A DNA stretch of 64,000 nucleotides, taken from Pseudarthrobacter sp. L1SW. Its GTDB lineage: Bacteria; Actinomycetota; Actinomycetes; Actinomycetales; Micrococcaceae. The notes under the pieces are model-generated. The model saw only the letters and a list, made by a program, of their open reading frames with translations, searched no databases and was not told where the DNA came from. The first letter of the stretch is position 1. Each line of letters opens with the position of its first letter. Both the position numbers and the translations under genes were made by a program. This document shows positions 1 to 64,000 of the stretch, piece by piece. Where the stretch lies: contig NZ_CP078079.1 in the NCBI RefSeq assembly GCF_020809045.1, forward strand, positions 3,348,001 through 3,412,000, given 5' to 3'.

Positions 1-1
1 G

Positions 2-583
2 TCCCGCGGCGCTTCGGTGTTCCGTGAGGGCGACCAGGGCGACCAGCTTTACTTCATCGTCTCCGGCAAGGTGAAGCTCGGCCGCACCTCACCCGATGGC
101 CGCGAATCGCTCCTGGCAATCCTGGGCCCGGGTGAACTCTTCGGCGAGATGGCCCTCTTCGATCCAAGCCCGCGCACCGCAACTGCAACCGCCGTCTCGG
201 AGACCCGCCTTGCGGGCCTCCGGAATGAGAGCCTGAACACACTGCTCCGCACCCGACCCGAGGTCTCCGCACAGTTGCTGCAAGCCTTGGCCCGCCGCCT
301 GCGCCGCACCAACGATTCGCTGTCCGACCTCGTATTCTCCGATGTTCCCGGCCGCGTTGCCAAGGCCCTGCTTGACCTGGCAGACCGCTTCGGCCGCCCG
401 GCAACGGACGGTGTCCTGGTGGCCCACGAGCTCACCCAGGAAGAACTCGCCCAGCTGGTCGGTGCGTCCCGCGAAACCGTCAACAAGGCCCTCGCCGAAT
501 TCGTCCAGCGCGGCTGGCTCCGGCTCGAAGCCCGCGCCGTTGTCATCCTGGACATGCAGCGCCTCCGCCAGCGCTCCCGCTAG
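2..583 (+). CDS. Crp/Fnr-family transcriptional regulator (5' end cut by window)
   Basis: The reading frame is open to the left edge (codons SRGASVFREGDQ before any start), so the N-terminus lies outside the window. What remains is the cyclic-nucleotide-binding beta-roll, with a phosphate-binding-cassette-like stretch FGEMALFDPSPRTATA. A dimerisation helix follows, then a C-terminal winged HTH (LTQEELAQLVGASRETVNKALAEF). This is the layout of actinobacterial cAMP-receptor-type regulators such as GlxR/Crp. Ligand and regulon cannot be read from the sequence. The gene ends just upstream of a repeat array whose central hairpin may terminate it. Confidence 0.9.
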   Translation, partial: SRGASVFREGDQGDQLYFIVSGKVKLGRTSPDGRESLLAILGPGELFGEMALFDPSPRTATATAVSETRLAGLRNESLNTLLRTRPEVSAQLLQALARRLRRTNDSLSDLVFSDVPGRVAKALLDLADRFGRPATDGVLVAHELTQEELAQLVGASRETVNKALAEFVQRGWLRLEARAVVILDMQRLRQRSR

Positions 584-621
584 CACCCCACCGCCCCAGC
601 CCCGGCCCCGGCCCCGGCCAA

Positions 622-819
622 ACGCTCTCTCACTCGATGCGCTAAAACCACCGACGCTCTCCCACTCGATGCGGTAAAACCACGGACGCTCTCTCACTCG
701 ATGCGCTAAAACCACGGACGCTCTCTCACTTTCCTCAGGAAAGCGAGAGAGCGTCAGTGGAAAACCAGCGTTAAGTGAGAGAGCGTCCGTGGAAAACCAG
801 CGTTAAGTGAGAGAGCGTC
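622..819. repeat. Array of 31-33 bp ACGCTCTCTCACT repeats, direct then inverted
   Basis: Three direct copies begin near 622, 654 and 686 (core ACGCTCTCTCACTCGATGCG followed by TAAAACCACGG). A hairpin at 719-755 pairs ACGCTCTCTC with GAGAGAGCGT. Two inverted copies (TGGAAAACCAGCGTTAAGTGAGAGAGCGTC) follow to about 819. The array lies between the convergent Crp-like and NUDIX genes. The same core recurs near 61836-61918, so it is an interspersed element. Its central hairpin could act as a bidirectional terminator. Confidence 0.85.
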
Positions 820-862
820 GCAAGTGGGCCGGGCTTCGAGCGGGCCCGGCCCACCCGCGGAA

Positions 863-1774
863 CTACCGCTCGCGCTGGGGGTCGTCCGGGGTTGTCTTGG
901 CGGCCTCGACTTCGAGCATGAGCTTGCCATCCTCTTCAACCAGGACCGGCTGGTAGACGTGGGCCTTGCGCTTGTAGCTCAGGTAGGCGATGCAGCCGTT
1001 GGCCATGGCCATCTTTTCGAGCATGATTTCGGAGCCCGGGACCAGGAGCTCGCCCAAGGTTCGGCCCACCGTGTTTTCCTGGCCCACCTCATCGCCCAGG
1101 GCGGTGGTATCACGTTCAGCGATCAGGTCGGCAGCATTCACCCAGCGCCCCCAGACGCCCTTGCCGTCCAGCAGGGTGGGCTGTTGGTTCAGGGGCACTG
1201 TGGCCGCGAAGTAGCGGGTGTCGAACCGGCGGTGCGCGAAATCCGGGCTGCGCCAGTTGACCAGGGACTTCAGCAGGTCTGTCCGGACGGACAATCCCCG
1301 CTTTGCCAGGACTTCCGGAAACGTCTTTTCCTGCTCCGCAACGGCAACGCGGGCACGCATCCACTCGGGGGTTGACGTCGCTTCAACCGTACTGGCCATG
1401 TCTGGGCCGGCCAGCAACACACCCGTTTCCTCGAAGAGTTCGCGGATGGCGCCCAGCACGTGTCGCCGCGCCAGTCCGACGTCGTCCGTTCCCATCTGCT
1501 CAGCCCAATGCTGGGGCGAGGGACCCAACCAACCGACCGGATCGTCGTCGGCCGCGTCCAGCGACCCGCCGGGGAAGGCGAGGACGCCCAGCGGCGAGGA
1601 CCCCGGCCGGTAGGCCAGCCAGGTTTCCAGGCCCGTGGGGGAATCGCGCAGGAGGACCACCGAGGAGGCAAGGCGGGCCGCGCGGGGCGTCCGCTCGCCG
1701 TGTTCGAGCCAGCTCTGCGCGGCCCCTTCAAGGTCCTGGGGAAGAGCAAAAAGCCGTCGAGCTAGCTGAGGCAA
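863..1774 (-). CDS. NUDIX hydrolase, NUDT19-like
   Basis: This 303-residue protein has a split Nudix signature: FPGG at residues 67-70, an insertion of about 35 residues, then RELFEETG at 111-118. The insertion and the length resemble NUDT19-type hydrolases, which cleave CoA or nucleotide diphosphate derivatives; the substrate here is not readable. The start is a TTG 15 bases after the stop of the upstream RidA-like gene, preceded by AGGA. It is the third gene of a DUF4177-RidA-NUDIX operon. The exact start is uncertain because TTG is weak. Confidence 0.85.
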   Translation of the reverse strand: MPQLARRLFALPQDLEGAAQSWLEHGERTPRAARLASSVVLLRDSPTGLETWLAYRPGSSPLGVLAFPGGSLDAADDDPVGWLGPSPQHWAEQMGTDDVGLARRHVLGAIRELFEETGVLLAGPDMASTVEATSTPEWMRARVAVAEQEKTFPEVLAKRGLSVRTDLLKSLVNWRSPDFAHRRFDTRYFAATVPLNQQPTLLDGKGVWGRWVNAADLIAERDTTALGDEVGQENTVGRTLGELLVPGSEIMLEKMAMANGCIAYLSYKRKAHVYQPVLVEEDGKLMLEVEAAKTTPDDPQRER

Positions 1775-1789
1775 GAGAAACGACCGGTC

Positions 1790-2323
1790 CTAGCTGAATT
1801 CCGCTATGAGTTCGACCTCAACGGGAGAATCGAGCGGCAGCACGGAGACGCCGACGGCGGAACGGGCGTGCTGCCCCGCGTCACCGAGCACGCGCCCCAG
1901 CAATTCCGAGGCGCCGTTGATGACGCCCGGCTGTCCTGTGAAGGACGGATCGGACGAGACGAAACCCACAACTTTGACAATGCGGGTGATCCGGTCAAGG
2001 TCCCCAATGACGCTCTTGACAGCTGCCAGGGCGTTGACGGCGCAGATCGCCGCGAACCGCTGGGCGTCTTCGGGGGAAACCGTGGGCTCGTCGGCGAAGC
2101 CTTCGGTTCCTGCCGACACTTTGCCGGTTGCCGGGAGTTTGCCGTTAATGAAGGGCAGCTGTCCCGAGGTGTATACGTGGTTGCCGGAGATCACGGCAGG
2201 GACGTAGGCGGCCACCGGTGCGGCGACCTCGGGCAGGGCGAGCCCCAGGTCTGCCAGCCGCTGCTCAACAGCCGAAACAGGCGCCGTTGCCGCGCCGGGA
2301 GCAGCCTCTGCGGAGGTGCCCAT
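1790..2323 (-). CDS. RidA-family (YjgF/UK114) protein
   Basis: This 177-residue protein of the RidA/YjgF fold contains the family features GNHVYTSGQLPF and a C-terminal SVLPLDSPVEVELIAEF. RidA proteins hydrolyse reactive enamine/imine intermediates released by PLP enzymes. This one is longer than the roughly 130-residue canonical form and matches the actinobacterial long subgroup, whose activity is less certain. I start it at the ATG one base after the upstream DUF4177 stop, with GAGGGAGAAG upstream, rather than at a longer in-frame start that would overlap that gene. Confidence 0.88.
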   Translation of the reverse strand: MGTSAEAAPGAATAPVSAVEQRLADLGLALPEVAAPVAAYVPAVISGNHVYTSGQLPFINGKLPATGKVSAGTEGFADEPTVSPEDAQRFAAICAVNALAAVKSVIGDLDRITRIVKVVGFVSSDPSFTGQPGVINGASELLGRVLGDAGQHARSAVGVSVLPLDSPVEVELIAEFS

Positions 2324-2324
2324 G

Positions 2325-2480
2325 CTACTGCTTCTCCCTCTTGAGGTAGGCGACCAGGCCGTTGCCGTCCGGTCCGGGGACCACTTGGACAAGCTCCCAG
2401 CCGTCGTCTCCCCACTGGTCCAGGATCTGCTTTGTGGCGTGAATAATGAGCGGAATCGTCGCGTACTCCCATTTGGTCAT
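2325..2480 (-). CDS. Small DUF4177-type protein (51 aa)
   Basis: It begins MTKWEYATIPLIIH and contains DDGWELVQVVPG near the middle, the typical DUF4177 pattern of a small beta-alpha-beta protein of unknown function. The stop is separated by one base from the RidA start, so the two are probably translationally coupled. Its ATG lies only 37 bases from the divergent penicillin-binding protein start, leaving very little room for two promoters. Confidence 0.8.
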   Translation of the reverse strand: MTKWEYATIPLIIHATKQILDQWGDDGWELVQVVPGPDGNGLVAYLKREKQ

Positions 2481-2517
2481 GAGAGAAAGACTAGTCCTTG
2501 CCGGTAAAGTGGAAAAC

Positions 2518-4806
2518 ATGGCGACTCGTACGAACCCATTATTCGACACTGCCACCACCCTTGGTAAGATCCTCGTTTTCCTTGGCGTGAGTGCTATTTG
2601 CGGTGTCCTGGTAGCAGGCCTGCTGGTTCCCGCGGCGGCCGTTTCAGGCAGCGCAGCGAGCGGTTCCATCGAGTTCTTCGACACCCTTCCGGCTGAGCTG
2701 AAGGTTGACCCGCCCAACCAGACCACCAGGATCCTGGCCGCGGACGGCAGCGAGATCGCCAGCGTCTACACCGAGAACCGCACCAAGGTCGCCCTGGACC
2801 AGATCTCGCCCTTCGTTAAGGAAGCTGTCATCGCCGTCGAGGACAGCCGTTTTTATGATCACGGGGGCGTGGACACGACCGGTATCCTCCGCGCGCTGGT
2901 CAGCACCGCCCGCGGCAACAAGCAGGGCGCATCCACCATCACGCAGCAGTACGTGAACAACGTCCTCAACGCCAACCTCGCAGCCGAGGGCAACGAGGAC
3001 CAGATCAAGCTCAACGGTGTGAACAAGGGCGTGGGCGACAAGCTCCGCGAGATGAAGCTGGCCATCGCCCTGGAAAAGGAGTTCAGCAAGGAGCAGATCC
3101 TTGAGGGCTACCTGAACATCGTCTTCTTCAACCGCGACGCCTACGGCATCGAGGCCGCGTCCCGCTTCTTCTTCAGCACCAGCGCCAAGGACCTCACCCT
3201 TCCGCAGGCGGCGCTGCTGGCCGGACTCGTCAACAGCCCGTCCGCATTCGACCCCATCAACAATCCGGAGAACGCCAAGCAGCGCCGCGACCTGGTGCTG
3301 GGCCTGATGCTGGGCCAGCGAAAGATCACCCAGGCGGAGCATGATGCCGCCGTGGCCACCCCCGTGGAGACCAAGGTGACACAGCCCAAGCAGGGCTGCG
3401 CCTACGCGTCCACCGCACCCTACTTCTGCGACTACGTGCTGCACCTGCTGGAGAACAACCCGGCGTACGGCGCGGACCGTGAAGAGCGCCTCCGCCTCAT
3501 CTACGGCGGCGGCCTGACCATCACCACCACGCTGGACCCGAACGCCCAGGCCGTGGCGCAGGAGCAGGTCAACGCCTCAGCCGGCGCCAACCCGGACAAA
3601 TGGGGTGCCGCCATGGTCTCCGTGCAGCCCAACACCGGCAAGATCGTCTCGATGGCCCAGAACACCTCCTTCCTGCCCGCCGAAGGCGCCTTCGATTCCC
3701 AGGTGAACTTCAACGTGGACAAGCTGGACAAGGACGGCAACGACCTCAACGGCCTCGGCGGCGCCCAGCCCGGCTCTACCATGAAGCCGTTCACCTTCGC
3801 TGAATGGCTCAACGAGGGCAAGTCCATGAATACCGTGGTCAACGCGGCCCAGCGCCGCTACCCGCTGAACTTCCCGTGGCGCAACAGCTGCGGCCAGGTC
3901 ACGGGCGCCTACAACACGGCGCAGAAGTCGCTCGGCGCCGCCGACGATCTTCAGAACGCCGAACCACAGTGGTACCGCCCGCTGTCGGTCCTGGAGGGCC
4001 TGTACAACTCCATCAACACCGTGACTTTCGCTTCGGCGGCGCAGCTGGACTTCTGCGGAATCCAGAAGATCGTGGACGCCACCGGCCTTCACGGCGGCCT
4101 TCCCGCTGATGGTGACCCGAACCCGAAGATCAACATGTCCACGCTGGGCAACCTGCTGGGTTCCACCCAGACGGCCCCGCTGACCATGGCCAGCGCCTTC
4201 GCCACGTTCGCGAACGACGGCAAGTACTGCGAACCCATCGCCATCACTGCTGTGACCGACCAGACCGGGGCGACCCTGCCGGCACAATCCAGCAGCTGCC
4301 GGGACGCGGTCAAGCCTGAGGTTGCCCGCGGCGTGAACTACGCACTCCAGGAAGTCCTGAACCGCGGCTCCGGTTCACTGATCCAGCCCAGGATTTCCAC
4401 CCGCACCAGCTTCCCGATCGGTGCCAAGACCGGTACGTCCAACAACAACGGGTCCACCTGGGTTGTAGGACACACCACGGGCCTGGCCACGGCTGCCTGG
4501 TTTGGCGACGCACTCGGCGCCCAGGACCGGTCCGGCCAGAACATCACGGTCAACGGGAAGTTCTACCCCGGCATCGACGGTTACATGATCGCCGGCCCGA
4601 TGTTCTCGAACTTCATGTCCCGGATCGCGCCGGCCTACGGCACCAACCCGTTCCCGGCCCCGCCCAGCAACCTCCTGAACGGCGGCACCGGCAGCCGCAC
4701 GCCCGCCACGACGGCACCGCAGGCAACCCAGGCACCGGCTCCGGCACCCGCCACCCAGCCCGCCCCCGCGCCCGCGCCGGGCAACAGCGATAAGAACAAG
4801 AACTAG
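2518..4806 (+). CDS. Class A penicillin-binding protein (transglycosylase/transpeptidase)
   Basis: This bifunctional peptidoglycan synthase has 762 residues. A single N-terminal membrane anchor (about residues 15-45) is followed by a GT51 glycosyltransferase domain with catalytic E108 in VEDSRFYDHGG. The transpeptidase domain has S420-T-M-K423, S498-I-N500 and K637-T-G-T, so all active-site motifs are intact. The tail is Pro/Ala-rich and probably extracellular. I take the ATG at 2518; an earlier in-frame start would run into the divergent gene. The metallophosphoesterase gene follows six bases downstream, a pairing common in Actinobacteria and suggestive of an envelope role for both. Confidence 0.95.
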   Translation: MATRTNPLFDTATTLGKILVFLGVSAICGVLVAGLLVPAAAVSGSAASGSIEFFDTLPAELKVDPPNQTTRILAADGSEIASVYTENRTKVALDQISPFVKEAVIAVEDSRFYDHGGVDTTGILRALVSTARGNKQGASTITQQYVNNVLNANLAAEGNEDQIKLNGVNKGVGDKLREMKLAIALEKEFSKEQILEGYLNIVFFNRDAYGIEAASRFFFSTSAKDLTLPQAALLAGLVNSPSAFDPINNPENAKQRRDLVLGLMLGQRKITQAEHDAAVATPVETKVTQPKQGCAYASTAPYFCDYVLHLLENNPAYGADREERLRLIYGGGLTITTTLDPNAQAVAQEQVNASAGANPDKWGAAMVSVQPNTGKIVSMAQNTSFLPAEGAFDSQVNFNVDKLDKDGNDLNGLGGAQPGSTMKPFTFAEWLNEGKSMNTVVNAAQRRYPLNFPWRNSCGQVTGAYNTAQKSLGAADDLQNAEPQWYRPLSVLEGLYNSINTVTFASAAQLDFCGIQKIVDATGLHGGLPADGDPNPKINMSTLGNLLGSTQTAPLTMASAFATFANDGKYCEPIAITAVTDQTGATLPAQSSSCRDAVKPEVARGVNYALQEVLNRGSGSLIQPRISTRTSFPIGAKTGTSNNNGSTWVVGHTTGLATAAWFGDALGAQDRSGQNITVNGKFYPGIDGYMIAGPMFSNFMSRIAPAYGTNPFPAPPSNLLNGGTGSRTPATTAPQATQAPAPAPATQPAPAPAPGNSDKNKN

Positions 4807-4812
4807 CCGCCG

Positions 4813-5760
4813 ATGATTTCAACCAGCGAGTTGGCCAGCCGCGCCCGGACCATCGGGCGCGGCTTTGCCGTCACCGCAGGGACCGGGGCCGCCGCGGGAA
4901 TGGCCGCTTTCGGGTACGGCCTGTGGGAGAAAAACCAGTTTGTGCTCCGCGAAGAGACCGTGGCCATCCTGCCGCCGGGAAAGAACCCGTTCCGGATCCT
5001 GCACCTGAGTGACATCCACTTTGTTCCGGGCCAGAAGAAGAAGGCTGCATGGCTGCAGTCCCTGGCCGAGCTCCAGCCGGACCTGGTGGTGAACACGGGC
5101 GACAATCTCAGCCATGCCAAGGCGGTGGATCCCCTCCTGGCCGCGCTCCGCCCGCTGCTGGAGTTCCCCGGTGTCTTTGTCCCCGGCTCCAATGATTACT
5201 TCGCCCCCAGCCTCAAGAATCCCGCCTCGTACCTGCTGGGGCCGTCCAAGGCCAAGCCCAAGCCGACGGCGCTGGACTGGCCGCGGCTGCGGTCAGGGTT
5301 CGGGATGGGCGGCTGGGTGGACCTGACCAACCGCCACCAGTCCCTGGTCCTGAACGGCATGCGCTTTGACTTCTCCGGAGTGGACGATCCCCACCTGCAG
5401 CGCGAGCGGTACGCAGGGTGGCCGCGCGGGACCGTGAACCAGGACGCCGCGGACCACCTCAAGGTGGCCGTGATCCATGCGCCGTACCAGCGGGTGCTGG
5501 ACCATTTCACGGAGGACGGCGCTGACCTCCTGCTCGCCGGCCACACCCATGGCGGGCAGCTGTGCATCCCTGGCTATGGCGCACTGGTGGCCAATTGCGA
5601 CCTCCCCACCTGGCGGGCGAAGGGCCTGCATGACTGGAGCAGCAACGGACGCACGACGCCGGTCAACGTCTCGGGCGGCATCGGCACCTCGCGCTTCGCC
5701 CCGGTGAGGATCGCCTGCCGGCCGGAGGCCGTCCTGCTGACCCTGACCTCACCCGCCTGA
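4813..5760 (+). CDS. Membrane-anchored metallophosphoesterase (YkuE-like)
   Basis: This 315-residue calcineurin-like phosphoesterase has an N-terminal hydrophobic segment (about 16-37) that should anchor it with the catalytic domain outside. Metal-binding motifs are LSDIHF (D67, H69), GDN (D97, N98) and AGHTHGG (H244, H246). The usual GNH(D/E) box reads GSNDY at 125-129, an unusual substitution. Its position six bases after a penicillin-binding protein gene suggests co-transcription. The substrate is unknown; envelope phospho-compounds are a reasonable guess. Confidence 0.9.
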   Translation: MISTSELASRARTIGRGFAVTAGTGAAAGMAAFGYGLWEKNQFVLREETVAILPPGKNPFRILHLSDIHFVPGQKKKAAWLQSLAELQPDLVVNTGDNLSHAKAVDPLLAALRPLLEFPGVFVPGSNDYFAPSLKNPASYLLGPSKAKPKPTALDWPRLRSGFGMGGWVDLTNRHQSLVLNGMRFDFSGVDDPHLQRERYAGWPRGTVNQDAADHLKVAVIHAPYQRVLDHFTEDGADLLLAGHTHGGQLCIPGYGALVANCDLPTWRAKGLHDWSSNGRTTPVNVSGGIGTSRFAPVRIACRPEAVLLTLTSPA

Positions 5761-5870
5761 CTCCGTCGCCCTGTCCCTGACAGCTCCCCACGGGCATGTT
5801 TGGGGACCAGGAGTGATGGGGCATCGGGGCAGTTGAAGTGTCTGTGAATCGCCTCACGCCATGGCATAGG

Positions 5871-5903
5871 GTAGTTGCTACGGGAAACTACATTCGTTTT
5901 AGA
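5871..5903 (+). promoter_or_regulatory. Candidate promoter with overlapping inverted repeat for the ABC exporter operon
   Basis: GTAGTT (5871-5876) and AACTAC (5886-5891) form a perfect 6-bp inverted repeat with a nine-base spacer. The dyad overlaps a promoter-like pair, TTGCTA (5875-5880) and TTTAGA (5898-5903), with 17-bp spacing, ending 15 bases before the exporter ATG. A repressor operator is plausible, but no regulator is adjacent. Confidence 0.35.
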
Positions 5904-5918
5904 GCTTGAGAAGCGGTC

Positions 5919-7739
5919 ATGGCCAGGCAAACTCCATTTTTTCGATCGATCAGTCGTCTCTACCCCCATGTCCGGCCCATCATTCCCCGGCTCGTGCTGG
6001 GACTCCTTTGCGCGTTGCTGGCCAGCGTGGTGGCCCTGGCAATCCCCCAGGTCCTGAGGGTCCTGGTCAACGAATCGCTGCAGCCGGGCGGCGCCACCGG
6101 GGCGGTCTGGCTGTCGGCCGGGATCATCCTGGTCCTGGGCGTCGCAGAAGCGGGACTGGTGGCACTCCGCCGGCAGTTCGTCATCAATCCGGCCACCACA
6201 GTGGAAACCCGGATGCGCGTCTCCCTCTATGACCATCTCCAGGAACTGACGGTCTCCTTCCACGACCGCTGGGGTTCCGGCCAGCTCCTGTCCCGCGCCA
6301 TGACCGACCTGAATTTCCTGCGCCGCTGGATGGCGTTCGGGGCCATCATGCTGGTGGTCACCACGCTCACCGTGATCATCGGCATAACCGTCATGTTCAC
6401 CATGAGCTGGCAGCTGGCCCTGATCTTCCTGGCCGCGGCCGTGCCCATCATGGCGTACAGCTTCCGGTTCCGGACCCGCTTCAGCAAAGTGGCGCGCCGC
6501 AGCCAGGACCAAGCGGGGGATCTTGCAACCACGGTGGAGGAGTCCGTCCACGGCATCCGCGTGCTCAAGGCCTTCGGCCGCAGCCGCGAAGCCCTCGAAA
6601 ACTTCGAAGGACAAGCCGAAGAGCTCCGCCAGACTGAGATCGACAAGGCGCGCCACCAGGCCATGTTCACCATGGTGGTCACGCTGCTGCCGGAGCTCGC
6701 CCTCGGAGCAGGCCTGGTGGTGGGGATCATGTTGTGCTCCAGCGGGCAGCTCAGCATCGGCGCCCTGGTGGCCTTCTTTGCCACGGCGGCAGTCATGGCA
6801 TCACCCGTTGAATTCTCCGGAATGCTGCTGGCCATGGCACTCACGGCCAAGTCCGCCGTCGACCGCCACTACGAAGTGATGGATACTGTCAACACCATCA
6901 CCAGTCCCCCGGAACCGCGGCGGCCGCGGCAGCTGGCCGGTGCGCTTCGTTTCAACAAGGCCAGCTTCGCCTTCGAGGATGCCCCGGACAAGCCCATCCT
7001 GAAGGACATCAACCTGGAGCTGCGCCCCGGTGAGACCATGGCCCTGGTGGGGATCACGGGCAGCGGCAAGAGCGCCCTGATCCAGTTGGTGCCGCGCCTG
7101 TATGACGTCACCGACGGCTCCATCAGCATTGACGGCGTGGACCTGAGGGACTTCGAGGTGGAGGAACTCCGCCGCATCGTGGGCGTGGCTTTCGAGGACA
7201 CCACGCTGTTCTCCAACTCCGTGCGGGACAATGTGCTCCTCGGGGCACCGGAGCGCACCGAGGCCGCGCTGGATGAGGCGCTGGACGTGGCGCAGGCGCA
7301 CTTCGCGTATTCCCTCCCGGAGGGCGTGGACACGCTGATCGGCGAGGAGGGCCTCAGCCTGTCCGGCGGCCAGCGCCAGCGGATTGCGCTGGCCCGCGCC
7401 ATTGCCGCCCGCCCGCGGGTGCTGGTGCTGGATGACCCGCTGTCAGCCCTGGACGTCCACACGGAGGAGCTGGTGGAGACCCGGCTCCGGACTGTCCTGA
7501 AGGACACCACCACGCTGATCGTCGCGCACCGGCCGTCCACTGTGGCCCTCGCGGACCGGGTGGCGCTCCTTGAGCAAGGCAGGATCGTCGCCGTCGGAAC
7601 CCACACAGAGCTGCTGGCGGGCAACGACCACTACCGTTACGTCATCGCCAGCCTGGACCAGGAACCCCGGGACCTGGACTCGGAACTGTCAGACCTTGAG
7701 GAAGAGGCCGACATCCACGAAGCGGAGGCCACCCGATGA
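5919..7739 (+). CDS. ABC exporter half-transporter, degenerate-site subunit
   Basis: This 606-residue protein has six predicted membrane helices (about 20-310) and a C-terminal ATPase. Walker A is GITGSGKS (378-385), the signature is canonical LSGGQ (481-485), and Walker B ends D505-D506, with Asp where the catalytic Glu normally sits. The next gene overlaps by four bases (ATGA) and encodes the partner, so this is a type IV heterodimeric exporter like TM287/288 or BmrCD. Substrates of such pairs include drugs and lipids; none can be assigned here. Confidence 0.93.
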
Positions 7740-9562
7740 GCGCCGCGGCATTCGGCACCGCCAACGAAGACAACGCCCACCTCAGCAAGAGCGACAGCAG
7801 GGCTGTACGACGGCGGTCGCTGGCCCTGTTGCGCTCGCTGATCCGGCCGGTCCGGCTGCGCTTCTGGGTGACCATCGCCATGGTGGTCCTGTCCCAGGCG
7901 GCACGCGTGGCCGGCCCGGCGCTGATCGCCTTCGGCATCGACCGCGCACTTCCCGCCCTGCAGGCCGGGGACAACACGCCCCTGGTGCTCACCGGCGTCG
8001 CCTACCTGCTCGCAGCCATAGCGACGGCGGGGCTCACGGCTTTGTACGTCACGTCCACCGCAAAGCTGAGCCAGGCTATGCTGCTGGACCTGCGCCTCCG
8101 GGTCTTCCGTCATACCCAGCGGCTCAGCCTCGAGTTCCACGAAAAGTACACCTCCGGCCGGATCATTGCCCGGCAGACCTCGGACCTGGAGGCCCTCCGG
8201 GAGCTCCTGGACTCCGGTGTCAGCTCGCTGGCCTCCGGCATGCTGTTCATGGTCTTCACCGCCATCACCGTGTTCGCCCTGGACTGGCGCAGCGGGCTCC
8301 TGGTGCTGGCCGCCGGCGTTCCCATGTTCTTCCTGGCCCGCTGGTACCAGAAACACTCGCAGATCGCCTTCCGGGAATCGCGCGTGGTCTCCGCCCGGCT
8401 GATTGTGCATTTTGTGGAAACCATGACAGGCATCCGCGCCGTCAAGGCCTTCCGCAAGGAGCAGGAAAACTCCGGGCGCTACGGCCAGCTCGCAGAGGAC
8501 TACCGGCGGGTCACCGTCCGGTCCATCAACCTCAACGGCATCTTCCAGCCGGGGCTGGTGCTGGTGGGCAACGTGTGTGTGGCGGTGGTCCTCCTGTTCG
8601 GCGGCTTCCGCGTCCTTGGCGGGGAGCTGGAGGTCGGGGTGCTCCTGGCACTCATCCTGTCCACCAAGCGGTTCTTCCAGCCCGTGGACCAGATGGCCAT
8701 GTTCTACAACTCATTCCAGAGTGCACAGGCCGCGCTCGAGAAGGTTTCCGGGCTCCTTGAGGAGGTGCCCACGGTCCGGCCGCCAAAAAGTCCCGTCGCC
8801 CTCAAGGATGCCAAGGGTGCCATCGACTTCAATGGCGTCGAATTCCGTTATGGTGATGGTCCTGTCATCGTGCCCACCCTGGACCTGCACATCCCGGCGG
8901 GGCAGACGGTTGCCCTGGTGGGCCAGACGGGAGCCGGGAAATCCACCCTGGCCAAGCTGATAGCCCGGTTCTACGACGTCACTTCGGGCTCGATCACGCT
9001 CGACGGCATCGACCTCCGGAACCTGGGCACCACCGACCTGCGCCGCAACATTGTTATGGTCACCCAGGAAGCGTTCCTGTTCAGCGGCTCGGTGGCGGAC
9101 AACATCGCCTTGGGCCGGCCGGAAGCGTCGCGGGCGGAGATCGAGGAAGCCGCCAAAGCAGTGGGCGCCCACCACTTCATCATGGCGCTCCCCGAAGGTT
9201 ATGACACTGACGTCAACAAGCGCGGCGGTCGCGTGTCATCCGGCCAGCGGCAGCTCATCAGCTTTGCCAGGGCCTTCCTGGCCCGTCCCGCCGTGCTCAT
9301 CCTGGACGAGGCCACATCCTCTCTGGACATCCCTTCCGAAAGGCTGGTGCAGCAGGGCCTGGCCCGGCTCCTCTCGGGCACGGAGGCGGCCCGCAGAACT
9401 GCCCTGATCATCGCCCACCGCCTGTCCACCGTGGAAACCGCGGACCGGGTGCTGGTGGTGCACGACGGCCGCATCGTTGAGGACGGCAGCCCGGCCCAGC
9501 TCATCGGTGGTGGCGGACGCTTTGCCGACCTGCATGGAGCATGGAAGGACTCGCTGGTCTGA
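7736..9562 (+). CDS. ABC exporter half-transporter, catalytic-site subunit
   Basis: This 608-residue partner of the preceding gene has a membrane domain at about 35-330, Walker A GQTGAGKS (396-403) and Walker B D524-E525 with the catalytic Glu present. Its signature is altered to VSSGQ (500-504) instead of LSGGQ. Combined with Asp506 of the partner, both defects fall in the same composite ATP site, leaving the other site canonical. That asymmetry is the hallmark of heterodimeric exporters and supports the pairing. The start overlaps the upstream stop by four bases. Confidence 0.93.
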
Positions 9563-9661
9563 TCCCAGTCCTTCGACTCACCGGCAGCCCTGGCGGCGGC
9601 TTAGGATTTCGCATCGGACCCCGGCATCGGCTATCCTTGTAAAGTTGCTTTTGCAGCGGAT

Positions 9662-9738
<77 letters not shown>

Positions 9739-9750
9739 GAGTGGCTTTAT

Positions 9751-9766
9751 TCGAACCATGGTTCGA
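9751..9766. repeat. Perfect 16-bp palindrome just after tRNA-Pro
   Basis: TCGAACCATGGTTCGA is a perfect palindrome starting 12 bases after the tRNA CCA end. It could be a protein-binding or recombination site, or a small RNA hairpin. Its role is not known. Confidence 0.5.
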
Positions 9767-9795
9767 GTAGACCGACTTTAGTTGAAACAACAGAG

Positions 9796-9823
9796 ATGGC
9801 GTCGAGAAATCGGCGCCATTTTT
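9796..9823 (+). terminator. Probable intrinsic terminator after tRNA-Pro
   Basis: ATGGCG (9796-9801) pairs with CGCCAT (9814-9819), with extra pairing possible inside the loop, and a run of five T residues ends at 9823. It is placed to end the tRNA transcript. Confidence 0.6.
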
Positions 9824-9984
9824 GGTATCCGGGAACTGGTCGGAAAGTACGCCTGAAACGGTTGAGGTCTCTCCCCACCCGCAAACCTACCTAGCTAAGC
9901 CCGACCTCAACTGATTTGTCGTTGCTCCCCGGTAGATTGAAATCAACACTAAGTGGCTGCCGTCGTGTGGCTGGAGACTACCGC

Positions 9985-12465
9985 ATGACAAGTTCAACTG
10001 AATCAGGATCAACACAAGGGGTACGCGCCGTGGCGCTCAAAAAATCAGACCTTTATAGCTCGCTCTGGAAGAGCTGTGATGAGCTACGGGGCGGCATGGA
10101 CGCCAGCCAATACAAGGATTACATCCTCACGATACTGTTCGTGAAGTTCGTATCCGACAAAGCCAAGACCGACCCGAACTCCCTGATCGATGTTCCCGCC
10201 GGCGGCTCATTTGACGACATGATCGCGCTCAAGGGTGATAAGGAGATCGGCGACAAGGTCAACAAGATCATCGCCAGGCTCGCCGAAGCCAACGATTTGC
10301 AGAAGGTCATTGACCTGGCCGACTTCAACGACGAGGAAAAACTCGGCAGTGGCAAAGACATGCAGGACCGTCTGAGCTCGCTGATCACAATCTTCCAGGA
10401 TCTCGACTTCCGAGGCTCCCGGGCGGAGGGTGACGACCTCCTAGGGGATGCATACGAGTACCTGATGCGCCATTTCGCCACTGAGTCTGGCAAGTCTAAG
10501 GGGCAGTTCTACACGCCCGCGGAAGTTTCGCGGACCGTTGCAAAACTAATTGGCGTCGATTCGACAACCCCACGATCATCCACGGTCTATGACCCGACGT
10601 GCGGTTCCGGCTCACTACTCCTTAAGGTGTCTGCCGAGGCTCCCAATGGTCTAACCATCTACGGCCAAGAAAACGACGTAGCCACTTGGGCCCTATCAAA
10701 GATGAATATGATTCTGCACGGCAACGAGATCGCAGATATCCGCAAAGGAAACACGATAGCCAGCCCTCAGTTCGTTGACGGCCCTAACCTAGAAACATTT
10801 GACTTCATAGTTGCGAATCCTCCTTTTTCCAACAAGACCTGGACCAACGGTCTTGAGAACGAGTTTGGTCGATTCGAATATGGGCGTCCACCGGAGAAAA
10901 ATGGCGATTATGCTTTCTTATTACACATCCTAAAATCCATGAAGAGCACGGGAAAAGCCGCTGTCATCCTACCGCACGGCGTTCTCTTTCGAGGGCACGC
11001 TGAAGCATCTATCCGTAAACAGCTTTTGAAGCGTGGATTCATCAAAGGAATTATCGGACTGCCTGCGAATCTTTTTTATGGGACGGGAATCCCTGCCTGC
11101 ATCATTGTGCTAGATAAGGAAAACGCGCAAAGCCGCACTGGGGTTTTCATGATTGATGCATCTAAGGGCTTCTTAAAGGATGGGAACAAGAACCGCCTGC
11201 GCTCCCAGGATCTCCATAAAATCGTCGATGTTTTCACGAAGCAAACAGTGGTCGATAGATACTCACGCATGGTGCCTCTAGCTGAAATCGGCAACAGTAT
11301 CAACGACTTCAATCTCAATATCCCGCGCTACATCGATTCATCAGAACCAGATGACGTTCAGGATCTCTACGCCCACCTGCACGGAGGCATCCCAAACCGC
11401 GACATTGAGGCGCTTCACGACAGCTGGGATGCATTTCCTTCACTTCGCCAGCACCTTTTTAAGAGCAACGGCAATCCTGACTATAGTCAGCTAACCGTCG
11501 ACATCTCGGAAGTGCAGCAGGCAATTATTGCTTCGACCGAGTTCAAGGGTTTTTCAAACAAAATTCGAAGGCAAGTGGCCGACTGGTACGCAACTCACCA
11601 GCCTTCCCTCGAATTGATCAATGCCGACACCAAGCCGAATGATCTTATTGGCGAAGTTGGCGATGACCTGCTCCATCGGTTCAAAGAGACGCCACTTCTC
11701 GACGAATATGCCGTCTACGAGCAGCTGATGACGTACTGGCACAGCGTCATGCATGATGACGTATTCCTTCTCATGAACGAGGGGTGGTTGAATGCGGCTA
11801 AGCCGCGCAAAACTATTGAGGATAAAGATCGCAAGATCACTGAGACCCCGGACCTCGTGATCGGCTCGGGCCGGAGCGCGGCAAAATACAAGATGGACCT
11901 AATTCCACCCGCTCTAATCGTTGCTCGGTACTTTGCCGATGAGCAGAACAAAATTGATGACCTGACGGCAGCGGCCGATGCAGCCACTCGCCATATCGAT
12001 GAATACATTGAAGAGCATGCGATCGAAGAGGGCCTTCTTTTTGAAGCCATGGACGACGGTAAAATCACGAAGGCCTTGGTAGTTTCTCGGCTGAAAGCTG
12101 CAAAGCACGAGAACGCCGTCGCCGAGGAGATTAAAGCACTTGAGTATCTGATCAAACTTTATAACAAAGAATCAACGGCAAGGAAGCTTGTCAAAGATGC
12201 GCAAGCAAACCTCGATGCTGCAACCCTGGCCCAGTACGGCAAGCTCAGTGAACAAGACATACGTGAGCTGGTTCTCACCGACAAGTGGCAGACGACTATT
12301 ACAGTCGGGATCACTGGGGAAATCACAAAGCTCACTCACGATCTTGTTGATCGCATCACGGAACTCGGCAGTCGTTATGATGCCACTTTGCCTGACATCG
12401 AGTCAAAGGTTGAAGAATTTAGCGCTCGCGTCTTAGGACACCTCGCAGACATGGGAATCAAATGA
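9985..12465 (+). CDS. hsdM: Type I restriction-modification DNA methyltransferase subunit (HsdM), extended form
   Basis: This 826-residue N6-adenine methyltransferase has an N-terminal helical domain (about 15-140), SAM-binding motif I DPTCGSG at 203-209 and catalytic NPPF at 278-281. It methylates host DNA with HsdS and supplies the scaffold for HsdR. Beyond residue 430 there is a C-terminal extension of about 400 residues, rich in predicted helix and coiled coil, which the classical subunit of about 500 residues lacks. I start at ATG 9985; a TTG 69 bases upstream is in frame but less likely. HsdS overlaps the stop by four bases. Codon use is visibly more AT-rich than the flanks, fitting horizontal acquisition. 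Confidence 0.93.
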   Translation: MTSSTESGSTQGVRAVALKKSDLYSSLWKSCDELRGGMDASQYKDYILTILFVKFVSDKAKTDPNSLIDVPAGGSFDDMIALKGDKEIGDKVNKIIARLAEANDLQKVIDLADFNDEEKLGSGKDMQDRLSSLITIFQDLDFRGSRAEGDDLLGDAYEYLMRHFATESGKSKGQFYTPAEVSRTVAKLIGVDSTTPRSSTVYDPTCGSGSLLLKVSAEAPNGLTIYGQENDVATWALSKMNMILHGNEIADIRKGNTIASPQFVDGPNLETFDFIVANPPFSNKTWTNGLENEFGRFEYGRPPEKNGDYAFLLHILKSMKSTGKAAVILPHGVLFRGHAEASIRKQLLKRGFIKGIIGLPANLFYGTGIPACIIVLDKENAQSRTGVFMIDASKGFLKDGNKNRLRSQDLHKIVDVFTKQTVVDRYSRMVPLAEIGNSINDFNLNIPRYIDSSEPDDVQDLYAHLHGGIPNRDIEALHDSWDAFPSLRQHLFKSNGNPDYSQLTVDISEVQQAIIASTEFKGFSNKIRRQVADWYATHQPSLELINADTKPNDLIGEVGDDLLHRFKETPLLDEYAVYEQLMTYWHSVMHDDVFLLMNEGWLNAAKPRKTIEDKDRKITETPDLVIGSGRSAAKYKMDLIPPALIVARYFADEQNKIDDLTAAADAATRHIDEYIEEHAIEEGLLFEAMDDGKITKALVVSRLKAAKHENAVAEEIKALEYLIKLYNKESTARKLVKDAQANLDAATLAQYGKLSEQDIRELVLTDKWQTTITVGITGEITKLTHDLVDRITELGSRYDATLPDIESKVEEFSARVLGHLADMGIK

Positions 12466-13655
12466 TCCAGTCCTCTACAGATCACATTCGACCCGTTGGT
12501 GAACTGACGAAGTGGATGTCAGGCGGGACACCAGATCGGTCGAATAGGACGTATTGGCAGGGAACCATTCCTTGGATAAGCGCGTTTACACTGAAGACCA
12601 CCGAGATTTTCACGTCGGATCAGTTTGTTTCTGCCCAAGCGGTTAAAGCAGGGAGCAAGATGGCTCCCATCAACTCGACACTCCTTCTAGTTCGAGGTAG
12701 CGCGCTTCACAAGGAGATCCGTGCAGGACTAGTCACCGCTCCCGTAGCCTTCAATCAAGATGTGAAGGCGCTTGTTCCGCTGTCCGGGCTGGAACCGAAG
12801 TATCTCACTTTTTCGATACTGGGCAACTCGGAAAAACTACTCCGACTGGTCACGTCCGCAGGCAATACTGCTGGGGTGCTTGACACAAAAGTAGTTCAAG
12901 ATTTCGAGATTTGGGTTCCCGGTAACCCGGAGCAACGCCAAATTATTACGAAGCTGAACGATGCCGATTCCCTAGTCGCATCATTGGAAAGGCTCGTCGC
13001 CAAAAAACAGTCCGTCAAGCAAGGCATGATGCAGCAACTCCTCACCGGGAGAAGGCGCCTGCCAGGGTTCACGCACAGTTGGTTTGATGATGCCAGTATC
13101 GAACAAGTTGCCACCCTGACCATGGGCCAAGCTCCCAGAGGGGCCTCTTACAACACCAAAGGTAACGGTCTACCGCTCATTCAAGGCAATGCCGATATTA
13201 GGGATCGGCGATCCATTGACCGTCTTTGGACAACTGAGCCTTCGAAGCTCTGCAGGGTAGACGATGTACTTCTGACGGTTCGCGCGCCAGTCGGTTTCAC
13301 CGCCATCGCTTCTCGCGCCTCATGCATTGGCCGCGGAGTGTGCGCCCTGAGCACTCCTAATAGCAATAGATTCTTGTACCATGCACTCGTACATGCAGAA
13401 CCCCGATGGTCTGTATTCGAACAAGGCAGTACCTTCACCGCTGTCAATTCAGCTGAGGTCAAAGCATTTACTTTCCCTTGGCCGTCGGACTTAAATGAAC
13501 GAAATGCTATCGCGGCCGTTCTTGACGATGCCGATGACGAGATCGCACGTCTAAAGGATCGGCTTCAAAAAGCAACAGACATCAAGCAAGGCATGATGCA
13601 GGAACTCCTGACAGGACGGACAAGATTACAGCCAGTTAGTGAGTCCTTACTATGA
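12462..13655 (+). CDS. hsdS: Type I restriction-modification specificity subunit (HsdS)
   Basis: This 397-residue protein has two target-recognition domains, each ending in a conserved helix. The first ends KQSVKQGMMQQLLTGRRRL (about 185-203) and the second ends in a near-identical DIKQGMMQELLTGRTRL. The half-repeats give the pseudo-symmetric HsdS fold that reads a bipartite DNA site and docks two HsdM. It overlaps hsdM and the next gene by four bases each, so the stoichiometry is translationally coupled. The recognised site cannot be inferred. Confidence 0.92.
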   Translation: MIQSSTDHIRPVGELTKWMSGGTPDRSNRTYWQGTIPWISAFTLKTTEIFTSDQFVSAQAVKAGSKMAPINSTLLLVRGSALHKEIRAGLVTAPVAFNQDVKALVPLSGLEPKYLTFSILGNSEKLLRLVTSAGNTAGVLDTKVVQDFEIWVPGNPEQRQIITKLNDADSLVASLERLVAKKQSVKQGMMQQLLTGRRRLPGFTHSWFDDASIEQVATLTMGQAPRGASYNTKGNGLPLIQGNADIRDRRSIDRLWTTEPSKLCRVDDVLLTVRAPVGFTAIASRASCIGRGVCALSTPNSNRFLYHALVHAEPRWSVFEQGSTFTAVNSAEVKAFTFPWPSDLNERNAIAAVLDDADDEIARLKDRLQKATDIKQGMMQELLTGRTRLQPVSESLL

Positions 13656-14593
13656 GCGTAGGTAAGTCAGTCCGCCTCTTCCTGGCGGACGGCACACCCG
13701 GCGGCCTTCTGACAGCTGAAATCATGAACTGGACTGGTCACGTTGCTGCTGCCCCACGATCAGACCTTGGTGCGCTGTTGAAACGTCCCGAAGCGTCGCG
13801 GACGGGCATCTATATTCTTCTTGGAGACGATCCAGAAAGTATGGGTGGATCGCTCGCTTACATCGGCGAAGGTGATGATGTCGCCAAACGTCTCTATCAT
13901 CACTCTCGCAATGAAGATCAGGGCGGAAAAGACTTCTGGGATCGGGCAATCGTCCTCACCAGCAAGGACACGAACCTAACCAAGGCACACGCCCGCTATT
14001 TGGAGTCGCGATTCATCTCACTTGCGCAAGAGGCCAACCGTTCACGGCTAACCAACGGCACAGCGCCTCCCCTCCTGCCACTTCCAGAGTCCGATATATC
14101 GGATATGGAGTACTTCGTGACGCAGGCCAAAATCATCTTGCCCGTCCTGGGCGTCAACATCTTTCGAACAACGACGACACTCCGGCAGCCGTCAGACCCA
14201 ACAGATGTAGCGGCTCCGGCCGATCCATCTGTCTCGCCGATCTTCGAGATATTCGTCAAGAAGTACGGCATCAGAGCATCGGCGCAAGAAATTGATGGTG
14301 AGTTCACGGTCAAGAAGGGGTCAATGGCCCGACTCTCCTTTACCGAGAATTCAAGCAATTACGAACTTCTCCACGACGAGCTCCTCAAGAGCGGGCAGCT
14401 TGTTCAGGACGGAGAAGACACCGCGATCTTTGCCCAAGACATCGTCTTCCGCAGCCCATCGGCTGCGGCGGCAATCGTGGCGGGCAGAGCGGCAAACGGC
14501 CGAGTCGAATGGCGTATTCCAGGAACGGGCATAAGCTTCGGAAGCTGGCAGAATCAGGATGTTGAAAGTAATTTTGGGGGAAATGAATCATGA
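13652..14593 (+). CDS. GIY-YIG nuclease-fold protein with C-terminal DUF4357
   Basis: This 313-residue protein has a GIY-YIG core: TGIYILLG, then LAYIGEGDDVAKRL with the catalytic Arg, a later Glu in ARYLESRF and an Asn, so the nuclease residues appear present. The C-terminal half matches the DUF4357 pattern (GSMARLSF .. LLKSGQLVQDG .. SAAAAIVAG). It lies between hsdS and hsdR with four-base overlaps at both ends, so it is co-made with the restriction complex. GIY-YIG/DUF4357 proteins are frequent in type I loci but their role is not established. Confidence 0.85.
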   Translation: MSVGKSVRLFLADGTPGGLLTAEIMNWTGHVAAAPRSDLGALLKRPEASRTGIYILLGDDPESMGGSLAYIGEGDDVAKRLYHHSRNEDQGGKDFWDRAIVLTSKDTNLTKAHARYLESRFISLAQEANRSRLTNGTAPPLLPLPESDISDMEYFVTQAKIILPVLGVNIFRTTTTLRQPSDPTDVAAPADPSVSPIFEIFVKKYGIRASAQEIDGEFTVKKGSMARLSFTENSSNYELLHDELLKSGQLVQDGEDTAIFAQDIVFRSPSAAAAIVAGRAANGRVEWRIPGTGISFGSWQNQDVESNFGGNES

Positions 14594-17500
14594 GCACAGT
14601 CGGACAGATTGAACGTAAGACACAGGACCGTGTTGTCGACCTGTTCCAAAATGAACTTGGATACGAATACCTGGGCAACTGGGAGTATCGCGAAAACAAT
14701 TCTCACCTCGAAGTCAGCCTGCTTGAGCAGAATCTAGAGGCCCGTGGCTATGACGCCAATCTGATCAACAAAGCCGTTGAGCAGTTCAAGAAGACCGCGT
14801 CTCTCGGCGGCGGTCGCAACCTATACGAAGCTAACCACGAGGTCTACAACCTTCTCCGCTACGGTGTGAAGGTCAAACCCGGTATTGGCGAACAGACCGA
14901 GACGGTCTGGCTAGTGGACTGGCACAACCCCGAGGCAAACCACTTCGTGGTTACCGAAGAAGTCTCGATCAAGGGCGAGCACAACAAGCGGCCCGATGTC
15001 GTTCTCTACGTCAACGGCCTGGCGCTCGGCGTCATCGAACTCAAGCGCTCAAAGGTCGCGGTCTCCGAAGGTATCCGCCAGAACATCGGCAACCAGAAGA
15101 AGGACTTCATCCGTCCGTTCTTTAGCACGGTGCAGCTGGTCATGGCCGGCAACGACGTCGAAGGGCTGCGCTACGGAGTCATCGATACGGCCGAAAAGTA
15201 CTGGCTTGAGTGGAAAGAACCATCTGACATCGAGGAGCCGCTCGATCGTGCGCTCGTCCAGATGTGTTCGAAGAGCCGATTCCTGGAAATTATCCACGAC
15301 TTCATGGTGTTCGACGGCGGCACGAAGAAAACTTGCCGCCACAACCAATTTTTCGGCGTCAAGGCCGCCCAGGACCGCATCGCCAAGCGCGAAGGCGGCA
15401 TTATTTGGCACACCCAAGGTTCGGGCAAATCCCTCACTATGGTGTGGCTGGCTAAGTGGATTCGCGAACATCAGACGGGCGGCGACAGCCAAGCTCGTGT
15501 CCTCATCATCACCGACCGTACTGAACTGGACGATCAGATCAAGCGAGTCTTCAATGGCGTCAACGAGGACATCTACCGCACGAAGAGCGGCGCCGATCTT
15601 ATAGGTTCGCTAAACAGCAATGACCCTTGGCTGATGTGTTCGCTCGTGCACAAGTTCCGAGGTGGTGACGACGATCAAGCTCAGAATGACGCCGACGGCG
15701 ACTTCATCGCCGAGCTGAACTCCAAGATTCCGGCCGGTTTCTCCGCAAAGGGCAACCTATTCGTCTTCGTTGATGAGGCCCACCGCACCCAGTCCGGCAA
15801 GATGCATAAGGCCATGAAGCAGCTCCTGCCCGGGGCTATGTTCATCGGTTTCACCGGTACCCCGCTGCTCAAAGCGGACAAAGCAACCAGCATCGAGACC
15901 TTCGGAAGCTTCATTCATACCTACAAGTTCAACGAAGCGGTCGAAGACGGCGTGGTGCTCGACCTACGCTACGAGGCCCGCAACATCGACCAGGATCTCA
16001 TCTCATCAGCCAAAATCGATCAGTGGTTTGAGGCAAAGACCAAGGGCATGACTGATCTTTCCAAGGCTGAGCTCAAGAAGCGCTGGGGCACGATGCAAAA
16101 AGTCGTCAGCTCCGAGCCGCGATCCAAGCAGATCGTTAACGACATCCTGCTCGACATGGAGACGAAGCCACGCCTCATGGACAACCAGGGCAACGCCATG
16201 CTCGTTGGATCCAGCATCTATCAGGCGTGCAAGTTCTACGAAATGTTCTGCCAGGCCGGATTCAAGGGCAAATGCGCCATCGTCACGAGCTATGTCCCTC
16301 AGGCCAGCGACATCTCCAAAGAGGACTCAGGCCACGGTGCAACTGAAAAGCTGCGCCAATACGACATCTATCGGCAAATGCTTGCAGATCACTTCGATGA
16401 ACCAGCTGACCAGGCGGTGACGAAGATCGAGCAGTTCGAAAAGGAAGTCAAAGACCGCTTCATCAACGAGCCCGGTCAGATGCGCCTTCTGATCGTTGTC
16501 GATAAGCTGCTGACTGGCTTCGACGCACCAGCAGCAACGTATCTATACATCGACAAGAAGATGCGCGATCACGGACTCTTCCAAGCCATCTGTCGCGTCA
16601 ACCGTCTCGATGGTGACGATAAGGACTACGGCTACATCGTTGACTATCAGGACCTCTTCAACTCCCTGGAAGACGCCATCACGGACTACACGTCTGGGGC
16701 TCTCGACGGTTACGAGAAGTCCGACATCGAGGGGCTACTCAAAGACCGCGTCCAGCAAGCCCGCGAAGATCTGGACGAAGCCCTCGAACGCATCCGTGCG
16801 CTCTGCGAAGCTGTCGAACCACCTCAAGGAACGCTTCAGTATCAGCGCTACTTCTGCGCCATCGAACAGGGCAACGCCCAGCAGATCAAGAACAACGAAG
16901 CCAAGCGCGTCGAACTCTACAAGTCCGTGGCCGCATTGGTTCGTACCTACGGAGCAATCGCAAACGACATGGCCGAGGCTGGATACAGTGCGCTTGAAAC
17001 TGCAGCTATTGCCAAGGAAGTCACCCACTACGTCGCTGTGCGTGATGAAGTGAAACTCGGTGCTGGTGAGAATGTCGACTTCAAGCAATATGAAGCCGGC
17101 ATGCGATTCCTGCTCGATACTTACATCCGGGCCGATGCATCTGAAGTCGTCGCCGACTTCCAAAACGTCGGTCTCGTTGACCTGATCGTTGAACAAGGAG
17201 CGGCTGCGATTGACAAGCTCCCGACCGGGATCAAGAAGGATCCTGAAGCGGTCGCCGAAACCATCGCGAACAACATCCGCAAAGTCATCATCGATGAAAA
17301 CGCGATGAATCCGAAGTACTACGAGAGCATGTCCAGCCTGCTTGACGCCATCATCGAGCAACGCCGCAAGGGTGCCATTGATTACAAGGAATATCTTGAG
17401 CAGTTGATCGCCCACGCCAAGAAGGTTGGCTCAAAAGAGTCTGACACTGTCTACCCCGCCTGGGCATCAAACGGCGCGCAGCGTGCCATCGTCGACTTCG

Positions 17501-17688
17501 GCTGGGCAGATCCGGCGACTCCGATCCAGGTCGACGCCGCCATCATGACGAGCAAACCGCACGGTTGGGTTGGCAACACGTTCAAGGAGAAGGAAGTGGC
17601 GCGAGCAATTCGTCGTGTCCTACCGGCTGACTTCGACCGTTTCGATGAACTCTTTGACTTAGTAAAGGCCCGAAATGAGTACCGCTAG
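14590..17688 (+). CDS. hsdR: Type I restriction enzyme translocase/endonuclease subunit (HsdR)
   Basis: This 1032-residue motor subunit has an N-terminal PD-(D/E)xK nuclease with D136 and E150-L-K152. The SF2 helicase lobes have Walker A HTQGSGKS (274-281) and DEAH at 395-398, plus GFTGTPL. The C-terminal helical region would dock to HsdM. All catalytic motifs are intact, so the system looks functional. It translocates DNA and cleaves unmethylated invading DNA. The start overlaps the GIY-YIG gene by four bases and the end overlaps the metallopeptidase gene by 14 bases. Confidence 0.95.
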   Translation: MSTVGQIERKTQDRVVDLFQNELGYEYLGNWEYRENNSHLEVSLLEQNLEARGYDANLINKAVEQFKKTASLGGGRNLYEANHEVYNLLRYGVKVKPGIGEQTETVWLVDWHNPEANHFVVTEEVSIKGEHNKRPDVVLYVNGLALGVIELKRSKVAVSEGIRQNIGNQKKDFIRPFFSTVQLVMAGNDVEGLRYGVIDTAEKYWLEWKEPSDIEEPLDRALVQMCSKSRFLEIIHDFMVFDGGTKKTCRHNQFFGVKAAQDRIAKREGGIIWHTQGSGKSLTMVWLAKWIREHQTGGDSQARVLIITDRTELDDQIKRVFNGVNEDIYRTKSGADLIGSLNSNDPWLMCSLVHKFRGGDDDQAQNDADGDFIAELNSKIPAGFSAKGNLFVFVDEAHRTQSGKMHKAMKQLLPGAMFIGFTGTPLLKADKATSIETFGSFIHTYKFNEAVEDGVVLDLRYEARNIDQDLISSAKIDQWFEAKTKGMTDLSKAELKKRWGTMQKVVSSEPRSKQIVNDILLDMETKPRLMDNQGNAMLVGSSIYQACKFYEMFCQAGFKGKCAIVTSYVPQASDISKEDSGHGATEKLRQYDIYRQMLADHFDEPADQAVTKIEQFEKEVKDRFINEPGQMRLLIVVDKLLTGFDAPAATYLYIDKKMRDHGLFQAICRVNRLDGDDKDYGYIVDYQDLFNSLEDAITDYTSGALDGYEKSDIEGLLKDRVQQAREDLDEALERIRALCEAVEPPQGTLQYQRYFCAIEQGNAQQIKNNEAKRVELYKSVAALVRTYGAIANDMAEAGYSALETAAIAKEVTHYVAVRDEVKLGAGENVDFKQYEAGMRFLLDTYIRADASEVVADFQNVGLVDLIVEQGAAAIDKLPTGIKKDPEAVAETIANNIRKVIIDENAMNPKYYESMSSLLDAIIEQRRKGAIDYKEYLEQLIAHAKKVGSKESDTVYPAWASNGAQRAIVDFGWADPATPIQVDAAIMTSKPHGWVGNTFKEKEVARAIRRVLPADFDRFDELFDLVKARNEYR

Positions 17689-18400
17689 CGCCTACCTCAC
17701 CGTCTCCGGGATCGATGTCGATGTCATCTACAAGAACATCAAAAACCTGCATATCGCCGTCTACCCTCCCCTCGGCCGGGTGCGCGTTGCGGCGCCTGAA
17801 CGACTCGATGACGATGCCATCAGACTTGCTGTCGTGCAGCGATTGCCATGGATCAAGAAACAGCGCGAGCAGCTCCGCAACGCCGTGCGTCAGACCGAAC
17901 GCGAAATGGTCACAGGAGAGTCCCACTTTGTTTGGGGCCAGCGATACCGACTAAAGGTCGTAAACGAACCTGGTCGGATTCGGTTTGATATCACCGGCAA
18001 GCGCCTGACCTTGCACGCCCCCAAAGAAAGTACTCCGGACGCTCGTCGCGAAGCTATGGATGAGTGGTACCGCTCAGCCCTCAAACACGAGATCCCTGAA
18101 CTCATAGCCAAGTGGCAGCCGATCATCGGTCGCAATGTGGCGAAGTGGACCGTGCGCCGCATGAAAACCAAGTGGGGCAGCTGTAACCGCGAGACCGCCC
18201 ACATTTGGTTCAATCTTGAACTCGGTAAGAAGCATCCGAACTGCTTGGAGTACATCGTGGTCCACGAAATGATGCATCTCATCGAACGACACCACAACGA
18301 TCGCTTCACTGAGCTTATGGACCAACACCTCCCCGACTGGCGTGCTCGAAGAGATGAGCTTAATGCCGCACCACTTGCTGCCGAGGATTGGGCGAAATGA
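17675..18400 (+). CDS. M48/YgjP-like (DUF45, WLM-type) metallopeptidase
   Basis: This 241-residue protein carries the zinc-protease motif HEMMHLIERHHNDRF near residue 197, preceded by the family box MKTKWGSCN. Such YgjP/DUF45 proteins are frequent downstream of hsdR and may act on the restriction complex or on DNA-protein adducts, though no substrate is proven. It starts inside hsdR (14-base overlap), so it is probably co-translated. The CBASS pair begins 70 bases after its stop. Confidence 0.88.
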   Translation: MSTASAYLTVSGIDVDVIYKNIKNLHIAVYPPLGRVRVAAPERLDDDAIRLAVVQRLPWIKKQREQLRNAVRQTEREMVTGESHFVWGQRYRLKVVNEPGRIRFDITGKRLTLHAPKESTPDARREAMDEWYRSALKHEIPELIAKWQPIIGRNVAKWTVRRMKTKWGSCNRETAHIWFNLELGKKHPNCLEYIVVHEMMHLIERHHNDRFTELMDQHLPDWRARRDELNAAPLAAEDWAK

Positions 18401-18470
18401 CACAAATAGCTCACTTCCCAGTCCCCCATCAGCGTTCAGACCGCCAAGCAATTACGGAGAAGCCAGCACG

Positions 18471-19358
18471 ATGAGTCTTGAAACAAAGTTAGCTGGATGG
18501 ACAGGCCCATCCAGCGATTCCGAGCAGGAGAAGCAGGATCGCACCGAACGTATGATCCGGGAGGCCATGCAAGGCCACCCAGGATTAGACGGCTGCACAC
18601 TGAAGGTCTATGCCAAGGGCTCGTACGCGAACAACACGAACGTGCGGTCGGACAGTGATGTCGACATTGTTGTTCAATGCAATGACGTCACCTATTGGGA
18701 GGAGGCCGCTCCAGGTGTACATCCGACGTCAACTCCATACACCGGAATTTGGACTCCAGATAAGCTACGCGCTGAACTAGCTTCTGCTCTCCGCGCCAAG
18801 TTCCCCGGACATGTCGACACTTCCGGCTCAACTGCCATACGAATAGAGTCAAATACCGCGCGCGTCGAAGCGGACGTGGTGCCGGCCTTCAACTACAAGT
18901 ACTACTTTGCGAGCGGAGGCCATCGCTCCGGGTCGCGTGTCTACAAGAAGGATGGTACGTACCTCACCAACTACCCCGACCAGCAGCTTGTGAACGGACG
19001 CGCTAAGAACACTGCAACTGGTGCGCGCTACAAGAAGGCAGTCCGCATCATGAAGCGGGTTGAAAATGGCATGGTTGCAAGCAACCATCACCGTGAAGTG
19101 CCCTCGTTCTTCATGGAGTGTCTTGTGTACAACTGCCCAAATGAAGTCCTCATGCGATCGACCTGGACCGACATTATCCAGGGCGTCATCGTGCATATCT
19201 GGAATGAGCTGCAGGGTGCCGAACCCACGGAGACATCAAAACGCTGGCTGGAACCTAACGAGATCAAATACCTATTCCACTCGTCCCAGCCATGGACCCG
19301 TGCGGACGGCCGTGATTTCGTGAAGGCTGCGTGGAACTACCTGGGGTACACATCATGA
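18471..19358 (+). CDS. CBASS cGAS/DncV-like nucleotidyltransferase (CD-NTase)
   Basis: This 295-residue protein carries the nucleotidyltransferase signature G50-S51 .. D63-V-D65 and a third acidic residue D135 in EADVVPAF, all in the spacing of the cGAS/DncV-like family. On phage infection such enzymes make a cyclic oligonucleotide that activates the effector. I take ATG 18471; a longer in-frame start would overlap the metallopeptidase gene. The stop overlaps the next ATG by four bases, and that gene encodes a Cap15-type effector, which makes the CBASS assignment strong. The nucleotide product and clade cannot be read by eye. Confidence 0.9.
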   Translation: MSLETKLAGWTGPSSDSEQEKQDRTERMIREAMQGHPGLDGCTLKVYAKGSYANNTNVRSDSDVDIVVQCNDVTYWEEAAPGVHPTSTPYTGIWTPDKLRAELASALRAKFPGHVDTSGSTAIRIESNTARVEADVVPAFNYKYYFASGGHRSGSRVYKKDGTYLTNYPDQQLVNGRAKNTATGARYKKAVRIMKRVENGMVASNHHREVPSFFMECLVYNCPNEVLMRSTWTDIIQGVIVHIWNELQGAEPTETSKRWLEPNEIKYLFHSSQPWTRADGRDFVKAAWNYLGYTS

Positions 19359-19966
19359 AAACCAACATAGGCATCAGGGTCGGGGCGTCTGTTCTCATAG
19401 CGGTTCTTGCGGTCGTCTCGTGGGTGACTAGCGGGGTCCTGAACTTGGAACCCTTGAAGTACCTATCGGGAGCGGTTTTTGTCGCCACAGCGCTCTTCAC
19501 TCTATGGGACCTGTGGCTATGGCGACTTGCTTGGCTGCAACTGATCCCTGGCGTGCCGTTGTGCGTTCGAGGCACTTGGAAGGGCACCCTCGAGTCATCG
19601 TGGATCGATGCCAGTGGCCAAAAAATCGCACCCAAGGACGCCTACTTGGTTGTCCGCCAAACTTATAGCGTGGTACACGTCACACTCTTGACGAATGAGT
19701 CCAAGTCGGAATCTTCACTTTCTGGCGTAACCAAAACGGAGGGACTGTCAGTGCTTCATTACCTCTTCTTCAACAAACCGAAGATGAAGCACGAAGCGAT
19801 CAGCCGCATGCATCACGGCTCCACGACGCTGGAAGTTTCAGGTAAGCCTGCCCGACGCCTAACTGGGCGATACTGGACGGACAGAGACACCAGAGGTGAG
19901 CTTGACTTCAACGCGCATAACAAGAAGATTGCCGATGACTTCGAGGAAGCAGCCTCACTCTTCTGA
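19355..19966 (+). CDS. cap15: Cap15-type CBASS effector (two TM helices plus beta-barrel)
   Basis: This 203-residue protein has two N-terminal membrane helices (about 8-27 and 36-58), then a beta-rich cytosolic domain. The domain has the pattern GTWKGTLESSW, V-RQTY, SESSLSG, HHGSTTLEV and LTGRYWTDRDTRGEL that I recognise from Cap15/S-2TM-beta effectors. Known Cap15 proteins bind a cyclic nucleotide in the beta-barrel and oligomerise to disrupt the inner membrane, killing the infected cell. The four-base overlap with the CD-NTase gives a minimal type I CBASS with no Cap2/Cap3. Its last 12 bases overlap the end of the convergent HTH gene. Confidence 0.88.
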   Translation: MKTNIGIRVGASVLIAVLAVVSWVTSGVLNLEPLKYLSGAVFVATALFTLWDLWLWRLAWLQLIPGVPLCVRGTWKGTLESSWIDASGQKIAPKDAYLVVRQTYSVVHVTLLTNESKSESSLSGVTKTEGLSVLHYLFFNKPKMKHEAISRMHHGSTTLEVSGKPARRLTGRYWTDRDTRGELDFNAHNKKIADDFEEAASLF

Positions 19967-20308
19967 TCCACTCGATAAGAGGAAGATGCGGGCGGTGTCG
20001 TAGCTACAGCCAACACTCTTAGCTATGTTGCGGATAATCACCCCCTGCCTGCGGAGGCGGAGGATCTCTTTCTCTTTCGCTGGCGTCAAGCCATGAGGCC
20101 TGGCGTTGACACCATGCTCGGCAAGCAGACGCAGGAACGTTGACTTAGCAATGCCGCTTTCACGAGCTAAAGCGGTACTCATCTCGCCGGATTGGTAGCG
20201 AGCGACCAACTGAGCCAACTCGTCCGAAGTGAAGCGATCAGCGAGACGGTATCGCTGAGTCTTCGGCGCCGCTTGCTGCGGACGCGGCATGCTCTGGCCA
20301 GAATCCAT
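19955..20308 (-). CDS. Small two-HTH protein, possible recombinase/resolvase-tail remnant
   Basis: This 117-residue protein has two HTH-like units: LVARYQSGEMSTALARESG followed by IAKSTFLRLLAEHGV, and a second around EKEILRLRRQGVIIRNIAKSVGCSYDTARIFL. The pattern resembles the DNA-binding tail of serine recombinases or a stand-alone resolvase-type HTH. I use ATG 20308. The frame stays open upstream through a TTG at 20392 and past a hairpin at 20391-20432, so it may be the remainder of a longer gene. It is convergent with the Cap15 gene and sits at the right edge of the island. Confidence 0.6.
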   Translation of the reverse strand: MDSGQSMPRPQQAAPKTQRYRLADRFTSDELAQLVARYQSGEMSTALARESGIAKSTFLRLLAEHGVNARPHGLTPAKEKEILRLRRQGVIIRNIAKSVGCSYDTARIFLLSSGSEE

Positions 20309-20390
20309 CCGCTTCAGCGCCGCCGAGACCGTCGCGAGCTGGTCTACTTTGTGGCGTCCGTGCTTCGAGTAACCTGCAAGGACCTCGACC

Positions 20391-20432
20391 AATACAAAAG
20401 AGGGTCTCCTTGCGGAGGCCCTCTTTTGTATT
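20391..20432. terminator. Strong 14-bp hairpin at the island's right edge
   Basis: AATACAAAAGAGGG (20391-20404) is matched perfectly by CCCTCTTTTGTATT (20419-20432), around a loop that itself pairs (CTCC/GGAG). A T-rich 3' arm reads in either direction, fitting a bidirectional terminator. It lies upstream of the HTH start, where a terminator is unexpected unless that gene is truncated. Confidence 0.65.
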
Positions 20433-20473
20433 AACCGGAGTTCCGCAAAATCGGTAACTTTTTGGTAAAGGAA

Positions 20474-20501
20474 AAGCCCCGGAGCAGGTGCTCCGGGGCT
20501 T
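20474..20501 (-). terminator. Intrinsic terminator of the GNWPDPV peptide gene
   Basis: AAGCCCCGGAGC and GCTCCGGGGCTT form a perfect 12-bp stem with a four-base loop. On the minus strand it is followed by TTTTCCTTT. It lies 29 bases after the stop of the small peptide gene, showing that gene has its own short transcript. Confidence 0.85.
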
Positions 20502-20529
20502 CCCTCGCCTCCTGTGGTGAGGAAGCTGT

Positions 20530-20757
20530 TTACACAGGGTCGGGCCAGTTGCCCGTGTAGGTGGTGTAGCTGGTTTCGGTGGTACCGGCTTTCTTGCCCT
20601 TCGTCTCCTTGGAGACAGGATCAGGCCAGTTTCCGGTTCCGGCTACAGCCACTCGTTCCGTGTCAGCGATGGAACCTGCAGACAAGACAGCCGGAGCCGC
20701 CGCAGAAAACGCCAACGCCCCAGCCAGGACGGCTGCCGCTGCAATCTTCTTCAACAT
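20530..20757 (-). CDS. Secreted pro-peptide with duplicated TGNWPDPV (putative signal peptide precursor)
   Basis: This 75-residue protein has a classical Sec signal: MLKK, a hydrophobic core at 5-25 and a likely cleavage near APAVLSA. The short mature part contains the octapeptide TGNWPDPV at 41-48 and again at the extreme C-terminus (68-75), separated by a KETKGKKAG linker. The two copies use different codons at five of eight positions, all synonymous. A good RBS (GAGGAAC) precedes the ATG, and the gene has its own terminator. It is divergent from an HTH-TPR regulator, the arrangement of Gram-positive peptide-pheromone systems. I know of no described family; a secreted signal is inference. 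Confidence 0.8.
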   Translation of the reverse strand: MLKKIAAAAVLAGALAFSAAAPAVLSAGSIADTERVAVAGTGNWPDPVSKETKGKKAGTTETSYTTYTGNWPDPV

Positions 20758-20815
20758 ATAAGTTCCTCAATACGAGTCGGATTCGTTACAAAGCCAGCAC
20801 TGTCCTTGTTGACAT

Positions 20816-20848
20816 ACATTGTAAAATGTTTTCCACAGCGGCTGTCAA
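20816..20848 (-). promoter_or_regulatory. Divergent promoter/operator between peptide gene and TPR regulator
   Basis: On the minus strand, TTGACA (20843-20848) and TACAAT (20818-20823) are separated by 19 bases and point at the peptide gene; both boxes are near consensus but the spacer is long. The -10 overlaps a palindrome ACATT-GTAA-AATGT at 20816-20829. A second dyad, TTTTCCACAG (20829-20838) with CTGTGGAGAAA (20865-20875), flanks the region. The long spacer suggests the promoter needs an activator, plausibly the adjacent regulator. Confidence 0.55.
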
Positions 20849-20885
20849 GCGCTAACAGGAAACCTGTGGAGAAAGGAGGAGTCCC

Positions 20886-22151
20886 GTGGGCAACGGATTC
20901 GGGGAGAAGCTCCGGGCAGAGAGGCTCGATAGGGGGCTGACACAGGCGGAACTGGGCAAGGACCTGTACTCCCCCAGCTACATTTCCCTACTTGAAACAG
21001 GCCGCAGGGAACCAACTGCGGAAGTGATCGAGGAACTCGCACGCAGGCTGGAGCTCGCGCCGAAGGCCTTGGAAGCATGGAGCCAGCCCATCACGGTCAG
21101 CGACGCCGAGTATGTCCTGGCAGGACTGTACGCCCGCCAGGCGTGGGACCTGAGGGATTACCCGCTCGCCGCAAGCCATGCCGCAGCAGCGGCCCAGATT
21201 GCACTTGACGGAAGAAACACCAGCGCCTGGTGGAACATGAGTTACATGCAGGCCGAGTGCTTGCTGAAGCATGGCGACCTGCAGGAGTGCCGGGAGGTCG
21301 TGGAACGCCTGCTGGAGCACCCGATGGCCAGGGAATCTGTGGGGCTCGGCGCCCGGGCACGTCAAATGCTCGCTGTTATATGCCAGCGTGAGGGCCAGCT
21401 GACGGCCGCCGTGGAGCACGCAACCGAGGCCTTGGCAATCGCCGAGCAGCTGCCAAGGGGCTCGATCATTACCATCGGCGCCCTGCGGGCCCTGATCGGC
21501 GCCTTGGCCGAAAGCGGCCGTCTTAATGAAGCGTGGAAGTACTGCCAGGAGTTGCTCACCCAGGTGGACGAGCACGCGATGTCCCAACTTGCCGGCGAGG
21601 TGGCCTGGGTCATCGGCAACGTGGCGTTTATGCGCCACGATTATGTGGAGGGCGTCAAACACCACGAACGCGCAGCGAAACTGCTGTCACCGGCAAATGA
21701 TATTGAGCTGTGGGCACGTTTTAATAAGGCGTCCGCCGCGGTACGGCTGTCATCTGGAATTGTGGAGCCTGAAACCCTTTCATCCATTGAACGGGCTGAG
21801 CTTGCCTTTTCAATCGTCAGCGGAACCAAGAGTGATGAGCTGGAAGTCGCTTTCATCCGCGCCCGGTGGCTGTACCTGACCGGGGACATTGTTGCCGCCG
21901 TCGAGAAGCTCAGGGAAATCCACGCGGAGCGGGACAGCCTGGCAAAGCACACAGCCGGGGAAGTGTCACTGCTGCTGGGCAAGTCCCTCAAGGCCGCGGG
22001 TGAATCAGAGGAAGCGCTGGTCCACCTCGAAGAGGCGCAGAAAGCCTTCAGCGCCGCGGGAGCCGCTGACCGCGTCCAGCAGGCACTGGACGCGGTCCTG
22101 GAAATAAAGCTGGCCCAGCGGCGCGCCGCTGCCGCTGTGAAAGCCAGCTAG
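20886..22151 (+). CDS. XRE-HTH/TPR transcriptional regulator (RNPP-like)
   Basis: This 421-residue protein has an N-terminal XRE-type HTH (about residues 7-62, LTQAELGKDLYSPSYISLLE) followed by about eight TPR-like helical repeats to the C-terminus. The architecture is that of the Rap/NprR/PlcR/PrgX/Rgg group, where the TPR groove binds a short secreted-and-reimported peptide. GTG 20886 has a strong RBS (GGAGG). It is divergent from the GNWPDPV pro-peptide gene, its most obvious candidate ligand source and target. Other actinobacterial HTH-TPR proteins have no known peptide partner, so the function is inferred. Confidence 0.8.
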   Translation: MGNGFGEKLRAERLDRGLTQAELGKDLYSPSYISLLETGRREPTAEVIEELARRLELAPKALEAWSQPITVSDAEYVLAGLYARQAWDLRDYPLAASHAAAAAQIALDGRNTSAWWNMSYMQAECLLKHGDLQECREVVERLLEHPMARESVGLGARARQMLAVICQREGQLTAAVEHATEALAIAEQLPRGSIITIGALRALIGALAESGRLNEAWKYCQELLTQVDEHAMSQLAGEVAWVIGNVAFMRHDYVEGVKHHERAAKLLSPANDIELWARFNKASAAVRLSSGIVEPETLSSIERAELAFSIVSGTKSDELEVAFIRARWLYLTGDIVAAVEKLREIHAERDSLAKHTAGEVSLLLGKSLKAAGESEEALVHLEEAQKAFSAAGAADRVQQALDAVLEIKLAQRRAAAAVKAS

Positions 22152-22186
22152 CAACACGCCGTTCGCCGGGAGCAGCTGGGGCTCCG

Positions 22187-23125
22187 TCAGGCGAAGGTTT
22201 TTCCGGTCAGTTTCTCGTAGGCCTCGACGTAGCGGCTGCGGGTACGGTCGATGACCTCGGCGGGCAGCGCCGGCGGAGGCGTATCCGAGGACCTGTTCCA
22301 GCCCGACTCGGCCGATGTGAGCCAGTCCCTGACGTACTGCTTGTCATAGGAGGGCTGAGCGCGGCCCGGCTGGTATGTGGCGGCATCCCAGAACCGTGAG
22401 GAATCCGGTGTGAGGACCTCGTCGCCAAGCGTAATGGACCCCGAAACGGGGTCGTAGCCAAATTCCACCTTGGTGTCCGCCAGGATGATGCCACGCTCCC
22501 GGGCGATCTTCTCGGCCACGGTGTAGATCTTCAAGGTGAGCTCGCTCAGGCGCCCTGCGATGTCGTCGCCCACCATGGCCACCACGGCGTCGTAGGTGAT
22601 GTTCTCGTCATGCTCCCCCACCTCGGCCTTGGCCGAGGGCGTGAAGATCGCGTGGTCAAGCCGCGAGCCGTCCACCAGGCCCTCCGGCAGCGGAATGCTG
22701 CACACAGTCCCCGATGCCTTGTACTCCTGGAGGCCGGAACCCGTGAGGTAGCCGCGGGCAATGCATTCCACCGGGAACATGTCCAGCTTCTTGCAGATCA
22801 TGGCACGGCCCTCAACGGCGGCGGGGACGCCGTCCTCCACCGTGGATCCCAGCACGTGGTGTTCCACGTCCAGCTGGTCGAACCACCACAGGCTCAACTG
22901 GGTGAGGATCCGCCCCTTGTCCGGAATCTCGCTGGACAGGACATGGTCAAACGCGCTGATCCGGTCGCTGGCCACCACCAGTACACAGTCCTGCCCGACG
23001 CGCTGCAGGATGGATTCGTCCGCCGGTTCGTAGAGGTCCCTGACCTTCCCCGAGTAGACATGGGTCCAACCGGGCAGTTCGGGGGCCTCGGTGCTGAAGC
23101 CGCGGGATGCTGGAACGTTGCTCAT
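22187..23125 (-). CDS. purC: SAICAR synthase (purC)
   Basis: This 312-residue phosphoribosylaminoimidazole-succinocarboxamide synthase joins CAIR with aspartate in purine biosynthesis. Family features are YSGKVRDLYE, ASDRISAFD, GYLTGSG and ADTKVEFG. The length and the C-terminal insertion match the actinobacterial/yeast-like monomeric form. I start at MSNVPAS, one base after the purD stop, rather than at an upstream start inside purD. It is the second gene of a purD-purC operon. Confidence 0.97.
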   Translation of the reverse strand: MSNVPASRGFSTEAPELPGWTHVYSGKVRDLYEPADESILQRVGQDCVLVVASDRISAFDHVLSSEIPDKGRILTQLSLWWFDQLDVEHHVLGSTVEDGVPAAVEGRAMICKKLDMFPVECIARGYLTGSGLQEYKASGTVCSIPLPEGLVDGSRLDHAIFTPSAKAEVGEHDENITYDAVVAMVGDDIAGRLSELTLKIYTVAEKIARERGIILADTKVEFGYDPVSGSITLGDEVLTPDSSRFWDAATYQPGRAQPSYDKQYVRDWLTSAESGWNRSSDTPPPALPAEVIDRTRSRYVEAYEKLTGKTFA

Positions 23126-23126
23126 G

Positions 23127-24443
23127 CTAGGCCTTCGTCTTGGTCCCGTGGAGGGATGCGCTGGCATTGAAGGGGACCTTCACTTCCCCGCGGGCGGCCT
23201 TGCCGCCGATGTCCGTGCGGAACTGCGAGCCCTCAAGCTGAACCAGCTCCACGCCGTCGTACGCTCTTTCACGCGCCTCCACCAGGTCGCTGCCCAGCGC
23301 GACGACGGCAAGCACGCGTCCGCCGGCGGACACCACTTTACCCTCCTCGTCGAAGGAGGTGCCGGCGTGGATGACGTGCACGCCTTCCAGTTCCTCCACC
23401 TTCTTGAGCCCGCGGATGCGGTCCCCGATGCGCGGAGTGTCCGGGTAGTTTTCGGACGCTATGACGACGGCGACGGCAGTTTCCTTCGCCCAGCGCAGCT
23501 CTTCCGCCTTGTCCAGTTCGCCCTTGGCGGCTGCCAGCAGCAGGGCACCAAGGGGCGTCTTGAGCCGGGCCAGGACGGCCTGGGTTTCCGGGTCGCCGAA
23601 GCGGACGTTGAACTCGATCACGCGGGTGCCCCGCGAGGTGAGGGCCAGCCCCACGAACAGCACGCCGACAAAGGGGGTGCCGCGGCTGGCCATCTCGTTG
23701 ACCGTGGGCTGGGCCACGCGGTCAATGACCTCCTGGGCCAGGCCTTCCGGCGCCCACTCCAGCGGAGTGTAGGCGCCCATGCCGCCGGTGTTGGGGCCTT
23801 CGTCGTTGTCGAAGATCCGTTTGAAGTCCTGTGCCGGTGAAAGCGCCACCGTGTTGTGCCCGTCGCACAGGACAAACAGGGAGACTTCGGGCCCGTCCAG
23901 GAACTCCTCGATGACCACGGTGCCGCCGGCGTCGAAGCAGGACTGCGCGTGGGCCAGGGCTTCCTCGCGGTTCTTGGTGACCACCACGCCCTTGCCTGCG
24001 GCCAGGCCGTCGTCCTTCACCACGTAGGGGGCACCGAAGGTGTCCAGGGCAGAGGCGGCTTCCTCGGCGTTGGTGGCCACCATGGCCATGGCCGTGGGCA
24101 CCCCGGCTTCCGCCATGATTTCCTTGGCGAATGCCTTGGAGGCCTCGAGCTGTGCGGCCGCCTTGCTGGGGCCGAACACGGGGATCCCTGCCTCGCGGAC
24201 AGCATCGGACACGCCTGCTGCGAGCGGCGCCTCCGGGCCCACCACTACCAGGTCCACGGCGAGCTTGGTGGCCAGGGCGGCAACGGCGTCGGGATCGTTG
24301 GCGTTGATCTTGTGGGTCGGGACCAGCTTGCTGATGCCGGCATTGCCGGGAGCTGAGTGGACCTCGGACACGTTGGGGTCGGCGAGCAGGGAGCGGACAA
24401 TGGCGTGTTCGCGGCCTCCGGGGCCGATGACGAGTACCTTCAC
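23127..24443 (-). CDS. purD: Phosphoribosylamine-glycine ligase (purD)
   Basis: This GAR synthetase of 438 residues has an ATP-grasp fold. It shows VKVLVIGPGGREHAI at the N-terminus, VVKDDGLAAGKGV in the ATP-binding region and EGPNTGGMGAYTP in the active site. It converts phosphoribosylamine and glycine to GAR. I choose the GTG beginning VKVLVIG because it matches the family's usual start; another GTG eight codons upstream (24467) is possible. Neither has a strong RBS. purC follows one base after the stop. Confidence 0.95.
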   Translation of the reverse strand: MKVLVIGPGGREHAIVRSLLADPNVSEVHSAPGNAGISKLVPTHKINANDPDAVAALATKLAVDLVVVGPEAPLAAGVSDAVREAGIPVFGPSKAAAQLEASKAFAKEIMAEAGVPTAMAMVATNAEEAASALDTFGAPYVVKDDGLAAGKGVVVTKNREEALAHAQSCFDAGGTVVIEEFLDGPEVSLFVLCDGHNTVALSPAQDFKRIFDNDEGPNTGGMGAYTPLEWAPEGLAQEVIDRVAQPTVNEMASRGTPFVGVLFVGLALTSRGTRVIEFNVRFGDPETQAVLARLKTPLGALLLAAAKGELDKAEELRWAKETAVAVVIASENYPDTPRIGDRIRGLKKVEELEGVHVIHAGTSFDEEGKVVSAGGRVLAVVALGSDLVEARERAYDGVELVQLEGSQFRTDIGGKAARGEVKVPFNASASLHGTKTKA

Positions 24444-24560
24444 AGTGTCCAAGGGTACTTTGTGCACCCTGCCCGGTCCTAAGCTGTGTCGGCGCGCACA
24501 ACAATTGGGCCGCAGGTCCGGTGCTGCAATCCGGGGCTGCCTCCGCTCCGAATCCCCGTC

Positions 24561-26138
24561 ATGAAGAAGCTGAGGAATTCACCCAAGGGACCCACTGCCA
24601 TGGCCGCGCTGGCAGGCGCGGTGGCGGCCGCCGTCGTCCTTGCCGTGGCTGAACTGCTCGGGGCCTTCTTCACCGCCCGCGCCACACCGCTGATCGCCCT
24701 GGGATCCACCTTCATCGACTTCACACCGTCCTGGCTGAAGGACTTCGCCATCGCCACTTTCGGCACCAATGACAAAGCAGCACTCTTTGCGGGCATGGGC
24801 CTGACCATTGCCGTGCTGGCGTGCTTACTGGGCGTGGTGGCCTACCGGCGCTGGGCATTGGGCGTGCTTGGGGTGCTGGCTATGGGCGCGGTCATCGTAG
24901 CGAGCGTGGTGACCCGTGCAGGCGTGGGGCCGGCTGATGCCCTTCCCTCGGTGGCGGGCACCTTTGCCGGCCTGGCCGCCCTGCGGCTGCTGATGAAGCG
25001 CCTGCCGCGGCAGTCAGTGTGGCCGGAAGCCCCTGCGAGCGCCGCAGCCGACCCTGCCGGACGCCCGGGCACCAGCCGCCGCCGCTTCTTCGCGGCAGCG
25101 GGGATCACCGCGGCCGCTGCCGGGGTGGCGGCCACGGGAGGCAGGCTGTTGGGCGCGGCCCGCAGCAACATCCTCCAGGCGCGGGATGCCCTGCAGCTGC
25201 CCGTCCCGGCCAAGGCGGCACCGGCCGTTCCCGCCGGCGTCCAGTCCCCGGTGCCGGGAGTCACTCCCTGGCTTACGCCCAACGGTGAGTTCTACCGCAT
25301 CGATACCGCGCTCAGCATCCCGGAAATCGACGTGGACAGCTGGGAACTCCGGGTCCACGGCCTGGTGGAGGAGGAGGTCCGCCTCACCTTCCAGGACCTG
25401 CTCGACGCCGACCTGATCGAGTCCCATGTCACCCTCACCTGCGTGTCCAATCCCGTGGGCGGAAACCTGGCCGGCAACGCCAAGTGGCTGGGCTTGCCGC
25501 TGCGTGAGGTGCTGAGGCGGGCAAAGCCGAAGGAGGGCGCGGACATGGTGCTGTCCACGTCCATCGACGGCTTCAGCGCCTCCACGCCGCTGGAGGTGCT
25601 GCAGGATGACCGGGACGCGATGCTTGCCATCGGCATGAATGGCGAGCCCCTGCCGCTGGAGCACGGTTACCCGGTGCGGATGGTGGTTCCGGGCCTGTAC
25701 GGTTTTGTCTCCGCCACCAAATGGGTGGTGGACCTGGAGGTGACCCGCTTCGCCGACAATAAGGCCTACTGGACGGAGCGCGGCTGGTCCGAACGCGGCC
25801 CCATCAAGACCATGGCGCGCGTGGACGTCCCCAGGTCCTTCGCCAAGGTCCCGGCGGGAAAGGTGGCCGTGGGCGGCACGGCCTGGGCACAGACGCGGGG
25901 CATCAGCAAAGTAGAGGTCCAGGTGGACGACGGCGACTGGGTGGCGGCGGATCTTTCCACGGAAGCGTCCCTGGTCACCTGGCGCCAGTGGTCCTACCAG
26001 TGGGATGCGGCTCCCGGCCAGCACTACATCAAAGTCCGGGCAACGGACGGAACGGGTGTTGTGCAGACAGACCAGCGCGCGGACCCGGTTCCGGACGGCG
26101 CCTCCGGCTGGCAGTCCGTGATGGTCACGGTCCAGTAG
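24561..26138 (+). CDS. Membrane-anchored SUOX-like molybdopterin oxidoreductase
   Basis: This protein has 525 residues, beginning with about four membrane helices (15-140). A twin-arginine-like SRRRFF (172-177) and another hydrophobic helix come before an extracytoplasmic sulfite-oxidase-type domain. The molybdenum-ligand Cys is C294 in LTCVSNPVGG, and the C-terminal Ig-like dimerisation domain ends near VMVTVQ. Electron acceptor and substrate are unknown. I use ATG 24561; a GTG 75 bases upstream is in frame. The gene is divergent from purD. Confidence 0.9.
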   Translation: MKKLRNSPKGPTAMAALAGAVAAAVVLAVAELLGAFFTARATPLIALGSTFIDFTPSWLKDFAIATFGTNDKAALFAGMGLTIAVLACLLGVVAYRRWALGVLGVLAMGAVIVASVVTRAGVGPADALPSVAGTFAGLAALRLLMKRLPRQSVWPEAPASAAADPAGRPGTSRRRFFAAAGITAAAAGVAATGGRLLGAARSNILQARDALQLPVPAKAAPAVPAGVQSPVPGVTPWLTPNGEFYRIDTALSIPEIDVDSWELRVHGLVEEEVRLTFQDLLDADLIESHVTLTCVSNPVGGNLAGNAKWLGLPLREVLRRAKPKEGADMVLSTSIDGFSASTPLEVLQDDRDAMLAIGMNGEPLPLEHGYPVRMVVPGLYGFVSATKWVVDLEVTRFADNKAYWTERGWSERGPIKTMARVDVPRSFAKVPAGKVAVGGTAWAQTRGISKVEVQVDDGDWVAADLSTEASLVTWRQWSYQWDAAPGQHYIKVRATDGTGVVQTDQRADPVPDGASGWQSVMVTVQ

Positions 26139-26184
26139 GGCCGCCTTCCGCCGCATTCCGTCAGGCGGCCCCTAGACTGGCACC

Positions 26185-27201
26185 ATGCCGCACAACCCGC
26201 ATGCCACCTTTACCGTGGACTCCGCAGTGGAACTGGCCGTGATCGAACGGAGCGGTTTTGTGGAGTCGCGGCACATCGGTTCTGCCGTCCTCCTGGCCGC
26301 GGACGGTTCTGTGGTCACTGAGCTGGGCGACATCAATACCCCCATTTTCGCCAGGTCCACCTTGAAGCCGTTCCAGGCCCTGGCAGCCATGCAGTCCGGC
26401 GTCCCGTTGCGGGGCGCGCAGGTGGCGGTGGCCTGCGGCAGCCATACCGGCTCCCTGGACCACATGGATGTGGTGGAAGGAATGCTCAAGGCAGCCGGAG
26501 TCCGCGAGGACCAGCTCCAATGCCCGGAGGCCTGGCCCCAGGATGAAACGGCCCGCAACTGGCTGGTGCGGTCGGAACGGGGAAAGTCCAGGCTCGCCTA
26601 CAACTGTTCCGGCAAGCATGCTGCCTTCCTCTGGGCCTGCACCGAAAACGGCTGGGATACGCACAGCTACCTTGAGCCCAACCACCCGCTGCAGCAGCGC
26701 GTCCGCACCGTCATCGAGGAATACACGGGTGAGAAGATCGCGCACCTGGGGATCGATGGCTGCGGGGCGCCGGTCGCCGCGGTGTCCCTCAAGGGGCTGG
26801 CCAGGGGGTACTCGCAGCTTGCCAAAGCCCCGGGCGACCAGAGCTTCAGTGCCCGGGCTGCCACCATCGCCACGTCCATGCTGGACTATCCCTGGGCGGT
26901 GCAGGGCCGCGGCGAGGCCAACACGCTGGTCATGGACGAGCTGGAGATTATCGCCAAGATCGGCGCGGAAGGCGTCCTGGCCATGGCCACGCCGCAGGGC
27001 GTGTCCGTAACCGTGAAGATCCTCGACGGGAACGTCCGCGCCACCTCACTGGTGGCGCTGACCCTCCTGGCCGCGGCCGGCGCGGTGGAGATCCCCGGCG
27101 TTGCCAGCGTCCTGGAAAAAGTGGTGGACCCGGTGCTGGGCGGCGGAAGGCCTGTTGGAAAAATTCGGCTGGGGCCCGCAGTTTCGGCGCTGCTGGACTA
27201 G
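26185..27201 (+). CDS. L-asparaginase, Rhizobium etli AnsA type
   Basis: This 338-residue protein of the AnsA/ReAV asparaginase family is unrelated to the E. coli threonine-type enzymes. The two family catalytic Ser-Lys tandems and the zinc-site residues can be seen: S58-T-L-K61, C141-S-G-K144, and C193 in GIDGCGAP. It hydrolyses L-asparagine to aspartate and ammonia in the cytoplasm. The gene stands alone downstream of the molybdoenzyme. Confidence 0.9.
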   Translation: MPHNPHATFTVDSAVELAVIERSGFVESRHIGSAVLLAADGSVVTELGDINTPIFARSTLKPFQALAAMQSGVPLRGAQVAVACGSHTGSLDHMDVVEGMLKAAGVREDQLQCPEAWPQDETARNWLVRSERGKSRLAYNCSGKHAAFLWACTENGWDTHSYLEPNHPLQQRVRTVIEEYTGEKIAHLGIDGCGAPVAAVSLKGLARGYSQLAKAPGDQSFSARAATIATSMLDYPWAVQGRGEANTLVMDELEIIAKIGAEGVLAMATPQGVSVTVKILDGNVRATSLVALTLLAAAGAVEIPGVASVLEKVVDPVLGGGRPVGKIRLGPAVSALLD

Positions 27202-27328
27202 GTTGCCGGACCTGGCTGTGGCTGGCCGCATGGGATCTGGGTCCAGGCCCGCCGGGATCCTTCCCCCGCCAGGGTCCGCGGTACTCTGGTTGTCTTTGCC
27301 GTTGCACCCCACGAAAGGGGCCCGAAAC

Positions 27329-27706
27329 ATGGCTGTAGCCCGTCGCAGGATCGACCCAAAGGAGGGCGCCGCAGCTGTGGAGGCGTGGCGAAAAGCCGCC
27401 GGACCGTCGCCGGACGTTCCTGTCCCGCGAAGCATCCTGGCCACTGCGGTGCGCTACACGCTTGAGGAGGTCACCGCGCGGGCACCGGGCAATTCCGTGG
27501 AGGTGCGGGTGCCGCCGTTCGGCGTCACCCAGTGCGTGGAAGGTCCGCGGCACACGCGCGGCACGCCGCCCAACGTCATTGAGTGCGACGCCGCCACCTG
27601 GCTCGCGATGGTTACAGGCCAGTTGGGCTGGGCGGACGCGGTGGCCGAGCACAAGGTTGCTGCCTCGGGCCTCCGGGCAGACCTCTCGGCATTGCTCCCG
27701 CTGTAG
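27329..27706 (+). CDS. Sterol-carrier-like family protein (125 aa)
   Basis: This is a small actinobacterial protein of the bacterial SCP-orthologue group. Recognisable parts are MAVARRRIDPKEG at the start, VEVRVPPFGVTQCVEGPRHTRG in the middle and ATWLAMVTGQLGWADAV near the end. The family often neighbours purine genes, as here, but its biochemical role is unknown; lipid binding is inferred from the fold only. The ATG at 27329 is preceded by GAAAGGGG, an acceptable RBS. Confidence 0.8.
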   Translation: MAVARRRIDPKEGAAAVEAWRKAAGPSPDVPVPRSILATAVRYTLEEVTARAPGNSVEVRVPPFGVTQCVEGPRHTRGTPPNVIECDAATWLAMVTGQLGWADAVAEHKVAASGLRADLSALLPL

Positions 27707-27712
27707 ACGGGC

Positions 27713-28474
27713 TCAGCCGCGGCCGATGAATGGCATGCCAGCGGCGGTCACCACCACGGACCCCACGCTGGCTGTCGGCGGCATGTTGGCCATCATCAGG
27801 ACGGCCCGGGCGGCATCCTCAACGGGGAAGGTGGGTTCAACCCGGCGGCTGCCGTCGGCCTGGAGCGCCCCGGAACCCACACCGATGGTGTCCATGATCT
27901 CCGTGGCCGTGTTCCCAATGTCGATCTGCCCGCACGTGATCCCGAAGCCCCGCCCGTCCAGCTCGATGCTTTTTGTCAGCCCTGTCATGGCGTGCTTCGT
28001 GACGGCGTAGGCCACAGTCCTGGGGCGTGGCGAATGCGCGGAGATGGAGCCGTTGTTGATAATCCGCCCGCCCTGCGGATCCTGCGCCTTCATGGCCCTG
28101 ACGGCGGCCGCGGCGCACAGCATGGAGCCAGTGAGGTTCACTGCCAGGGTGGCGTTCCAGTCCTCCAGCGAGATCTCGTCCACGCCGGCGGCCGGGCCGA
28201 AAACCCCGGCGTTGTTGAACAAGACGTCCACCCGGCCCCACCGCTGCCGCACGGCGTCGAAAAGGCGCTCGACGTCGTCGGGCCGGGTGACGTCGCAGGT
28301 GACCGGAAGCGCCTGCTGGTGGCCGGCCGCCGTCTCCAGCAGGTGCGCCTCGCGGCGCCCGGCAAGGGCGACGGCGTAGCCATCGGCCAGGAGAAGGCGG
28401 GCCACTGCCCGGCCGATTCCGGAACCGGCGCCGGTGACCACCGCAACGCGCGCAGCTTTGCCTGTATTGCTCAT
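27713..28474 (-). CDS. Short-chain dehydrogenase/reductase
   Basis: This 253-residue SDR has nucleotide-binding TGAGSGIG, structural NNAG and catalytic YAVTK with an upstream Ser in NNGSISAHS. The cofactor preference and substrate are not evident. I start at MSNTGKA because GAAGGGAA sits just upstream; two in-frame ATGs about nine codons earlier overlap the uracil-DNA glycosylase stop. It is the last gene of a minus-strand run with the glycosylase and aldo/keto reductase. Confidence 0.9.
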   Translation of the reverse strand: MSNTGKAARVAVVTGAGSGIGRAVARLLLADGYAVALAGRREAHLLETAAGHQQALPVTCDVTRPDDVERLFDAVRQRWGRVDVLFNNAGVFGPAAGVDEISLEDWNATLAVNLTGSMLCAAAAVRAMKAQDPQGGRIINNGSISAHSPRPRTVAYAVTKHAMTGLTKSIELDGRGFGITCGQIDIGNTATEIMDTIGVGSGALQADGSRRVEPTFPVEDAARAVLMMANMPPTASVGSVVVTAAGMPFIGRG

Positions 28475-28497
28475 GGGGTTCCCTTCAGGTGTGGCCA

Positions 28498-29193
28498 TCA
28501 TTGAATCCTAGGGGCTGCATCCGGCATCACGGCTGCGGCCAAGCCGGCGCCAAGCAGCTCCGCCAGCCCACGTTTGAAACCGGACTTCCCGCCGTGGGAA
28601 GGGTGCCGGACCTTTGGCACCTCCTGGCCGCTGCCCAGCAGGCTGCGGTGCGCCACGTTGCCCACGGCCACGATGGTGCCGATCTGGAACAGTTCTGCCA
28701 GCGACTGCCAGAACGGCGTTCCGAGCCTGGCTTCGGCTGTGCGCGGCGTGCGGTTGGACTGCGGATTCCCCGGCATGTGGGTGTGCCACGGGCACGCGCT
28801 CCACAGGAGGGGAAGGAACTGCAGTTCGGCCAGGACTTCCCACATCACGGTTGCGGTGGGCTCGGCCGCAACGCCTGCCGCGTCCGCCGGCAGCGCGTAG
28901 CCCTTACCGGGTCCGAACAAGCCAAAGCTGTTGGCGGGCCCCTGGAACATGGCGCGGTTGGTGAAGGGAACCCCGGTGACGCCCATGCCCCTGAAGCCGG
29001 GGGCCTCGCCCAGCAGCAGCACGGTTGGCGAACGGTCCATCATTTCCTGGAGGTAAAGCTCGAGGTTGCGCCGCCGCTGCGCATTTTCCGGCACGCTGTG
29101 GTCCAGGAAGTTGTTGCGGGCGGGCGTCGACGGCACGGCCGCGAGCCGGTCCACGAACGCGCGCACGGGGGAAGCAGTCACGGGCATCTTCAC
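28498..29193 (-). CDS. Uracil-DNA glycosylase family protein
   Basis: This 231-residue protein of the UDG superfamily has the water-activating loop GEAPGFRGMGVTGVPFTN and the C-terminal minor-groove loop RHPSHGG. The order of motifs fits UDG-like base-excision enzymes rather than classical Ung. It probably removes uracil or other damaged bases from DNA. The ATG at 29193 lies 24 bases after the upstream reductase stop. A second Met two codons later is also possible. Confidence 0.85.
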   Translation of the reverse strand: MKMPVTASPVRAFVDRLAAVPSTPARNNFLDHSVPENAQRRRNLELYLQEMMDRSPTVLLLGEAPGFRGMGVTGVPFTNRAMFQGPANSFGLFGPGKGYALPADAAGVAAEPTATVMWEVLAELQFLPLLWSACPWHTHMPGNPQSNRTPRTAEARLGTPFWQSLAELFQIGTIVAVGNVAHRSLLGSGQEVPKVRHPSHGGKSGFKRGLAELLGAGLAAAVMPDAAPRIQ

Positions 29194-29217
29194 ACGCGCC
29201 GGGCAGGAAACTGGCTC

Positions 29218-30198
29218 CTACCAGCGCGGGTGGATGGCCTCACGGAAGTAGTGGTCGTAGATCCAGCGGACCCCGGCGTCGAATTCCCCGCCCAGGCTGA
29301 CGGAGGCCGCGGCGGCGTTCGCTGCCGCCTGCTCCACGTTGCGTGCCCCAGGGATGACGGTGGTGACGCCGTCCTGCGCGGCGATCCAGGCAATGGCCGC
29401 CTGGGCGGTGCTGGCCCCGGAGGGAACCAGCTGTTCAAACTCGGCCACGGCCTTCAGGCCCAGTTCGTAGTCCACACCGGAGAAGGTCTCGCCGACGTCG
29501 AAGGAGTCACCGTTGCGGTTGTAGTTCCGGTGGTCGTTCTCCGCGAACGCGGTCTCCTTGGTGTACTTGCCGGACAACAGGCCGGAAGCGAGCGGCACGC
29601 GCGCGATGATCCCTACGTTTGCCGCCTTTGCTGCCGGAAGGACCTCGTCCAGGGGCTTGAGGCGGAAGGCGTTCAGGATGATCTGGACCGAAGCGGTTCC
29701 CCCATGGCGGATCGCCTCCAGGGCCTCGTCCGTGCGCTCGACACTGACGCCGTAATTGCGGATGGCTCCCTCGGACACCAGGGTGTCCAGCGCGTCATAG
29801 ACCTCGGCGTTGCTGTAGACCGGAGTGGGCGGGCAGTGCAGCTGGACCAGGTCCAGGGTGTCCGTGCCCAGGTTCTTCCGGGAGCGGTCCACCCACTGGC
29901 GGAAGTTGGCCAGGGTGTAGTTTTCCGGCTTCTGGTCCACCCGGCGGCCCATCTTGGTGGCCACCGTAACGTCCAGGCCCGGGTTGTCCGCGAGGAACTT
30001 TCCGATGGCCTGCTCGCTCTTCCCGTCGCCGTAGACGTCGGCGGTGTCGAAGAAGTTCACCCCTGCATCCACGGAGGCCGCCAGGACAGCCTGCGCCTGC
30101 GCCGGGTCAACGTTTCCCCAGTCCGCGCCAAGCTGCCAGGTGCCGAGCCCCACAATGGAGACGTTCCGACCGGTCTTGCCCAAAATCCGCTGTTCCAT
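29218..30198 (-). CDS. Aldo/keto reductase
   Basis: This 326-residue TIM-barrel oxidoreductase has the family markers GLGTWQLG, FDTADVYGDG (catalytic Asp/Tyr), the catalytic Lys in VATKMG and His in DLVQLHCPP, and a C-terminal NADPH-binding VIPGARN. The natural substrate is not evident. It is the first gene of the minus-strand run and is divergent from xdhA across about 220 bases. Confidence 0.92.
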   Translation of the reverse strand: MEQRILGKTGRNVSIVGLGTWQLGADWGNVDPAQAQAVLAASVDAGVNFFDTADVYGDGKSEQAIGKFLADNPGLDVTVATKMGRRVDQKPENYTLANFRQWVDRSRKNLGTDTLDLVQLHCPPTPVYSNAEVYDALDTLVSEGAIRNYGVSVERTDEALEAIRHGGTASVQIILNAFRLKPLDEVLPAAKAANVGIIARVPLASGLLSGKYTKETAFAENDHRNYNRNGDSFDVGETFSGVDYELGLKAVAEFEQLVPSGASTAQAAIAWIAAQDGVTTVIPGARNVEQAAANAAAASVSLGGEFDAGVRWIYDHYFREAIHPRW

Positions 30199-30418
30199 CC
30201 CTCGACTATATGGCGTGGCCCGGAGGAGGCCGGAATCTTACGCGTTCCGCCACGCCCCGACGCCCATCCGCATGGTGGAAAAGCCCTTCCGGCAACCTGT
30301 GTAAGCTTAATCACACTGAAACACGCAGCGGACATTCTGGCAGTGCTGTGCGGGTACATTTCCCAGCATCAGGGGTTTGGTTGGCGCGTCGGTCTGGTTC
30401 GTACGGGGAGCGTGAAGC

Positions 30419-31915
30419 ATGGACGGAATCGAGATAACCGTCAACGGGCAGGCCCGGGGCTGCGGCGGAACCAGCCCGCACACCAGGCTTCTGGACTGGT
30501 TGCGGGGTGAAGGCCTGACGGGGGCCAAGGAAGGCTGCGCGGAGGGCGAATGCGGGGCGTGCGCCGTCATGGTGGCCCGGCCGGACGGCCCGGCCCGCAG
30601 CCTCTGGACTTCCATCAACTCCTGCCTCCCTTCCGCGCTGGCATTCGACGGCCAGGAAATTATCACTGCGGAGGGCCTGGGTACTGTAGCCGGGCCGTGC
30701 GCGGATGAGGCCCTTCATCCCGTCCAGCGGGAAATGGCAGACCGTGGCGGGTCCCAGTGCGGATACTGCACTCCGGGGTTCATCTGTTCCATGGCCGCGG
30801 AGTACTACCGCCCGGACCGCAGCCCCGCGGACGCCAGCCTGGAGACCGGGACGGGGGCCGTGGGCGAAGGGCACGCCGCCGACCATGGATGCGGCCCGAA
30901 CGGGTTCGACCTGCATGCCCTCAGCGGCAACCTCTGCCGGTGCACCGGCTACCGTCCCATCAGGGATGCGGCCTACGCACTCGGGCCGGCGCAGGACACT
31001 GATCCGTTGCTGGGCAGGCAGAACCGGCCCGCCCCGCCGGCCAGGCACACCCGGACGGACGGCGACGCACGGTTCCTGCGCCCCGGGAACCTGGCTGAAG
31101 CCCTCCAGGCCCTCGAGGAAAACCCGGAGGCAAAGCTGGTGGCAGGGGCAACGGACCTCGGCGTCGAGGTGAACCTCCGCCACTTCCGGCCGCCCGTCGT
31201 CGTCGCCATCGACCGCCTGGCGGAACTGCGGACGTTAACGTTCGACGCCGGCCGGGTGGAGATCGGCGCGGCCCTTACCCTCTCTGAGGTGGAACGGGGC
31301 CTCAACGGCCGGGTGCCCCTCCTGGGCCAGCTGTTCCCACAGTTCGCGTCCCGCCTGATCCGGAACGCTGCCACCTTCGGCGGGAACCTCGCCACGGGAT
31401 CACCCATCGGCGACTCCGCACCCGTACTCCTCGCCCTGGACGCCGGCGTCGTCCTGTGCTCCGCCGGCGGAGAACGTGAGGTCCCGTTGGCGGAGTACTT
31501 CACGGGCTACCGGCAGAACGTCAGGAAGCCCAACGAACTGCTGCGCGCAGTGCGGATCCCGCTGCCGCTGGCCGAAACCACAGCGTTCTACAAGATTGCC
31601 AAGCGCCGCTTCGACGACATCTCGAGCGTGTCCGTGGCCATTGCACTGCAGGTGGCGGACGGCGTCGTAAGTTCGGCCCGGATCGGGCTCGGCGGCGTGG
31701 CGGCAACCCCCATCCGGGCGTCAGCAACGGAAGAAGCCCTGGTGGGCCGGCCCTGGACCGCGGAGACCGTGGCCGCGGCGGCCGCCATCATGGCGGGCGA
31801 GGGGACGCCCATCGATGACATGCGGGCAAGCGCGGCCTACCGTTCAGCCATGCTGGGGCAGGCCCTGCTGAAGTTCCACGCCGGGAACGCTCCGGCGCTG
31901 GAGGTGGCGAAGTGA
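30419..31915 (+). CDS. xdhA: Xanthine dehydrogenase small subunit (2Fe-2S and FAD domains)
   Basis: This 498-residue subunit has an N-terminal plant-type 2Fe-2S domain with C40, C45 and C48 in CAEGECGAC. A second helical 2Fe-2S domain (CGYCTPG .. CRCTGY) is followed by an FAD-binding domain with GATDLGVEV and TFGGNLATGSP. It passes electrons from the molybdenum subunit to NAD+. The next gene, xdhB, overlaps by four bases (GTGA). The 220-base upstream region would hold the xdh promoter; I see no clear operator there. Confidence 0.95.
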   Translation: MDGIEITVNGQARGCGGTSPHTRLLDWLRGEGLTGAKEGCAEGECGACAVMVARPDGPARSLWTSINSCLPSALAFDGQEIITAEGLGTVAGPCADEALHPVQREMADRGGSQCGYCTPGFICSMAAEYYRPDRSPADASLETGTGAVGEGHAADHGCGPNGFDLHALSGNLCRCTGYRPIRDAAYALGPAQDTDPLLGRQNRPAPPARHTRTDGDARFLRPGNLAEALQALEENPEAKLVAGATDLGVEVNLRHFRPPVVVAIDRLAELRTLTFDAGRVEIGAALTLSEVERGLNGRVPLLGQLFPQFASRLIRNAATFGGNLATGSPIGDSAPVLLALDAGVVLCSAGGEREVPLAEYFTGYRQNVRKPNELLRAVRIPLPLAETTAFYKIAKRRFDDISSVSVAIALQVADGVVSSARIGLGGVAATPIRASATEEALVGRPWTAETVAAAAAIMAGEGTPIDDMRASAAYRSAMLGQALLKFHAGNAPALEVAK

Positions 31916-34296
31916 AATCCCTGGCAGAGCGTCCCGTCAACCCCGTGGTGGGCATCCCGGTGCCCCATGAGAGCGCCGCGGGGCATGTGACCGGAACAGC
32001 CCTCTACACGGATGACATTGTTGCCCGCTCCAGCAACATCCTGCACGCCTGGCCCGTCCAGGCGCCCCACGCGCACGCACGGATCCTGGCCATGCAGACC
32101 CAGCCCGCACTTGAAGTTCCCGGCGTAGTCAGGGTGCTGACGGCGTCGGACGTTCCCGGCATCAACGACTCCGGCACCAAACACGACGAGCCGCTCTTCC
32201 CCAGCGAGGTGATGTTCCACGGCCAGGCCGTGTGCTGGGTCCTGGGCGAATCGGTCGAAGCGGCACGGCTGGGCGCAGGGGCGGTTGCGGTGGAGTACGA
32301 GCCGCTGCCGTCACTCCTGACGCTCACCGAAGCCATCGCGGCCGGCAGCTTCCAGGGCAACCAGCCCACTGTTGCCCGCGGTGAGCCGGACCAGGCGCTG
32401 GCGGGCGCCGCCCACCGCTTCAGCGGGGAGTTCGAATTCGGCGGCCAGGAGCACTTCTACCTTGAGACGCAGGCGTCCTTCGCAACCATTGACGAAGGCG
32501 GGCAAGTGTTTGTGCAGGCCAGCACCCAACACCCGTCCGAGACGCAGGAGATCGTGGCGCATGTCCTGGGGCTGGCCAACCACCAGGTGACCGTCCAGTG
32601 CCTGCGGATGGGCGGGGGCTTTGGCGGGAAGGAAATGCAGCCGCACGGTTTCGCGGCCGTCGCCGCCCTGGGCGCCAGCCTGACCGGGCGCCCCGTCCGG
32701 CTCCGCCTGACCCGCACCCAGGACATCACCCTGACCGGAAAGCGCCACCCGTTCCATGCGCGCTGGGAGGCAGGATTTGACGACGACGGGCGCCTCCAGG
32801 CGCTGAAAGCCACCCTCACGAGCGACGGCGGCTGGAGCCTGGACCTCTCCGAACCCGTCCTGGCGAGGGCGCTGTGCCACATCGACAACGCGTATTACGT
32901 CCCCAACATCGAAGTGCACGGCAGGGTGGCCAAGACCAACAAAACGTCGCAGACGGCGTTCCGGGGTTTCGGCGGACCGCAGGGGATGCTGGTGATGGAG
33001 GACCTGCTGGGCCGCTGCGCCCCACTGCTGGGGCTGGACCCCGCCGAGCTCCGCCGTCGCAATTTCTACGAGCCCGGGCAGAGCACGCCGTACGGGCAGC
33101 CGGTGCGCCACGCCGAACGGCTCACCGCCATCTGGCAGTCGCTGCTGGACCGGGCCGGCGTGGCCCGGCGGCGGGCGGAGATCGAGGAATTCAACGCGGC
33201 GCATCCGCACACCAAGCGCGCCATCGGGATGACGCCGGTGAAGTTCGGCATCTCCTTCAACCTGACCGCGTTCAACCAGGCCGGCGCGCTTGTCCACGTG
33301 TACAAGGACGGGTCCGTGCTGATCAACCATGGCGGAACCGAGATGGGGCAGGGCCTGCATACCAAGATGCGCCAGGTGGCTGCCACCGCCCTGGGCGTGC
33401 CCCTCGCGTTCATCCGGCTGGCACCCACCCGGACGGACAAGGTCCCGAACACCTCAGCCACTGCGGCAAGCTCCGGGGCGGACCTCAACGGCGGTGCCGT
33501 CAAGAACGCCTGCGAGCAGATCAGTTCCCGGCTGTCCGAGGTGGCTGCCCGCAGGCTCAACATCCATCCGGACGATGTGCGGTTCGACGACGGCAAGGTC
33601 ACCGGGATCGGCTTCCATGACCCCGGCCTCAGTTTCGCCGAGGTGGTGCACGATGCCTACTTCCAGCGCGTTCCGCTCTGGGCTGCCGGGTACTACCGGA
33701 CCGAAGGGCTGCACTGGGACAGCGCCCGGATGCAGGGCGAACCATTCAAGTACTTCAGCTACGGCGCAGCCGTTACCGAAGTGGAGGTGGACCGGTTCAC
33801 CGGCACCTACCGGCAGGTGCGCGCGGATATAGTGCACGACGTCGGCGACAGCCTTTCGCCGTTGATCGACGTTGGGCAGATTGAGGGCGGTTTTGTCCAG
33901 GGCGCCGGGTGGCTCACCCTCGAGGACCTGCGGTGGGACGTGTCCGACGGCGAGGGGCGGGGGCGGCTCACGACGCAGTCGGCCAGTACCTACAAGCTGC
34001 CCAGCTTCTCCGAAATGCCGGAGCAATTCAACGTCCACCTGTTTGAACGGGCCACGGAGAGCGGAGTGGTCTACGGCTCCAAGGCCGTGGGCGAGCCACC
34101 GCTCATGCTTGCCATCAGCGTCCGCGAGGCGCTGCGCGAGGCGGTTGCAGCGTTTGGTCCCGGCAGCATGTCAGTGGAACTGGCCAGCCCGGCCACCCCC
34201 GAAGCCGTGTTCTGGGCCATCGAACGGGTCACGGCGCCCTCCCCGGCCCTCCCTGGCGACGCCCTCCAGGCGCCCGCCGCGACGTCGGTGCGGTGA
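31912..34296 (+). CDS. xdhB: Xanthine dehydrogenase molybdopterin-binding subunit
   Basis: This 794-residue molybdenum subunit oxidises hypoxanthine and xanthine to urate. Visible family motifs are GGQEHFYLE, GGGFGGKE (pterin contact), AFRGFGGPQ and the C-terminal GEPPLML carrying the catalytic Glu. The GTG start overlaps the xdhA stop, which fits co-translation of the two subunits, and xdhC follows after one base. The length matches the bacterial XdhB family. Confidence 0.95.
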   Translation: MKSLAERPVNPVVGIPVPHESAAGHVTGTALYTDDIVARSSNILHAWPVQAPHAHARILAMQTQPALEVPGVVRVLTASDVPGINDSGTKHDEPLFPSEVMFHGQAVCWVLGESVEAARLGAGAVAVEYEPLPSLLTLTEAIAAGSFQGNQPTVARGEPDQALAGAAHRFSGEFEFGGQEHFYLETQASFATIDEGGQVFVQASTQHPSETQEIVAHVLGLANHQVTVQCLRMGGGFGGKEMQPHGFAAVAALGASLTGRPVRLRLTRTQDITLTGKRHPFHARWEAGFDDDGRLQALKATLTSDGGWSLDLSEPVLARALCHIDNAYYVPNIEVHGRVAKTNKTSQTAFRGFGGPQGMLVMEDLLGRCAPLLGLDPAELRRRNFYEPGQSTPYGQPVRHAERLTAIWQSLLDRAGVARRRAEIEEFNAAHPHTKRAIGMTPVKFGISFNLTAFNQAGALVHVYKDGSVLINHGGTEMGQGLHTKMRQVAATALGVPLAFIRLAPTRTDKVPNTSATAASSGADLNGGAVKNACEQISSRLSEVAARRLNIHPDDVRFDDGKVTGIGFHDPGLSFAEVVHDAYFQRVPLWAAGYYRTEGLHWDSARMQGEPFKYFSYGAAVTEVEVDRFTGTYRQVRADIVHDVGDSLSPLIDVGQIEGGFVQGAGWLTLEDLRWDVSDGEGRGRLTTQSASTYKLPSFSEMPEQFNVHLFERATESGVVYGSKAVGEPPLMLAISVREALREAVAAFGPGSMSVELASPATPEAVFWAIERVTAPSPALPGDALQAPAATSVR

Positions 34297-34297
34297 C

Positions 34298-35101
34298 ATG
34301 GACTGGCTCGAAGCCCTGCAGCACCTGAGGTCCTCAGGTTTGCCCGGAGTACTGGCCACCGTGTCTGAGGTGCGCGGCCATGCACCGCGGGAGGCCGGCG
34401 CCAAGATGGTGGTGGGGGCCGACTCCACGTGGGGCAGCATCGGCGGGGGAAATCTCGAGGCCACCGTGGTGGACCAGGCCAGGGACATGATGGCGCAAGG
34501 TATCTCCGTGCCCCGCAACGCCGAGTTCCCGCTCAACGAGCACGCCACCACCGAGCATGGGCGGCAGTGCTGCGGAGGGAAGGTGCGGGTGTTGCTGGAG
34601 CCTTTCCTGTCCCTTCCCACTGTGGCCATCTTCGGCGTCGGGCATGTCGGGTACGAACTCGGCCGCATCCTGTCCCGCCTGCCCATGGCCCTGTACCTCG
34701 TGGACAGCCGGGAGGAGCAGCTGGAGGCCGGCCGGCTGGCCGATGTTTCAGCGGGTGTTGCGGACGTCCGGGTTGTGCACACGCCGGTTCCGGATTCGTT
34801 CCTTGGCGGCCTGCCTGCCGGCGCCCACGTCTTCATCATGACCCACGACCACTCCGAGGATTTCCTGCTCTGCCACGCGGCCCTGCGCCGTGGAGACCTC
34901 GGGAGCGTGGGGCTGATCGGCTCGCGCGCCAAGTGGCTGCGGTTCCGGCAAAAGCTGGCGGCGGAGGGGTTTGCCGAGGCTGAGATTGACCGGATCCAGT
35001 GCCCGATCGGCCTGCCTGAGGTCAGGGGAAAGGCCCCGGCGGTGATTGCCGTCAGTGCCGCCGCCGGCCTGCTGGGCACCCTCGCGCCTGCCCGGCAGTA
35101 A
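34298..35101 (+). CDS. xdhC: Xanthine dehydrogenase accessory protein XdhC
   Basis: This 267-residue XdhC/CoxI-family protein is the chaperone that loads sulfurated molybdenum cofactor into XdhB. The N-terminal half has REAGAKMVV and GSIGGGNLEA; the C-terminal Rossmann-like half has FGVGHVGYEL, MTHDHSEDFL and GLIGSRAKW. I start at the ATG one base after the xdhB stop, which makes this the third gene of the xdhABC operon. Confidence 0.93.
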   Translation: MDWLEALQHLRSSGLPGVLATVSEVRGHAPREAGAKMVVGADSTWGSIGGGNLEATVVDQARDMMAQGISVPRNAEFPLNEHATTEHGRQCCGGKVRVLLEPFLSLPTVAIFGVGHVGYELGRILSRLPMALYLVDSREEQLEAGRLADVSAGVADVRVVHTPVPDSFLGGLPAGAHVFIMTHDHSEDFLLCHAALRRGDLGSVGLIGSRAKWLRFRQKLAAEGFAEAEIDRIQCPIGLPEVRGKAPAVIAVSAAAGLLGTLAPARQ

Positions 35102-35236
35102 TGCGCCTGCCCGGCACTGCGGATCGGTCACAAACGGGTTTTTCAGATTGTGATGTACACCACCGGCCGGCCGCGCTACGCTGGATGACAACTCGTGGCG
35201 CAGGTCACGTAACCTGGGAGCAGCAGGCAGGGTCGT

Positions 35237-35272
35237 AATGAGCTGGCATCAATCGATGTCGGCTCATTTTTT
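35237..35272 (+). terminator. Intrinsic terminator after the xdh operon
   Basis: AATGAGC-T-GGCATC pairs with GATGTC-G-GCTCATT around a four-base AATC loop, and T residues continue to 35272. It lies 135 bases after xdhC and 93 bases before uricase. The simplest reading is termination of xdhABC, but attenuation of a transcript reading into the uricase gene cannot be excluded. The rest of this gap (35102-35364) holds no gene. Confidence 0.75.
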
Positions 35273-35364
35273 GTGGGCCGACGGTACAAGAAACGTGCGG
35301 GACACGCGCGCTTAATTTCTCTGCGGGACTCTGGTCCCATATACCGGAAGTTGGGAATCTGACC

Positions 35365-36273
35365 ATGAGCAGCAACATCATCCTGGGCAACAACCAGTAC
35401 GGAAAGGCCGAAGTCCGGGTCGTCAAAATCACCCGCGACACGGACCGCCATGAAATTGAGGACCTGAACGTCACCTCGCAGCTGCGCGGGGACTTCGCCG
35501 CGGCCCACCTTGAAGGCGACAACGGCCACGTGGTACCCACGGATACCCAGAAAAACACCATCTACGCTTTCGCCCGGGAAGGCATCGGTTCCCCGGAGGC
35601 CTTCCTGCTGCGCCTGGGCGAGCACTTCACGTCCAGCTTCGACTGGGTAACCGGCGGACGCTGGGAAGCCGAGTCCTACAGCTGGAACCGGATCCAGGCC
35701 CACGGCGCCGCGCATGACCACTCCTTCGTCCGCAGCGGGCAGGAAGTCCGCACTGCAGTCCTGGTGCGCGACGGCGCCGCGGCCCACGTCATTGCGGGCC
35801 TCAAGGACCTCACGGTCCTCAAGTCCACCCAGTCCGGCTTCGTCGGCTACCCCAAGGACAAGTACACCACCCTGCCGGAGACAACGGACCGGATCCTCGC
35901 CACGGACGTTTCCGCACGCTGGCGCTTCAAGACCGGCACGGACTTCAGCGCGCTGGACTTCAACAAGAATTACGACGACGTCAAGGCCCTCCTGCTCGAA
36001 GGGTTCACCGAGAAGTATTCGCACGCGCTCCAGCAGACCCTGTTCGACATGGGCACCAAGGTCCTTGAGGCACACAGCGAGATCGACGAGATCAGGTTCT
36101 CCATGCCCAACAAACACCACTTCCTGGTGGACCTCTCGCCGTTCGGCCTCGACAATCCCAACGAGGTCTTTTACGCCGCCGACCGCCCGTATGGCCTGAT
36201 CGAGGCAACCGTCCAGCGCGGGGACGCCAGCCCCGCGGACGTCGCCTGGTCCGGGATCGCCGGATTCTGCTGA
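35365..36273 (+). CDS. Urate oxidase (uricase)
   Basis: This 302-residue cofactor-free uricase converts urate to 5-hydroxyisourate. Recognisable parts are the N-terminal YGKAEVRVVK, the active-site TDTQKNT, the urate-contact segment VLKSTQSGFVGYP and MPNKHHFLVDL. The T-fold duplication is evident from the length. It lies downstream of xdhABC and 14 bases before the permease gene, so uptake and oxidation are linked. Hydroxyisourate hydrolase and OHCU decarboxylase genes are not in the window. Confidence 0.95.
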   Translation: MSSNIILGNNQYGKAEVRVVKITRDTDRHEIEDLNVTSQLRGDFAAAHLEGDNGHVVPTDTQKNTIYAFAREGIGSPEAFLLRLGEHFTSSFDWVTGGRWEAESYSWNRIQAHGAAHDHSFVRSGQEVRTAVLVRDGAAAHVIAGLKDLTVLKSTQSGFVGYPKDKYTTLPETTDRILATDVSARWRFKTGTDFSALDFNKNYDDVKALLLEGFTEKYSHALQQTLFDMGTKVLEAHSEIDEIRFSMPNKHHFLVDLSPFGLDNPNEVFYAADRPYGLIEATVQRGDASPADVAWSGIAGFC

Positions 36274-36287
36274 ACGGGAACTCTGCC

Positions 36288-37799
36288 ATGAACACCAAGA
36301 ACCCCCTCAAAGCCGACGCCAAAAAGCGCGGCAAGCGTCCCGCTTCCAGCCGGCCGGAGGATGAACGGCTTTCGGTCGGGAGCAGCTTCGCCTACGGATT
36401 CCAGCATGTCCTGACCATGTACGGTGGCATCATCGCCGTTCCGCTGATCGTCGGGCAGGCCGCCGGCCTCTCCCCCGCGGATATCGGCATCCTGGTTGCA
36501 GCAGCGCTCTTCATGGGCGGCCTTGCCACCCTGCTGCAGACCATCGGCGTGCCGTTCTTCGGCTCCCAACTCCCCCTGGTCCAGGGCGTCTCGTTCGCCA
36601 GCGTGGCCACGATGGTGGCGATCGTCAGCGGCGGCGGCGGGCTGCCGGCGGTCTTCGGGGCGGTGATGGTTTCCGCAGCAGTCGGCCTGCTGATCGCGCC
36701 GGTCTTTTCACAGATCGTCCGGTTCTTCCCTCCGGTGGTGACCGGCACCGTCATCACCACCATCGGCCTCACCCTCATGCCCGTCGCCGCCAACTGGGCG
36801 ATGGGCGGAAACCGGAGAGCCGAGAACTACGGGAGCACGGCCAACATCGGCCTCGCCGCCGTGACCCTCGCCCTGGTGCTGCTCCTGAGCAAGGTGGGCA
36901 GCGCCACCATTTCACGCCTGTCCATACTCCTGGCCATGGTTGGCGGCACCGTTGTCGCGGTCGCCACCGGCATGGCGGACTTCTCCAGGGTCGGCGACGG
37001 CCCGATCGCCGCTTTCCCCACCCCGTTCCATCTGGGCGCACCAACCTTTGAGATTGCCGCCATTATCTCCATGGTGATCGTGGTGCTGGTGATCCTGACC
37101 GAGACCATGGCGGACATCCTTGCCGTCGGCGAGATCGTGGGCACGCGCACAGACTCCAAGCGCATCGCGGCAGGGCTCCGCGCAGACATGGGCTCCAGCC
37201 TGCTCGCCCCGGTGTTCGGCTCGTTCACCCAGAGCGCGTTTGCACAGAACGTCGGCCTGGTGGCTGTCACCAAAATCAAAAGCCGCTACGTGGTGGCTGC
37301 CGGCGGGGTGATCCTGGTCCTGCTGGGCCTCCTGCCGGTCCTGGGCCGCGTGGTGGCGGCCGTTCCCACTGCCGTCCTGGGCGGCGCCGGCATTGTGCTC
37401 TTCGGCACCGTGGCCGCCAGCGGCATCAGGACCCTGGCCAAGGTGGAATACCGGAACAACATGAACCTGATCATTGTGGCGGCGTCAGTCGGGTTTGGCA
37501 TGATCCCCATCGCCGCTCCCACTTTCTACGACCAGTTCCCGTCCTGGTTCAGCACCATCTTCCACTCCGGCATCAGCTCGGCCGCGGTCATGGCCATCCT
37601 GCTGAACCTGCTGTTCAACCACCTCAAGGCGGGTAATTCCGAGAACCAGTCGGTGTTCGTGGCCGGCACCGGCCGGGTGGTCCGGGAGGAGGACCTGAAA
37701 TGCCTGGCCGACGGCGACCGCTTCGAGGGCGGCAAGCTGATCGACTGCGACGGCAAGGAAGTCCCGGTCCAGTCATCCGAAAAGGCGTCAGGGCATTAG
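36288..37799 (+). CDS. NCS2-family purine (xanthine/urate) permease
   Basis: This 503-residue protein has 12-14 predicted membrane helices from about residue 35 to 455. NCS2 markers are GFQHVLTMYGG near the N-terminus, the substrate-helix stretch ILTETMADILAVGE, and FGSFTQSAFAQNVG in the next core helix. It imports a purine base or urate by ion symport. Proximity to uricase and xdh supports xanthine/urate over uracil. It is convergent with the IclR gene, with ten bases between stops. Confidence 0.93.
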   Translation: MNTKNPLKADAKKRGKRPASSRPEDERLSVGSSFAYGFQHVLTMYGGIIAVPLIVGQAAGLSPADIGILVAAALFMGGLATLLQTIGVPFFGSQLPLVQGVSFASVATMVAIVSGGGGLPAVFGAVMVSAAVGLLIAPVFSQIVRFFPPVVTGTVITTIGLTLMPVAANWAMGGNRRAENYGSTANIGLAAVTLALVLLLSKVGSATISRLSILLAMVGGTVVAVATGMADFSRVGDGPIAAFPTPFHLGAPTFEIAAIISMVIVVLVILTETMADILAVGEIVGTRTDSKRIAAGLRADMGSSLLAPVFGSFTQSAFAQNVGLVAVTKIKSRYVVAAGGVILVLLGLLPVLGRVVAAVPTAVLGGAGIVLFGTVAASGIRTLAKVEYRNNMNLIIVAASVGFGMIPIAAPTFYDQFPSWFSTIFHSGISSAAVMAILLNLLFNHLKAGNSENQSVFVAGTGRVVREEDLKCLADGDRFEGGKLIDCDGKEVPVQSSEKASGH

Positions 37800-37809
37800 C
37801 ACGAAGGCC

Positions 37810-38565
37810 TCAGGTGCGGTTCATCTCCAGGGAGATGGCTTCGGCAGCCTCGCGGAGGATGGGCACGGCCTTATCGGCGAAGTGCTCATCCACGCGGGAC
37901 ACCGGCCCGGACACGGAAATGGCGGTGGGCGTGGGGGCATTCGGAACGGCCATGGCGAAGCAGCGCACGCCAAGCTCCTGCTCCTCCTCGTCAATCGCGT
38001 AACCGCGCTCACGGATGAGCTTGAGGTCTGCCAGGAGCTCGTCAATATCCCCGATGCTCTTGGCGGTGGGGGTTGGCATCCCGGCCCGGGCCACGATGCC
38101 GCGGACGGCGTCGTCATCGAGCTGGGCCAGGATGGCCTTGCCGACGCCGGTGGCATGGGTATGGGCGCGCCGGCCCACCTCGGTGAACATGCGCATGGAG
38201 TGGAGGGACGGCACCTGTGCCACGTAGATGACCATGTCCGAATCCAGCACCGCCATGTTCGAGGTCTCCCCCAGCCGGTCCACCAGGGTCTTCAGCTGGG
38301 GGCGGGCCACGGCACCAAGCTGCTTGTTGGCTCCCTCGCCGAGCCGGATGAGCCGCGGGCCCAGCGCGTACCGCCGGTTGGGGAGCTGGCGGATATAGCC
38401 AAGGGACACCAGCGTCCGCAGGAGCCTGTGGATGGTGGGCAAGGGCAGGTCCGTGGACGAGGAAAGCTCGCTGAGCGTGACGTCGCCCCCGGCGTCCGTG
38501 ACGAGCTCCAGCAGTTCGAACACACGCTCCACCGACTGCACGCCGCCCGAGGTTTTCTCTGCCAT
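37810..38565 (-). CDS. IclR-family regulator (AllR/glyoxylate-type candidate)
   Basis: This 251-residue protein has an N-terminal winged HTH (VTLSELSSSTDLPLPTIHRLLRTL) and a C-terminal IclR effector-binding domain (HATGVGKAILAQL, ERGYAIDEEEQELGVRC). I start at MAEKTSGG with GGAG upstream. It lies between the uricase-permease and malate synthase operons, and IclR proteins of this context (AllR, IclR) respond to glyoxylate or allantoin, so control of the adjacent operon is likely. The divergent promoter about 130 bases away contains an AT-rich palindrome. Confidence 0.88.
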   Translation of the reverse strand: MAEKTSGGVQSVERVFELLELVTDAGGDVTLSELSSSTDLPLPTIHRLLRTLVSLGYIRQLPNRRYALGPRLIRLGEGANKQLGAVARPQLKTLVDRLGETSNMAVLDSDMVIYVAQVPSLHSMRMFTEVGRRAHTHATGVGKAILAQLDDDAVRGIVARAGMPTPTAKSIGDIDELLADLKLIRERGYAIDEEEQELGVRCFAMAVPNAPTPTAISVSGPVSRVDEHFADKAVPILREAAEAISLEMNRT

Positions 38566-38693
38566 TCCGTTGTCTCCTACGGCTCTGATTCCGACAACTC
38601 TTATCCGCATCGTGAAATGAGCTGCTTAGAACACCCAAGATACAGCACGGCCGGCTGACGCTGCGAGGCGCCACGTGGCGGGCCGAGGCGCGC

Positions 38694-38722
38694 TTGTTAT
38701 TCCATTATCCAGATAATAATAT
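38694..38722 (+). promoter_or_regulatory. Malic enzyme operon promoter with embedded palindromic operator
   Basis: TTGTTA (38694-38699) and TAATAT (38717-38722) are a good sigma-A pair with exactly 17 bases between. Inside the spacer lies the palindrome ATTAT-CCAG-ATAAT (38704-38717), strikingly AT-rich in this genome. A repressor bound there would block RNA polymerase. The adjacent IclR protein is the obvious candidate. The first ATG is about 60 bases downstream with a GGAGGAG site. Confidence 0.65.
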
Positions 38723-38784
38723 CCATAATACGAGAAACCTTGAGACTAAACCGGCCCGCACAAGGCCCAACAGGAGGAGATTCA

Positions 38785-40209
<1,425 letters not shown>

Positions 40210-40246
40210 CTCACTGACTGACTTCAGCACAAGGAAAGGACCAGAA

Positions 40247-41845
40247 ATGGCCATCACCGCCACAGACCCCCGGCCCATGGACCGCGCGGAGGAAATCCTC
40301 ACCACCGAGGCGCTGGCCTTCGTGGAGGAGCTGCACAGCCGCTTCGCCGGCACCCGCAACGAACTCCTGGCCGCCCGCTCCGCCAAGCGGCAACGCGTCG
40401 CGGACACCGGCAGGCTGGACTTCCTGCCCGAGACACAGGACGTGCGCGACGGCGACTGGCAGGTTGCGCCGGCGCCGGCGGCTTTGCAGGACCGCCGGGT
40501 GGAAATGACCGGGCCGGCGGCCCCGGCAAAAATGGCCATCAATGCGTTGAACTCCGGTGCCAAGGTGTGGCTCGCGGACCTTGAGGATGCCAGCACCCCC
40601 ACCTGGCGCAACGTCGTCGAATCCATCCTGAACCTTCGCGACGCCGCCCGCGGCACCCTCAGCTACACCTCGGACGAGGGTAAGGAGTACAGCCTCCGCA
40701 CCGACGCCCCGCTCGCCGTCGTGGTTGCCCGCCCCCGCGGCTGGCACCTGCCGGAAAAGCACCTGCTCATCAACGGCGAACGTGCCGTGGGCGCGCTGGT
40801 GGACTTCGGCCTGCACTTCTTCCACGTGGCCAAACAGCTGGTGGAGAACGGACAAGGCCCCTACTACTACCTGCCCAAAATGGAGGGTTACCTTGAGGCA
40901 CGACTGTGGAACGAGGTCTTCGTCTTCGCCCAGGATTACCTGGGACTGCCGCAGGGCACCATCCGCGCCACTGTGCTGATCGAAACCATTCCGGCGGCCT
41001 TTGAAATGGATGAGATCCTCTACGAGCTGCGGGACCACGCCTCCGGGCTCAATGCCGGGCGCTGGGACTACCTGTTCAGCATCATCAAGTACTTCCGGGA
41101 CGCCGGCGGGGAGTTTGTCCTCCCGGACCGGGCCTCCGTGGCCATGACGGCCCCGTTCATGCGCGCCTACACCGAACTGCTGGTCAAGACCTGCCACAAG
41201 CGCGGCGCCTTCGCCATGGGCGGGATGGCCGCCGTCATCCCCAATCGCCGCCACCCGGAGGTCACGGAGGCTGCGTTTGAAAAGGTCCGGGCGGACAAGA
41301 CCCGGGAGGCGAACGACGGTTTCGACGGTTCCTGGGTGGCACACCCGGACCTGGTTCCGACCTGCCGCGAGGTCTTTGACGCAGTGCTCGGCAACAGGCC
41401 GAACCAGCTGGACAAGCAGCGCCCGGAGGTTTCCGTGACGGCGGAACAGCTGCTGGACGTGGCCTCCGCCCAGGGCCAGGTCACCGAGTCCGGGCTGCGG
41501 CTGAACCTCTACGTGGCCGTTGCCTACACGGCGGTGTGGCTGTCCGGGAACGGCGCCGTGGCCATCCACAACCTGATGGAGGACGCCGCCACGGCGGAGA
41601 TCTCCCGCTCGCAGGTGTGGCAGCAGATCCGCAACAAGTTCGTCCTGGCGGACACCGGCAACACCGTCACCCGCGAACTGGTCGAACGCATCCTCAGCGA
41701 AGAAACCGAGCGGCTACGCACCGAGGTCGGCGACGAAGCCTTCCGCCGCTACTACAAGCCGGCCAGCGAACTGATCGCGGAGATCTGCCTCTCCGAGGAC
41801 TACACGGACTTCCTCACCATCCCGGCCTACGAACTGGTGGACTGA
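40247..41845 (+). CDS. aceB: Malate synthase A
   Basis: This 532-residue type A malate synthase condenses glyoxylate with acetyl-CoA. Typical parts are [56 protein letters not shown] and GGMAAVIP. The RBS AAGGAAAGGA precedes ATG 40247. No isocitrate lyase gene is in the window, so here it most likely consumes glyoxylate from ureide breakdown rather than from the glyoxylate shunt. DUF6986 follows after three bases. Confidence 0.95.
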
Positions 41846-41848
41846 GGC

Positions 41849-43123
41849 ATGGCATCACCCAAGCCCTCGCTCTCCGCAGGGGACCTCGCACACATCGACG
41901 TCCAGCTGGCCGCCACCGACCGCCTGCTGGAACGGAACTACCCGGGCGACGACGGCTCCCGCCAGCCCGTCCACACGGTGTACGTCCCCGCGGACCTTTT
42001 TACGGCGTCGTTCGCTGCCGACTGGGGCGCCGAGGCGCTGGCGACGGCGGAGGCCCACGGGGGCCTAGAAGAGCTCGGGGCGCTGCTTGGCCAGGACGCC
42101 GCACTAGCCGGGGCCGTGGCCCCGCGCGTCGCGGCCAAGCTTTCCAGTGAACCCATCGAGGACCTGCGGCTCGATTTCGAGGACGGGTTCGGGGACAGGG
42201 GCGACGACGCCGAGGACGCCGCCGCCGTTGCCGCGGCTTCCGCGGTGGCCAAGGCAGTCGCTGCCGGGTCAGCACCCCCGTTCATCGGCATCCGGTTCAA
42301 GTGCTTCGAAGCAGCCACGCGGGTCCGCGGGCTGCGTACCCTGGACCTGTTTGTGTCCGGCCTGGCCTCGGCCGGTGAACTCCCCGAAGGGCTGGTCCTG
42401 ACCCTGCCCAAGGTGACCACCGTAGCGCAGGTGCAAGCGATGGACTACGCCGTGTCCCGGCTGGAGGAAGTGCACTCGCTTCCCGCCGGACGGCTCCGGT
42501 TCGAGGTGCAGGTGGAAACCCCGCAGCTCATCCTGGGGCCGGACGGCACGTCGCCGGTGGCACAGCTGCCGCACGCTGTTCCGGGCCGGATCAGCGGCCT
42601 GCACTACGGCACGTACGACTACTCCGCGTCGCTGCAGATTTCGGCCGAGTACCAGTCCATGGAACACCCGGTGGCCGACTTCGCCAAGGAAGTCATGCAG
42701 CTGGCCGTTGCCGGCACCGGCATCCGCCTCTCCGACGGGTCCACCAACATCATCCCCGTGGGCGACAACGTGGAGAATGCCTGGCAGCTGCACGGCAGGC
42801 TTGTCCGGCGTTCCCTGGAGCGGGGTTTCTACCAGGGCTGGGACCTGCACCCCGCCCAGCTGCCCAGCCGTTTCACGGCCACCTACGCCTTCTACCGGCA
42901 GGGGCTGCCCGCGGCCGCTGCACGGCTGCGGAACTACGTGGAACAGACCACAGGCGGCGTGATGGACGAACCCGCCACGGCCCGCGCCCTGGCCGCGTTC
43001 GTCCTGCGCGGCGTCCAGTGCGGCGCCGTCGGTGCGGATGAAGTCCAGGCGCTTGCCGCCGTCGGAATTCCGCAGCTCACTGCACTGGCCCACCCGCGGC
43101 TCGCCACCACTTCCAACTCCTAG
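41849..43123 (+). CDS. DUF6986 protein, HpcH/HpaI/citrate-lyase-like barrel
   Basis: This 424-residue protein resembles the CitE/HpcH aldolase superfamily. It has an acidic LRLDFEDGFGDRGDD, probable metal ligands in VQVETPQLIL and the later barrel strand GLHYGTYDYSA, and GWDLHPAQLPSRF near the end. No function is established for DUF6986. It starts three bases after malate synthase and 16 bases before ureidoglycine aminohydrolase, so it should act on a glyoxylate- or ureide-related intermediate. An aldol or ester-cleaving role is inference. Confidence 0.8.
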   Translation: MASPKPSLSAGDLAHIDVQLAATDRLLERNYPGDDGSRQPVHTVYVPADLFTASFAADWGAEALATAEAHGGLEELGALLGQDAALAGAVAPRVAAKLSSEPIEDLRLDFEDGFGDRGDDAEDAAAVAAASAVAKAVAAGSAPPFIGIRFKCFEAATRVRGLRTLDLFVSGLASAGELPEGLVLTLPKVTTVAQVQAMDYAVSRLEEVHSLPAGRLRFEVQVETPQLILGPDGTSPVAQLPHAVPGRISGLHYGTYDYSASLQISAEYQSMEHPVADFAKEVMQLAVAGTGIRLSDGSTNIIPVGDNVENAWQLHGRLVRRSLERGFYQGWDLHPAQLPSRFTATYAFYRQGLPAAAARLRNYVEQTTGGVMDEPATARALAAFVLRGVQCGAVGADEVQALAAVGIPQLTALAHPRLATTSNS

Positions 43124-43139
43124 ATAAGGATCTCTCTTC

Positions 43140-43952
43140 ATGGGCAAGTACTACTCCCCCACCGGCGGCCTGCCGCCGCAGACGCACCTGACCACCGAGC
43201 GGGCCATCGTGACCGAGGCGTACACGGTGATCCCGAAGGGCGTGATGACGGACATCGTGACGTCCAACCTGCCGGGCTTTTCGAACACCCGCTCCTGGAT
43301 CATCGCCCGCCCCATCTCGGGCTTCGCCACCACGTTCTCGCAGTTGATCGTGGAGATCGGCCCGGGCGGCGGCGCCCCCAGGGCAGAGTTCGAGGCCGGC
43401 GTCGAAGGCGTTATCTTCGTGACCCGCGGCAAGGTCAACCTCACGCTCGACGGCGAACTGCACCGGCTGGAGGAGGGCGGCTACGCCTACCTTGCGGCAG
43501 GGTCCAACTGGGGCCTGGAAAACGTCTCGGCTGACATCGTGTCCTTCCACTGGATCCGCAAGGCCTACGAGCGCCTCGAAGGGTACGAGGCCAAGTCCTT
43601 CGTCACCAGCGACGCCGAAGTGGAGCCGCGCGAGATGCCGGACACCAACGGCGCCTGGAAGACCACCCGCTTTGCGGACCCCAACGACCTGGCACACGAC
43701 ATGCACGTCAACATCGTTACGTTCCAGCCCGGCGGCGTGATCCCGTTCCCGGAAACCCATGTGATGGAGCACGGCCTGTACGTCCTTGAGGGCAAGGCCA
43801 TGTACCTGCTGAACAACGACTGGGTGGAGGTGGAGGCCGGCGACTTTATGTGGCTGCGCGCGTTCTGCCCCCAGGCCTGCTACGCCGGGGGCCCGGGCCA
43901 GTTCCGCTACCTGCTGTACAAGGACGTGAACCGCCAGGTGCGCCTCACCTAA
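43140..43952 (+). CDS. (S)-ureidoglycine aminohydrolase (bicupin)
   Basis: This 270-residue protein with two cupin domains begins MGKYYSPTGGLPPQTHL. The C-terminal cupin carries the metal-site pattern PFPETHVMEHGLYVLEGKAMYLLNNDWVEV in overlapping segments, as in plant UGLYAH and E. coli AllE. It converts (S)-ureidoglycine to ureidoglycolate and ammonia. It is the last gene of the malic enzyme-malate synthase-DUF6986 operon and ends at a strong hairpin. Its presence means allantoate is degraded through ureidoglycine in this organism. Confidence 0.92.
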   Translation: MGKYYSPTGGLPPQTHLTTERAIVTEAYTVIPKGVMTDIVTSNLPGFSNTRSWIIARPISGFATTFSQLIVEIGPGGGAPRAEFEAGVEGVIFVTRGKVNLTLDGELHRLEEGGYAYLAAGSNWGLENVSADIVSFHWIRKAYERLEGYEAKSFVTSDAEVEPREMPDTNGAWKTTRFADPNDLAHDMHVNIVTFQPGGVIPFPETHVMEHGLYVLEGKAMYLLNNDWVEVEAGDFMWLRAFCPQACYAGGPGQFRYLLYKDVNRQVRLT

Positions 43953-43965
43953 TCCCCCGCCCGTC

Positions 43966-44035
43966 CCCCCAACTAGGTAGCGCCAAGTGTCGTTTTGAGG
44001 CTCCAAAACGACACTTAGCGCTACCTAGTTGGGGG
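43966..44035. terminator. Very long hairpin (32-bp arms), bidirectional terminator-like element
   Basis: The left arm 43966-43997 and right arm 44004-44035 pair over 32 positions with one mismatch, around a six-base loop. The arms contain AACTAGGTAGCGC and AAGTGTCGTTTTG. The plus-strand copy is followed by AAAAT and the minus-strand copy begins from the same A-run, giving a U-tract in that direction. It ends the ureide operon and lies 12 bases before the next ATG. Confidence 0.85.
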
Positions 44036-44047
44036 AAAATTGGTGGC

Positions 44048-45199
44048 ATGGGCACACGCCGGGGTGGCACGTGGACGCGGGTCACGGCTGGCCTGTGCGC
44101 AATCCTGCTGGCGGCGTCCATGACCGCCTGCACCTCGGAGCCGCGACCTCCGGAGCCTGAGCCGGACAAGCCTGCCGCGTTCGCAATCCTGGAAGACTTC
44201 AGTGCCCGGATGCTGGCGGAAGGCGCTCCCGCGGTCCTGGTCGCCGTCCGCAGCCGGGGCGCCACCTGGACGCACGCTGCCGGCGTCCGGAACCTGGAAT
44301 CCGGCGAGCCGGCAACGGTTTCAGATCCTGTCCGCATAGGCGGCATCACGGAATCCTTCATCGCGGTCTCGGTGATGAAGCTGGCGGCGGAGGGCAAGCT
44401 TGAGCTGGACGCCGAGGTAAACCGCTATCTCCCCGAGTTCGGCACCGTCCTCCATCCTCCCGGCCCTGTGACTGTCCGCCAGCTCCTGACGCACGAATCC
44501 GCGCTTCCCGACTTTTCCGTTCCCCTGCTGGCGTCCGGGAATTGGGCGGAGACCATGAACCGGCCGCTCAGCCTCGAACAGCAGCTGGCCCTGGCCGCCA
44601 CCGTGCCGTGGAACGCCCGGCTGGCACGGATCTTTGACTATTCCCGCTCGAACTATGCAGCGCTTGCCCTCATTGTTGAGCGGCTCCGCGGCGAGGGGAT
44701 CGGGCAGGTCCTCGCCGAGGACACGGCCGCACCCCTGGGCCTGGCGAAGACCCGGCTTGGCGGCCCGACGCCGGCGGGCATGGTCCACGGCTATGTCACC
44801 TTTGAAGGCAGGCGCACCGACGTGAGCATGCCGGCATGGCAGGCGGAGTCCCCCTCAAGCGGCGCCCTGTCCACTGTGGAGGAAGTGAACAGTTTCTACG
44901 CCGCCCTGCTGGAGGGCAGGCTACTCCCACCGGACAGCGTGACCGCCATGAAGGGCGGCTACTCGCAGTACTACGGTTTTGCCCTGCGGCGCTGGAACAA
45001 CACCTGCAACAACCGCTTCTACTATGGCCTTCCCGGTGACACCGACGGCTACGGCATGGTCGCCATGACCAGCGAGGACGGCCGCAGCCAACTTGCGCTG
45101 GCCGTGGCATACCCTCCCGCACCGCCCACCCTCGAACTCAACCCACTGATCTTTGAGATGCAGGACGTCGCACAGGAGGCCCTCAACACGCTGTGCTGA
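44048..45199 (+). CDS. Serine beta-lactamase-like lipoprotein, catalytic residues missing
   Basis: This 383-residue protein has a lipoprotein-type signal with Cys28 (SMTAC). The body has the class C beta-lactamase/S12 fold: VRIGGITESF, LLTHESALPDF, then YSRSNYAALALIVERL. The usual nucleophile box S-x-x-K reads G99-I-T-E102, so both Ser and Lys are replaced. The third box (HTG) reads LPGDTDGYG. It is therefore probably a non-catalytic binding or sensing protein at the cell surface. The start is the ATG just after the long hairpin. Confidence 0.8.
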   Translation: MGTRRGGTWTRVTAGLCAILLAASMTACTSEPRPPEPEPDKPAAFAILEDFSARMLAEGAPAVLVAVRSRGATWTHAAGVRNLESGEPATVSDPVRIGGITESFIAVSVMKLAAEGKLELDAEVNRYLPEFGTVLHPPGPVTVRQLLTHESALPDFSVPLLASGNWAETMNRPLSLEQQLALAATVPWNARLARIFDYSRSNYAALALIVERLRGEGIGQVLAEDTAAPLGLAKTRLGGPTPAGMVHGYVTFEGRRTDVSMPAWQAESPSSGALSTVEEVNSFYAALLEGRLLPPDSVTAMKGGYSQYYGFALRRWNNTCNNRFYYGLPGDTDGYGMVAMTSEDGRSQLALAVAYPPAPPTLELNPLIFEMQDVAQEALNTLC

Positions 45200-45229
45200 G
45201 GGCCTCCCGCTGGAAGCTTTCCGGGGACA

Positions 45230-46411
45230 TCAGGCTCCGGGATTCAGGACCACCTTGATGCAGCCGTCCTCTTTCTTCTGGAACTTCTCGTACAGGGCCG
45301 GCGCGCCCTCCAGGCCCGAGCGGTGGGTGACCAGGTCCATCACACCCAGCGGATCGGCGTCGTCCTCCACCAGCGGCAGGATGTCATCAGTCCAGCGCCG
45401 GACGTTGCACTGCCCCATCCGCACCTGGATCTGCTTGTCGAACATGGTCAGCAGGGGCATCGGGCTGGCCTGGCCGCCATACACGCCGCTCAGGGACAGG
45501 GTCCCGCCGCGCCGTACGGCGTCGATGGATGTGTGGAGCGCAGCGAGTTTGTCCAGGCCCGCGGTCTCCATCGCTTTCTGGGCCAGCTTGTCCGGCAGGA
45601 GGCCCAGCGCCTGGTGGGCGAAGCCGGCCACCGGGGAACCATGGGCTTCCATTCCGACGGCGTCAATCACCGCGTCCGCGCCCCTTCCGGCCGTCCTCTC
45701 CCGCAGTTCGTCCGCCACGCCCTTGGTGTAATCAAGGGTTTCCACCCCGTGCCGGGCGGCCATCTCCCGACGCTCCGGGACCGGATCCACGCCGATGACC
45801 CGCAGGCCCCGCTGGACGCCGATCCGGCTGGCGAACTGTCCCACGGGGCCCAGTCCGAACACCGCCAGGGTGCCTCCCGGCCGGACGTCCGCGTATTCCA
45901 CCCCCTGCCAGGCTGTGGGCAGAATGTCCGAGAGGAAAAGGTAGCGCTCATCCGGCAGTTCCGTTCCCACCTTCACTGGCCCGTAGTCCGCGTGCGGTAC
46001 GCGCAGGTATTCTGCCTGGCCGCCGGGAACCGAACCGTAAAGCTCCGAGAAGCCGAAGAGCGCGGCGCCGGAACCCTTGCTCTTGACCTGCGTGGTTTCA
46101 CACTGCGACTGCAGCCCCTGGCTGCACATAAAGCAGTGGCCGCAGGAGATGTTGAAGGGAACCACCACCCTGTCGCCCTTGCGGAGGTTGGTGACGGCGC
46201 TTCCCACCTCTTCCACGATGCCCATCGGTTCATGGCCGATCACGTCACCCTTGTGCATGTATGCGCCCAGCACCTCGTACAGGTGCAGGTCGGATCCGCA
46301 GATGGCCGTAGAGGTGATCCGCACGATGGCGTCCGTCGGCTCCTGGATCACGGGGTCCGGTACTTCTTCCACGCTTACCGAGCGTTTTCCTTGCCATGTC
46401 AGTGCTTTCAC
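45230..46411 (-). CDS. Zinc-dependent alcohol dehydrogenase (FDH-like MDR family)
   Basis: This 393-residue medium-chain dehydrogenase has catalytic zinc ligands in ICGSDLH and GHEPMGIVEEVG. A structural-zinc-like cluster CGHCFMCSQGLQSQC and the nucleotide-binding GLGPVGQFAS are present. The length and insertions resemble glutathione-independent formaldehyde dehydrogenase-like proteins; the actual substrate is not shown. The gene is monocistronic, convergent with the beta-lactamase-like gene. Confidence 0.9.
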   Translation of the reverse strand: MKALTWQGKRSVSVEEVPDPVIQEPTDAIVRITSTAICGSDLHLYEVLGAYMHKGDVIGHEPMGIVEEVGSAVTNLRKGDRVVVPFNISCGHCFMCSQGLQSQCETTQVKSKGSGAALFGFSELYGSVPGGQAEYLRVPHADYGPVKVGTELPDERYLFLSDILPTAWQGVEYADVRPGGTLAVFGLGPVGQFASRIGVQRGLRVIGVDPVPERREMAARHGVETLDYTKGVADELRERTAGRGADAVIDAVGMEAHGSPVAGFAHQALGLLPDKLAQKAMETAGLDKLAALHTSIDAVRRGGTLSLSGVYGGQASPMPLLTMFDKQIQVRMGQCNVRRWTDDILPLVEDDADPLGVMDLVTHRSGLEGAPALYEKFQKKEDGCIKVVLNPGA

Positions 46412-46488
46412 AATTCGCCTTTCTGGAGGTTTTGCCTTCAGTCCGGGCTGGAGCCCATCACTCGACCGTATCGACTTCAGCGGAAAAA

Positions 46489-46506
46489 AGTAAGCAGGCT
46501 GACTAA
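46489..46506 (+). promoter_or_regulatory. AGTAAG-N4-CT-ACTAA motif upstream of the 82-aa gene
   Basis: AGTAAG-CAGG-CTGACTAA is a near palindrome (AGTAAG against CTGACT, one mismatch), 75 bases upstream of the 46582 start. The same motif occurs upstream of the YegP-like gene at 47915-47931. A shared regulator or alternative sigma factor is possible. Confidence 0.4.
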
Positions 46507-46581
46507 ATACTTGCTGTCCCAGCCCCGGGCTTCTAGCGTTGGAAGGGCCAGCTCCGCAGCTACGTGTGAAAGAGGAACGCC

Positions 46582-46830
46582 ATGACGCTTTACCAGCCGG
46601 AACCCGTTGAGATCTCCACCCGCATTCGGCCCGGGGAATGGACGGAAGCCAGCCTGGAGGAGCTTGTGGGCACCTACCGGACCCGCATCATGGAGATGGG
46701 TGCCAACATGGCGGAAGTGCGTACGGACATTGAGCGGCACGACGACGGTTCGGTCCGGGTGGCGGTGGTGTGGGACAAGCCCGCGAATGCGGGCGATGAG
46801 GACGCCGTGACGGGCGGCCAGGCGCTGTAG
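46582..46830 (+). CDS. Hypothetical protein (82 aa)
   Basis: This small acidic soluble protein has no family I recognise. It reads as one compact domain, with an amphipathic central helix (EELVGTYRTRIMEMGANMAEV) and a C-terminal strand VRVAVVWDKP. The ATG has AGAGGAA upstream and the codon use is typical of the flanks, so I consider it real. A near-palindromic motif lies 75 bases upstream. It is convergent with the HAD gene. Its function is unknown. Confidence 0.7.
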   Translation: MTLYQPEPVEISTRIRPGEWTEASLEELVGTYRTRIMEMGANMAEVRTDIERHDDGSVRVAVVWDKPANAGDEDAVTGGQAL

Positions 46831-46858
46831 TCGGACGGTGCGGGCAGGCTTCAAGGGT

Positions 46859-47566
46859 TTAGGGCTTGGCGAGCAGCCGGCCTATGGCACTTGAGGTCAG
46901 GTTGTGCAGCAGGTCCTGCGGCCCGTCGTAGACCTCTGCCGCCCCGGCTTCCCGGAGCTCGGCGGCGCTGACCCCGCCGCAGGTGACACCGATGGCGGGG
47001 ATGCCCAGGGCTCCGGCGGCCATCATGTCCCAGACGGCGTCTCCGACAAAGACGGCGTCCGCCGCCGCCACGCCAATCGCATCAAGCGCCGCCACCAGGA
47101 TGTCCGGGGCGGGCTTGCTCTCCTTGGCATCATTGGCGCTGGTGGCGGCATCGATGAAGGCATGGGCGTCGAGGACGGACCCCATGACCTCAAGGTCTTT
47201 CTTGCGTGCGGACGAGGCCAGCGCAACAGCAAGCCCGCCGGCGTGGCACTGGGCCAGCAGATCCTTTGCTCCCTTGAAGGCGCGGAGCGCAGGCCAGTGG
47301 GAAGCGTAGAGCGCCCCGTGGCTGGCCATGACCTCCTTATCCGCGGACCGCTCCCGCCCCTCGGGCAGGAGGCTGTCCACCAGCCGGTCGCCCCCCATGC
47401 CCACATAGTGGTGGATGGAGGCCATCGGGATGTCGTAGCCGTGCTCCCGGAAGGCGCCCCACCAGGCAATGGTGTGGATGTAGGACGAGTCGATCAGCGT
47501 GCCGTCGACGTCAAAAAGAACCCCCCGGCGTCGCCCGCCAGGGGGTGTGGTTCCTTGGGGCACCAT
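46859..47566 (-). CDS. HAD-family hydrolase (phosphatase)
   Basis: This 235-residue haloacid dehalogenase-type phosphatase has D19-V-D21 in LFDVDGTLID, motif II Ser/Thr in ASSAR, Lys in SKPAPDI and motif IV GDAVWD. A helical cap follows motif I (C1 type), as in phosphoglycolate or beta-phosphoglucomutase-like enzymes. The start ATG overlaps the stop of the YegP-like gene by one base (TGATG), so translation is coupled. The substrate is unknown. Confidence 0.88.
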   Translation of the reverse strand: MVPQGTTPPGGRRRGVLFDVDGTLIDSSYIHTIAWWGAFREHGYDIPMASIHHYVGMGGDRLVDSLLPEGRERSADKEVMASHGALYASHWPALRAFKGAKDLLAQCHAGGLAVALASSARKKDLEVMGSVLDAHAFIDAATSANDAKESKPAPDILVAALDAIGVAAADAVFVGDAVWDMMAAGALGIPAIGVTCGGVSAAELREAGAAEVYDGPQDLLHNLTSSAIGRLLAKP

Positions 47567-47856
47567 CAGCGTACCGCTGCCCTCTTGGCCGCAGGGGCCT
47601 TCCTGTGGCGGGCAGCTTCCTCCTTGGGGGTGGCCACGGGGCGGACGCGTTCCCGGAGGACACTCCCGGCGCCGTCGTGGCTCTTGTCCCGGATCAACCC
47701 GGTACCGGCAATCTCCCGCGCCATTGCCACGCCCGCAACTGCCGCCCTTTTCGTGGGAAAGGTGACCGAGATGGCCATCAGGCTCCCGGCACCATCCAGC
47801 ATCCGGACCCTGTAGCCGCCGTCAGGCGCATCCACGAGCTCAAAATACCCGGCCAT
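47566..47856 (-). CDS. YegP-like DUF1508 protein
   Basis: This 96-residue protein begins MAGYFELVDAPDGGYRVRML, with a single YegP/DUF1508 repeat (residues 3-55) and a basic, Ala/Lys/Arg-rich tail that may bind nucleic acid. I start at the ATG preceded by GGAGGAG rather than eight codons upstream. The function of the family is unknown. It is co-transcribed with the HAD gene, and a palindromic TAAGTATACTTA lies about 60 bases upstream. Confidence 0.8.
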   Translation of the reverse strand: MAGYFELVDAPDGGYRVRMLDGAGSLMAISVTFPTKRAAVAGVAMAREIAGTGLIRDKSHDGAGSVLRERVRPVATPKEEAARHRKAPAAKRAAVR

Positions 47857-47914
47857 ACAAATCACTCCTCCGTCAGTCACCGCGTCGTGCTTTGTTGGAG
47901 CACTCCATGAGGTG

Positions 47915-47931
47915 TTAGTAAGTATACTTAT
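47915..47931 (-). promoter_or_regulatory. Palindromic TAAGTATACTTA upstream of the YegP-like gene
   Basis: TAAGTATACTTA (47919-47930) is a perfect 12-base palindrome. On the minus strand it reads ATAAG-TATA-CTTACTAA, sharing the AGTAAG-N4-CTTACTAA pattern with 46489-46506. It includes a TATACT that could be a -10 box about 60 bases before the ATG. Confidence 0.4.
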
Positions 47932-47970
47932 CTATTCTGCGAAGGAGAAGCCACCCCTGGCCGCGCCGCC

Positions 47971-49779
47971 TCAGCGCGGTTCCGCTGACTCCGGCGGAAT
48001 GGGGGTGTCACTCCGGCGAACGGTATCCTGATGAAGCTCCAAGGCGCTAGTCACAAGCGCGAAGTGGCTGAATGCCTGCGGCGTATTGCCCAGCTGCCGC
48101 CCGGCCTTCACGGCCCATTCCTCGCTCAGCAGGCCGACGTCGTTCCGCAGGTCCAGCAGCCGCTCGAAAAGTTCCCGCGATTCCTCGTGCCGGCCCGCGC
48201 CCAGCAGCGCCTCCACCAGCCAGAAGGAGCACGCAAGGAAGACGCCCTCGTCACCCGGCAGGCCGTCGTCGCTCTCCTCCGGGCGGTACCGCAGGACGAA
48301 CCCGTCCTGCGTGAGGTCGCGCTGGATCGCCTCGATGGTTCCGATCACCCGCGGGTCATCGGGCGGCAGGAACCCCACGCGCGGGATCAGGAGGAGGCTG
48401 GCGTCCAGCCCGGACCGGCCGTAGGACTGCACAAACGTGTTGCGGGAAGCGTCGAACCCGTTGGCCATGACGTCCTGGTGGATGGTGTCCCGCAGCCTTT
48501 CCCAACGCTCGGCCGGCCCCGGCAGGCCGGATTCCCGGACGCCTTTCACCATCCGGTCCGCAGCCACCCAGGCCATAACCTTCGAGTGGGTGAAGTGGCG
48601 GCGCGGGCCCCGCATTTCCCAGAGGCCGTTGTCCGGCTGGTCCCAGATGGTCTCCAGGTGCTCCATGAGGGCAAGCTGGACATCCCAGGCCTCGTCCGGA
48701 TGCGTCAGCAGCGAATTCCGGGTCAGCGCGAGGCAGTCCAGCACTTCGCCCCAGACGTCAAGCTGCAGCTGCTCCGCCGCTCCGTTGCCGATGCGGACCG
48801 GGGACGAATTTTCGTAGCCCTTCAGCCAGGGCAGCTCCATCTCCGGCAGGCGGCGCTCGCCGTGGATGCCGTACATGATCTGCAGGTCCGCGGGGTCGCC
48901 GGCCACCGCCCGGAGCAGCCAGTCCCGCCAGGCGGCAGCCTCCGCCGTATAGCCGGCGGCCAGGAGCGCCTGAAGCGTCATGGTGGCATCCCGGAGCCAG
49001 CAGTAGCGGTAGTCCCAGTTGCGCGGGCCGCCCAGCTGCTCCGGCAAGGATGTGGTCACGGCCGCGACGATGCCGCCCGTGGGGGCGTAGGTCAGCGCCT
49101 TCAGCGTCACCAGGGAGCGCAAAACCGCGTCCTGGTACTTCCCCTTGACGGTGCACTGGGAAGCCCAGCCGCGCCAGAACGCGGTGGTGGTCCCCAGGAC
49201 TTCCTCGGCGTCCACGGTGTGCGGCCGGGCCACATGGCTTGGCGCCCAGGTGAGCACGAACGGAACGCGCTCCCCGGCGCTGACCGTGAAGTCGCTGACG
49301 GTGTGCATGTTCTCGCTCTGGAGGGGCGCCGGCGTTACGAAATAGACCGCGTCCGGGCCGGCGATGGCGTGTAGCCCCAGCTCATCCCGGCGGACCCACG
49401 GGATGATGTGGCCGTAGTCAAAGCGGAGGACCAGCTCACAGTGCATCGGCACGCTGCCGCTGACGCCCTCAACGATGCGGACGATGTCTGCCACGGAGTC
49501 GCGGGGCGGCATGAAGTCGATGACCCGCACAGTCCCCTCGGGTGTTTCCCACTCCGTTTCCAGCACCAGCGTGCCTTCACGGTAGCCCCTCCGGGTGCAT
49601 GGCCCGCCGCTTTGGGGCGCCAACAGCCAGCGGCCGGCCTCGGGCGTGTCCAGCAGGGAGTTGAAGCAGGCCGGCGAATCGAACCGGGGAAGGCACAGCC
49701 AGTCGATGGAGCCGTCCTTGCTGACCAGGGCCCCTGTTTGAAGGTCGCCCACCACCGCGTAATCTTCAATGCGCGCCAT
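47971..49779 (-). CDS. Glycoside hydrolase family 15 protein (glucoamylase/trehalase-like)
   Basis: This 602-residue protein starts MARIEDYAVVGDLQTGALVSKDGSIDWLCLPRFDSP in overlapping pieces, with an N-terminal beta-sandwich followed by the alpha/alpha barrel. GPRNWDYRYCWLRDA and the second conserved acidic region LSEEWAVKAGRQLGN carry the likely catalytic Glu pair. Actinobacterial members include trehalases, so trehalose or maltodextrin is the likely substrate. There is no signal peptide, so it is cytoplasmic. The gene is divergent from the DUF72 gene. Confidence 0.92.
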   Translation of the reverse strand: MARIEDYAVVGDLQTGALVSKDGSIDWLCLPRFDSPACFNSLLDTPEAGRWLLAPQSGGPCTRRGYREGTLVLETEWETPEGTVRVIDFMPPRDSVADIVRIVEGVSGSVPMHCELVLRFDYGHIIPWVRRDELGLHAIAGPDAVYFVTPAPLQSENMHTVSDFTVSAGERVPFVLTWAPSHVARPHTVDAEEVLGTTTAFWRGWASQCTVKGKYQDAVLRSLVTLKALTYAPTGGIVAAVTTSLPEQLGGPRNWDYRYCWLRDATMTLQALLAAGYTAEAAAWRDWLLRAVAGDPADLQIMYGIHGERRLPEMELPWLKGYENSSPVRIGNGAAEQLQLDVWGEVLDCLALTRNSLLTHPDEAWDVQLALMEHLETIWDQPDNGLWEMRGPRRHFTHSKVMAWVAADRMVKGVRESGLPGPAERWERLRDTIHQDVMANGFDASRNTFVQSYGRSGLDASLLLIPRVGFLPPDDPRVIGTIEAIQRDLTQDGFVLRYRPEESDDGLPGDEGVFLACSFWLVEALLGAGRHEESRELFERLLDLRNDVGLLSEEWAVKAGRQLGNTPQAFSHFALVTSALELHQDTVRRSDTPIPPESAEPR

Positions 49780-49859
49780 GTCCTTACCCTGCCACAGCCG
49801 TCCCGAAAAGGAAGGGCATCCACCGGTGTAGCCTGAAAGAACGCCCCACGGGAGGAACT

Positions 49860-50591
49860 ATGGCAATCCACATCGGCACCTCCGGCTGGAGCTACGACCA
49901 CTGGGAAAACGTCCTCTATCCGCCTAAATTGCCCGTCAGGGACAGGCTGGCCCACTACGTCTCCCGCTTCAGCACGGTCGAACTCAACGCCAGCTTCTAC
50001 CGCTGGCCCCGTGACACCACGTTTGCGGGCTGGAACCGGCGCCTGCCGCACGGCTTTACCATGTCCGTCAAGGCTCCCCGCGGGCTGACCCACGCCCGGA
50101 AGCTGCACCAGCCGGAGGTGTGGCTGGAGCGGATCGAGCGGTGCTGGCATGAGCTCGGTGACAAACGGGCGGTCCTCCTGGTGCAGCTGCCGCCCGGGAT
50201 GGAACGCGATGACGCCCGGCTGGACTACTTCCTGGCCTCGGTACCGGAGTGGATCCGGGTGTCCGTGGAGTTCCGGCACCCGAGCTGGGACTGCCCAGAG
50301 GTGTACGCCCTGCTGGAACGGCACCGGGCCGCCTACTGCATCATGAGTGGAGCCAACCTCCCCTGCATCCTGCGGACCACCGCCCCGTTCACGTATGTGC
50401 GCCTGCACGGCCCCGACCACCAGCACCTCTATGCAGGCTCCTATTCTGACGCTGACCTGCACTGGTGGGCGGACCGCATCCGGGAGTGGGCCAGCAGCGG
50501 CCTGGACGTGTATGCGTATTTCAATAACGACGGCGGCGGCAACGCAGTGCGCAACGCGGAGACCCTGCGCTGGATCCTTGGGGAAGGGTGA
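49860..50591 (+). CDS. DUF72 family protein
   Basis: This 243-residue TIM-barrel-like protein has the DUF72 signature: IHIGTSGWSYDHWENVLYP at the N-terminus, STVELNASFYRWP, FTMSVKAPRGLTH and YAYFNNDGGGNAVRNA at the C-terminus. The biochemical role of the family is unknown. The start has GGGAGGAAC upstream. It lies 67 bases before the App1-like gene on the same strand, so the two may be co-transcribed. Confidence 0.9.
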   Translation: MAIHIGTSGWSYDHWENVLYPPKLPVRDRLAHYVSRFSTVELNASFYRWPRDTTFAGWNRRLPHGFTMSVKAPRGLTHARKLHQPEVWLERIERCWHELGDKRAVLLVQLPPGMERDDARLDYFLASVPEWIRVSVEFRHPSWDCPEVYALLERHRAAYCIMSGANLPCILRTTAPFTYVRLHGPDHQHLYAGSYSDADLHWWADRIREWASSGLDVYAYFNNDGGGNAVRNAETLRWILGEG

Positions 50592-50658
50592 CGTCACGGA
50601 GCGACGGCAAGGGGCCGGGAGTGGCCCCGACCGGTGCAGCCTGTGGCAGAGTGGTCCC

Positions 50659-51765
50659 ATGGACACGGCTCCCCAGACCCCGCCAGAGCATGCAGCAGCG
50701 CCCACGGCCCAGAGCAAGACGGACCACACCCAGCTCTACGGAAACCAGGTCTTCAGGCTTGCTCACCGGATCTCCGATGCCGTCAACACGGTGCGCATCC
50801 AGGTGGCCAAACGCTGGAAGTTCGTTCCGCAGACCATCGCCTACCAGGGCTACGGCTCAACCAGCATGGTGCGCGTGCTGGGCCGGGTCCTGCTGACCCA
50901 GAAGCCGCTGCCTGGCAGCAAGGCCGAACACGCGGCGCAAAACGGCAACCAGAACGTGCGCGGCTGGCGCGCCTTCACCAGCGTTCCCCTGCAGTTCACC
51001 GACGTCGAAATCACCATCGGCGATGTTGTCACCCATGTCCGGGCTGACCGCGGCGGACTGATCGACACCGAGGTCAACGTGCGGCTCGAGCCGGGCTGGC
51101 ACACGGCGGTCCTGCGGGCCGAGGGCACGGAACCGGTTGAGGCAAAGATCCGGGTCATTGCCCCGGACGTCAAGTTCGGCATCGTTTCCGACATTGATGA
51201 CACGGTCATGGTCACTGCCCTGCCCCGGCCTTTCCTGGCCCTCTGGAACACGTTCGTCCTCAGCGAGCGGGCCCGCATGGCAACCCCCGGGATGGCGGTC
51301 CTGCTGGACCGGCTGACCATCGAACACCCGGACGCGCCGGTGATCTACCTGTCCACGGGGCCGTGGAACGCCGCCCCCACCCTGGCCCGCTTCCTGTCCC
51401 GGAACATGTACCCTTCCGGGGCCCTGCTGCTGACCGACTGGGGCCTGACCCAGGACCGGTGGTTCCGGAGCGGCCAGGACCACAAGCACCGCAACCTGGA
51501 ACGGCTGGCCAAGGAATTCCCCGACATGCGCTGGCTCCTGATCGGCGACAACGGCCAGCACGACGAAGCCATCTATTCCGGCTTCGCCCAGGAGAACCCG
51601 GACAAGGTAGCCGCGATCGCCATCCGCCAGCTGTCCATCAGCGAGTCCGTGTTCGCCGGCGGCCACTCGGAGGACGGCGACCACACGGCATCCCAGGTGC
51701 CATGGATCTACTCACCGGACGGGGCGGGCATCGCCAAACAGCTCGCCACGCTGGACCTGCTCTGA
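50659..51765 (+). CDS. App1/DUF2183-type phosphatidate phosphatase-like protein
   Basis: This 368-residue protein has a HAD-type C-terminal catalytic domain with the DxDDT motif D178-I-D-D-T182 in VSDIDDTVM, followed by YLSTGPWNAAPTL and LIGDNGQHDEAIY. Yeast App1 has this domain and dephosphorylates phosphatidate. The N-terminal half is a beta-rich domain typical of the bacterial members. There is no membrane segment. I use ATG 50659; earlier in-frame starts overlap the DUF72 gene. Confidence 0.87.
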   Translation: MDTAPQTPPEHAAAPTAQSKTDHTQLYGNQVFRLAHRISDAVNTVRIQVAKRWKFVPQTIAYQGYGSTSMVRVLGRVLLTQKPLPGSKAEHAAQNGNQNVRGWRAFTSVPLQFTDVEITIGDVVTHVRADRGGLIDTEVNVRLEPGWHTAVLRAEGTEPVEAKIRVIAPDVKFGIVSDIDDTVMVTALPRPFLALWNTFVLSERARMATPGMAVLLDRLTIEHPDAPVIYLSTGPWNAAPTLARFLSRNMYPSGALLLTDWGLTQDRWFRSGQDHKHRNLERLAKEFPDMRWLLIGDNGQHDEAIYSGFAQENPDKVAAIAIRQLSISESVFAGGHSEDGDHTASQVPWIYSPDGAGIAKQLATLDLL

Positions 51766-51827
51766 ACCTGCGCTGAACCGGCCCTCACGGGACCTACCCG
51801 CCTTGGACCTGCCTGCGCTGGACGTTC

Positions 51828-53405
51828 CTAGGCGCTGGCACCCAAAGCCGTGACGTCGTCGTCGGGCGCGTCCGCTCCAACAACGTCGGTGCCGATGACG
51901 TCAACGTCAATGGTGTCGGCCGCCATGGCCTCCGCGATTGCGGCGCCCGCAGCAGCGGCCAGGTCACGCTCCTCGATGAGTTCCTGGAGCCAGAAGTAGG
52001 ATGCTTTGGGCGTGCGCTCCAGGGTTTCGAAGTCCACGTGCAGGAGCCCGAAGGGCTGGTTGTAGCCCGCGGACCACTCGAAGTTGTCCATGAGCGACCA
52101 GACGTAGTAGCCCCGCAGGTCCACCTTCTCCGCCTCTCCGCCCGGGGCTGTTGCCCGCAGGGCAGCCTCCAGGTGGTCCGAAAGGTACTTCAGCCGGCGC
52201 TCGTCCGGGATGAACCTGGTGTTGGTGGACTTGTCCCGGACGATGATGTCCTCGAAGCTGGCACCGCCCTCGGTGAGGATGACCGGCGGGAGATTGGGGT
52301 ACCGCTCCCCCATCTCCTTCAGGGCCACGGCCATGTATTCAGGCTTCACGGGCCAGCCGTAGGAGGTGATGTCCGCTTCCGGCCAAGTCTCCACATGGAA
52401 GGGCGTTCCGCCGCTGCCGGCCGCGCTGAGGTCGCTGCCCATGGCCTCGGCCATGCTCGCCGGCACGGCACCGCCGCCCGGCCCCACAGCCACCTTGGTG
52501 GGCATGTAGTAATTGAGCCCGTAGAAGTCCAGGGGCTGGGAGATGAGCTCCATGTCCTCCTCTGGATGCTCGAACGAGCTGAAGAACTTGGCGGCCCGGA
52601 TGAGGTCCGGATACTTTCCGGTGAGGACGGGATCGGCGTAGAGCCGGTTCTGGGCAAGGTCCATCAGTCCCGCGCTGATGTAGTCCAGCGGGTTGATGGA
52701 GTTCGGAACCATGGGCGAGTAGACGTTGGTCATGCCGATCTCGCCCGGCACCTTGGCGGCGCGCAGTGCCTGTACCGCCAGGCCGTGCCCCAGCAGCTGG
52801 TGGTGGACCGTGGGGAACGCGGCCAGGAGCAGTTCCTTGCCGGGCGAGTGCAGGCCGAGGGTGTAGCCGTTGGTGCTGACCGTGGCTGGTTCATTGATGG
52901 TCACCCACCTGGCCACCCTGTCCCCGAATGCCTCTGCAAGGATCCCCGCGTACTCGCCCAGGCGGTAGGCGGTGTCCCGGTTCAGCCAGCCGCCGGCTTC
53001 ATCCAGGGCCAGGGGCGTGTCCCAGTGGTAGATGGTGGCCATGGGGGAAATGCCGTTTTCCAGCAGCTCGTCCAGGAGCCGGTCATAGAAGTCCAGGCCC
53101 GCCTGGTTGGCCGGCCCGCGCCCGGTGGGCTGGATCCGCGGCCAGGCGAAGGAGAACCGGTAGGAGTCCACGCCCAGCTGCTTCATGAGGGCAACATCCT
53201 GGGGCATGCGGTGGTAGTGGTCGCAAGCCGTCACCGGGCTGTGGTTTTCGACGATGGCGCCGTCCTTGGCCGCGAAGACATCCCAGCCTGCAGGCCCGCG
53301 GCCGTCCTCGTCCAGGGCCCCTTCGATCTGGAAGGCTGCGGTGGCCACGCCGAGGGTAAATCCGGGCGGGATGAGTGCGGCGAGGTCTTTGGCGGTGATG
53401 TGCAT
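51828..53405 (-). CDS. Glycoside hydrolase family 1 beta-glucosidase
   Basis: This 525-residue TIM-barrel enzyme has acid/base E172 in TINEPATV and nucleophile E379 in ILTEGGASF. The usual TENG box is TEGG, a known minor variant. Other family marks are GVATAAFQIEGA, SYRFSFAWPRI and YYVWSLMDNFEW. It hydrolyses beta-glucosides and lacks a signal peptide. The Asp/Ala-rich C-terminal tail is unusual and probably disordered. It appears monocistronic. Confidence 0.93.
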   Translation of the reverse strand: MHITAKDLAALIPPGFTLGVATAAFQIEGALDEDGRGPAGWDVFAAKDGAIVENHSPVTACDHYHRMPQDVALMKQLGVDSYRFSFAWPRIQPTGRGPANQAGLDFYDRLLDELLENGISPMATIYHWDTPLALDEAGGWLNRDTAYRLGEYAGILAEAFGDRVARWVTINEPATVSTNGYTLGLHSPGKELLLAAFPTVHHQLLGHGLAVQALRAAKVPGEIGMTNVYSPMVPNSINPLDYISAGLMDLAQNRLYADPVLTGKYPDLIRAAKFFSSFEHPEEDMELISQPLDFYGLNYYMPTKVAVGPGGGAVPASMAEAMGSDLSAAGSGGTPFHVETWPEADITSYGWPVKPEYMAVALKEMGERYPNLPPVILTEGGASFEDIIVRDKSTNTRFIPDERRLKYLSDHLEAALRATAPGGEAEKVDLRGYYVWSLMDNFEWSAGYNQPFGLLHVDFETLERTPKASYFWLQELIEERDLAAAAGAAIAEAMAADTIDVDVIGTDVVGADAPDDDVTALGASA

Positions 53406-53488
53406 GGGCGGGCCTTTTGTGACGGAGCGTGTGAGTACGTCTCAGGATTGCACAGCTGGCGGCAACTGACGAGCGGAACCTCCGGACG

Positions 53489-53866
53489 CTATTGGGTGCC
53501 GAACAGGAACTCCTTGGCGTGCGAGACTGCTTTGCGGAAGGCGTCGTTCCGGAGGGTCACCAGGTGCTCCGAATCGCCGTCGGCAGGTTCCAGGTAGCCG
53601 GTGTAGCCGGGCCGCAATACCCAGATGTCCCCGGCGGGCGGAAGGTAGAAAACCCCGAAGGACCGTTGCTGCTTTTCCTCCGCGCTCCAGACCGGCACAA
53701 CGGCAAGTGCAGCGCCGGTGGCCGGATTGATCCACTGGGCACGGGGAAGCGGCTGCTCATGCGCCTCGGGGTCCAGGAAGGGGGCGGTGCCGGGGCCCCA
53801 GCGCTGTTCGAAGCGTTCGTGGAATGCCGGGATCAGGGGTGAGTCGTAGCGGCGCCACTCGCTCAT
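53489..53866 (-). CDS. Hypothetical protein (125 aa) downstream of the J-domain gene
   Basis: This soluble protein begins MSEWRRYDSPLIP and contains WINPATGAALAVVPVW, FGVFYLPPAGDIWVLRPGYTG and a C-terminal helix ending AKEFLFGTQ. I recognise no characterised family. A GGAGGCGGAGA site just upstream favours this start; an in-frame ATG 13 codons earlier (MKHDD) is also possible. It follows the J-domain gene by about 50 bases on the same strand, so it may belong to the heat-shock cluster. Confidence 0.72.
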   Translation of the reverse strand: MSEWRRYDSPLIPAFHERFEQRWGPGTAPFLDPEAHEQPLPRAQWINPATGAALAVVPVWSAEEKQQRSFGVFYLPPAGDIWVLRPGYTGYLEPADGDSEHLVTLRNDAFRKAVSHAKEFLFGTQ

Positions 53867-53915
53867 TCGGTTCTCCGCCTCCTCGCGGTTGTCATCGTGT
53901 TTCATCCGCCCTGCA

Positions 53916-54239
53916 TCAAGACCAGGGCCCGCTCTCCCACCGCACAGGAGTGACCCGGATGGCGGGTTCGGAGGAACCGCCACGGCTGCGGACCTTACGG
54001 ACGGGTATGGCCTGCGCAGCAGCTGCTGCCAGCTGCCTGTCATAGGCGGCGCGCCGCTGGGGATCCCGCAGGACATTGAATGCCTGCATGATCTCCAGGA
54101 GCTCCCCCTCAGGCGTGGTGCCGCCGTCGACGTCCGGGTGGTGGCTGCGCATCAACGCCCGGTAGGCGCGCGAGATCTCCTGTTGGGTGGCGTGTGGCTG
54201 GACCCGCAGGGTGGCGTAGTAGTCGGGGGTGTTTGTCAT
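53916..54239 (-). CDS. J-domain (DnaJ-like) protein
   Basis: This 107-residue protein consists mainly of one J domain (residues 6-68) with the essential HPD motif in MRSHHPDVDGG. There is no G/F, zinc-finger or client-binding region. The basic Arg-rich C-terminus is short. It would stimulate a DnaK-type Hsp70, which is not in the window. It lies 60 bases downstream of the Hsp20 gene on the same strand, giving a small chaperone operon. Confidence 0.88.
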   Translation of the reverse strand: MTNTPDYYATLRVQPHATQQEISRAYRALMRSHHPDVDGGTTPEGELLEIMQAFNVLRDPQRRAAYDRQLAAAAAQAIPVRKVRSRGGSSEPAIRVTPVRWESGPWS

Positions 54240-54299
54240 GGCTGCAGGAATGCCGGGGCACGGGCAGCACCGGTTGTTGCCCGTGCCCGCCGGCTGTGG

Positions 54300-54728
54300 C
54301 TAGGTTCCGATCTGGTGCTTCTCGCTTTGCTCCGTCTGGATCTCGATCCTGCGCGGCTTGGCCTGTTCCGCCACCGGGATCCGCAGGGTCAGGACGCCCT
54401 GGTCGTAGCTGGCCTTGATGTTGTCAGTGTCCAGGGTGTCGCCGAGGATCAGCTGCCGGCTGAAGACGCCGCGGGGACGCTCGGAGGCCACCAGCTCCAC
54501 ATTGGGCTGCGTGGGGTCCTTGCGCTCCGCCCGGACCGTGAGGACGTTGCGTTCAACGTTCAGGTCCAGCGAATCAATCTTCACGCCCGGGAGATCGAAC
54601 GCCACCACAAACTCGCCGTCCTCCTGCCAGGCGTCCATGGGCATGGCAGCCGGGCGGGCCGCGGTACCAAAGACCTGCTGCGTGAGCCGGTCCAGCTCAC
54701 GGAACGGATCCGTGCGCATCAACATCAT
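54300..54728 (-). CDS. Hsp20/alpha-crystallin small heat-shock protein
   Basis: This 142-residue protein with an alpha-crystallin domain begins near [17 protein letters not shown], includes [13 protein letters not shown] and ends with [11 protein letters not shown], the IxI-like C-terminal region following. It binds unfolding proteins without ATP. I start at the first of two adjacent Met ([12 protein letters not shown]) because AAGGAG lies just upstream. The 133-base divergent spacer to the MerR-type gene contains two overlapping dyads. Confidence 0.93.
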
Positions 54729-54765
54729 TTCCCACTCCTTCAGCTTTGTAGATGTAACCCGTGCC

Positions 54766-54804
54766 ATATCCACAACCCTTAATCTATGGTGATGGATATA
54801 GATT
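54766..54804. promoter_or_regulatory. Two overlapping dyads in the Hsp20/MerR divergent promoter
   Basis: ATATCCA (54766-54772) is matched by TGGATAT (54793-54799). AATCTAT (54781-54787) is matched by ATAGATT (54798-54804), with ten bases between. Both have perfect 7-bp arms and share half-sites. They lie in the gap between Hsp20 (minus) and the MerR-type gene (plus), where autoregulation by a MerR/HspR protein is expected. Confidence 0.6.
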
Positions 54805-54861
54805 TTTTATAGCACCCGTGGGAAACTGAGGCAAGACCACTGGACGGATTTTGGAGAACTT

Positions 54862-55185
54862 ATGGCAAACCAGGAAGCCGGGCGGCCACCCGGCCCCAAT
54901 AGCAGCAGCCGCGCGCTGTACGCCATCTCCGTTGCGGCCAAGTTGGCGGGGACCGGCCAGCAGAACATCCGGCTCTACGAGACAAAGGGCCTGCTGACCC
55001 CGTCGCGGACGTCCGGCGGCACACGGCAGTACAGCGACGACGACATTGCCGTCCTGCTGCGGATCGGCGAACTGCTTGAACAGGGCCTCAACCTTGCAGG
55101 CGTGGCCAAAGTACTGGAACTCGAGGCCGCCAACGTCAAGCTGCACCGGGCGCTGAAGCGGGCCCGGTCACGGCCGCCAGGCTAG
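54862..55185 (+). CDS. MerR-family regulator (HspR-like)
   Basis: This 107-residue protein has a MerR winged HTH: YAISVAAKLAGTGQQNIRLYETKGLLTPSRTSGGTRQYSDDDI in overlapping segments, followed by a short helical tail EQGLNLAGVAKVLELE. No cysteine effector site is present, which argues against a metal sensor and fits HspR-type heat-shock repressors. It is divergent from Hsp20, so that gene is the likely target. The start has GGAG nine bases upstream. Confidence 0.87.
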   Translation: MANQEAGRPPGPNSSSRALYAISVAAKLAGTGQQNIRLYETKGLLTPSRTSGGTRQYSDDDIAVLLRIGELLEQGLNLAGVAKVLELEAANVKLHRALKRARSRPPG

Positions 55186-55224
55186 GGCCCGGTCACAGCC
55201 GCCAGGCCAGAGCCCGGTTCCGGC

Positions 55225-56031
55225 TCAGTCCTTGGGCGAATCGGCCTTGGACAGCTCGCCGGTGATCCGCTCCCCCGGGATGCGGGCAGTGCGCCAGGTG
55301 TCCAGGGCTATGACTCCGCCGAGGATGATCAGCGAAAGGGACAAGGACGCGAGGGCATCGCTGAGCCAGTGGTAACCCAGGTACAGCCGGCTCACGGCAG
55401 CCAGGAAAATGCCGATCCCTGCACCCACGAAGCCCAGGACGGCGGCCCGGGGATTGCGGCGCCGGGAAAAGATCAGGAAGGCACCCACCAGGAGGAAGTC
55501 GCAGGCTCCCAGGACATGTCCTGAGGGGAATGAGAAGGTGTGGTCGATCCCGAACAGCATCTGCTCCACGGGCGGCCGCGAGCGCCGCACGATCTGGAGG
55601 ATGACCTGGGAGACGATGACGCCGGTGACCATCGCGGATGCCAGCAGGATGGGCCGCCAGGCATGCTTCGCGGCGAACCCCCAGGCCAGGATCACCACCA
55701 GGACAATGATGGGCAGGGCAATCGGGCCGAAGACCACGGCAAGGACGATCATGATGACTGTCAGTGCCTGGGACCTCAGCCCGAGCAGCCAATCGCGAAC
55801 GGGCACGTCGGCTGCGGACAGGCCGTCGGCCTGCACCACGCTGACCAGGGTGGCAATGAACAGGACGGTTCCCACCGCCGCCAGGATGATGGCCGCCCGG
55901 TACAGCCCGCGCCGGTCTGCGGGGTCCAGGTAGCGTTCCTCCACCACGAACTTGTCGTGGAAGGCACGCCATTTGCCGGTCTTTTGCCTGGTGGTTCCCG
56001 AACCTGCTGATCCCTGTTGTCCCACTGTCAT
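55225..56031 (-). CDS. PAP2-family membrane phosphatase
   Basis: This 268-residue protein has about six membrane helices and the three PAP2 motifs: VRRSRPPVEQM (related to KxxxxxxRP), FPSGH and SRLYLGYHWLSD. These carry the catalytic His pair on the outer face of the membrane. Likely substrates are phosphatidic acid or undecaprenyl pyrophosphate. The soluble N-terminal region (1-45) is polar. It is divergent from the AlkC-like gene and appears to be transcribed alone. Confidence 0.93.
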   Translation of the reverse strand: MTVGQQGSAGSGTTRQKTGKWRAFHDKFVVEERYLDPADRRGLYRAAIILAAVGTVLFIATLVSVVQADGLSAADVPVRDWLLGLRSQALTVIMIVLAVVFGPIALPIIVLVVILAWGFAAKHAWRPILLASAMVTGVIVSQVILQIVRRSRPPVEQMLFGIDHTFSFPSGHVLGACDFLLVGAFLIFSRRRNPRAAVLGFVGAGIGIFLAAVSRLYLGYHWLSDALASLSLSLIILGGVIALDTWRTARIPGERITGELSKADSPKD

Positions 56032-56167
56032 GCCCGTCCCTGCGCCTTGAAGATTTGCCTAGGGTGAAGATTATCCCGGCTGGACTGCGTTGGCGCTGTC
56101 TGCCTGCAGTTTCCGGGCAGCCTCCTGCCAGCCGGGCCATGTCCTGCCCCCGCGGTAGCCTGTCTGC

Positions 56168-57280
56168 ATGGGTGCCATGAACGAACTGATTGACGCGCCT
56201 GCCGTCAATTCCGTTGCCGCCATCCTGGCGGAGTCCGCTCCGGAGGTGCGGTGGGACCGCACGGCTGCCGCCGCCCACCTGCTGGGCGGACTCAACCTGC
56301 GCGCCAGGACTGACCTGGTGGCCCAGGCGTTGCAGGATGACATTGAGAACGTCCCGGGCGCGGGGTATACGACGGCGGCGGGCAGCTTCCGGGCCGCACT
56401 CGCCTTCCCGGAGTTCACAGGCTGGATCTTGTGGCCGGTGTCCGAGGCTGCCGCGGCACTTGCCGTCGCGTCCGGCTCCGGCAGGGACTTCGACGACGCC
56501 ATGGCCCTGCTGGCGGAGTTGACGCCCAGGCTTACCAGTGAGTTCGCCATCCGCCGCCTCCTCCGCCAGGACCCGGACAGGGCACTGCCGATCATCCAGG
56601 TCTGGACGGCCCATCCGGACGAGCATGTCCGCCGCCTGGCCAGCGAGGGCACGCGCCCCTATTTGCCGTGGGCGGTGCGGGTCCCGGCCCTGGTCCAGCG
56701 GCCTGAGGCCACCCTCCCCATCCTCGGCTCCCTGTACCGCGACCCGTCCGAGTACGTGCGGCGGTCCGTGGCCAACCACCTGAACGATCTTGCCCGGCAC
56801 GCGCCCTCGGCCGTGGTGTCCACTGCCCAGGACTGGCTCTCCGCCGCCGATGCCAATACGGGACGGGTGGTCCGCCACGGCCTTCGCACGCTCGTCAAAA
56901 AAGGACATCCCGGCGCCCTGGCGCTCCTTGGCTTCGCGCCGGCTCAGGTAGCGGTGGCCGGGCCTTACCTGGACCGGGATGTCCTGAATCTGCCCGGCGA
57001 ACTGGCCTTCAGTTTCGAGATCACCAACACCGGCACGGAGGATGTGCGCTTGGCGGTGGATTACCTGATCCACTACCGCAAAGCCAACGGCAGCCATTCG
57101 GCCAAGGTTTTCAAGGCCTCAACGGTGGCCCTTGCACCCGGCGAGAGCAGGAGCCTGTCCAAACGCCATGCCTTCAGACAGATGACCACCCGGGTGCACC
57201 ATCCCGGCCTGCATGCCTTGGAACTTCAGGTCAACGGCGCCGTGCACGGGCGCGTGGAGTTCATGCTCGAAACCGGCTAG
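56168..57280 (+). CDS. AlkC-like DNA alkylation repair glycosylase with Ig-like tail
   Basis: This 370-residue protein is built of HEAT-like repeats (about 5-250), including EHVRRLASEGTRPYLPW and SEYVRRSVANHLNDL, typical of AlkC/AlkD enzymes. These excise alkylated bases without base flipping. After LVKKGHPGALALLGF there is a beta-sandwich domain (260-370), as in AlkC proteins with an Ig-like C-terminal domain. Its stop overlaps that of the convergent subtilase gene, so the two share no space for a terminator. Confidence 0.88.
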   Translation: MGAMNELIDAPAVNSVAAILAESAPEVRWDRTAAAAHLLGGLNLRARTDLVAQALQDDIENVPGAGYTTAAGSFRAALAFPEFTGWILWPVSEAAAALAVASGSGRDFDDAMALLAELTPRLTSEFAIRRLLRQDPDRALPIIQVWTAHPDEHVRRLASEGTRPYLPWAVRVPALVQRPEATLPILGSLYRDPSEYVRRSVANHLNDLARHAPSAVVSTAQDWLSAADANTGRVVRHGLRTLVKKGHPGALALLGFAPAQVAVAGPYLDRDVLNLPGELAFSFEITNTGTEDVRLAVDYLIHYRKANGSHSAKVFKASTVALAPGESRSLSKRHAFRQMTTRVHHPGLHALELQVNGAVHGRVEFMLETG

Positions 57281-59073
57281 TAGGAACCGGTGGTGAACTG
57301 CCAGGTCCGGCCGGTGAGCTGGTTCCCGGCCAGGTCCCGGACGGCCGTTCCGCCGCCGGTGACCGTCACGGTGTACTTGGTCTTGGCCGCCAGCGGCTGC
57401 TGGGGATCCAGGATCCACTGGTTGGTGGTGCCGTTCCTGAACACGCTGGCCGGAACCTGGGCTCCGGTGGCGGCATTCTTTACCGTAAACGTGGTTCCGT
57501 TGACGCCTTGGACGGCCTCGCTGAAAGTGACGCTGACGTTGTTGCCGCGGCGCACCAGCAGGGCGTTGCTGCCGGGAGTGTAGGCGGTGATGGCGGGGGC
57601 GGGGCCGGTGAGGAAGCTCCAGCTGGCGGAGGCCAGCGGGGTGCCGGCGCTGTCCCTGATGGCGGAGGTACCGCCAACCAGCGTGGCCGTGAAGGTGGTG
57701 TCCGCGGCAAGGGCGGCTGCGGGGTCCAGGGTTGCCGTCCGGGTGGTGGCGTTGTAGGAGACAGCGGCGGGGATGGTGGCGCCCGCAGCGTCCTTGAGCA
57801 GGAAGGTCCCGCCGCTCACGCCCTGCACAGCGGTGCTGAAGGTGGCCGTGATATTGGCGCCTGCCGCAACGGCAGTGGCATTGGCGCCGGGCGTCACGGC
57901 TGTGACCGTGGGGGCCGGTGCGGGTGCGGGAGCGGGTGCCGGTGCGGGAGCGGCCGCAGCGGAGTACAGCAGGCGGTTCGGCGTGCCGCTGGTGGCCCCC
58001 ACCACCACCCCTGCCGTGGCGCTGGATGTGAGTGCGCCGGAGACCTGGGCGGGGGTGAGCGCCGGGTTCTGGGAGAGCAGTACGGCTGCTGCGCCGGCCA
58101 CGTGCGGCGCGGCCATCGAGGTGCCGGACATTGACGCGGTGGCACTGGCGGACGTGTAGTACGCCGAGCTGATACCCACGCCCGGGGCGTAAAGGTCCAC
58201 GCAGGGACCGAAGTTGGAGAAGGACGCCTGCCTGTCGGCGGAGTCGCTGGCAGCCACTGTCACCGCCGCCGGGACCCGTGCGGGGGAACTTCCGCAGGCG
58301 TCCACGGCGGAGTTGCCGGCGGCAACCACGGCGGCAACGCCGTCGTTCACCACTGACTGGATGGCGGTGTCCACTGCCGAGCTGGCGGCCCCGCCCAGGC
58401 TGAGGTTCACCACTGCCGGAGAACCTGCTGCGTGGTTCGCTGCCACCCAGTCCAAGCCGGCAACCACATCCGAGTTGTAGCCGGATCCGTTGCAGTCGAG
58501 CACCCGGACGGGAACGATCGTGGCGCTCTTGGCCACCCCATAGGTGGTCCCGCCCACGGTGCCGGCAACGTGCGTGCCGTGGCCGTTGCAGTCGCTGGAG
58601 CCCCGTCCGTCAGCCACAGCGGTCCATCCGGAAGCGATCCGCCCGGTGAACTCGGTGTGCGAGGCCAGAACGCCGGTGTCCACCACGTACGCGGTCACGC
58701 CTGCGCCCGAGGATGACCAGGAGTAGGAGCCGGAAAGCGGCAGCGCCCTCTGGTCTACCCGGTCCAGGCCCCAGGGTGCCGGCTGCTGGGTTTCGGAAAT
58801 GCTGACCGGGGCGTCGGCTTCCATGGATACCACCCGGCCGGACTTCACGAGCGCTGCCGCCTGGGCAGGGTTGGCGGTGACCAGGGCGCCGCGGAAGGCG
58901 TGGGTGAAGGTCCGGCCGACGGCGAGGCCCTGGGCCCGCAGCCCGGCTGCCTCTGCGGCTACGTCGGTGCCGGCTGCGTACTGGACGATATAGCGTCCGG
59001 ACGCTCCGGGATCAGCCGGCGCAACGGCAGCGGCGGGAAGGGCGGTGGCGGACAGGACTGCTGAGACCAGCAC
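57277..59073 (-). CDS. Secreted subtilisin-like (S8) protease with two Ig-like repeats
   Basis: This protein of about 598 residues has an S8 catalytic triad in VVDTGV (Asp), HGTHVAGTV (His) and [11 protein letters not shown] (Ser). An inhibitor_I9-type pro-region lies at about 25-90, a Pro/Ala linker near 385-405, and two Big_5-like domains follow. The export signal is clear, but the GTG at 59073 cuts it short. The frame stays open upstream and an ATT at 59109 preceded by GAGGA would give a full n-region (IRTPFF). The true start is uncertain. It is a likely extracellular nutrient protease. Confidence 0.92.
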
Positions 59074-59139
59074 TGCGGCGGCGGGCAGCGCAAAGAAGGG
59101 AGTGCGAATTTTGGGGTCCTCGTTCGGCGTTTGCGGGCT

Positions 59140-59162
59140 GCGGGGGCAGGAGGTGCCCCCGC
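59140..59162. other. Perfect GC-rich hairpin near the subtilase start
   Basis: GCGGGGGCA and TGCCCCCGC form a 9-bp stem with a five-base loop, located between the subtilase start and the epimerase stop. There is no T-run, so termination of the upstream gene is uncertain. Confidence 0.35.
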
Positions 59163-59253
59163 CCTACCAAAAGGATAGGAGCCCGCAACGCGCCGCCACG
59201 GGGTCTTTGCCCGATCCTGCGGCAACCCTTGGCGATTCCTGAGCCGGGCCGGT

Positions 59254-60129
59254 TCAGCCGGTTTTTGCACCGCCGGCGTTGGGTGAAACGTGCGTCCGCC
59301 ACGTGTGTTCCGGCTCGAATCCGAGCAGCCGCCGCGCCTTGTCAATGGACAGCATGGTCTCGTGTTCGCCAAGGTCCTTGACCACCTTGACCCCCGGGAA
59401 CACTTCCGCGGCAAGGCTTGCGCTGGACCGGCTCATGACGGTGTCCGCGTTGGCGATGATGAACGCCTCGAATCCCGGTTTCCCGTTCTCCAGCGCCCTT
59501 GCCACCGCCTGGGCACCGTCCCGGCCGTCGATGTAGCCCCACAGGTTCCATTTCCGGAGGGTCGCGTCGGAGTCGAACGAAGGGAATTTCCCGTAATCCG
59601 AGGCGTCCATGACGTTGGAAAACCGCAGCCCCACGATGCTCAGTTCCGGATCCCACCGCGTGAGTTCGGCAGCCATCTGCTCCTCAAGGTGCTTCACCAG
59701 GGAGTACGTGCTTTCGGGCCGGGCAGGGTATTCCTCATCCACCGGAATGTAGGGCGGGTCGACGTCGAACGGCAGTCCCAGCACGGTCTCGCTGGAGGCG
59801 TACACCACCTTCTTGATGCCGGCCCGGCGGGCCGCCTGGAAGACGTTGTAGGTGGACAGCATGTTGTTCTCGAACGTCGCGGCGTCAGGAATTATGCCAG
59901 GTGCCGGAATGGCACCCAGGTGCACCACGGCGTCGAACCCTTCGTGCCTGTCGTCCAGGCCCAGCAGGACGTCCAGGACCTGGCCGTAGTTGCGCAGGTC
60001 CACCACCACCAGGCCGGGGCTGCGCGCGCCCTCGCGGTCCAGGTTGAGGACCTGGTGGCCGTCCTCAGTGAGCCTGCGGACCACGTGCCGCCCGAGTTTT
60101 CCGCTACCGCCGGTTACCGCAATTCTCAT
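59254..60129 (-). CDS. NAD(P)-dependent epimerase/dehydratase-like oxidoreductase
   Basis: This 291-residue extended SDR has the N-terminal nucleotide-binding TGGSGKLGR, active-site YSLVKH (YxxxK) and an upstream ASSETVLG. The overall pattern resembles uronate dehydrogenases and sugar nucleotide epimerases, but the substrate is not readable. It is probably co-transcribed with the adenylate kinase upstream, from which it is separated by 56 bases. Confidence 0.88.
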   Translation of the reverse strand: MRIAVTGGSGKLGRHVVRRLTEDGHQVLNLDREGARSPGLVVVDLRNYGQVLDVLLGLDDRHEGFDAVVHLGAIPAPGIIPDAATFENNMLSTYNVFQAARRAGIKKVVYASSETVLGLPFDVDPPYIPVDEEYPARPESTYSLVKHLEEQMAAELTRWDPELSIVGLRFSNVMDASDYGKFPSFDSDATLRKWNLWGYIDGRDGAQAVARALENGKPGFEAFIIANADTVMSRSSASLAAEVFPGVKVVKDLGEHETMLSIDKARRLLGFEPEHTWRTHVSPNAGGAKTG

Positions 60130-60185
60130 CAGGTTTCCTTTTCCGTTTGTGGCTTGCGCCGGGTTTGCCGCGTGGCCGGTGGCGG

Positions 60186-60779
60186 TCAGCTGCCGCGCCG
60201 TGGGGTTCCAAGGAACTTTTCGACGGCGGCGATCGCCAGTCCGGTGATCTCACCGGGATCCCCGCTGCCGTTCACGGACACGAGTATTCCGCGCCCGGCG
60301 TAGACCGAGACTACTTCATGCGTCTCACGGTGGTAGAGGTCCAGGCGGCGCCGGAACACCTCCACCGTGTCGTCGGTGCGTCCCTGGTCCGCCGCGCGCC
60401 GCCGCATCCGTTCCTCCAGCAACTCGTCAGGGGCGGACAATTCGATCACCGCGTCCAGGGCGTATCCCTGGGAGGCAAGCATGTTGTCCAGCTCCACCAC
60501 CTGGGGAGCCGTGCGCGGGTAGCCGTCCAGCAGGAATCCGGCCTGCAGGTCGCTGTCCAGGAGGCGGTCCTTGACCAGCGCGTTGGTGAGGTGGTCCGGG
60601 ACGAAGTCGCCGCCGTCGAGATAGCTGGCAGCCTGGTTTCCCAGCTCAGTCTCCTCGCTGACGTTGCTCCGGAAGATTTCCCCGGTGGAGACGGCGGGGA
60701 TGCCGAAGTGCCGTGCCAGCTGTTCCGCCTGGGTGCCTTTGCCGGAGCCCGGCGGGCCGATGATGAGCAGCCTGGTCAT
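60186..60779 (-). CDS. adk: Adenylate kinase paralogue
   Basis: This 197-residue protein has P-loop GPPGSGKG (8-15), the NMP-binding FRSNVSEETELG, LLDGYPRT and the short LID form RRRAADQGRTDDTVEVFRRRL. It interconverts ATP, AMP and ADP. The usual actinobacterial adk lies by secY in the ribosomal protein cluster. This copy, next to an epimerase, is therefore likely an additional paralogue. I use the MTRLLIIG start. Confidence 0.87.
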   Translation of the reverse strand: MTRLLIIGPPGSGKGTQAEQLARHFGIPAVSTGEIFRSNVSEETELGNQAASYLDGGDFVPDHLTNALVKDRLLDSDLQAGFLLDGYPRTAPQVVELDNMLASQGYALDAVIELSAPDELLEERMRRRAADQGRTDDTVEVFRRRLDLYHRETHEVVSVYAGRGILVSVNGSGDPGEITGLAIAAVEKFLGTPRRGS

Positions 60780-61078
60780 GATCCTGTCCCACTTCCTGCC
60801 CCGCCGGGGCGTGGCGGCCGCTGGTTTTACGCCCTGCCGCCGGGGCACCGGCGCTTGCTTCATTCTGCCGGTAACTTCCCGCCGGGCGCCAGAGAACCTC
60901 GAGTTCACGTGTGTCAACATGACGCTACCCCCTGCCGAAGGATGTATATACTTCTGGATATCGGTTTAGCAGCAGGCCGTTGGAAAGTTCTTCGATCCAG
61001 CGACCTTCACAGCCTGCCGGCACTGCGGTGGCTGCTGGAAGCCGCCGGGTTGTCCTGAGCGAATGGCACCAAAAAACC

Positions 61079-61822
61079 GTGGCCAGCGAGTCAACAGCAA
61101 AACCCGATACATCCATTACCGAGCACCTGCATGAGCTGGTCCTCAGCAGCCCTGACGTTGAGGACTTCCTCAATGAACTGGCACAGGTGTCCGCACGCAA
61201 CCTTTCCGAGCCCGGCGACGAAATCATGTGCGCCATCACCCTGCTGCGGCAGCGCAAGGCCGCCACGGTGGCCAGCAGCAGCCCTGAGGCGAAGGCCATC
61301 GCGCAGCTTGAGTACGAGTTCAGCGAGACGCCCAGCCTGACGGCTTCCACCATGCAGGAGACCATCAACGTCCCGGACGCGCAGCATGACGGCCGCTGGC
61401 CCGAGTACTCCACTGCCGTCCTGGCCCAGGGCGTCCGCTCCGTCCTTGCCCTGCCCTTCCAGTTGGAGGGCGGAACAAAGGCCGCGCTGCTGCTCTACTC
61501 CCCCCGGCCCCACCGTTTTGAGTCCCGCATCGTTGAATTCGCCGAGGACTTCGTGGGCCAGACTTCCCTTGCCCTGCGGCTTGCGGTCCGGTTTGCCCAC
61601 TACAGCGAGACGGCGGCAAACCTCCGCGCCACACTGGAGTCCCGCACTGTGATCGACATGGCCGTGGGGATCATCATGGCGCAGAACCGGTGCAGCCAGC
61701 AGGACGCCTTCGAGATCCTGAAGACGGCGTCCAGCACCCGCAATTCAAAGCTGCATGACGTTGCCGCCATAGTGGTCAACTCGCTGGGCCAGGGGCCGGC
61801 CCGGACACACTACGACGGATAG
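61079..61822 (+). CDS. GAF-ANTAR domain regulator
   Basis: This 247-residue protein has an N-terminal GAF domain (about 20-170: LALPFQLEGGTKAALLLYS) and a C-terminal ANTAR domain (about 190-240: VIDMAVGIIMAQNRCSQQDAFEILKTAS). ANTAR domains bind paired hairpins in mRNA and prevent termination; the GAF domain would sense a ligand or signal. I choose GTG 61079 from the look of family N-termini; TTG 60980 is in frame 99 bases upstream. Neither has a strong RBS, so the start is uncertain. Confidence 0.87.
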   Translation: MASESTAKPDTSITEHLHELVLSSPDVEDFLNELAQVSARNLSEPGDEIMCAITLLRQRKAATVASSSPEAKAIAQLEYEFSETPSLTASTMQETINVPDAQHDGRWPEYSTAVLAQGVRSVLALPFQLEGGTKAALLLYSPRPHRFESRIVEFAEDFVGQTSLALRLAVRFAHYSETAANLRATLESRTVIDMAVGIIMAQNRCSQQDAFEILKTASSTRNSKLHDVAAIVVNSLGQGPARTHYDG

Positions 61823-61835
61823 CTTTCACAGGCCC

Positions 61836-61918
61836 AACGCTCTCTCACTTAACGCGGCTTTTCACCCCACGCTCTTCCACTTAACGCGGCGTATCCCCCA
61901 ACGGTCTATCACTTCCGG
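61836..61918. repeat. Second cluster of the ACGCTCTCTCACTT interspersed repeat
   Basis: Three degenerate copies run head to tail: ACGCTCTCTCACTTAACGCG (near 61837), ACGCTCTTCCACTTAACGCG (near 61869) and ACGGTCTATCACTT (61901). They share the core with the array at 622-819. The last copy runs directly into the terminator stem, as the first array runs into its own hairpin. Confidence 0.8.
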
Positions 61919-61955
61919 CGACGGCGGCCTCCCGCCGCCGTCGCCGGAAGTTTTT
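61911..61955. terminator. Bidirectional intrinsic terminator
   Basis: ACTTCCGGCGACGGCGG (61911-61927) pairs perfectly with 61935-61951 over 17 bp, with a seven-base loop and TTTTT after the right arm. It separates the convergent GAF-ANTAR and alpha/beta hydrolase genes. Confidence 0.9.
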
Positions 61956-61966
61956 CCATGTGTGCC

Positions 61967-63140
<1,174 letters not shown>

Positions 63141-63226
63141 GAGTCCTCCATTGGCCACGGCGGCGGGTGTGGATCAATTATGCGCCGTTGACCTCGAAAA
63201 ATGCGAGAGCGAAGGGGAACACAAAT

Positions 63227-63264
63227 GCACCCCCGGTTCCGGGATGAGCCGGAACCGGGGGTGC
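63227..63264 (-). terminator. Strong hairpin downstream of the desaturase gene
   Basis: A perfect 16-bp stem (GCACCCCCGGTTCCGG with its complement) and a six-base loop lie 26 bases after the desaturase stop. On the minus strand it is followed by ATTTGTGTT. It is a probable intrinsic terminator. Confidence 0.8.
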
Positions 63265-63290
63265 GTTGACGTGCTTGCAAAGGTGGCCGA

Positions 63291-64000
63291 TCAGGCCTTG
63301 GCGGTTTTGCCGGGAAGGGCCAGCCTGAAGATCTTGCCCCACGTGGAGCCAACCTGCTTCAGGAGCGGTCCCGTGGTGTAGTTCAAACCGTAGCGCTGGC
63401 AGATTTCACGGACCTTGGGCGCCACCTCGGCGTACCGGTTGGAGGGCAGGTCCGGGAAGAGGTGGTGCTCAATCTGGTGCGACAGGTTGCCGGTCATGAT
63501 GTGCATGAACTTGGACCCCGAGATGTTGGCGGAGCCGATCATCTGGCGGATGTACCAGTCGCCGCGGGTTTCGCCTTCAGCCATTTCCTCCGTGAAGGTG
63601 TCTGTGCCTTCGGGGAAGTGGCCGCAGAAGATGACTGCGTGGGCCCAGACGTTGCGGACGGCGTTGGCGGTCAGGGTTCCGTAGAGTGCCTGCTTGCCGG
63701 AGCCGGTCAGCATAGCGACTGCGGGGGTTGCGGCATAGTCCTTGGTGAACTGGGTGACAACCTTCTTGCCGAGGGCCTTGAGGTCCTTGAGCAGTGCTTC
63801 CTTGGACTTCTTGCCTTCCTTGAACTCCGTGAGCTCAAGGTCGTAAATAGCGATGCCCCACTCGAAGAGCGGCGCCAGGATGGCGTTGAAAAGCGGGTTG
63901 GCCAGGTTAATGGGCTTCCACGGCTGCTGTTCGTCCATCCGCAGGAGGTTGTATCCGACGTCGTTGTCCTTGCCCACCACGTTGGTCCAGCGGTGGTGCA
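63291..64000 (-). CDS. Acyl-CoA/fatty acid desaturase (N-terminus beyond window)
   Basis: The 3' part of a membrane-bound desaturase runs off the right edge. Histidine boxes HHRWTN (at the very edge) and HQIEHHLFPDLPSNRY near the C-terminus mark the di-iron enzyme family of linoleoyl-CoA/DesA3-type desaturases. Membrane segments and the first His box must lie outside the window. It introduces a double bond into acyl chains, using ferredoxin or a cytochrome-like donor. The apparent GTG at 63980 is internal, because the frame continues with conserved residues. Confidence 0.93.
   Translation of the reverse strand, partial: HHRWTNVVGKDNDVGYNLLRMDEQQPWKPINLANPLFNAILAPLFEWGIAIYDLELTEFKEGKKSKEALLKDLKALGKKVVTQFTKDYAATPAVAMLTGSGKQALYGTLTANAVRNVWAHAVIFCGHFPEGTDTFTEEMAEGETRGDWYIRQMIGSANISGSKFMHIMTGNLSHQIEHHLFPDLPSNRYAEVAPKVREICQRYGLNYTTGPLLKQVGSTWGKIFRLALPGKTAKA

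Follow-up and report, generated by a model that had tools for sequence, protein, structure and literature searches.

The locus examined here raises the question of whether a small, putatively exported protein and the HTH-TPR regulator encoded divergently beside it form a peptide signalling pair in an actinobacterium. For Actinomycetota, quorum sensing is described as relying typically on small molecules made by enzymes, and peptide receptors inside the cell as a trait of Firmicutes (PMC10075063); the RRNPP surveys consulted list no actinobacterial member, RRNPP_detector having been run on Firmicutes and viruses only (PMC10075063). The pair lies in a 64,000-nucleotide stretch (hereafter the window) of the complete, 4.1-Mb genome of Pseudarthrobacter sp. 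L1SW. The original prediction read it as an actinobacterial counterpart of the RNPP systems, and we consider it highly probable that the two genes encode a peptide pheromone and a cytoplasmic receptor-regulator working like the RRNPP systems of Firmicutes. This reading is supported by conserved pairing, identical signal copies written in different codons, peptide-receptor covariation, a profile match to PlcR, Rap-like paralogs, and a promoter element that is absent where the precursor is absent. A core-genome pair of this type across a family of soil bacteria that are common would extend the range of such systems beyond Firmicutes, and would give Arthrobacter and its relatives a pheromone with simple genetics.

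The features of the pair are listed in Table 1. As predicted, the 75-aa pro-peptide (ORF 20757..20530 on the minus strand, translated as MLKKIAAAAVLAGALAFSAAAPAVLSAGSIADTERVAVAGTGNWPDPVSKETKGKKAGTTETSYTTYTGNWPDPV) carries TGNWPDPV both internally and at its exact C-terminus, and its neighbour is a divergent 421-aa XRE-HTH/TPR protein with Pfam matches to both domain types; 128 bp separate their start codons. The N-terminus of the pro-peptide has an n-region with lysines (MLKK), a hydrophobic core and AxA-type sites. The two pro-peptide copies are the only occurrences of the GNWPDP DNA pattern in the whole genome, and searches of Pfam, NCBIfam and PHROGs with the precursor returned no family. 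The gene had also been credited with its own promoter and terminator. A TTGACA element and TACAAT/TTTACA are indeed found upstream (20848-20818), and the terminator can be read from the sequence as a 12-bp hairpin with a T tail, although a simple terminator scanner did not include this hairpin (about 20500-20472) among its listed hits.

Table 1 Features of the precursor-regulator pair in the window, and the matching phage ORF.
Feature	Position	Strand	Description or basis
Pro-peptide gene	20530..20757	-	75 aa, with Sec-type signal peptide and two copies of TGNWPDPV
Internal signal copy TGNWPDPV	20614..20637	-	Residues 41-48
C-terminal signal copy TGNWPDPV	20533..20556	-	Residues 68-75, exact C-terminus
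Intrinsic terminator of pro-peptide gene	about 20472..20500	-	G+C-rich 12-bp hairpin and T tail, read directly from sequence
Conserved promoter/operator element TTGACATACATTGTAAAATGTTTTCCACAGCGGCTGTCAAGC	20809..20850	.	Holds palindrome plus pro-peptide -35/-10 on minus strand
Receptor/regulator	20886..22151	+	421 aa, XRE-type HTH and about nine TPRs; Pfam, AlphaFold2 model, PlcR profile match
HTH DNA-binding domain	20898..21077	+	Residues 5-64; PF13560 (HTH_31) and PF01381 (HTH_3), E 1e-11
Predicted site reading peptide residue 1	21264..21386	+	Regulator residues 127-167 (127, 132, 167; weaker 164); covariation
MKRIGNWPDPM, unannotated ORF of Arthrobacter phage Mimi	L235:3055-3090; MN234211.2 about 124432-124467		11 codons

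Conservation was assessed within the GTDB genus to which the strain belongs, which comprises Arthrobacter, Pseudarthrobacter and Paenarthrobacter. The closest named relative at the locus is Pseudarthrobacter sp. GA104, with a regulator 97% identical, and the regulator is present in 60 of 60 additional genomes of the genus. At all 142 loci of the genus, a Sec-type precursor with one to four xGNWPDPx (or close variant) octapeptides lies divergent from the HTH-TPR regulator. The motif recognises 141 of these precursors, and the remaining one, L230, has a single C-terminal SGNWPYPV. In 137 of the 141 parsed precursors, as well as in L230 (138/142), the protein ends exactly with the last unit, and the second copy is broken in L120, L126 and L137; precursor length ranges from 46 to 87 aa. 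The pair adjoins purC in 109 of 112 loci, with tRNA-Pro nearby in 109, indicating that it belongs to the vertically inherited core genome. Of 150 genus genomes, 120 contain the pattern GNWPDP(M/V) followed by a stop and none contains the reversed control pattern; this, together with the restriction to two copies in the strain's own genome, argues that the motif is not a product of chance.

Sequence comparison identifies the octapeptide unit as the selected part of the precursor. Mean identity across the precursors of the genus is 0.85 for units versus 0.48 for linkers; conservation of the first 30 residues is 0.78, and N-terminal charge, hydrophobic core and AxA were recognised by simple rules in 140 of 141. 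Multi-copy precursors account for 90 of the 94 distinct sequences, and 84 of those 90 hold only identical octapeptides, while shuffling the copies among precursors (5000 shuffles) yielded a mean of 22.7 such precursors and a maximum of 38. Copies with identical peptides differ at the nucleotide level by 2.55 per 24 nt on average; their identity is thus kept at the peptide level and does not merely reflect recent duplication. Rare unit changes are likewise common to all copies of one gene, as in TGIWPDPM twice (L017) and SGNWPNPM twice (L128), and the variant IGNWPDPA occurs in many precursors with both copies alike. Where either GNWPDPV or TGNWPDPV had been named as the likely mature signal, these comparisons favour the octapeptide TGNWPDPV over the heptapeptide, since residue 1 is kept the same among copies and co-changes with receptor residues (see below).

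The regulator matches HTH/TPR-type families only in Pfam, NCBIfam and PHROGs, with TPR_12 and TPR_2 above the Pfam cut-off. Its AlphaFold2 model (pLDDT 90, pTM 0.74) is all-helical and consists of an HTH and a TPR superhelix. When the model was compared with solved structures, Rap and NprR ranked near the top (Z about 21-23 over 305-344 residues), including peptide-bound RapJ (Z 22.9, 335 aligned) and Rap3T (Z 22.5, 344), but the eukaryotic TPR proteins LGN and APPBP2 scored equal to or above them, so that the fold match supports the architecture rather than RRNPP membership. At the sequence profile level, PlcR is the best natural full-architecture match in the PDB (profile 4-216, covering the HTH and part of the TPRs, E = 1.4e-11), the HTH supplying a large share of the score. 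In RapF, a conserved groove asparagine (Asn227) holds the peptide backbone (PMC3601957); N245 and N280 of the regulator, which are at least 90% conserved and lie on TPR A-helices, are candidate counterparts. The search for regulator homologues found none in phages and, on plasmids, only distant (<30%) HTH-TPR proteins of Streptomyces and Embleya.

We looked for co-changes between peptide and receptor by parsimony on one tree of 130 distinct regulators, with 400 random, rate-weighted branch sets as control. Peptide residue 1 (T/I/V/S) changes on 10 branches. Regulator residues 132 and 167 each change eight times, seven of which coincide with a change of peptide residue 1 (P = 1.5e-5 each); residue 127 changes 11 times, with seven coincidences (P = 4e-4), and residue 164 shows a weaker association (P = 0.0034). 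The best P value in the 400 random sets was 2.7e-4 versus the observed minimum of 1.5e-5, and three columns fell below 0.003 against a random mean of 0.085. All 69 receptors paired with I-type peptides have M127, L132 and H167, and W132 and I127 each occur in 41 of the 44 V-type receptors. Positions 9 and 12 of TPR helix A are classic ligand-facing positions, oriented towards the groove in TPR-peptide complexes; in a register taken from the Pfam matches and repeat glycines (TPR position equals residue minus 115 or minus 155), regulator residues 127 and 167 correspond to position 12 and residue 164 to position 9. For peptide position 8, a trend with residues 195/196/202 in a first, smaller set was not significant on the 130-regulator tree, and covariation at peptide position 3 was not significant in the larger set. 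The T/I/V/S types with residues 127/132/167 would offer a natural series for the evolution of peptide-receptor specificity.

The region between the two genes is itself conserved, reading TTGACAtACATTGTAAAATGttttCCACAG...CTGTCAAG with most columns above 97% across 109 loci, and the conserved element includes the palindrome ACATT-GTAA-AATGT at 20816-20829. In the strain's genome the palindrome ACATTnnnnAATGT occurs once, between the pro-peptide and regulator genes, and the 17-base element core has no second match with fewer than two mismatches; the genome thus holds one strong operator only, that between the pair. The palindrome, which had been expected across genera, proved restricted to the genus. 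Conserved more widely is TTRACA-n-A(T/A)TTGTAAA...TGTCAA, and a related core (TTRACA-n-A(T/A)TTGTAAA then (T/C)GTCA) was found in 12 of 12 pairs from about six other genera (g46-g48, g53, g57-g59, in our anonymous genus labels g1-g61); it is missing or altered in g36 and g44. The core is absent upstream of 13 of 13 purC-linked regulator orthologs that lack a precursor, and from all ten of the HTH-less pairs tested. Regulator, precursor and element behave as one unit, because the element is kept with the pairs and absent without a precursor, and its coverage of the precursor -35/-10 region suggests that it may act in autoregulation. Some purC-linked regulators without precursor (L046, L048-L050, L056, L084) have another upstream element, TTTCTGTTAGGTTTTAGC or close variants, in place of TTGACA...TTGTAAA.

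Beyond the genus, a family-wide set of 245 genomes yielded regulator matches at E 1e-20 in 116 and the GNWPDP pattern in 54, among them all genomes of the strain's genus, g36 and g48. The prediction could have failed had relatives kept the two genes apart or had the motif been common without an HTH-TPR gene. Instead, the precursor stays beside the HTH-TPR gene at all 142 loci of the genus and in nine other genera (ten in total), with W-P repeats diverged by lineage, and genomes without the system hold scattered single GNWPDP hits close to the reversed-control background, whereas each genome of the three GNWPDP-using genera has one to nine. The diverged units are AIGNWPDPM in g36 (often five copies), VGNWPDP in g48, VGIWPNS in g47, FVGNWPDAV and TGNWPNVV in g57, PGNWPDS in g58, PGIWPDS and VWIWPDS in g53, VGEWPH in g59, PAVGNWPDR in g44, and VGDWPHS in g46, where up to eight copies follow a TTG start. 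In these genera a few residues often trail the repeats, so the exact C-terminal position is a feature of the strain's genus and not a rule of the system. Regulators without a neighbouring precursor occur at most sampled g53 loci, in g39, g51, g60 and g61, and as extra g36 paralogs. Hits of the g36 repeat precursor on plasmids reflect repeats matched at low identity.

Four genera also encode HTH-less TPR proteins with their own divergent export-type precursors (L071-L077, L082, L083, L085, L090), which end in IGWWPN/D, GWWPDAK, NWWPNS, GNWPH, GIWPY or IGNWPL; such Rap-like proteins are absent from the strain's own genome. Their frame opens at or just before the first TPR, and the model shows a disordered tail followed by TPR helices. 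The N-termini are too short for the Rap-type 3-helix bundle that binds response regulators, and the bundle is absent. Every receptor-adjacent precursor, including those of the diverged genera and of this HTH-less paralogous family, keeps an export-type N-terminus.

We noticed that some genomes of the strain's genus and of g36 carry extra small ORFs ending in the octapeptide unit of the HTH receptor's precursor. Among these satellites are 11-aa ORFs (MSSIGNWPDPM/V/I, MYSIGNWPDPM, MNRIGNWPDPM) with Shine-Dalgarno-like sequences and longer leaderless repeats, e.g., MSVNTQLFSTTTVVSSAPSHARIGNWPDPMNARIGWWPDLMKARIGNWPDPMGRAGSPARG; this sequence combines the HTH-receptor unit with a unit resembling that of the Rap-like receptor. 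Searching 150 genus genomes for the C-terminal pattern plus stop gave extra copies in about ten, with no control hits. A search upstream of these satellites revealed no operator-like TTGTAAA, and a riboswitch search near them gave nothing relevant. Upstream of several IGNWPDPM micro-genes (L171-L173, L186, L177, L180, L187) is the gene of a secreted protein, 285-373 aa long and rich in Ala, Pro and Val, that ends exactly in (A/S)FDPGS(T/S)PD; the corresponding DNA pattern occurs one to three times in nine of 12 genomes tested and reversed controls gave none, and this end may represent another C-terminal peptide signal.

A search with the g36 precursor led to the micro-ORF of Arthrobacter phage Mimi (GTG AAG AGA ATC GGT AAC TGG CCC GAC CCC ATG TAA), which lies shortly past a recA-like gene, with a strong ribosome-binding site (AAGGAG) before it and a terminator after it. 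In 2.9 million viral contigs, the pattern [IV]GNWPDP[MV] was found in nine contigs and the reversed pattern in none. The nine contigs hold six distinct ORFs: MRIGNWPDPM in two different flanks, MSMRIGNWPDPM, M(M)STIGNWPDPM, MIGNWPDPMGGDDA, and one that has a hydrophobic N-terminal part and ends SIVGNWPDPM. Counting Mimi, there are seven distinct phage ORFs, most of which have no leader. In L236, L239 and L240, MRIGNWPDPM and a small conserved ORF, VKRPLLYxxPRRWLKTW, overlap at the stop of the former and the GTG start of the latter, and the two are possibly translationally coupled. Flanking DNA resembles Arthrobacter or Microbacterium phages in the four contig types with any match, and the flanks of L243 returned none. 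In four relatives, the Arthrobacter phages Amigo, Persistence, AbbyDaisy and Zucker, a pattern search gave no GNWPDP micro-ORF. That different phage neighbourhoods share the exact octapeptide of the host would agree, if the ORFs are translated, with a mimic of the host signal acting inside the cell, and we are evenly divided on whether the predicted, mostly leaderless 10-12-residue peptides of phages and chromosomes would reach the host receptor from inside. If so, a phage could set the quorum-sensing receptor of its host without any outside signal. The phage micro-ORFs make it possible to test directly whether phages interfere with the peptide signalling of their hosts. Extra unlinked copies in receptor-bearing genomes and in phages extend the signal idea rather than refute it.

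In the proposed mechanism, the pro-peptide would be exported by Sec, as its signal sequence suggests, and proteases would free its identical octapeptide copies, one to four in number and TGNWPDPV in this strain, a step to which the conserved units and variable linkers point. The octapeptide would then re-enter the cell, probably via an Opp-type permease; six SBP_bac_5 proteins exceed the Pfam cut-off in the genome, none of them linked to the pair. Inside, it may bind the concave TPR groove with residue 1 near regulator residues 127, 132 and 167, in line with the covariation, and binding would alter the action of the HTH at the conserved intergenic element and so set pro-peptide expression. The presumed element of the regulator overlaps the pro-peptide -35/-10 region, and of the possible signs repression is the most likely; there is about an even chance that the free regulator represses this promoter and that the peptide relieves repression, producing positive feedback.

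The same observations could be read without cell-cell signalling, the peptide being an intracellular ligand only, with the regulator responding to pro-peptide just made in the same cell, or to leaderless copies there, and so gauging Sec load, translation or phage gene expression. Covariation indicates a ligand-receptor relation and not re-import, and chromosomes and phages do encode the peptide in leaderless micro-ORFs, as this reading would have it; yet the receptor-adjacent precursors all keep an export-type N-terminus and their first 30 residues are conserved, and we regard it as rather unlikely. A short secreted peptide encoded next to an XRE regulator can be a bacteriocin-like product, and a precursor matching no family would suit a secreted effector, antimicrobial or surface-acting, with the HTH-TPR protein an ordinary regulator that does not bind it directly; none of our results, however, speaks for an effector in preference to a ligand. 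We find this very improbable, given that peptide residue 1 co-changes with specific TPR residues, that octapeptide copies are identical at variable spacing, and that Rap-like paralogs without a DNA-binding domain still have their own precursor.

It might also be argued that the genes are merely neighbours and that shared ancestry alone yields the apparent covariation and repeat identity, as kinship inflates simple associations and the independent changes are few (10 for residue 1). The co-change test, however, counts branches, and both its smallest P value and its number of low columns lie beyond the random sets; the copies, moreover, are identical in residues and not in codons, which makes such an account scarcely credible. 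A peptide pheromone with a cytoplasmic receptor remains our preferred reading.

Among known systems, PlcR-PapR of the Bacillus cereus group shares the XRE-type HTH and TPR receptor, the adjacent small precursor with predicted Sec export and the C-terminal signal. The window receptor has about nine TPRs versus five in PlcR, and the pair differs in being actinobacterial and divergent, with one to eight copies per precursor, an xGNWPDPx peptide and no known virulence regulon. NprR-NprX of Bacillus likewise combines an HTH with about nine TPRs, and the regulator model fits NprR over 333 residues in both the apo form (5dbk, Z 22.9) and that with NprX (4gpk, Z 21.0), but profiles detected no sequence similarity at E 0.001, and precursor, gene order and phylum are different. 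With Rap-Phr of Bacillus, including tandem Phr3T/Phr105, the system has TPR receptors and export-type precursors in common, the HTH-less paralogs paralleling Rap; these paralogs lack the 3-helix N-terminal part of Rap, and the window receptor has an HTH. Precursors with several signal copies are known from Rap-Phr (PMC11343458), and the multi-copy precursor is therefore not a new feature. Arbitrium (AimR-AimP) and phage Rap-Phr also involve phages using RRNPP-type peptides; here, in contrast, phages carry the host peptide only, mostly in a leaderless micro-ORF, and a search of phage records found no receptor.

The five criteria of RRNPP_detector are a pro-peptide of 10-100 aa, Sec export, a receptor of 250-500 aa, TPRs and adjacent genes (PMC10075063). 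The pair shows four of them (75 aa, 421 aa, TPRs, adjacency), Sec export being recognised by simple rules only. The searchable literature, with preprints and subscription papers outside its scope, contained neither NWPDPV nor GNWPDP and no actinobacterial RRNPP system. Relative to the described systems, the pair differs in phylum, gene order, peptide chemistry and the phage-encoded peptide, and its sequence ancestry is PlcR-like.

Finally, a defence island (9916-19966) lies between tRNA-Pro (9662-9738) and the precursor gene of the window. PADLOC assigns to it hsdM, hsdS, a PDC-S14-like protein, hsdR, a metalloprotease-like protein, a CD-NTase cyclase and a 2TM effector, i.e., type I restriction and a CBASS-like pair. 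In 109 of 112 relatives the pair and tRNA-Pro are close neighbours, and the island has the appearance of an insertion confined to this strain or a few strains. At its edge, a small HTH/resolvase-like ORF (19955-20392, minus strand) is probably a remnant of the inserting element.

Follow-up and report, generated by a model that had tools for sequence, protein, structure and literature searches.

Within the 64,000-nucleotide stretch of Pseudarthrobacter sp. L1SW DNA analyzed here (the window), a gene on the forward strand at 44048–45199 encodes a 383-residue putative lipoprotein that its Pfam and R61 matches, an AlphaFold2 model and dN/dS mark as a pseudoenzyme of the S12/PF00144 fold. The open reading frame, its phase and the residue numbering are right, the motif VRIGGITESF placing glycine at 99 and glutamate at 102. 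The protein consists of a signal peptide running to the putative lipidation cysteine C28 (residues 1–28, 44048–44131, forward strand), a proline-rich linker and a single S12/PF00144 domain. C28 is invariant in all 28 aligned rows. The lipobox reads MTAC in the window protein and LPGC, SAGC or TAGC among orthologs; its methionine at −3, where other rows carry L, S, T or A, departs from the consensus. Judged from their open reading frames, the upstream genes of this slot probably encode malic enzyme, a malate synthase-like protein, an HpcH-like protein and a ureidoglycine-type cupin, and the downstream genes a HAD and a GH15-like protein. No cell-wall gene was seen among the conserved slot neighbors, which look metabolic, and a scan of 43800–45400 for sigma-70-type promoters and terminators found neither.

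The intergenic gap that separates the cupin gene from the ATG is filled by a hairpin lying outside the protein (43966–44035, forward strand), a near-perfect 70-nt structure with a folding energy of −59.9 kcal/mol (z −11.6). Its arm has 57 + 58 matches in the genome at up to three mismatches, against 0 + 0 for the control, and the hairpin is a dispersed palindromic repeat. In the same gap of other species (orthologs L008–L031), hairpins occur that are clearly different in sequence, for example L019/L020 vs L025/L028 vs L022/L026, and five such stretches folded with z of −7.0 to −10.8; the gap is just 31–34 bases long and free of a hairpin in L017, L018, L029, L030 and L031. Either several palindrome families share one spot, or the sequence turns over while the hairpin itself persists.

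Pfam search of the 383-residue protein returned PF00144 at 116.8 bits against a cut-off of 27, and the nearest solved relative by sequence was the Streptomyces R61 DD-peptidase (E 7e-33). The AlphaFold2 model, built from 44 aligned sequences, reached a pLDDT of 88.9 and a pTM of 0.85. Its best structural match was again the R61 DD-peptidase (3pte; Z 40.0, rmsd 2.7, 331 aligned residues, 26% identity), which outranked D-peptidases, D-amino acid amidase, LACTB, DltE and class C β-lactamases. The initial annotation had stated that the fold-defining segments remain, and these results bear this out, putting the predicted S12/class C PBP fold of the protein beyond doubt.

According to PMC4570186, the R61-type group uses a Ser/Tyr/His/Lys tetrad carried in the boxes SXXK, YXN and HXG. 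All three boxes are altered in the window protein (all coordinates on the forward strand): the former SxxK box is G99-I-T-E102 (44342–44353), the YxN box Y198-S-R200 (44639–44647) and the HxG box L328-P-G-D331 (45029–45040). In the HMMER alignment, G99 and E102 stand opposite the serine and lysine of the R61 segment GSVTKSF, and L328-P-G opposite H-T-G, so that only Tyr198 is left of the tetrad, together with G330 of HxG. The replacements of S-x-x-K and of the HTG box proposed in the initial annotation thus hold, the former also through the reading-frame numbering, while the YxN alteration is a third change that it had overlooked. Residue by residue, Ser62 of R61 becomes G99, Lys65 E102, the YxN asparagine R200, His298 L328, Thr299 proline and Thr301 D331. 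The two proteins share the fold, the YxN tyrosine, the HxG glycine, the position of Arg285 and a cysteine ahead of the HxG strand; the predicted lipid anchor belongs to the window protein. R61 itself is a DD-carboxypeptidase/transpeptidase of family S12, an AmpH-type class C PBP. SxxK is kept in each of the five other PF00144 places of the same genome.

An intact S-x-x-K elsewhere in the protein, named in the initial annotation as the observation that would speak against it, was sought across the whole sequence, and S108-V-M-K111 alone was found. We rejected it as a relocated active site. It lies further along the same predicted helix (residues 100–114 of the AlphaFold2 model), it also occurs in relatives with a true SxxK, such as L032 and L033, and ortholog L015 has a proline at 108.

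A genus-level search (E ≤ 1e-20) gave matches in 143 of 206 genomes, with well over a hundred places listed. An ortholog of at least 72% identity is present in 26 of the 206 genomes, and 25 of these are readable through the SxxK region. All 25 readable orthologs carry E102, R200, R314, L328, P329, G330 and D331. Because E102, R200 and L328 are universal in this set, chance or sequencing error is excluded as their source. The G/E conservation raised for checking in the initial annotation therefore stands for the glutamate and only in part for the glycine, since position 99 is G in 22 rows, T in two and S in one. The most conserved stretch in the clade by mean column identity is the block 311–331 (44978–45040, forward strand), which surrounds the former HxG strand and reaches 0.99 over 311–320 and 1.00 over 321–330 in the 25 rows. 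The conservation table excludes L034, which has a frame break, and the broken copy L150, and L034 was not scored at 99/102.

Of 26 clade members, 25 show no interruption of the reading frame across the protein; in the draft-genome copy L034 (G040) the frame is lost before residue 106. NG86 counting put dN/dS at 0.13–0.29 over 14 clade pairs, whose dS reached at most 0.86. For the SxxK-intact sisters L032 and L033 the ratio was 0.16, suggesting that constraint on the clade gene did not plainly relax after the boxes were lost. The catalytic residues are gone, yet the protein is conserved and its dN/dS low, which argues for selection for something else. Together with the fold and the three altered boxes, this supports the reading of the initial annotation, a pseudoenzyme of β-lactamase fold on a lipoprotein, and makes a strong case for a maintained pseudoenzyme and not for decay.

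Outside the clade, the closest relatives (L032, L033 and L035, at about 61% identity) all keep the serine and the lysine, and L032 and L033 retain YxN and HxG too; position 200 is N, N and S in the three. They occupy the same gene slot as the window clade. When the catalytic columns were left out of the tree, support was 100/100 both for the window clade and for that clade plus its three sisters. Since SxxK-intact sisters share the slot at this support, the loss is best placed within the group, with the gene staying put; the phylogeny thus dates the loss of SxxK inside the genus. At nine sites (44, 102, 200, 238, 302, 308, 312, 314 and 328) the clade is invariant for a residue that none of the three sisters has. 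Three of these sites fall within the 11 catalytic-box residues (p 0.0014 in a hypergeometric test made post hoc); a further pair, 312 and 314, lies on the strand preceding the HxG strand.

We then considered the wider family, using 82 rows that comprise most places with more than about 45% identity plus some less similar ones, a chosen and not a random sample. To these, 20 rows picked mostly for an adjoining cupin gene were added, giving a 102-row tree; L001 was too distant for any tree, repeat fetches (L005, L007, L037–L039, L081–L090, L118–L137) were not counted, and L101–L117, which came from a family-level search, were not added. Serine and lysine are both kept in 18 of the 101 scored relatives of this chosen sample, and 17 of these 18 SxxK-intact rows have the HxG histidine. 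The remaining 99/102 pairs are GE (24), GQ (15), GK (13), DM (5), SE, RE and GT (4 each), DQ (3), TE (2) and nine types found once each. In the lost rows outside the clade, the scaffold stays, with 62 columns, C320 and C383 among them, reaching at least 90%, while positions 99/102 wander. In 55 rows the cupin gene was shown to adjoin; SxxK is kept in six of these and lost in 49.

Counted as maximal SxxK-free clades of the 102-row tree, under a model that forbids regain, there were about nine losses, unchanged after branches under 95% support were collapsed, and six when slot rows alone were kept; free parsimony gave eight changes overall and five in the slot. These loss counts label 57 rows as syntenic, with slot placement shown for 55 (not L012 and L057). 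The exact number is soft, given many weak deep nodes and long branches. The tree nevertheless separates the loss in the window clade from those in the L041/L051 group, because both groups are well supported and hold SxxK-intact members. A paralogous clade of ten (L043–L045, L047–L050, L052, L053 and L060) keeps YxN and HxG and reads GxxK in nine members and GxxM in one, so that mostly the serine alone is replaced; it forms a natural single-residue dead series.

A family-level search (E ≤ 1e-30) matched 55 of 395 genomes, from three of 32 genera. A contig scan gave four loci, of which three are orthologs, in Pseudarthrobacter sp. NamE2, P. sp. GA104 and Arthrobacter nitrophenolicus SJCon, and the fourth is a distant Levilactobacillus match. 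In another lineage, the slot copy L150 (G092) is broken in its last third, which suggests that the gene is not needed everywhere.

Position 314 (44987–44989, forward strand) corresponds to Arg285 of R61. It is arginine in 25 of 25 clade rows and in just two of the 18 SxxK-intact rows. Arg285 precedes the HxG histidine of R61 by 13 residues and R314 precedes L328 by 14, a difference of one inserted residue. In R61, Arg285 reads the carboxylate of the C-terminal D-Ala (PMC4570186). D331 sits at the place of R61 Thr301, where Asp is also found in 12 of the 18 SxxK-intact rows, and this exchange should disfavor a free carboxylate beside R314.

From these features, we propose that the lipid-anchored pseudoenzyme would descend from an R61-type S12 DD-peptidase/D-esterase whose catalytic cleft may have been rebuilt as a binding site. 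Here E102 would face R200 in place of the Lys/Asn pair, and R314 would stand where R61 has Arg285. Facing outward from the membrane, the protein would hold, without cutting it, a cell-wall ligand that ends in a D-amino acid (a stem peptide or a D-alanylated polymer) and could act as a receptor, a buffer or a scaffold for a partner. As a whole, this account of an R61-derived, non-cutting cell-wall binder with a rebuilt cleft is our best explanation, and we judge it evenly balanced between right and wrong. Its parts differ in strength. The protein is very probably non-catalytic, and a predicted binding function is somewhat more probably than not still seated in the old cleft. A cell-wall D-Ala terminus as the putative ligand is a tentative assignment: with R314 and the kept tyrosine and glycine, non-cutting recognition of such a terminus is the most economical guess, but the neighboring genes point to purine/glyoxylate metabolism and not to the cell wall, which counts against a wall ligand.

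The pairing of E102 with R200 in a salt bridge is a putative compensatory charge swap. In the raw table of this type of covariation, rows keeping the lysine keep or lose the asparagine in 21 and 6 cases, and rows lacking the lysine in 9 and 45. Restricted to supported branches, the K/N comparison comprised four independent pairs (median p 0.5), which did not confirm the swap as covariation over the wider tree; S/K and K/H pairs gave no clear signal either.

The role envisaged in the initial annotation, a surface sensor or a protein that binds peptidoglycan or β-lactams, fared unevenly. R314 at the Arg285 place fits a wall ligand, whereas the protein has no signaling domain and no evident partner gene; a putative sensor or binding role is plausible. 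Covalent, acylating penicillin binding would be very unlikely without the serine. By the same token, a BlaR-like covalent β-lactam sensor, to which the fold alone would lend itself, is barely credible, as there is no acylation nucleophile, no transmembrane signaling domain within the 383 residues and no evident β-lactamase or regulator pair adjoining.

The main rival to the binder reading is a protein–protein scaffold or allosteric subunit that pairs with an active S12 paralog or wall enzyme and uses the cleft as its contact surface. The five SxxK-bearing PF00144 places of the genome are in keeping with it, the conserved block 311–331 could be an interface, and MipB, a dead Pseudomonas relative, works with a partner (PMC10936184); no partner gene is evidently linked, however, the neighbors being metabolic genes conserved across the clade, and we regard this role as doubtful. 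An enzyme acting by another mechanism, for example with E102 as base plus water or with an E102/D331 metal site, would explain the invariance of both residues in 25 of 25 rows. It is highly improbable, as none of serine, lysine and histidine is left, position 99 varies, D331 is also found in SxxK-intact rows, and position 102 is Q, K, E, T, M, N, R or I in other SxxK-less lineages, leaving no common new catalytic set. Repeated loss of the boxes in the family, the broken copy L150 and the frame break in the draft-genome copy L034 would suit a functionless, decaying former enzyme gene; given the open frames in 25 of 26 clade members and the dN/dS of 0.13–0.29 (dS up to 0.86), which rules out a pseudogene, the chance of this is very slight. 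Returning to the non-cutting binder, we think it unlikely that in Arthrobacter-type actinobacteria the lipoprotein of this single chromosomal slot became a pseudoenzyme repeatedly, with different residue pairs, because its job was never catalysis, the Pseudarthrobacter form being a non-cutting D-Ala receptor by way of R314.

Among known systems other than R61, DltE and FmtA share the fold of the model (Z 33.0 and 31.3) at 19% and 16% identity. Both are surface-located S12-fold D-Ala esterases of teichoic acids in which the catalytic serine and lysine are kept. The alkaline D-peptidase of Bacillus cereus is close by sequence (E 1.5e-25) and by fold (Z 38.2); it keeps the Ser/Tyr/His/Lys tetrad and has a tyrosine at the Arg285 place (PMC4570186). 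The same fold was also found in chain Sa of the mycobacteriophage Bxb1 tail tip (9d93_Sa; Z 32.3, 319 aligned residues, 16% identity), and it is conceivable that the tails of phages and the dead lipoproteins of their hosts, sharing this fold, might meet the same wall ligand.

In kind, the window protein resembles MipB (PA1797) of Pseudomonas aeruginosa, a β-lactamase-fold lipoprotein that lacks SXXK and whose YXN and KTG boxes are degenerate, a functional envelope protein that takes part with MipA in polymyxin sensing (PMC10936184). Both have this fold with the three boxes lost or degenerate, and the window protein is a putative lipoprotein too. MipB carries two additional C-terminal β-barrel domains and has MipA as its partner, whereas the window protein carries the S12 fold up to its last residue, 383, and belongs to a Gram-positive organism without an outer membrane. 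The window protein is therefore MipB-like in kind, yet not a MipB, because the two C-terminal domains are missing. Searches of the open-license PMC literature turned up no account of a dead lipoprotein of the S12 family from Arthrobacter or its relatives, and MipB was the one true precedent found there for a functional pseudoenzyme of this fold.

Few descriptions exist of pseudoenzymes with the penicillin-target fold, and a genus-wide family with intact and dead orthologs in one slot offers a direct way to ask what role such a protein plays once it no longer catalyzes. For soil actinobacteria, proteins labeled as "β-lactamase family protein" should have their SxxK checked before they are counted as resistance or wall enzymes. 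In the lineage of this soil bacterium, relatives keep the replaced version intact under selection, so that the surface protein probably binds something and does not cut it.
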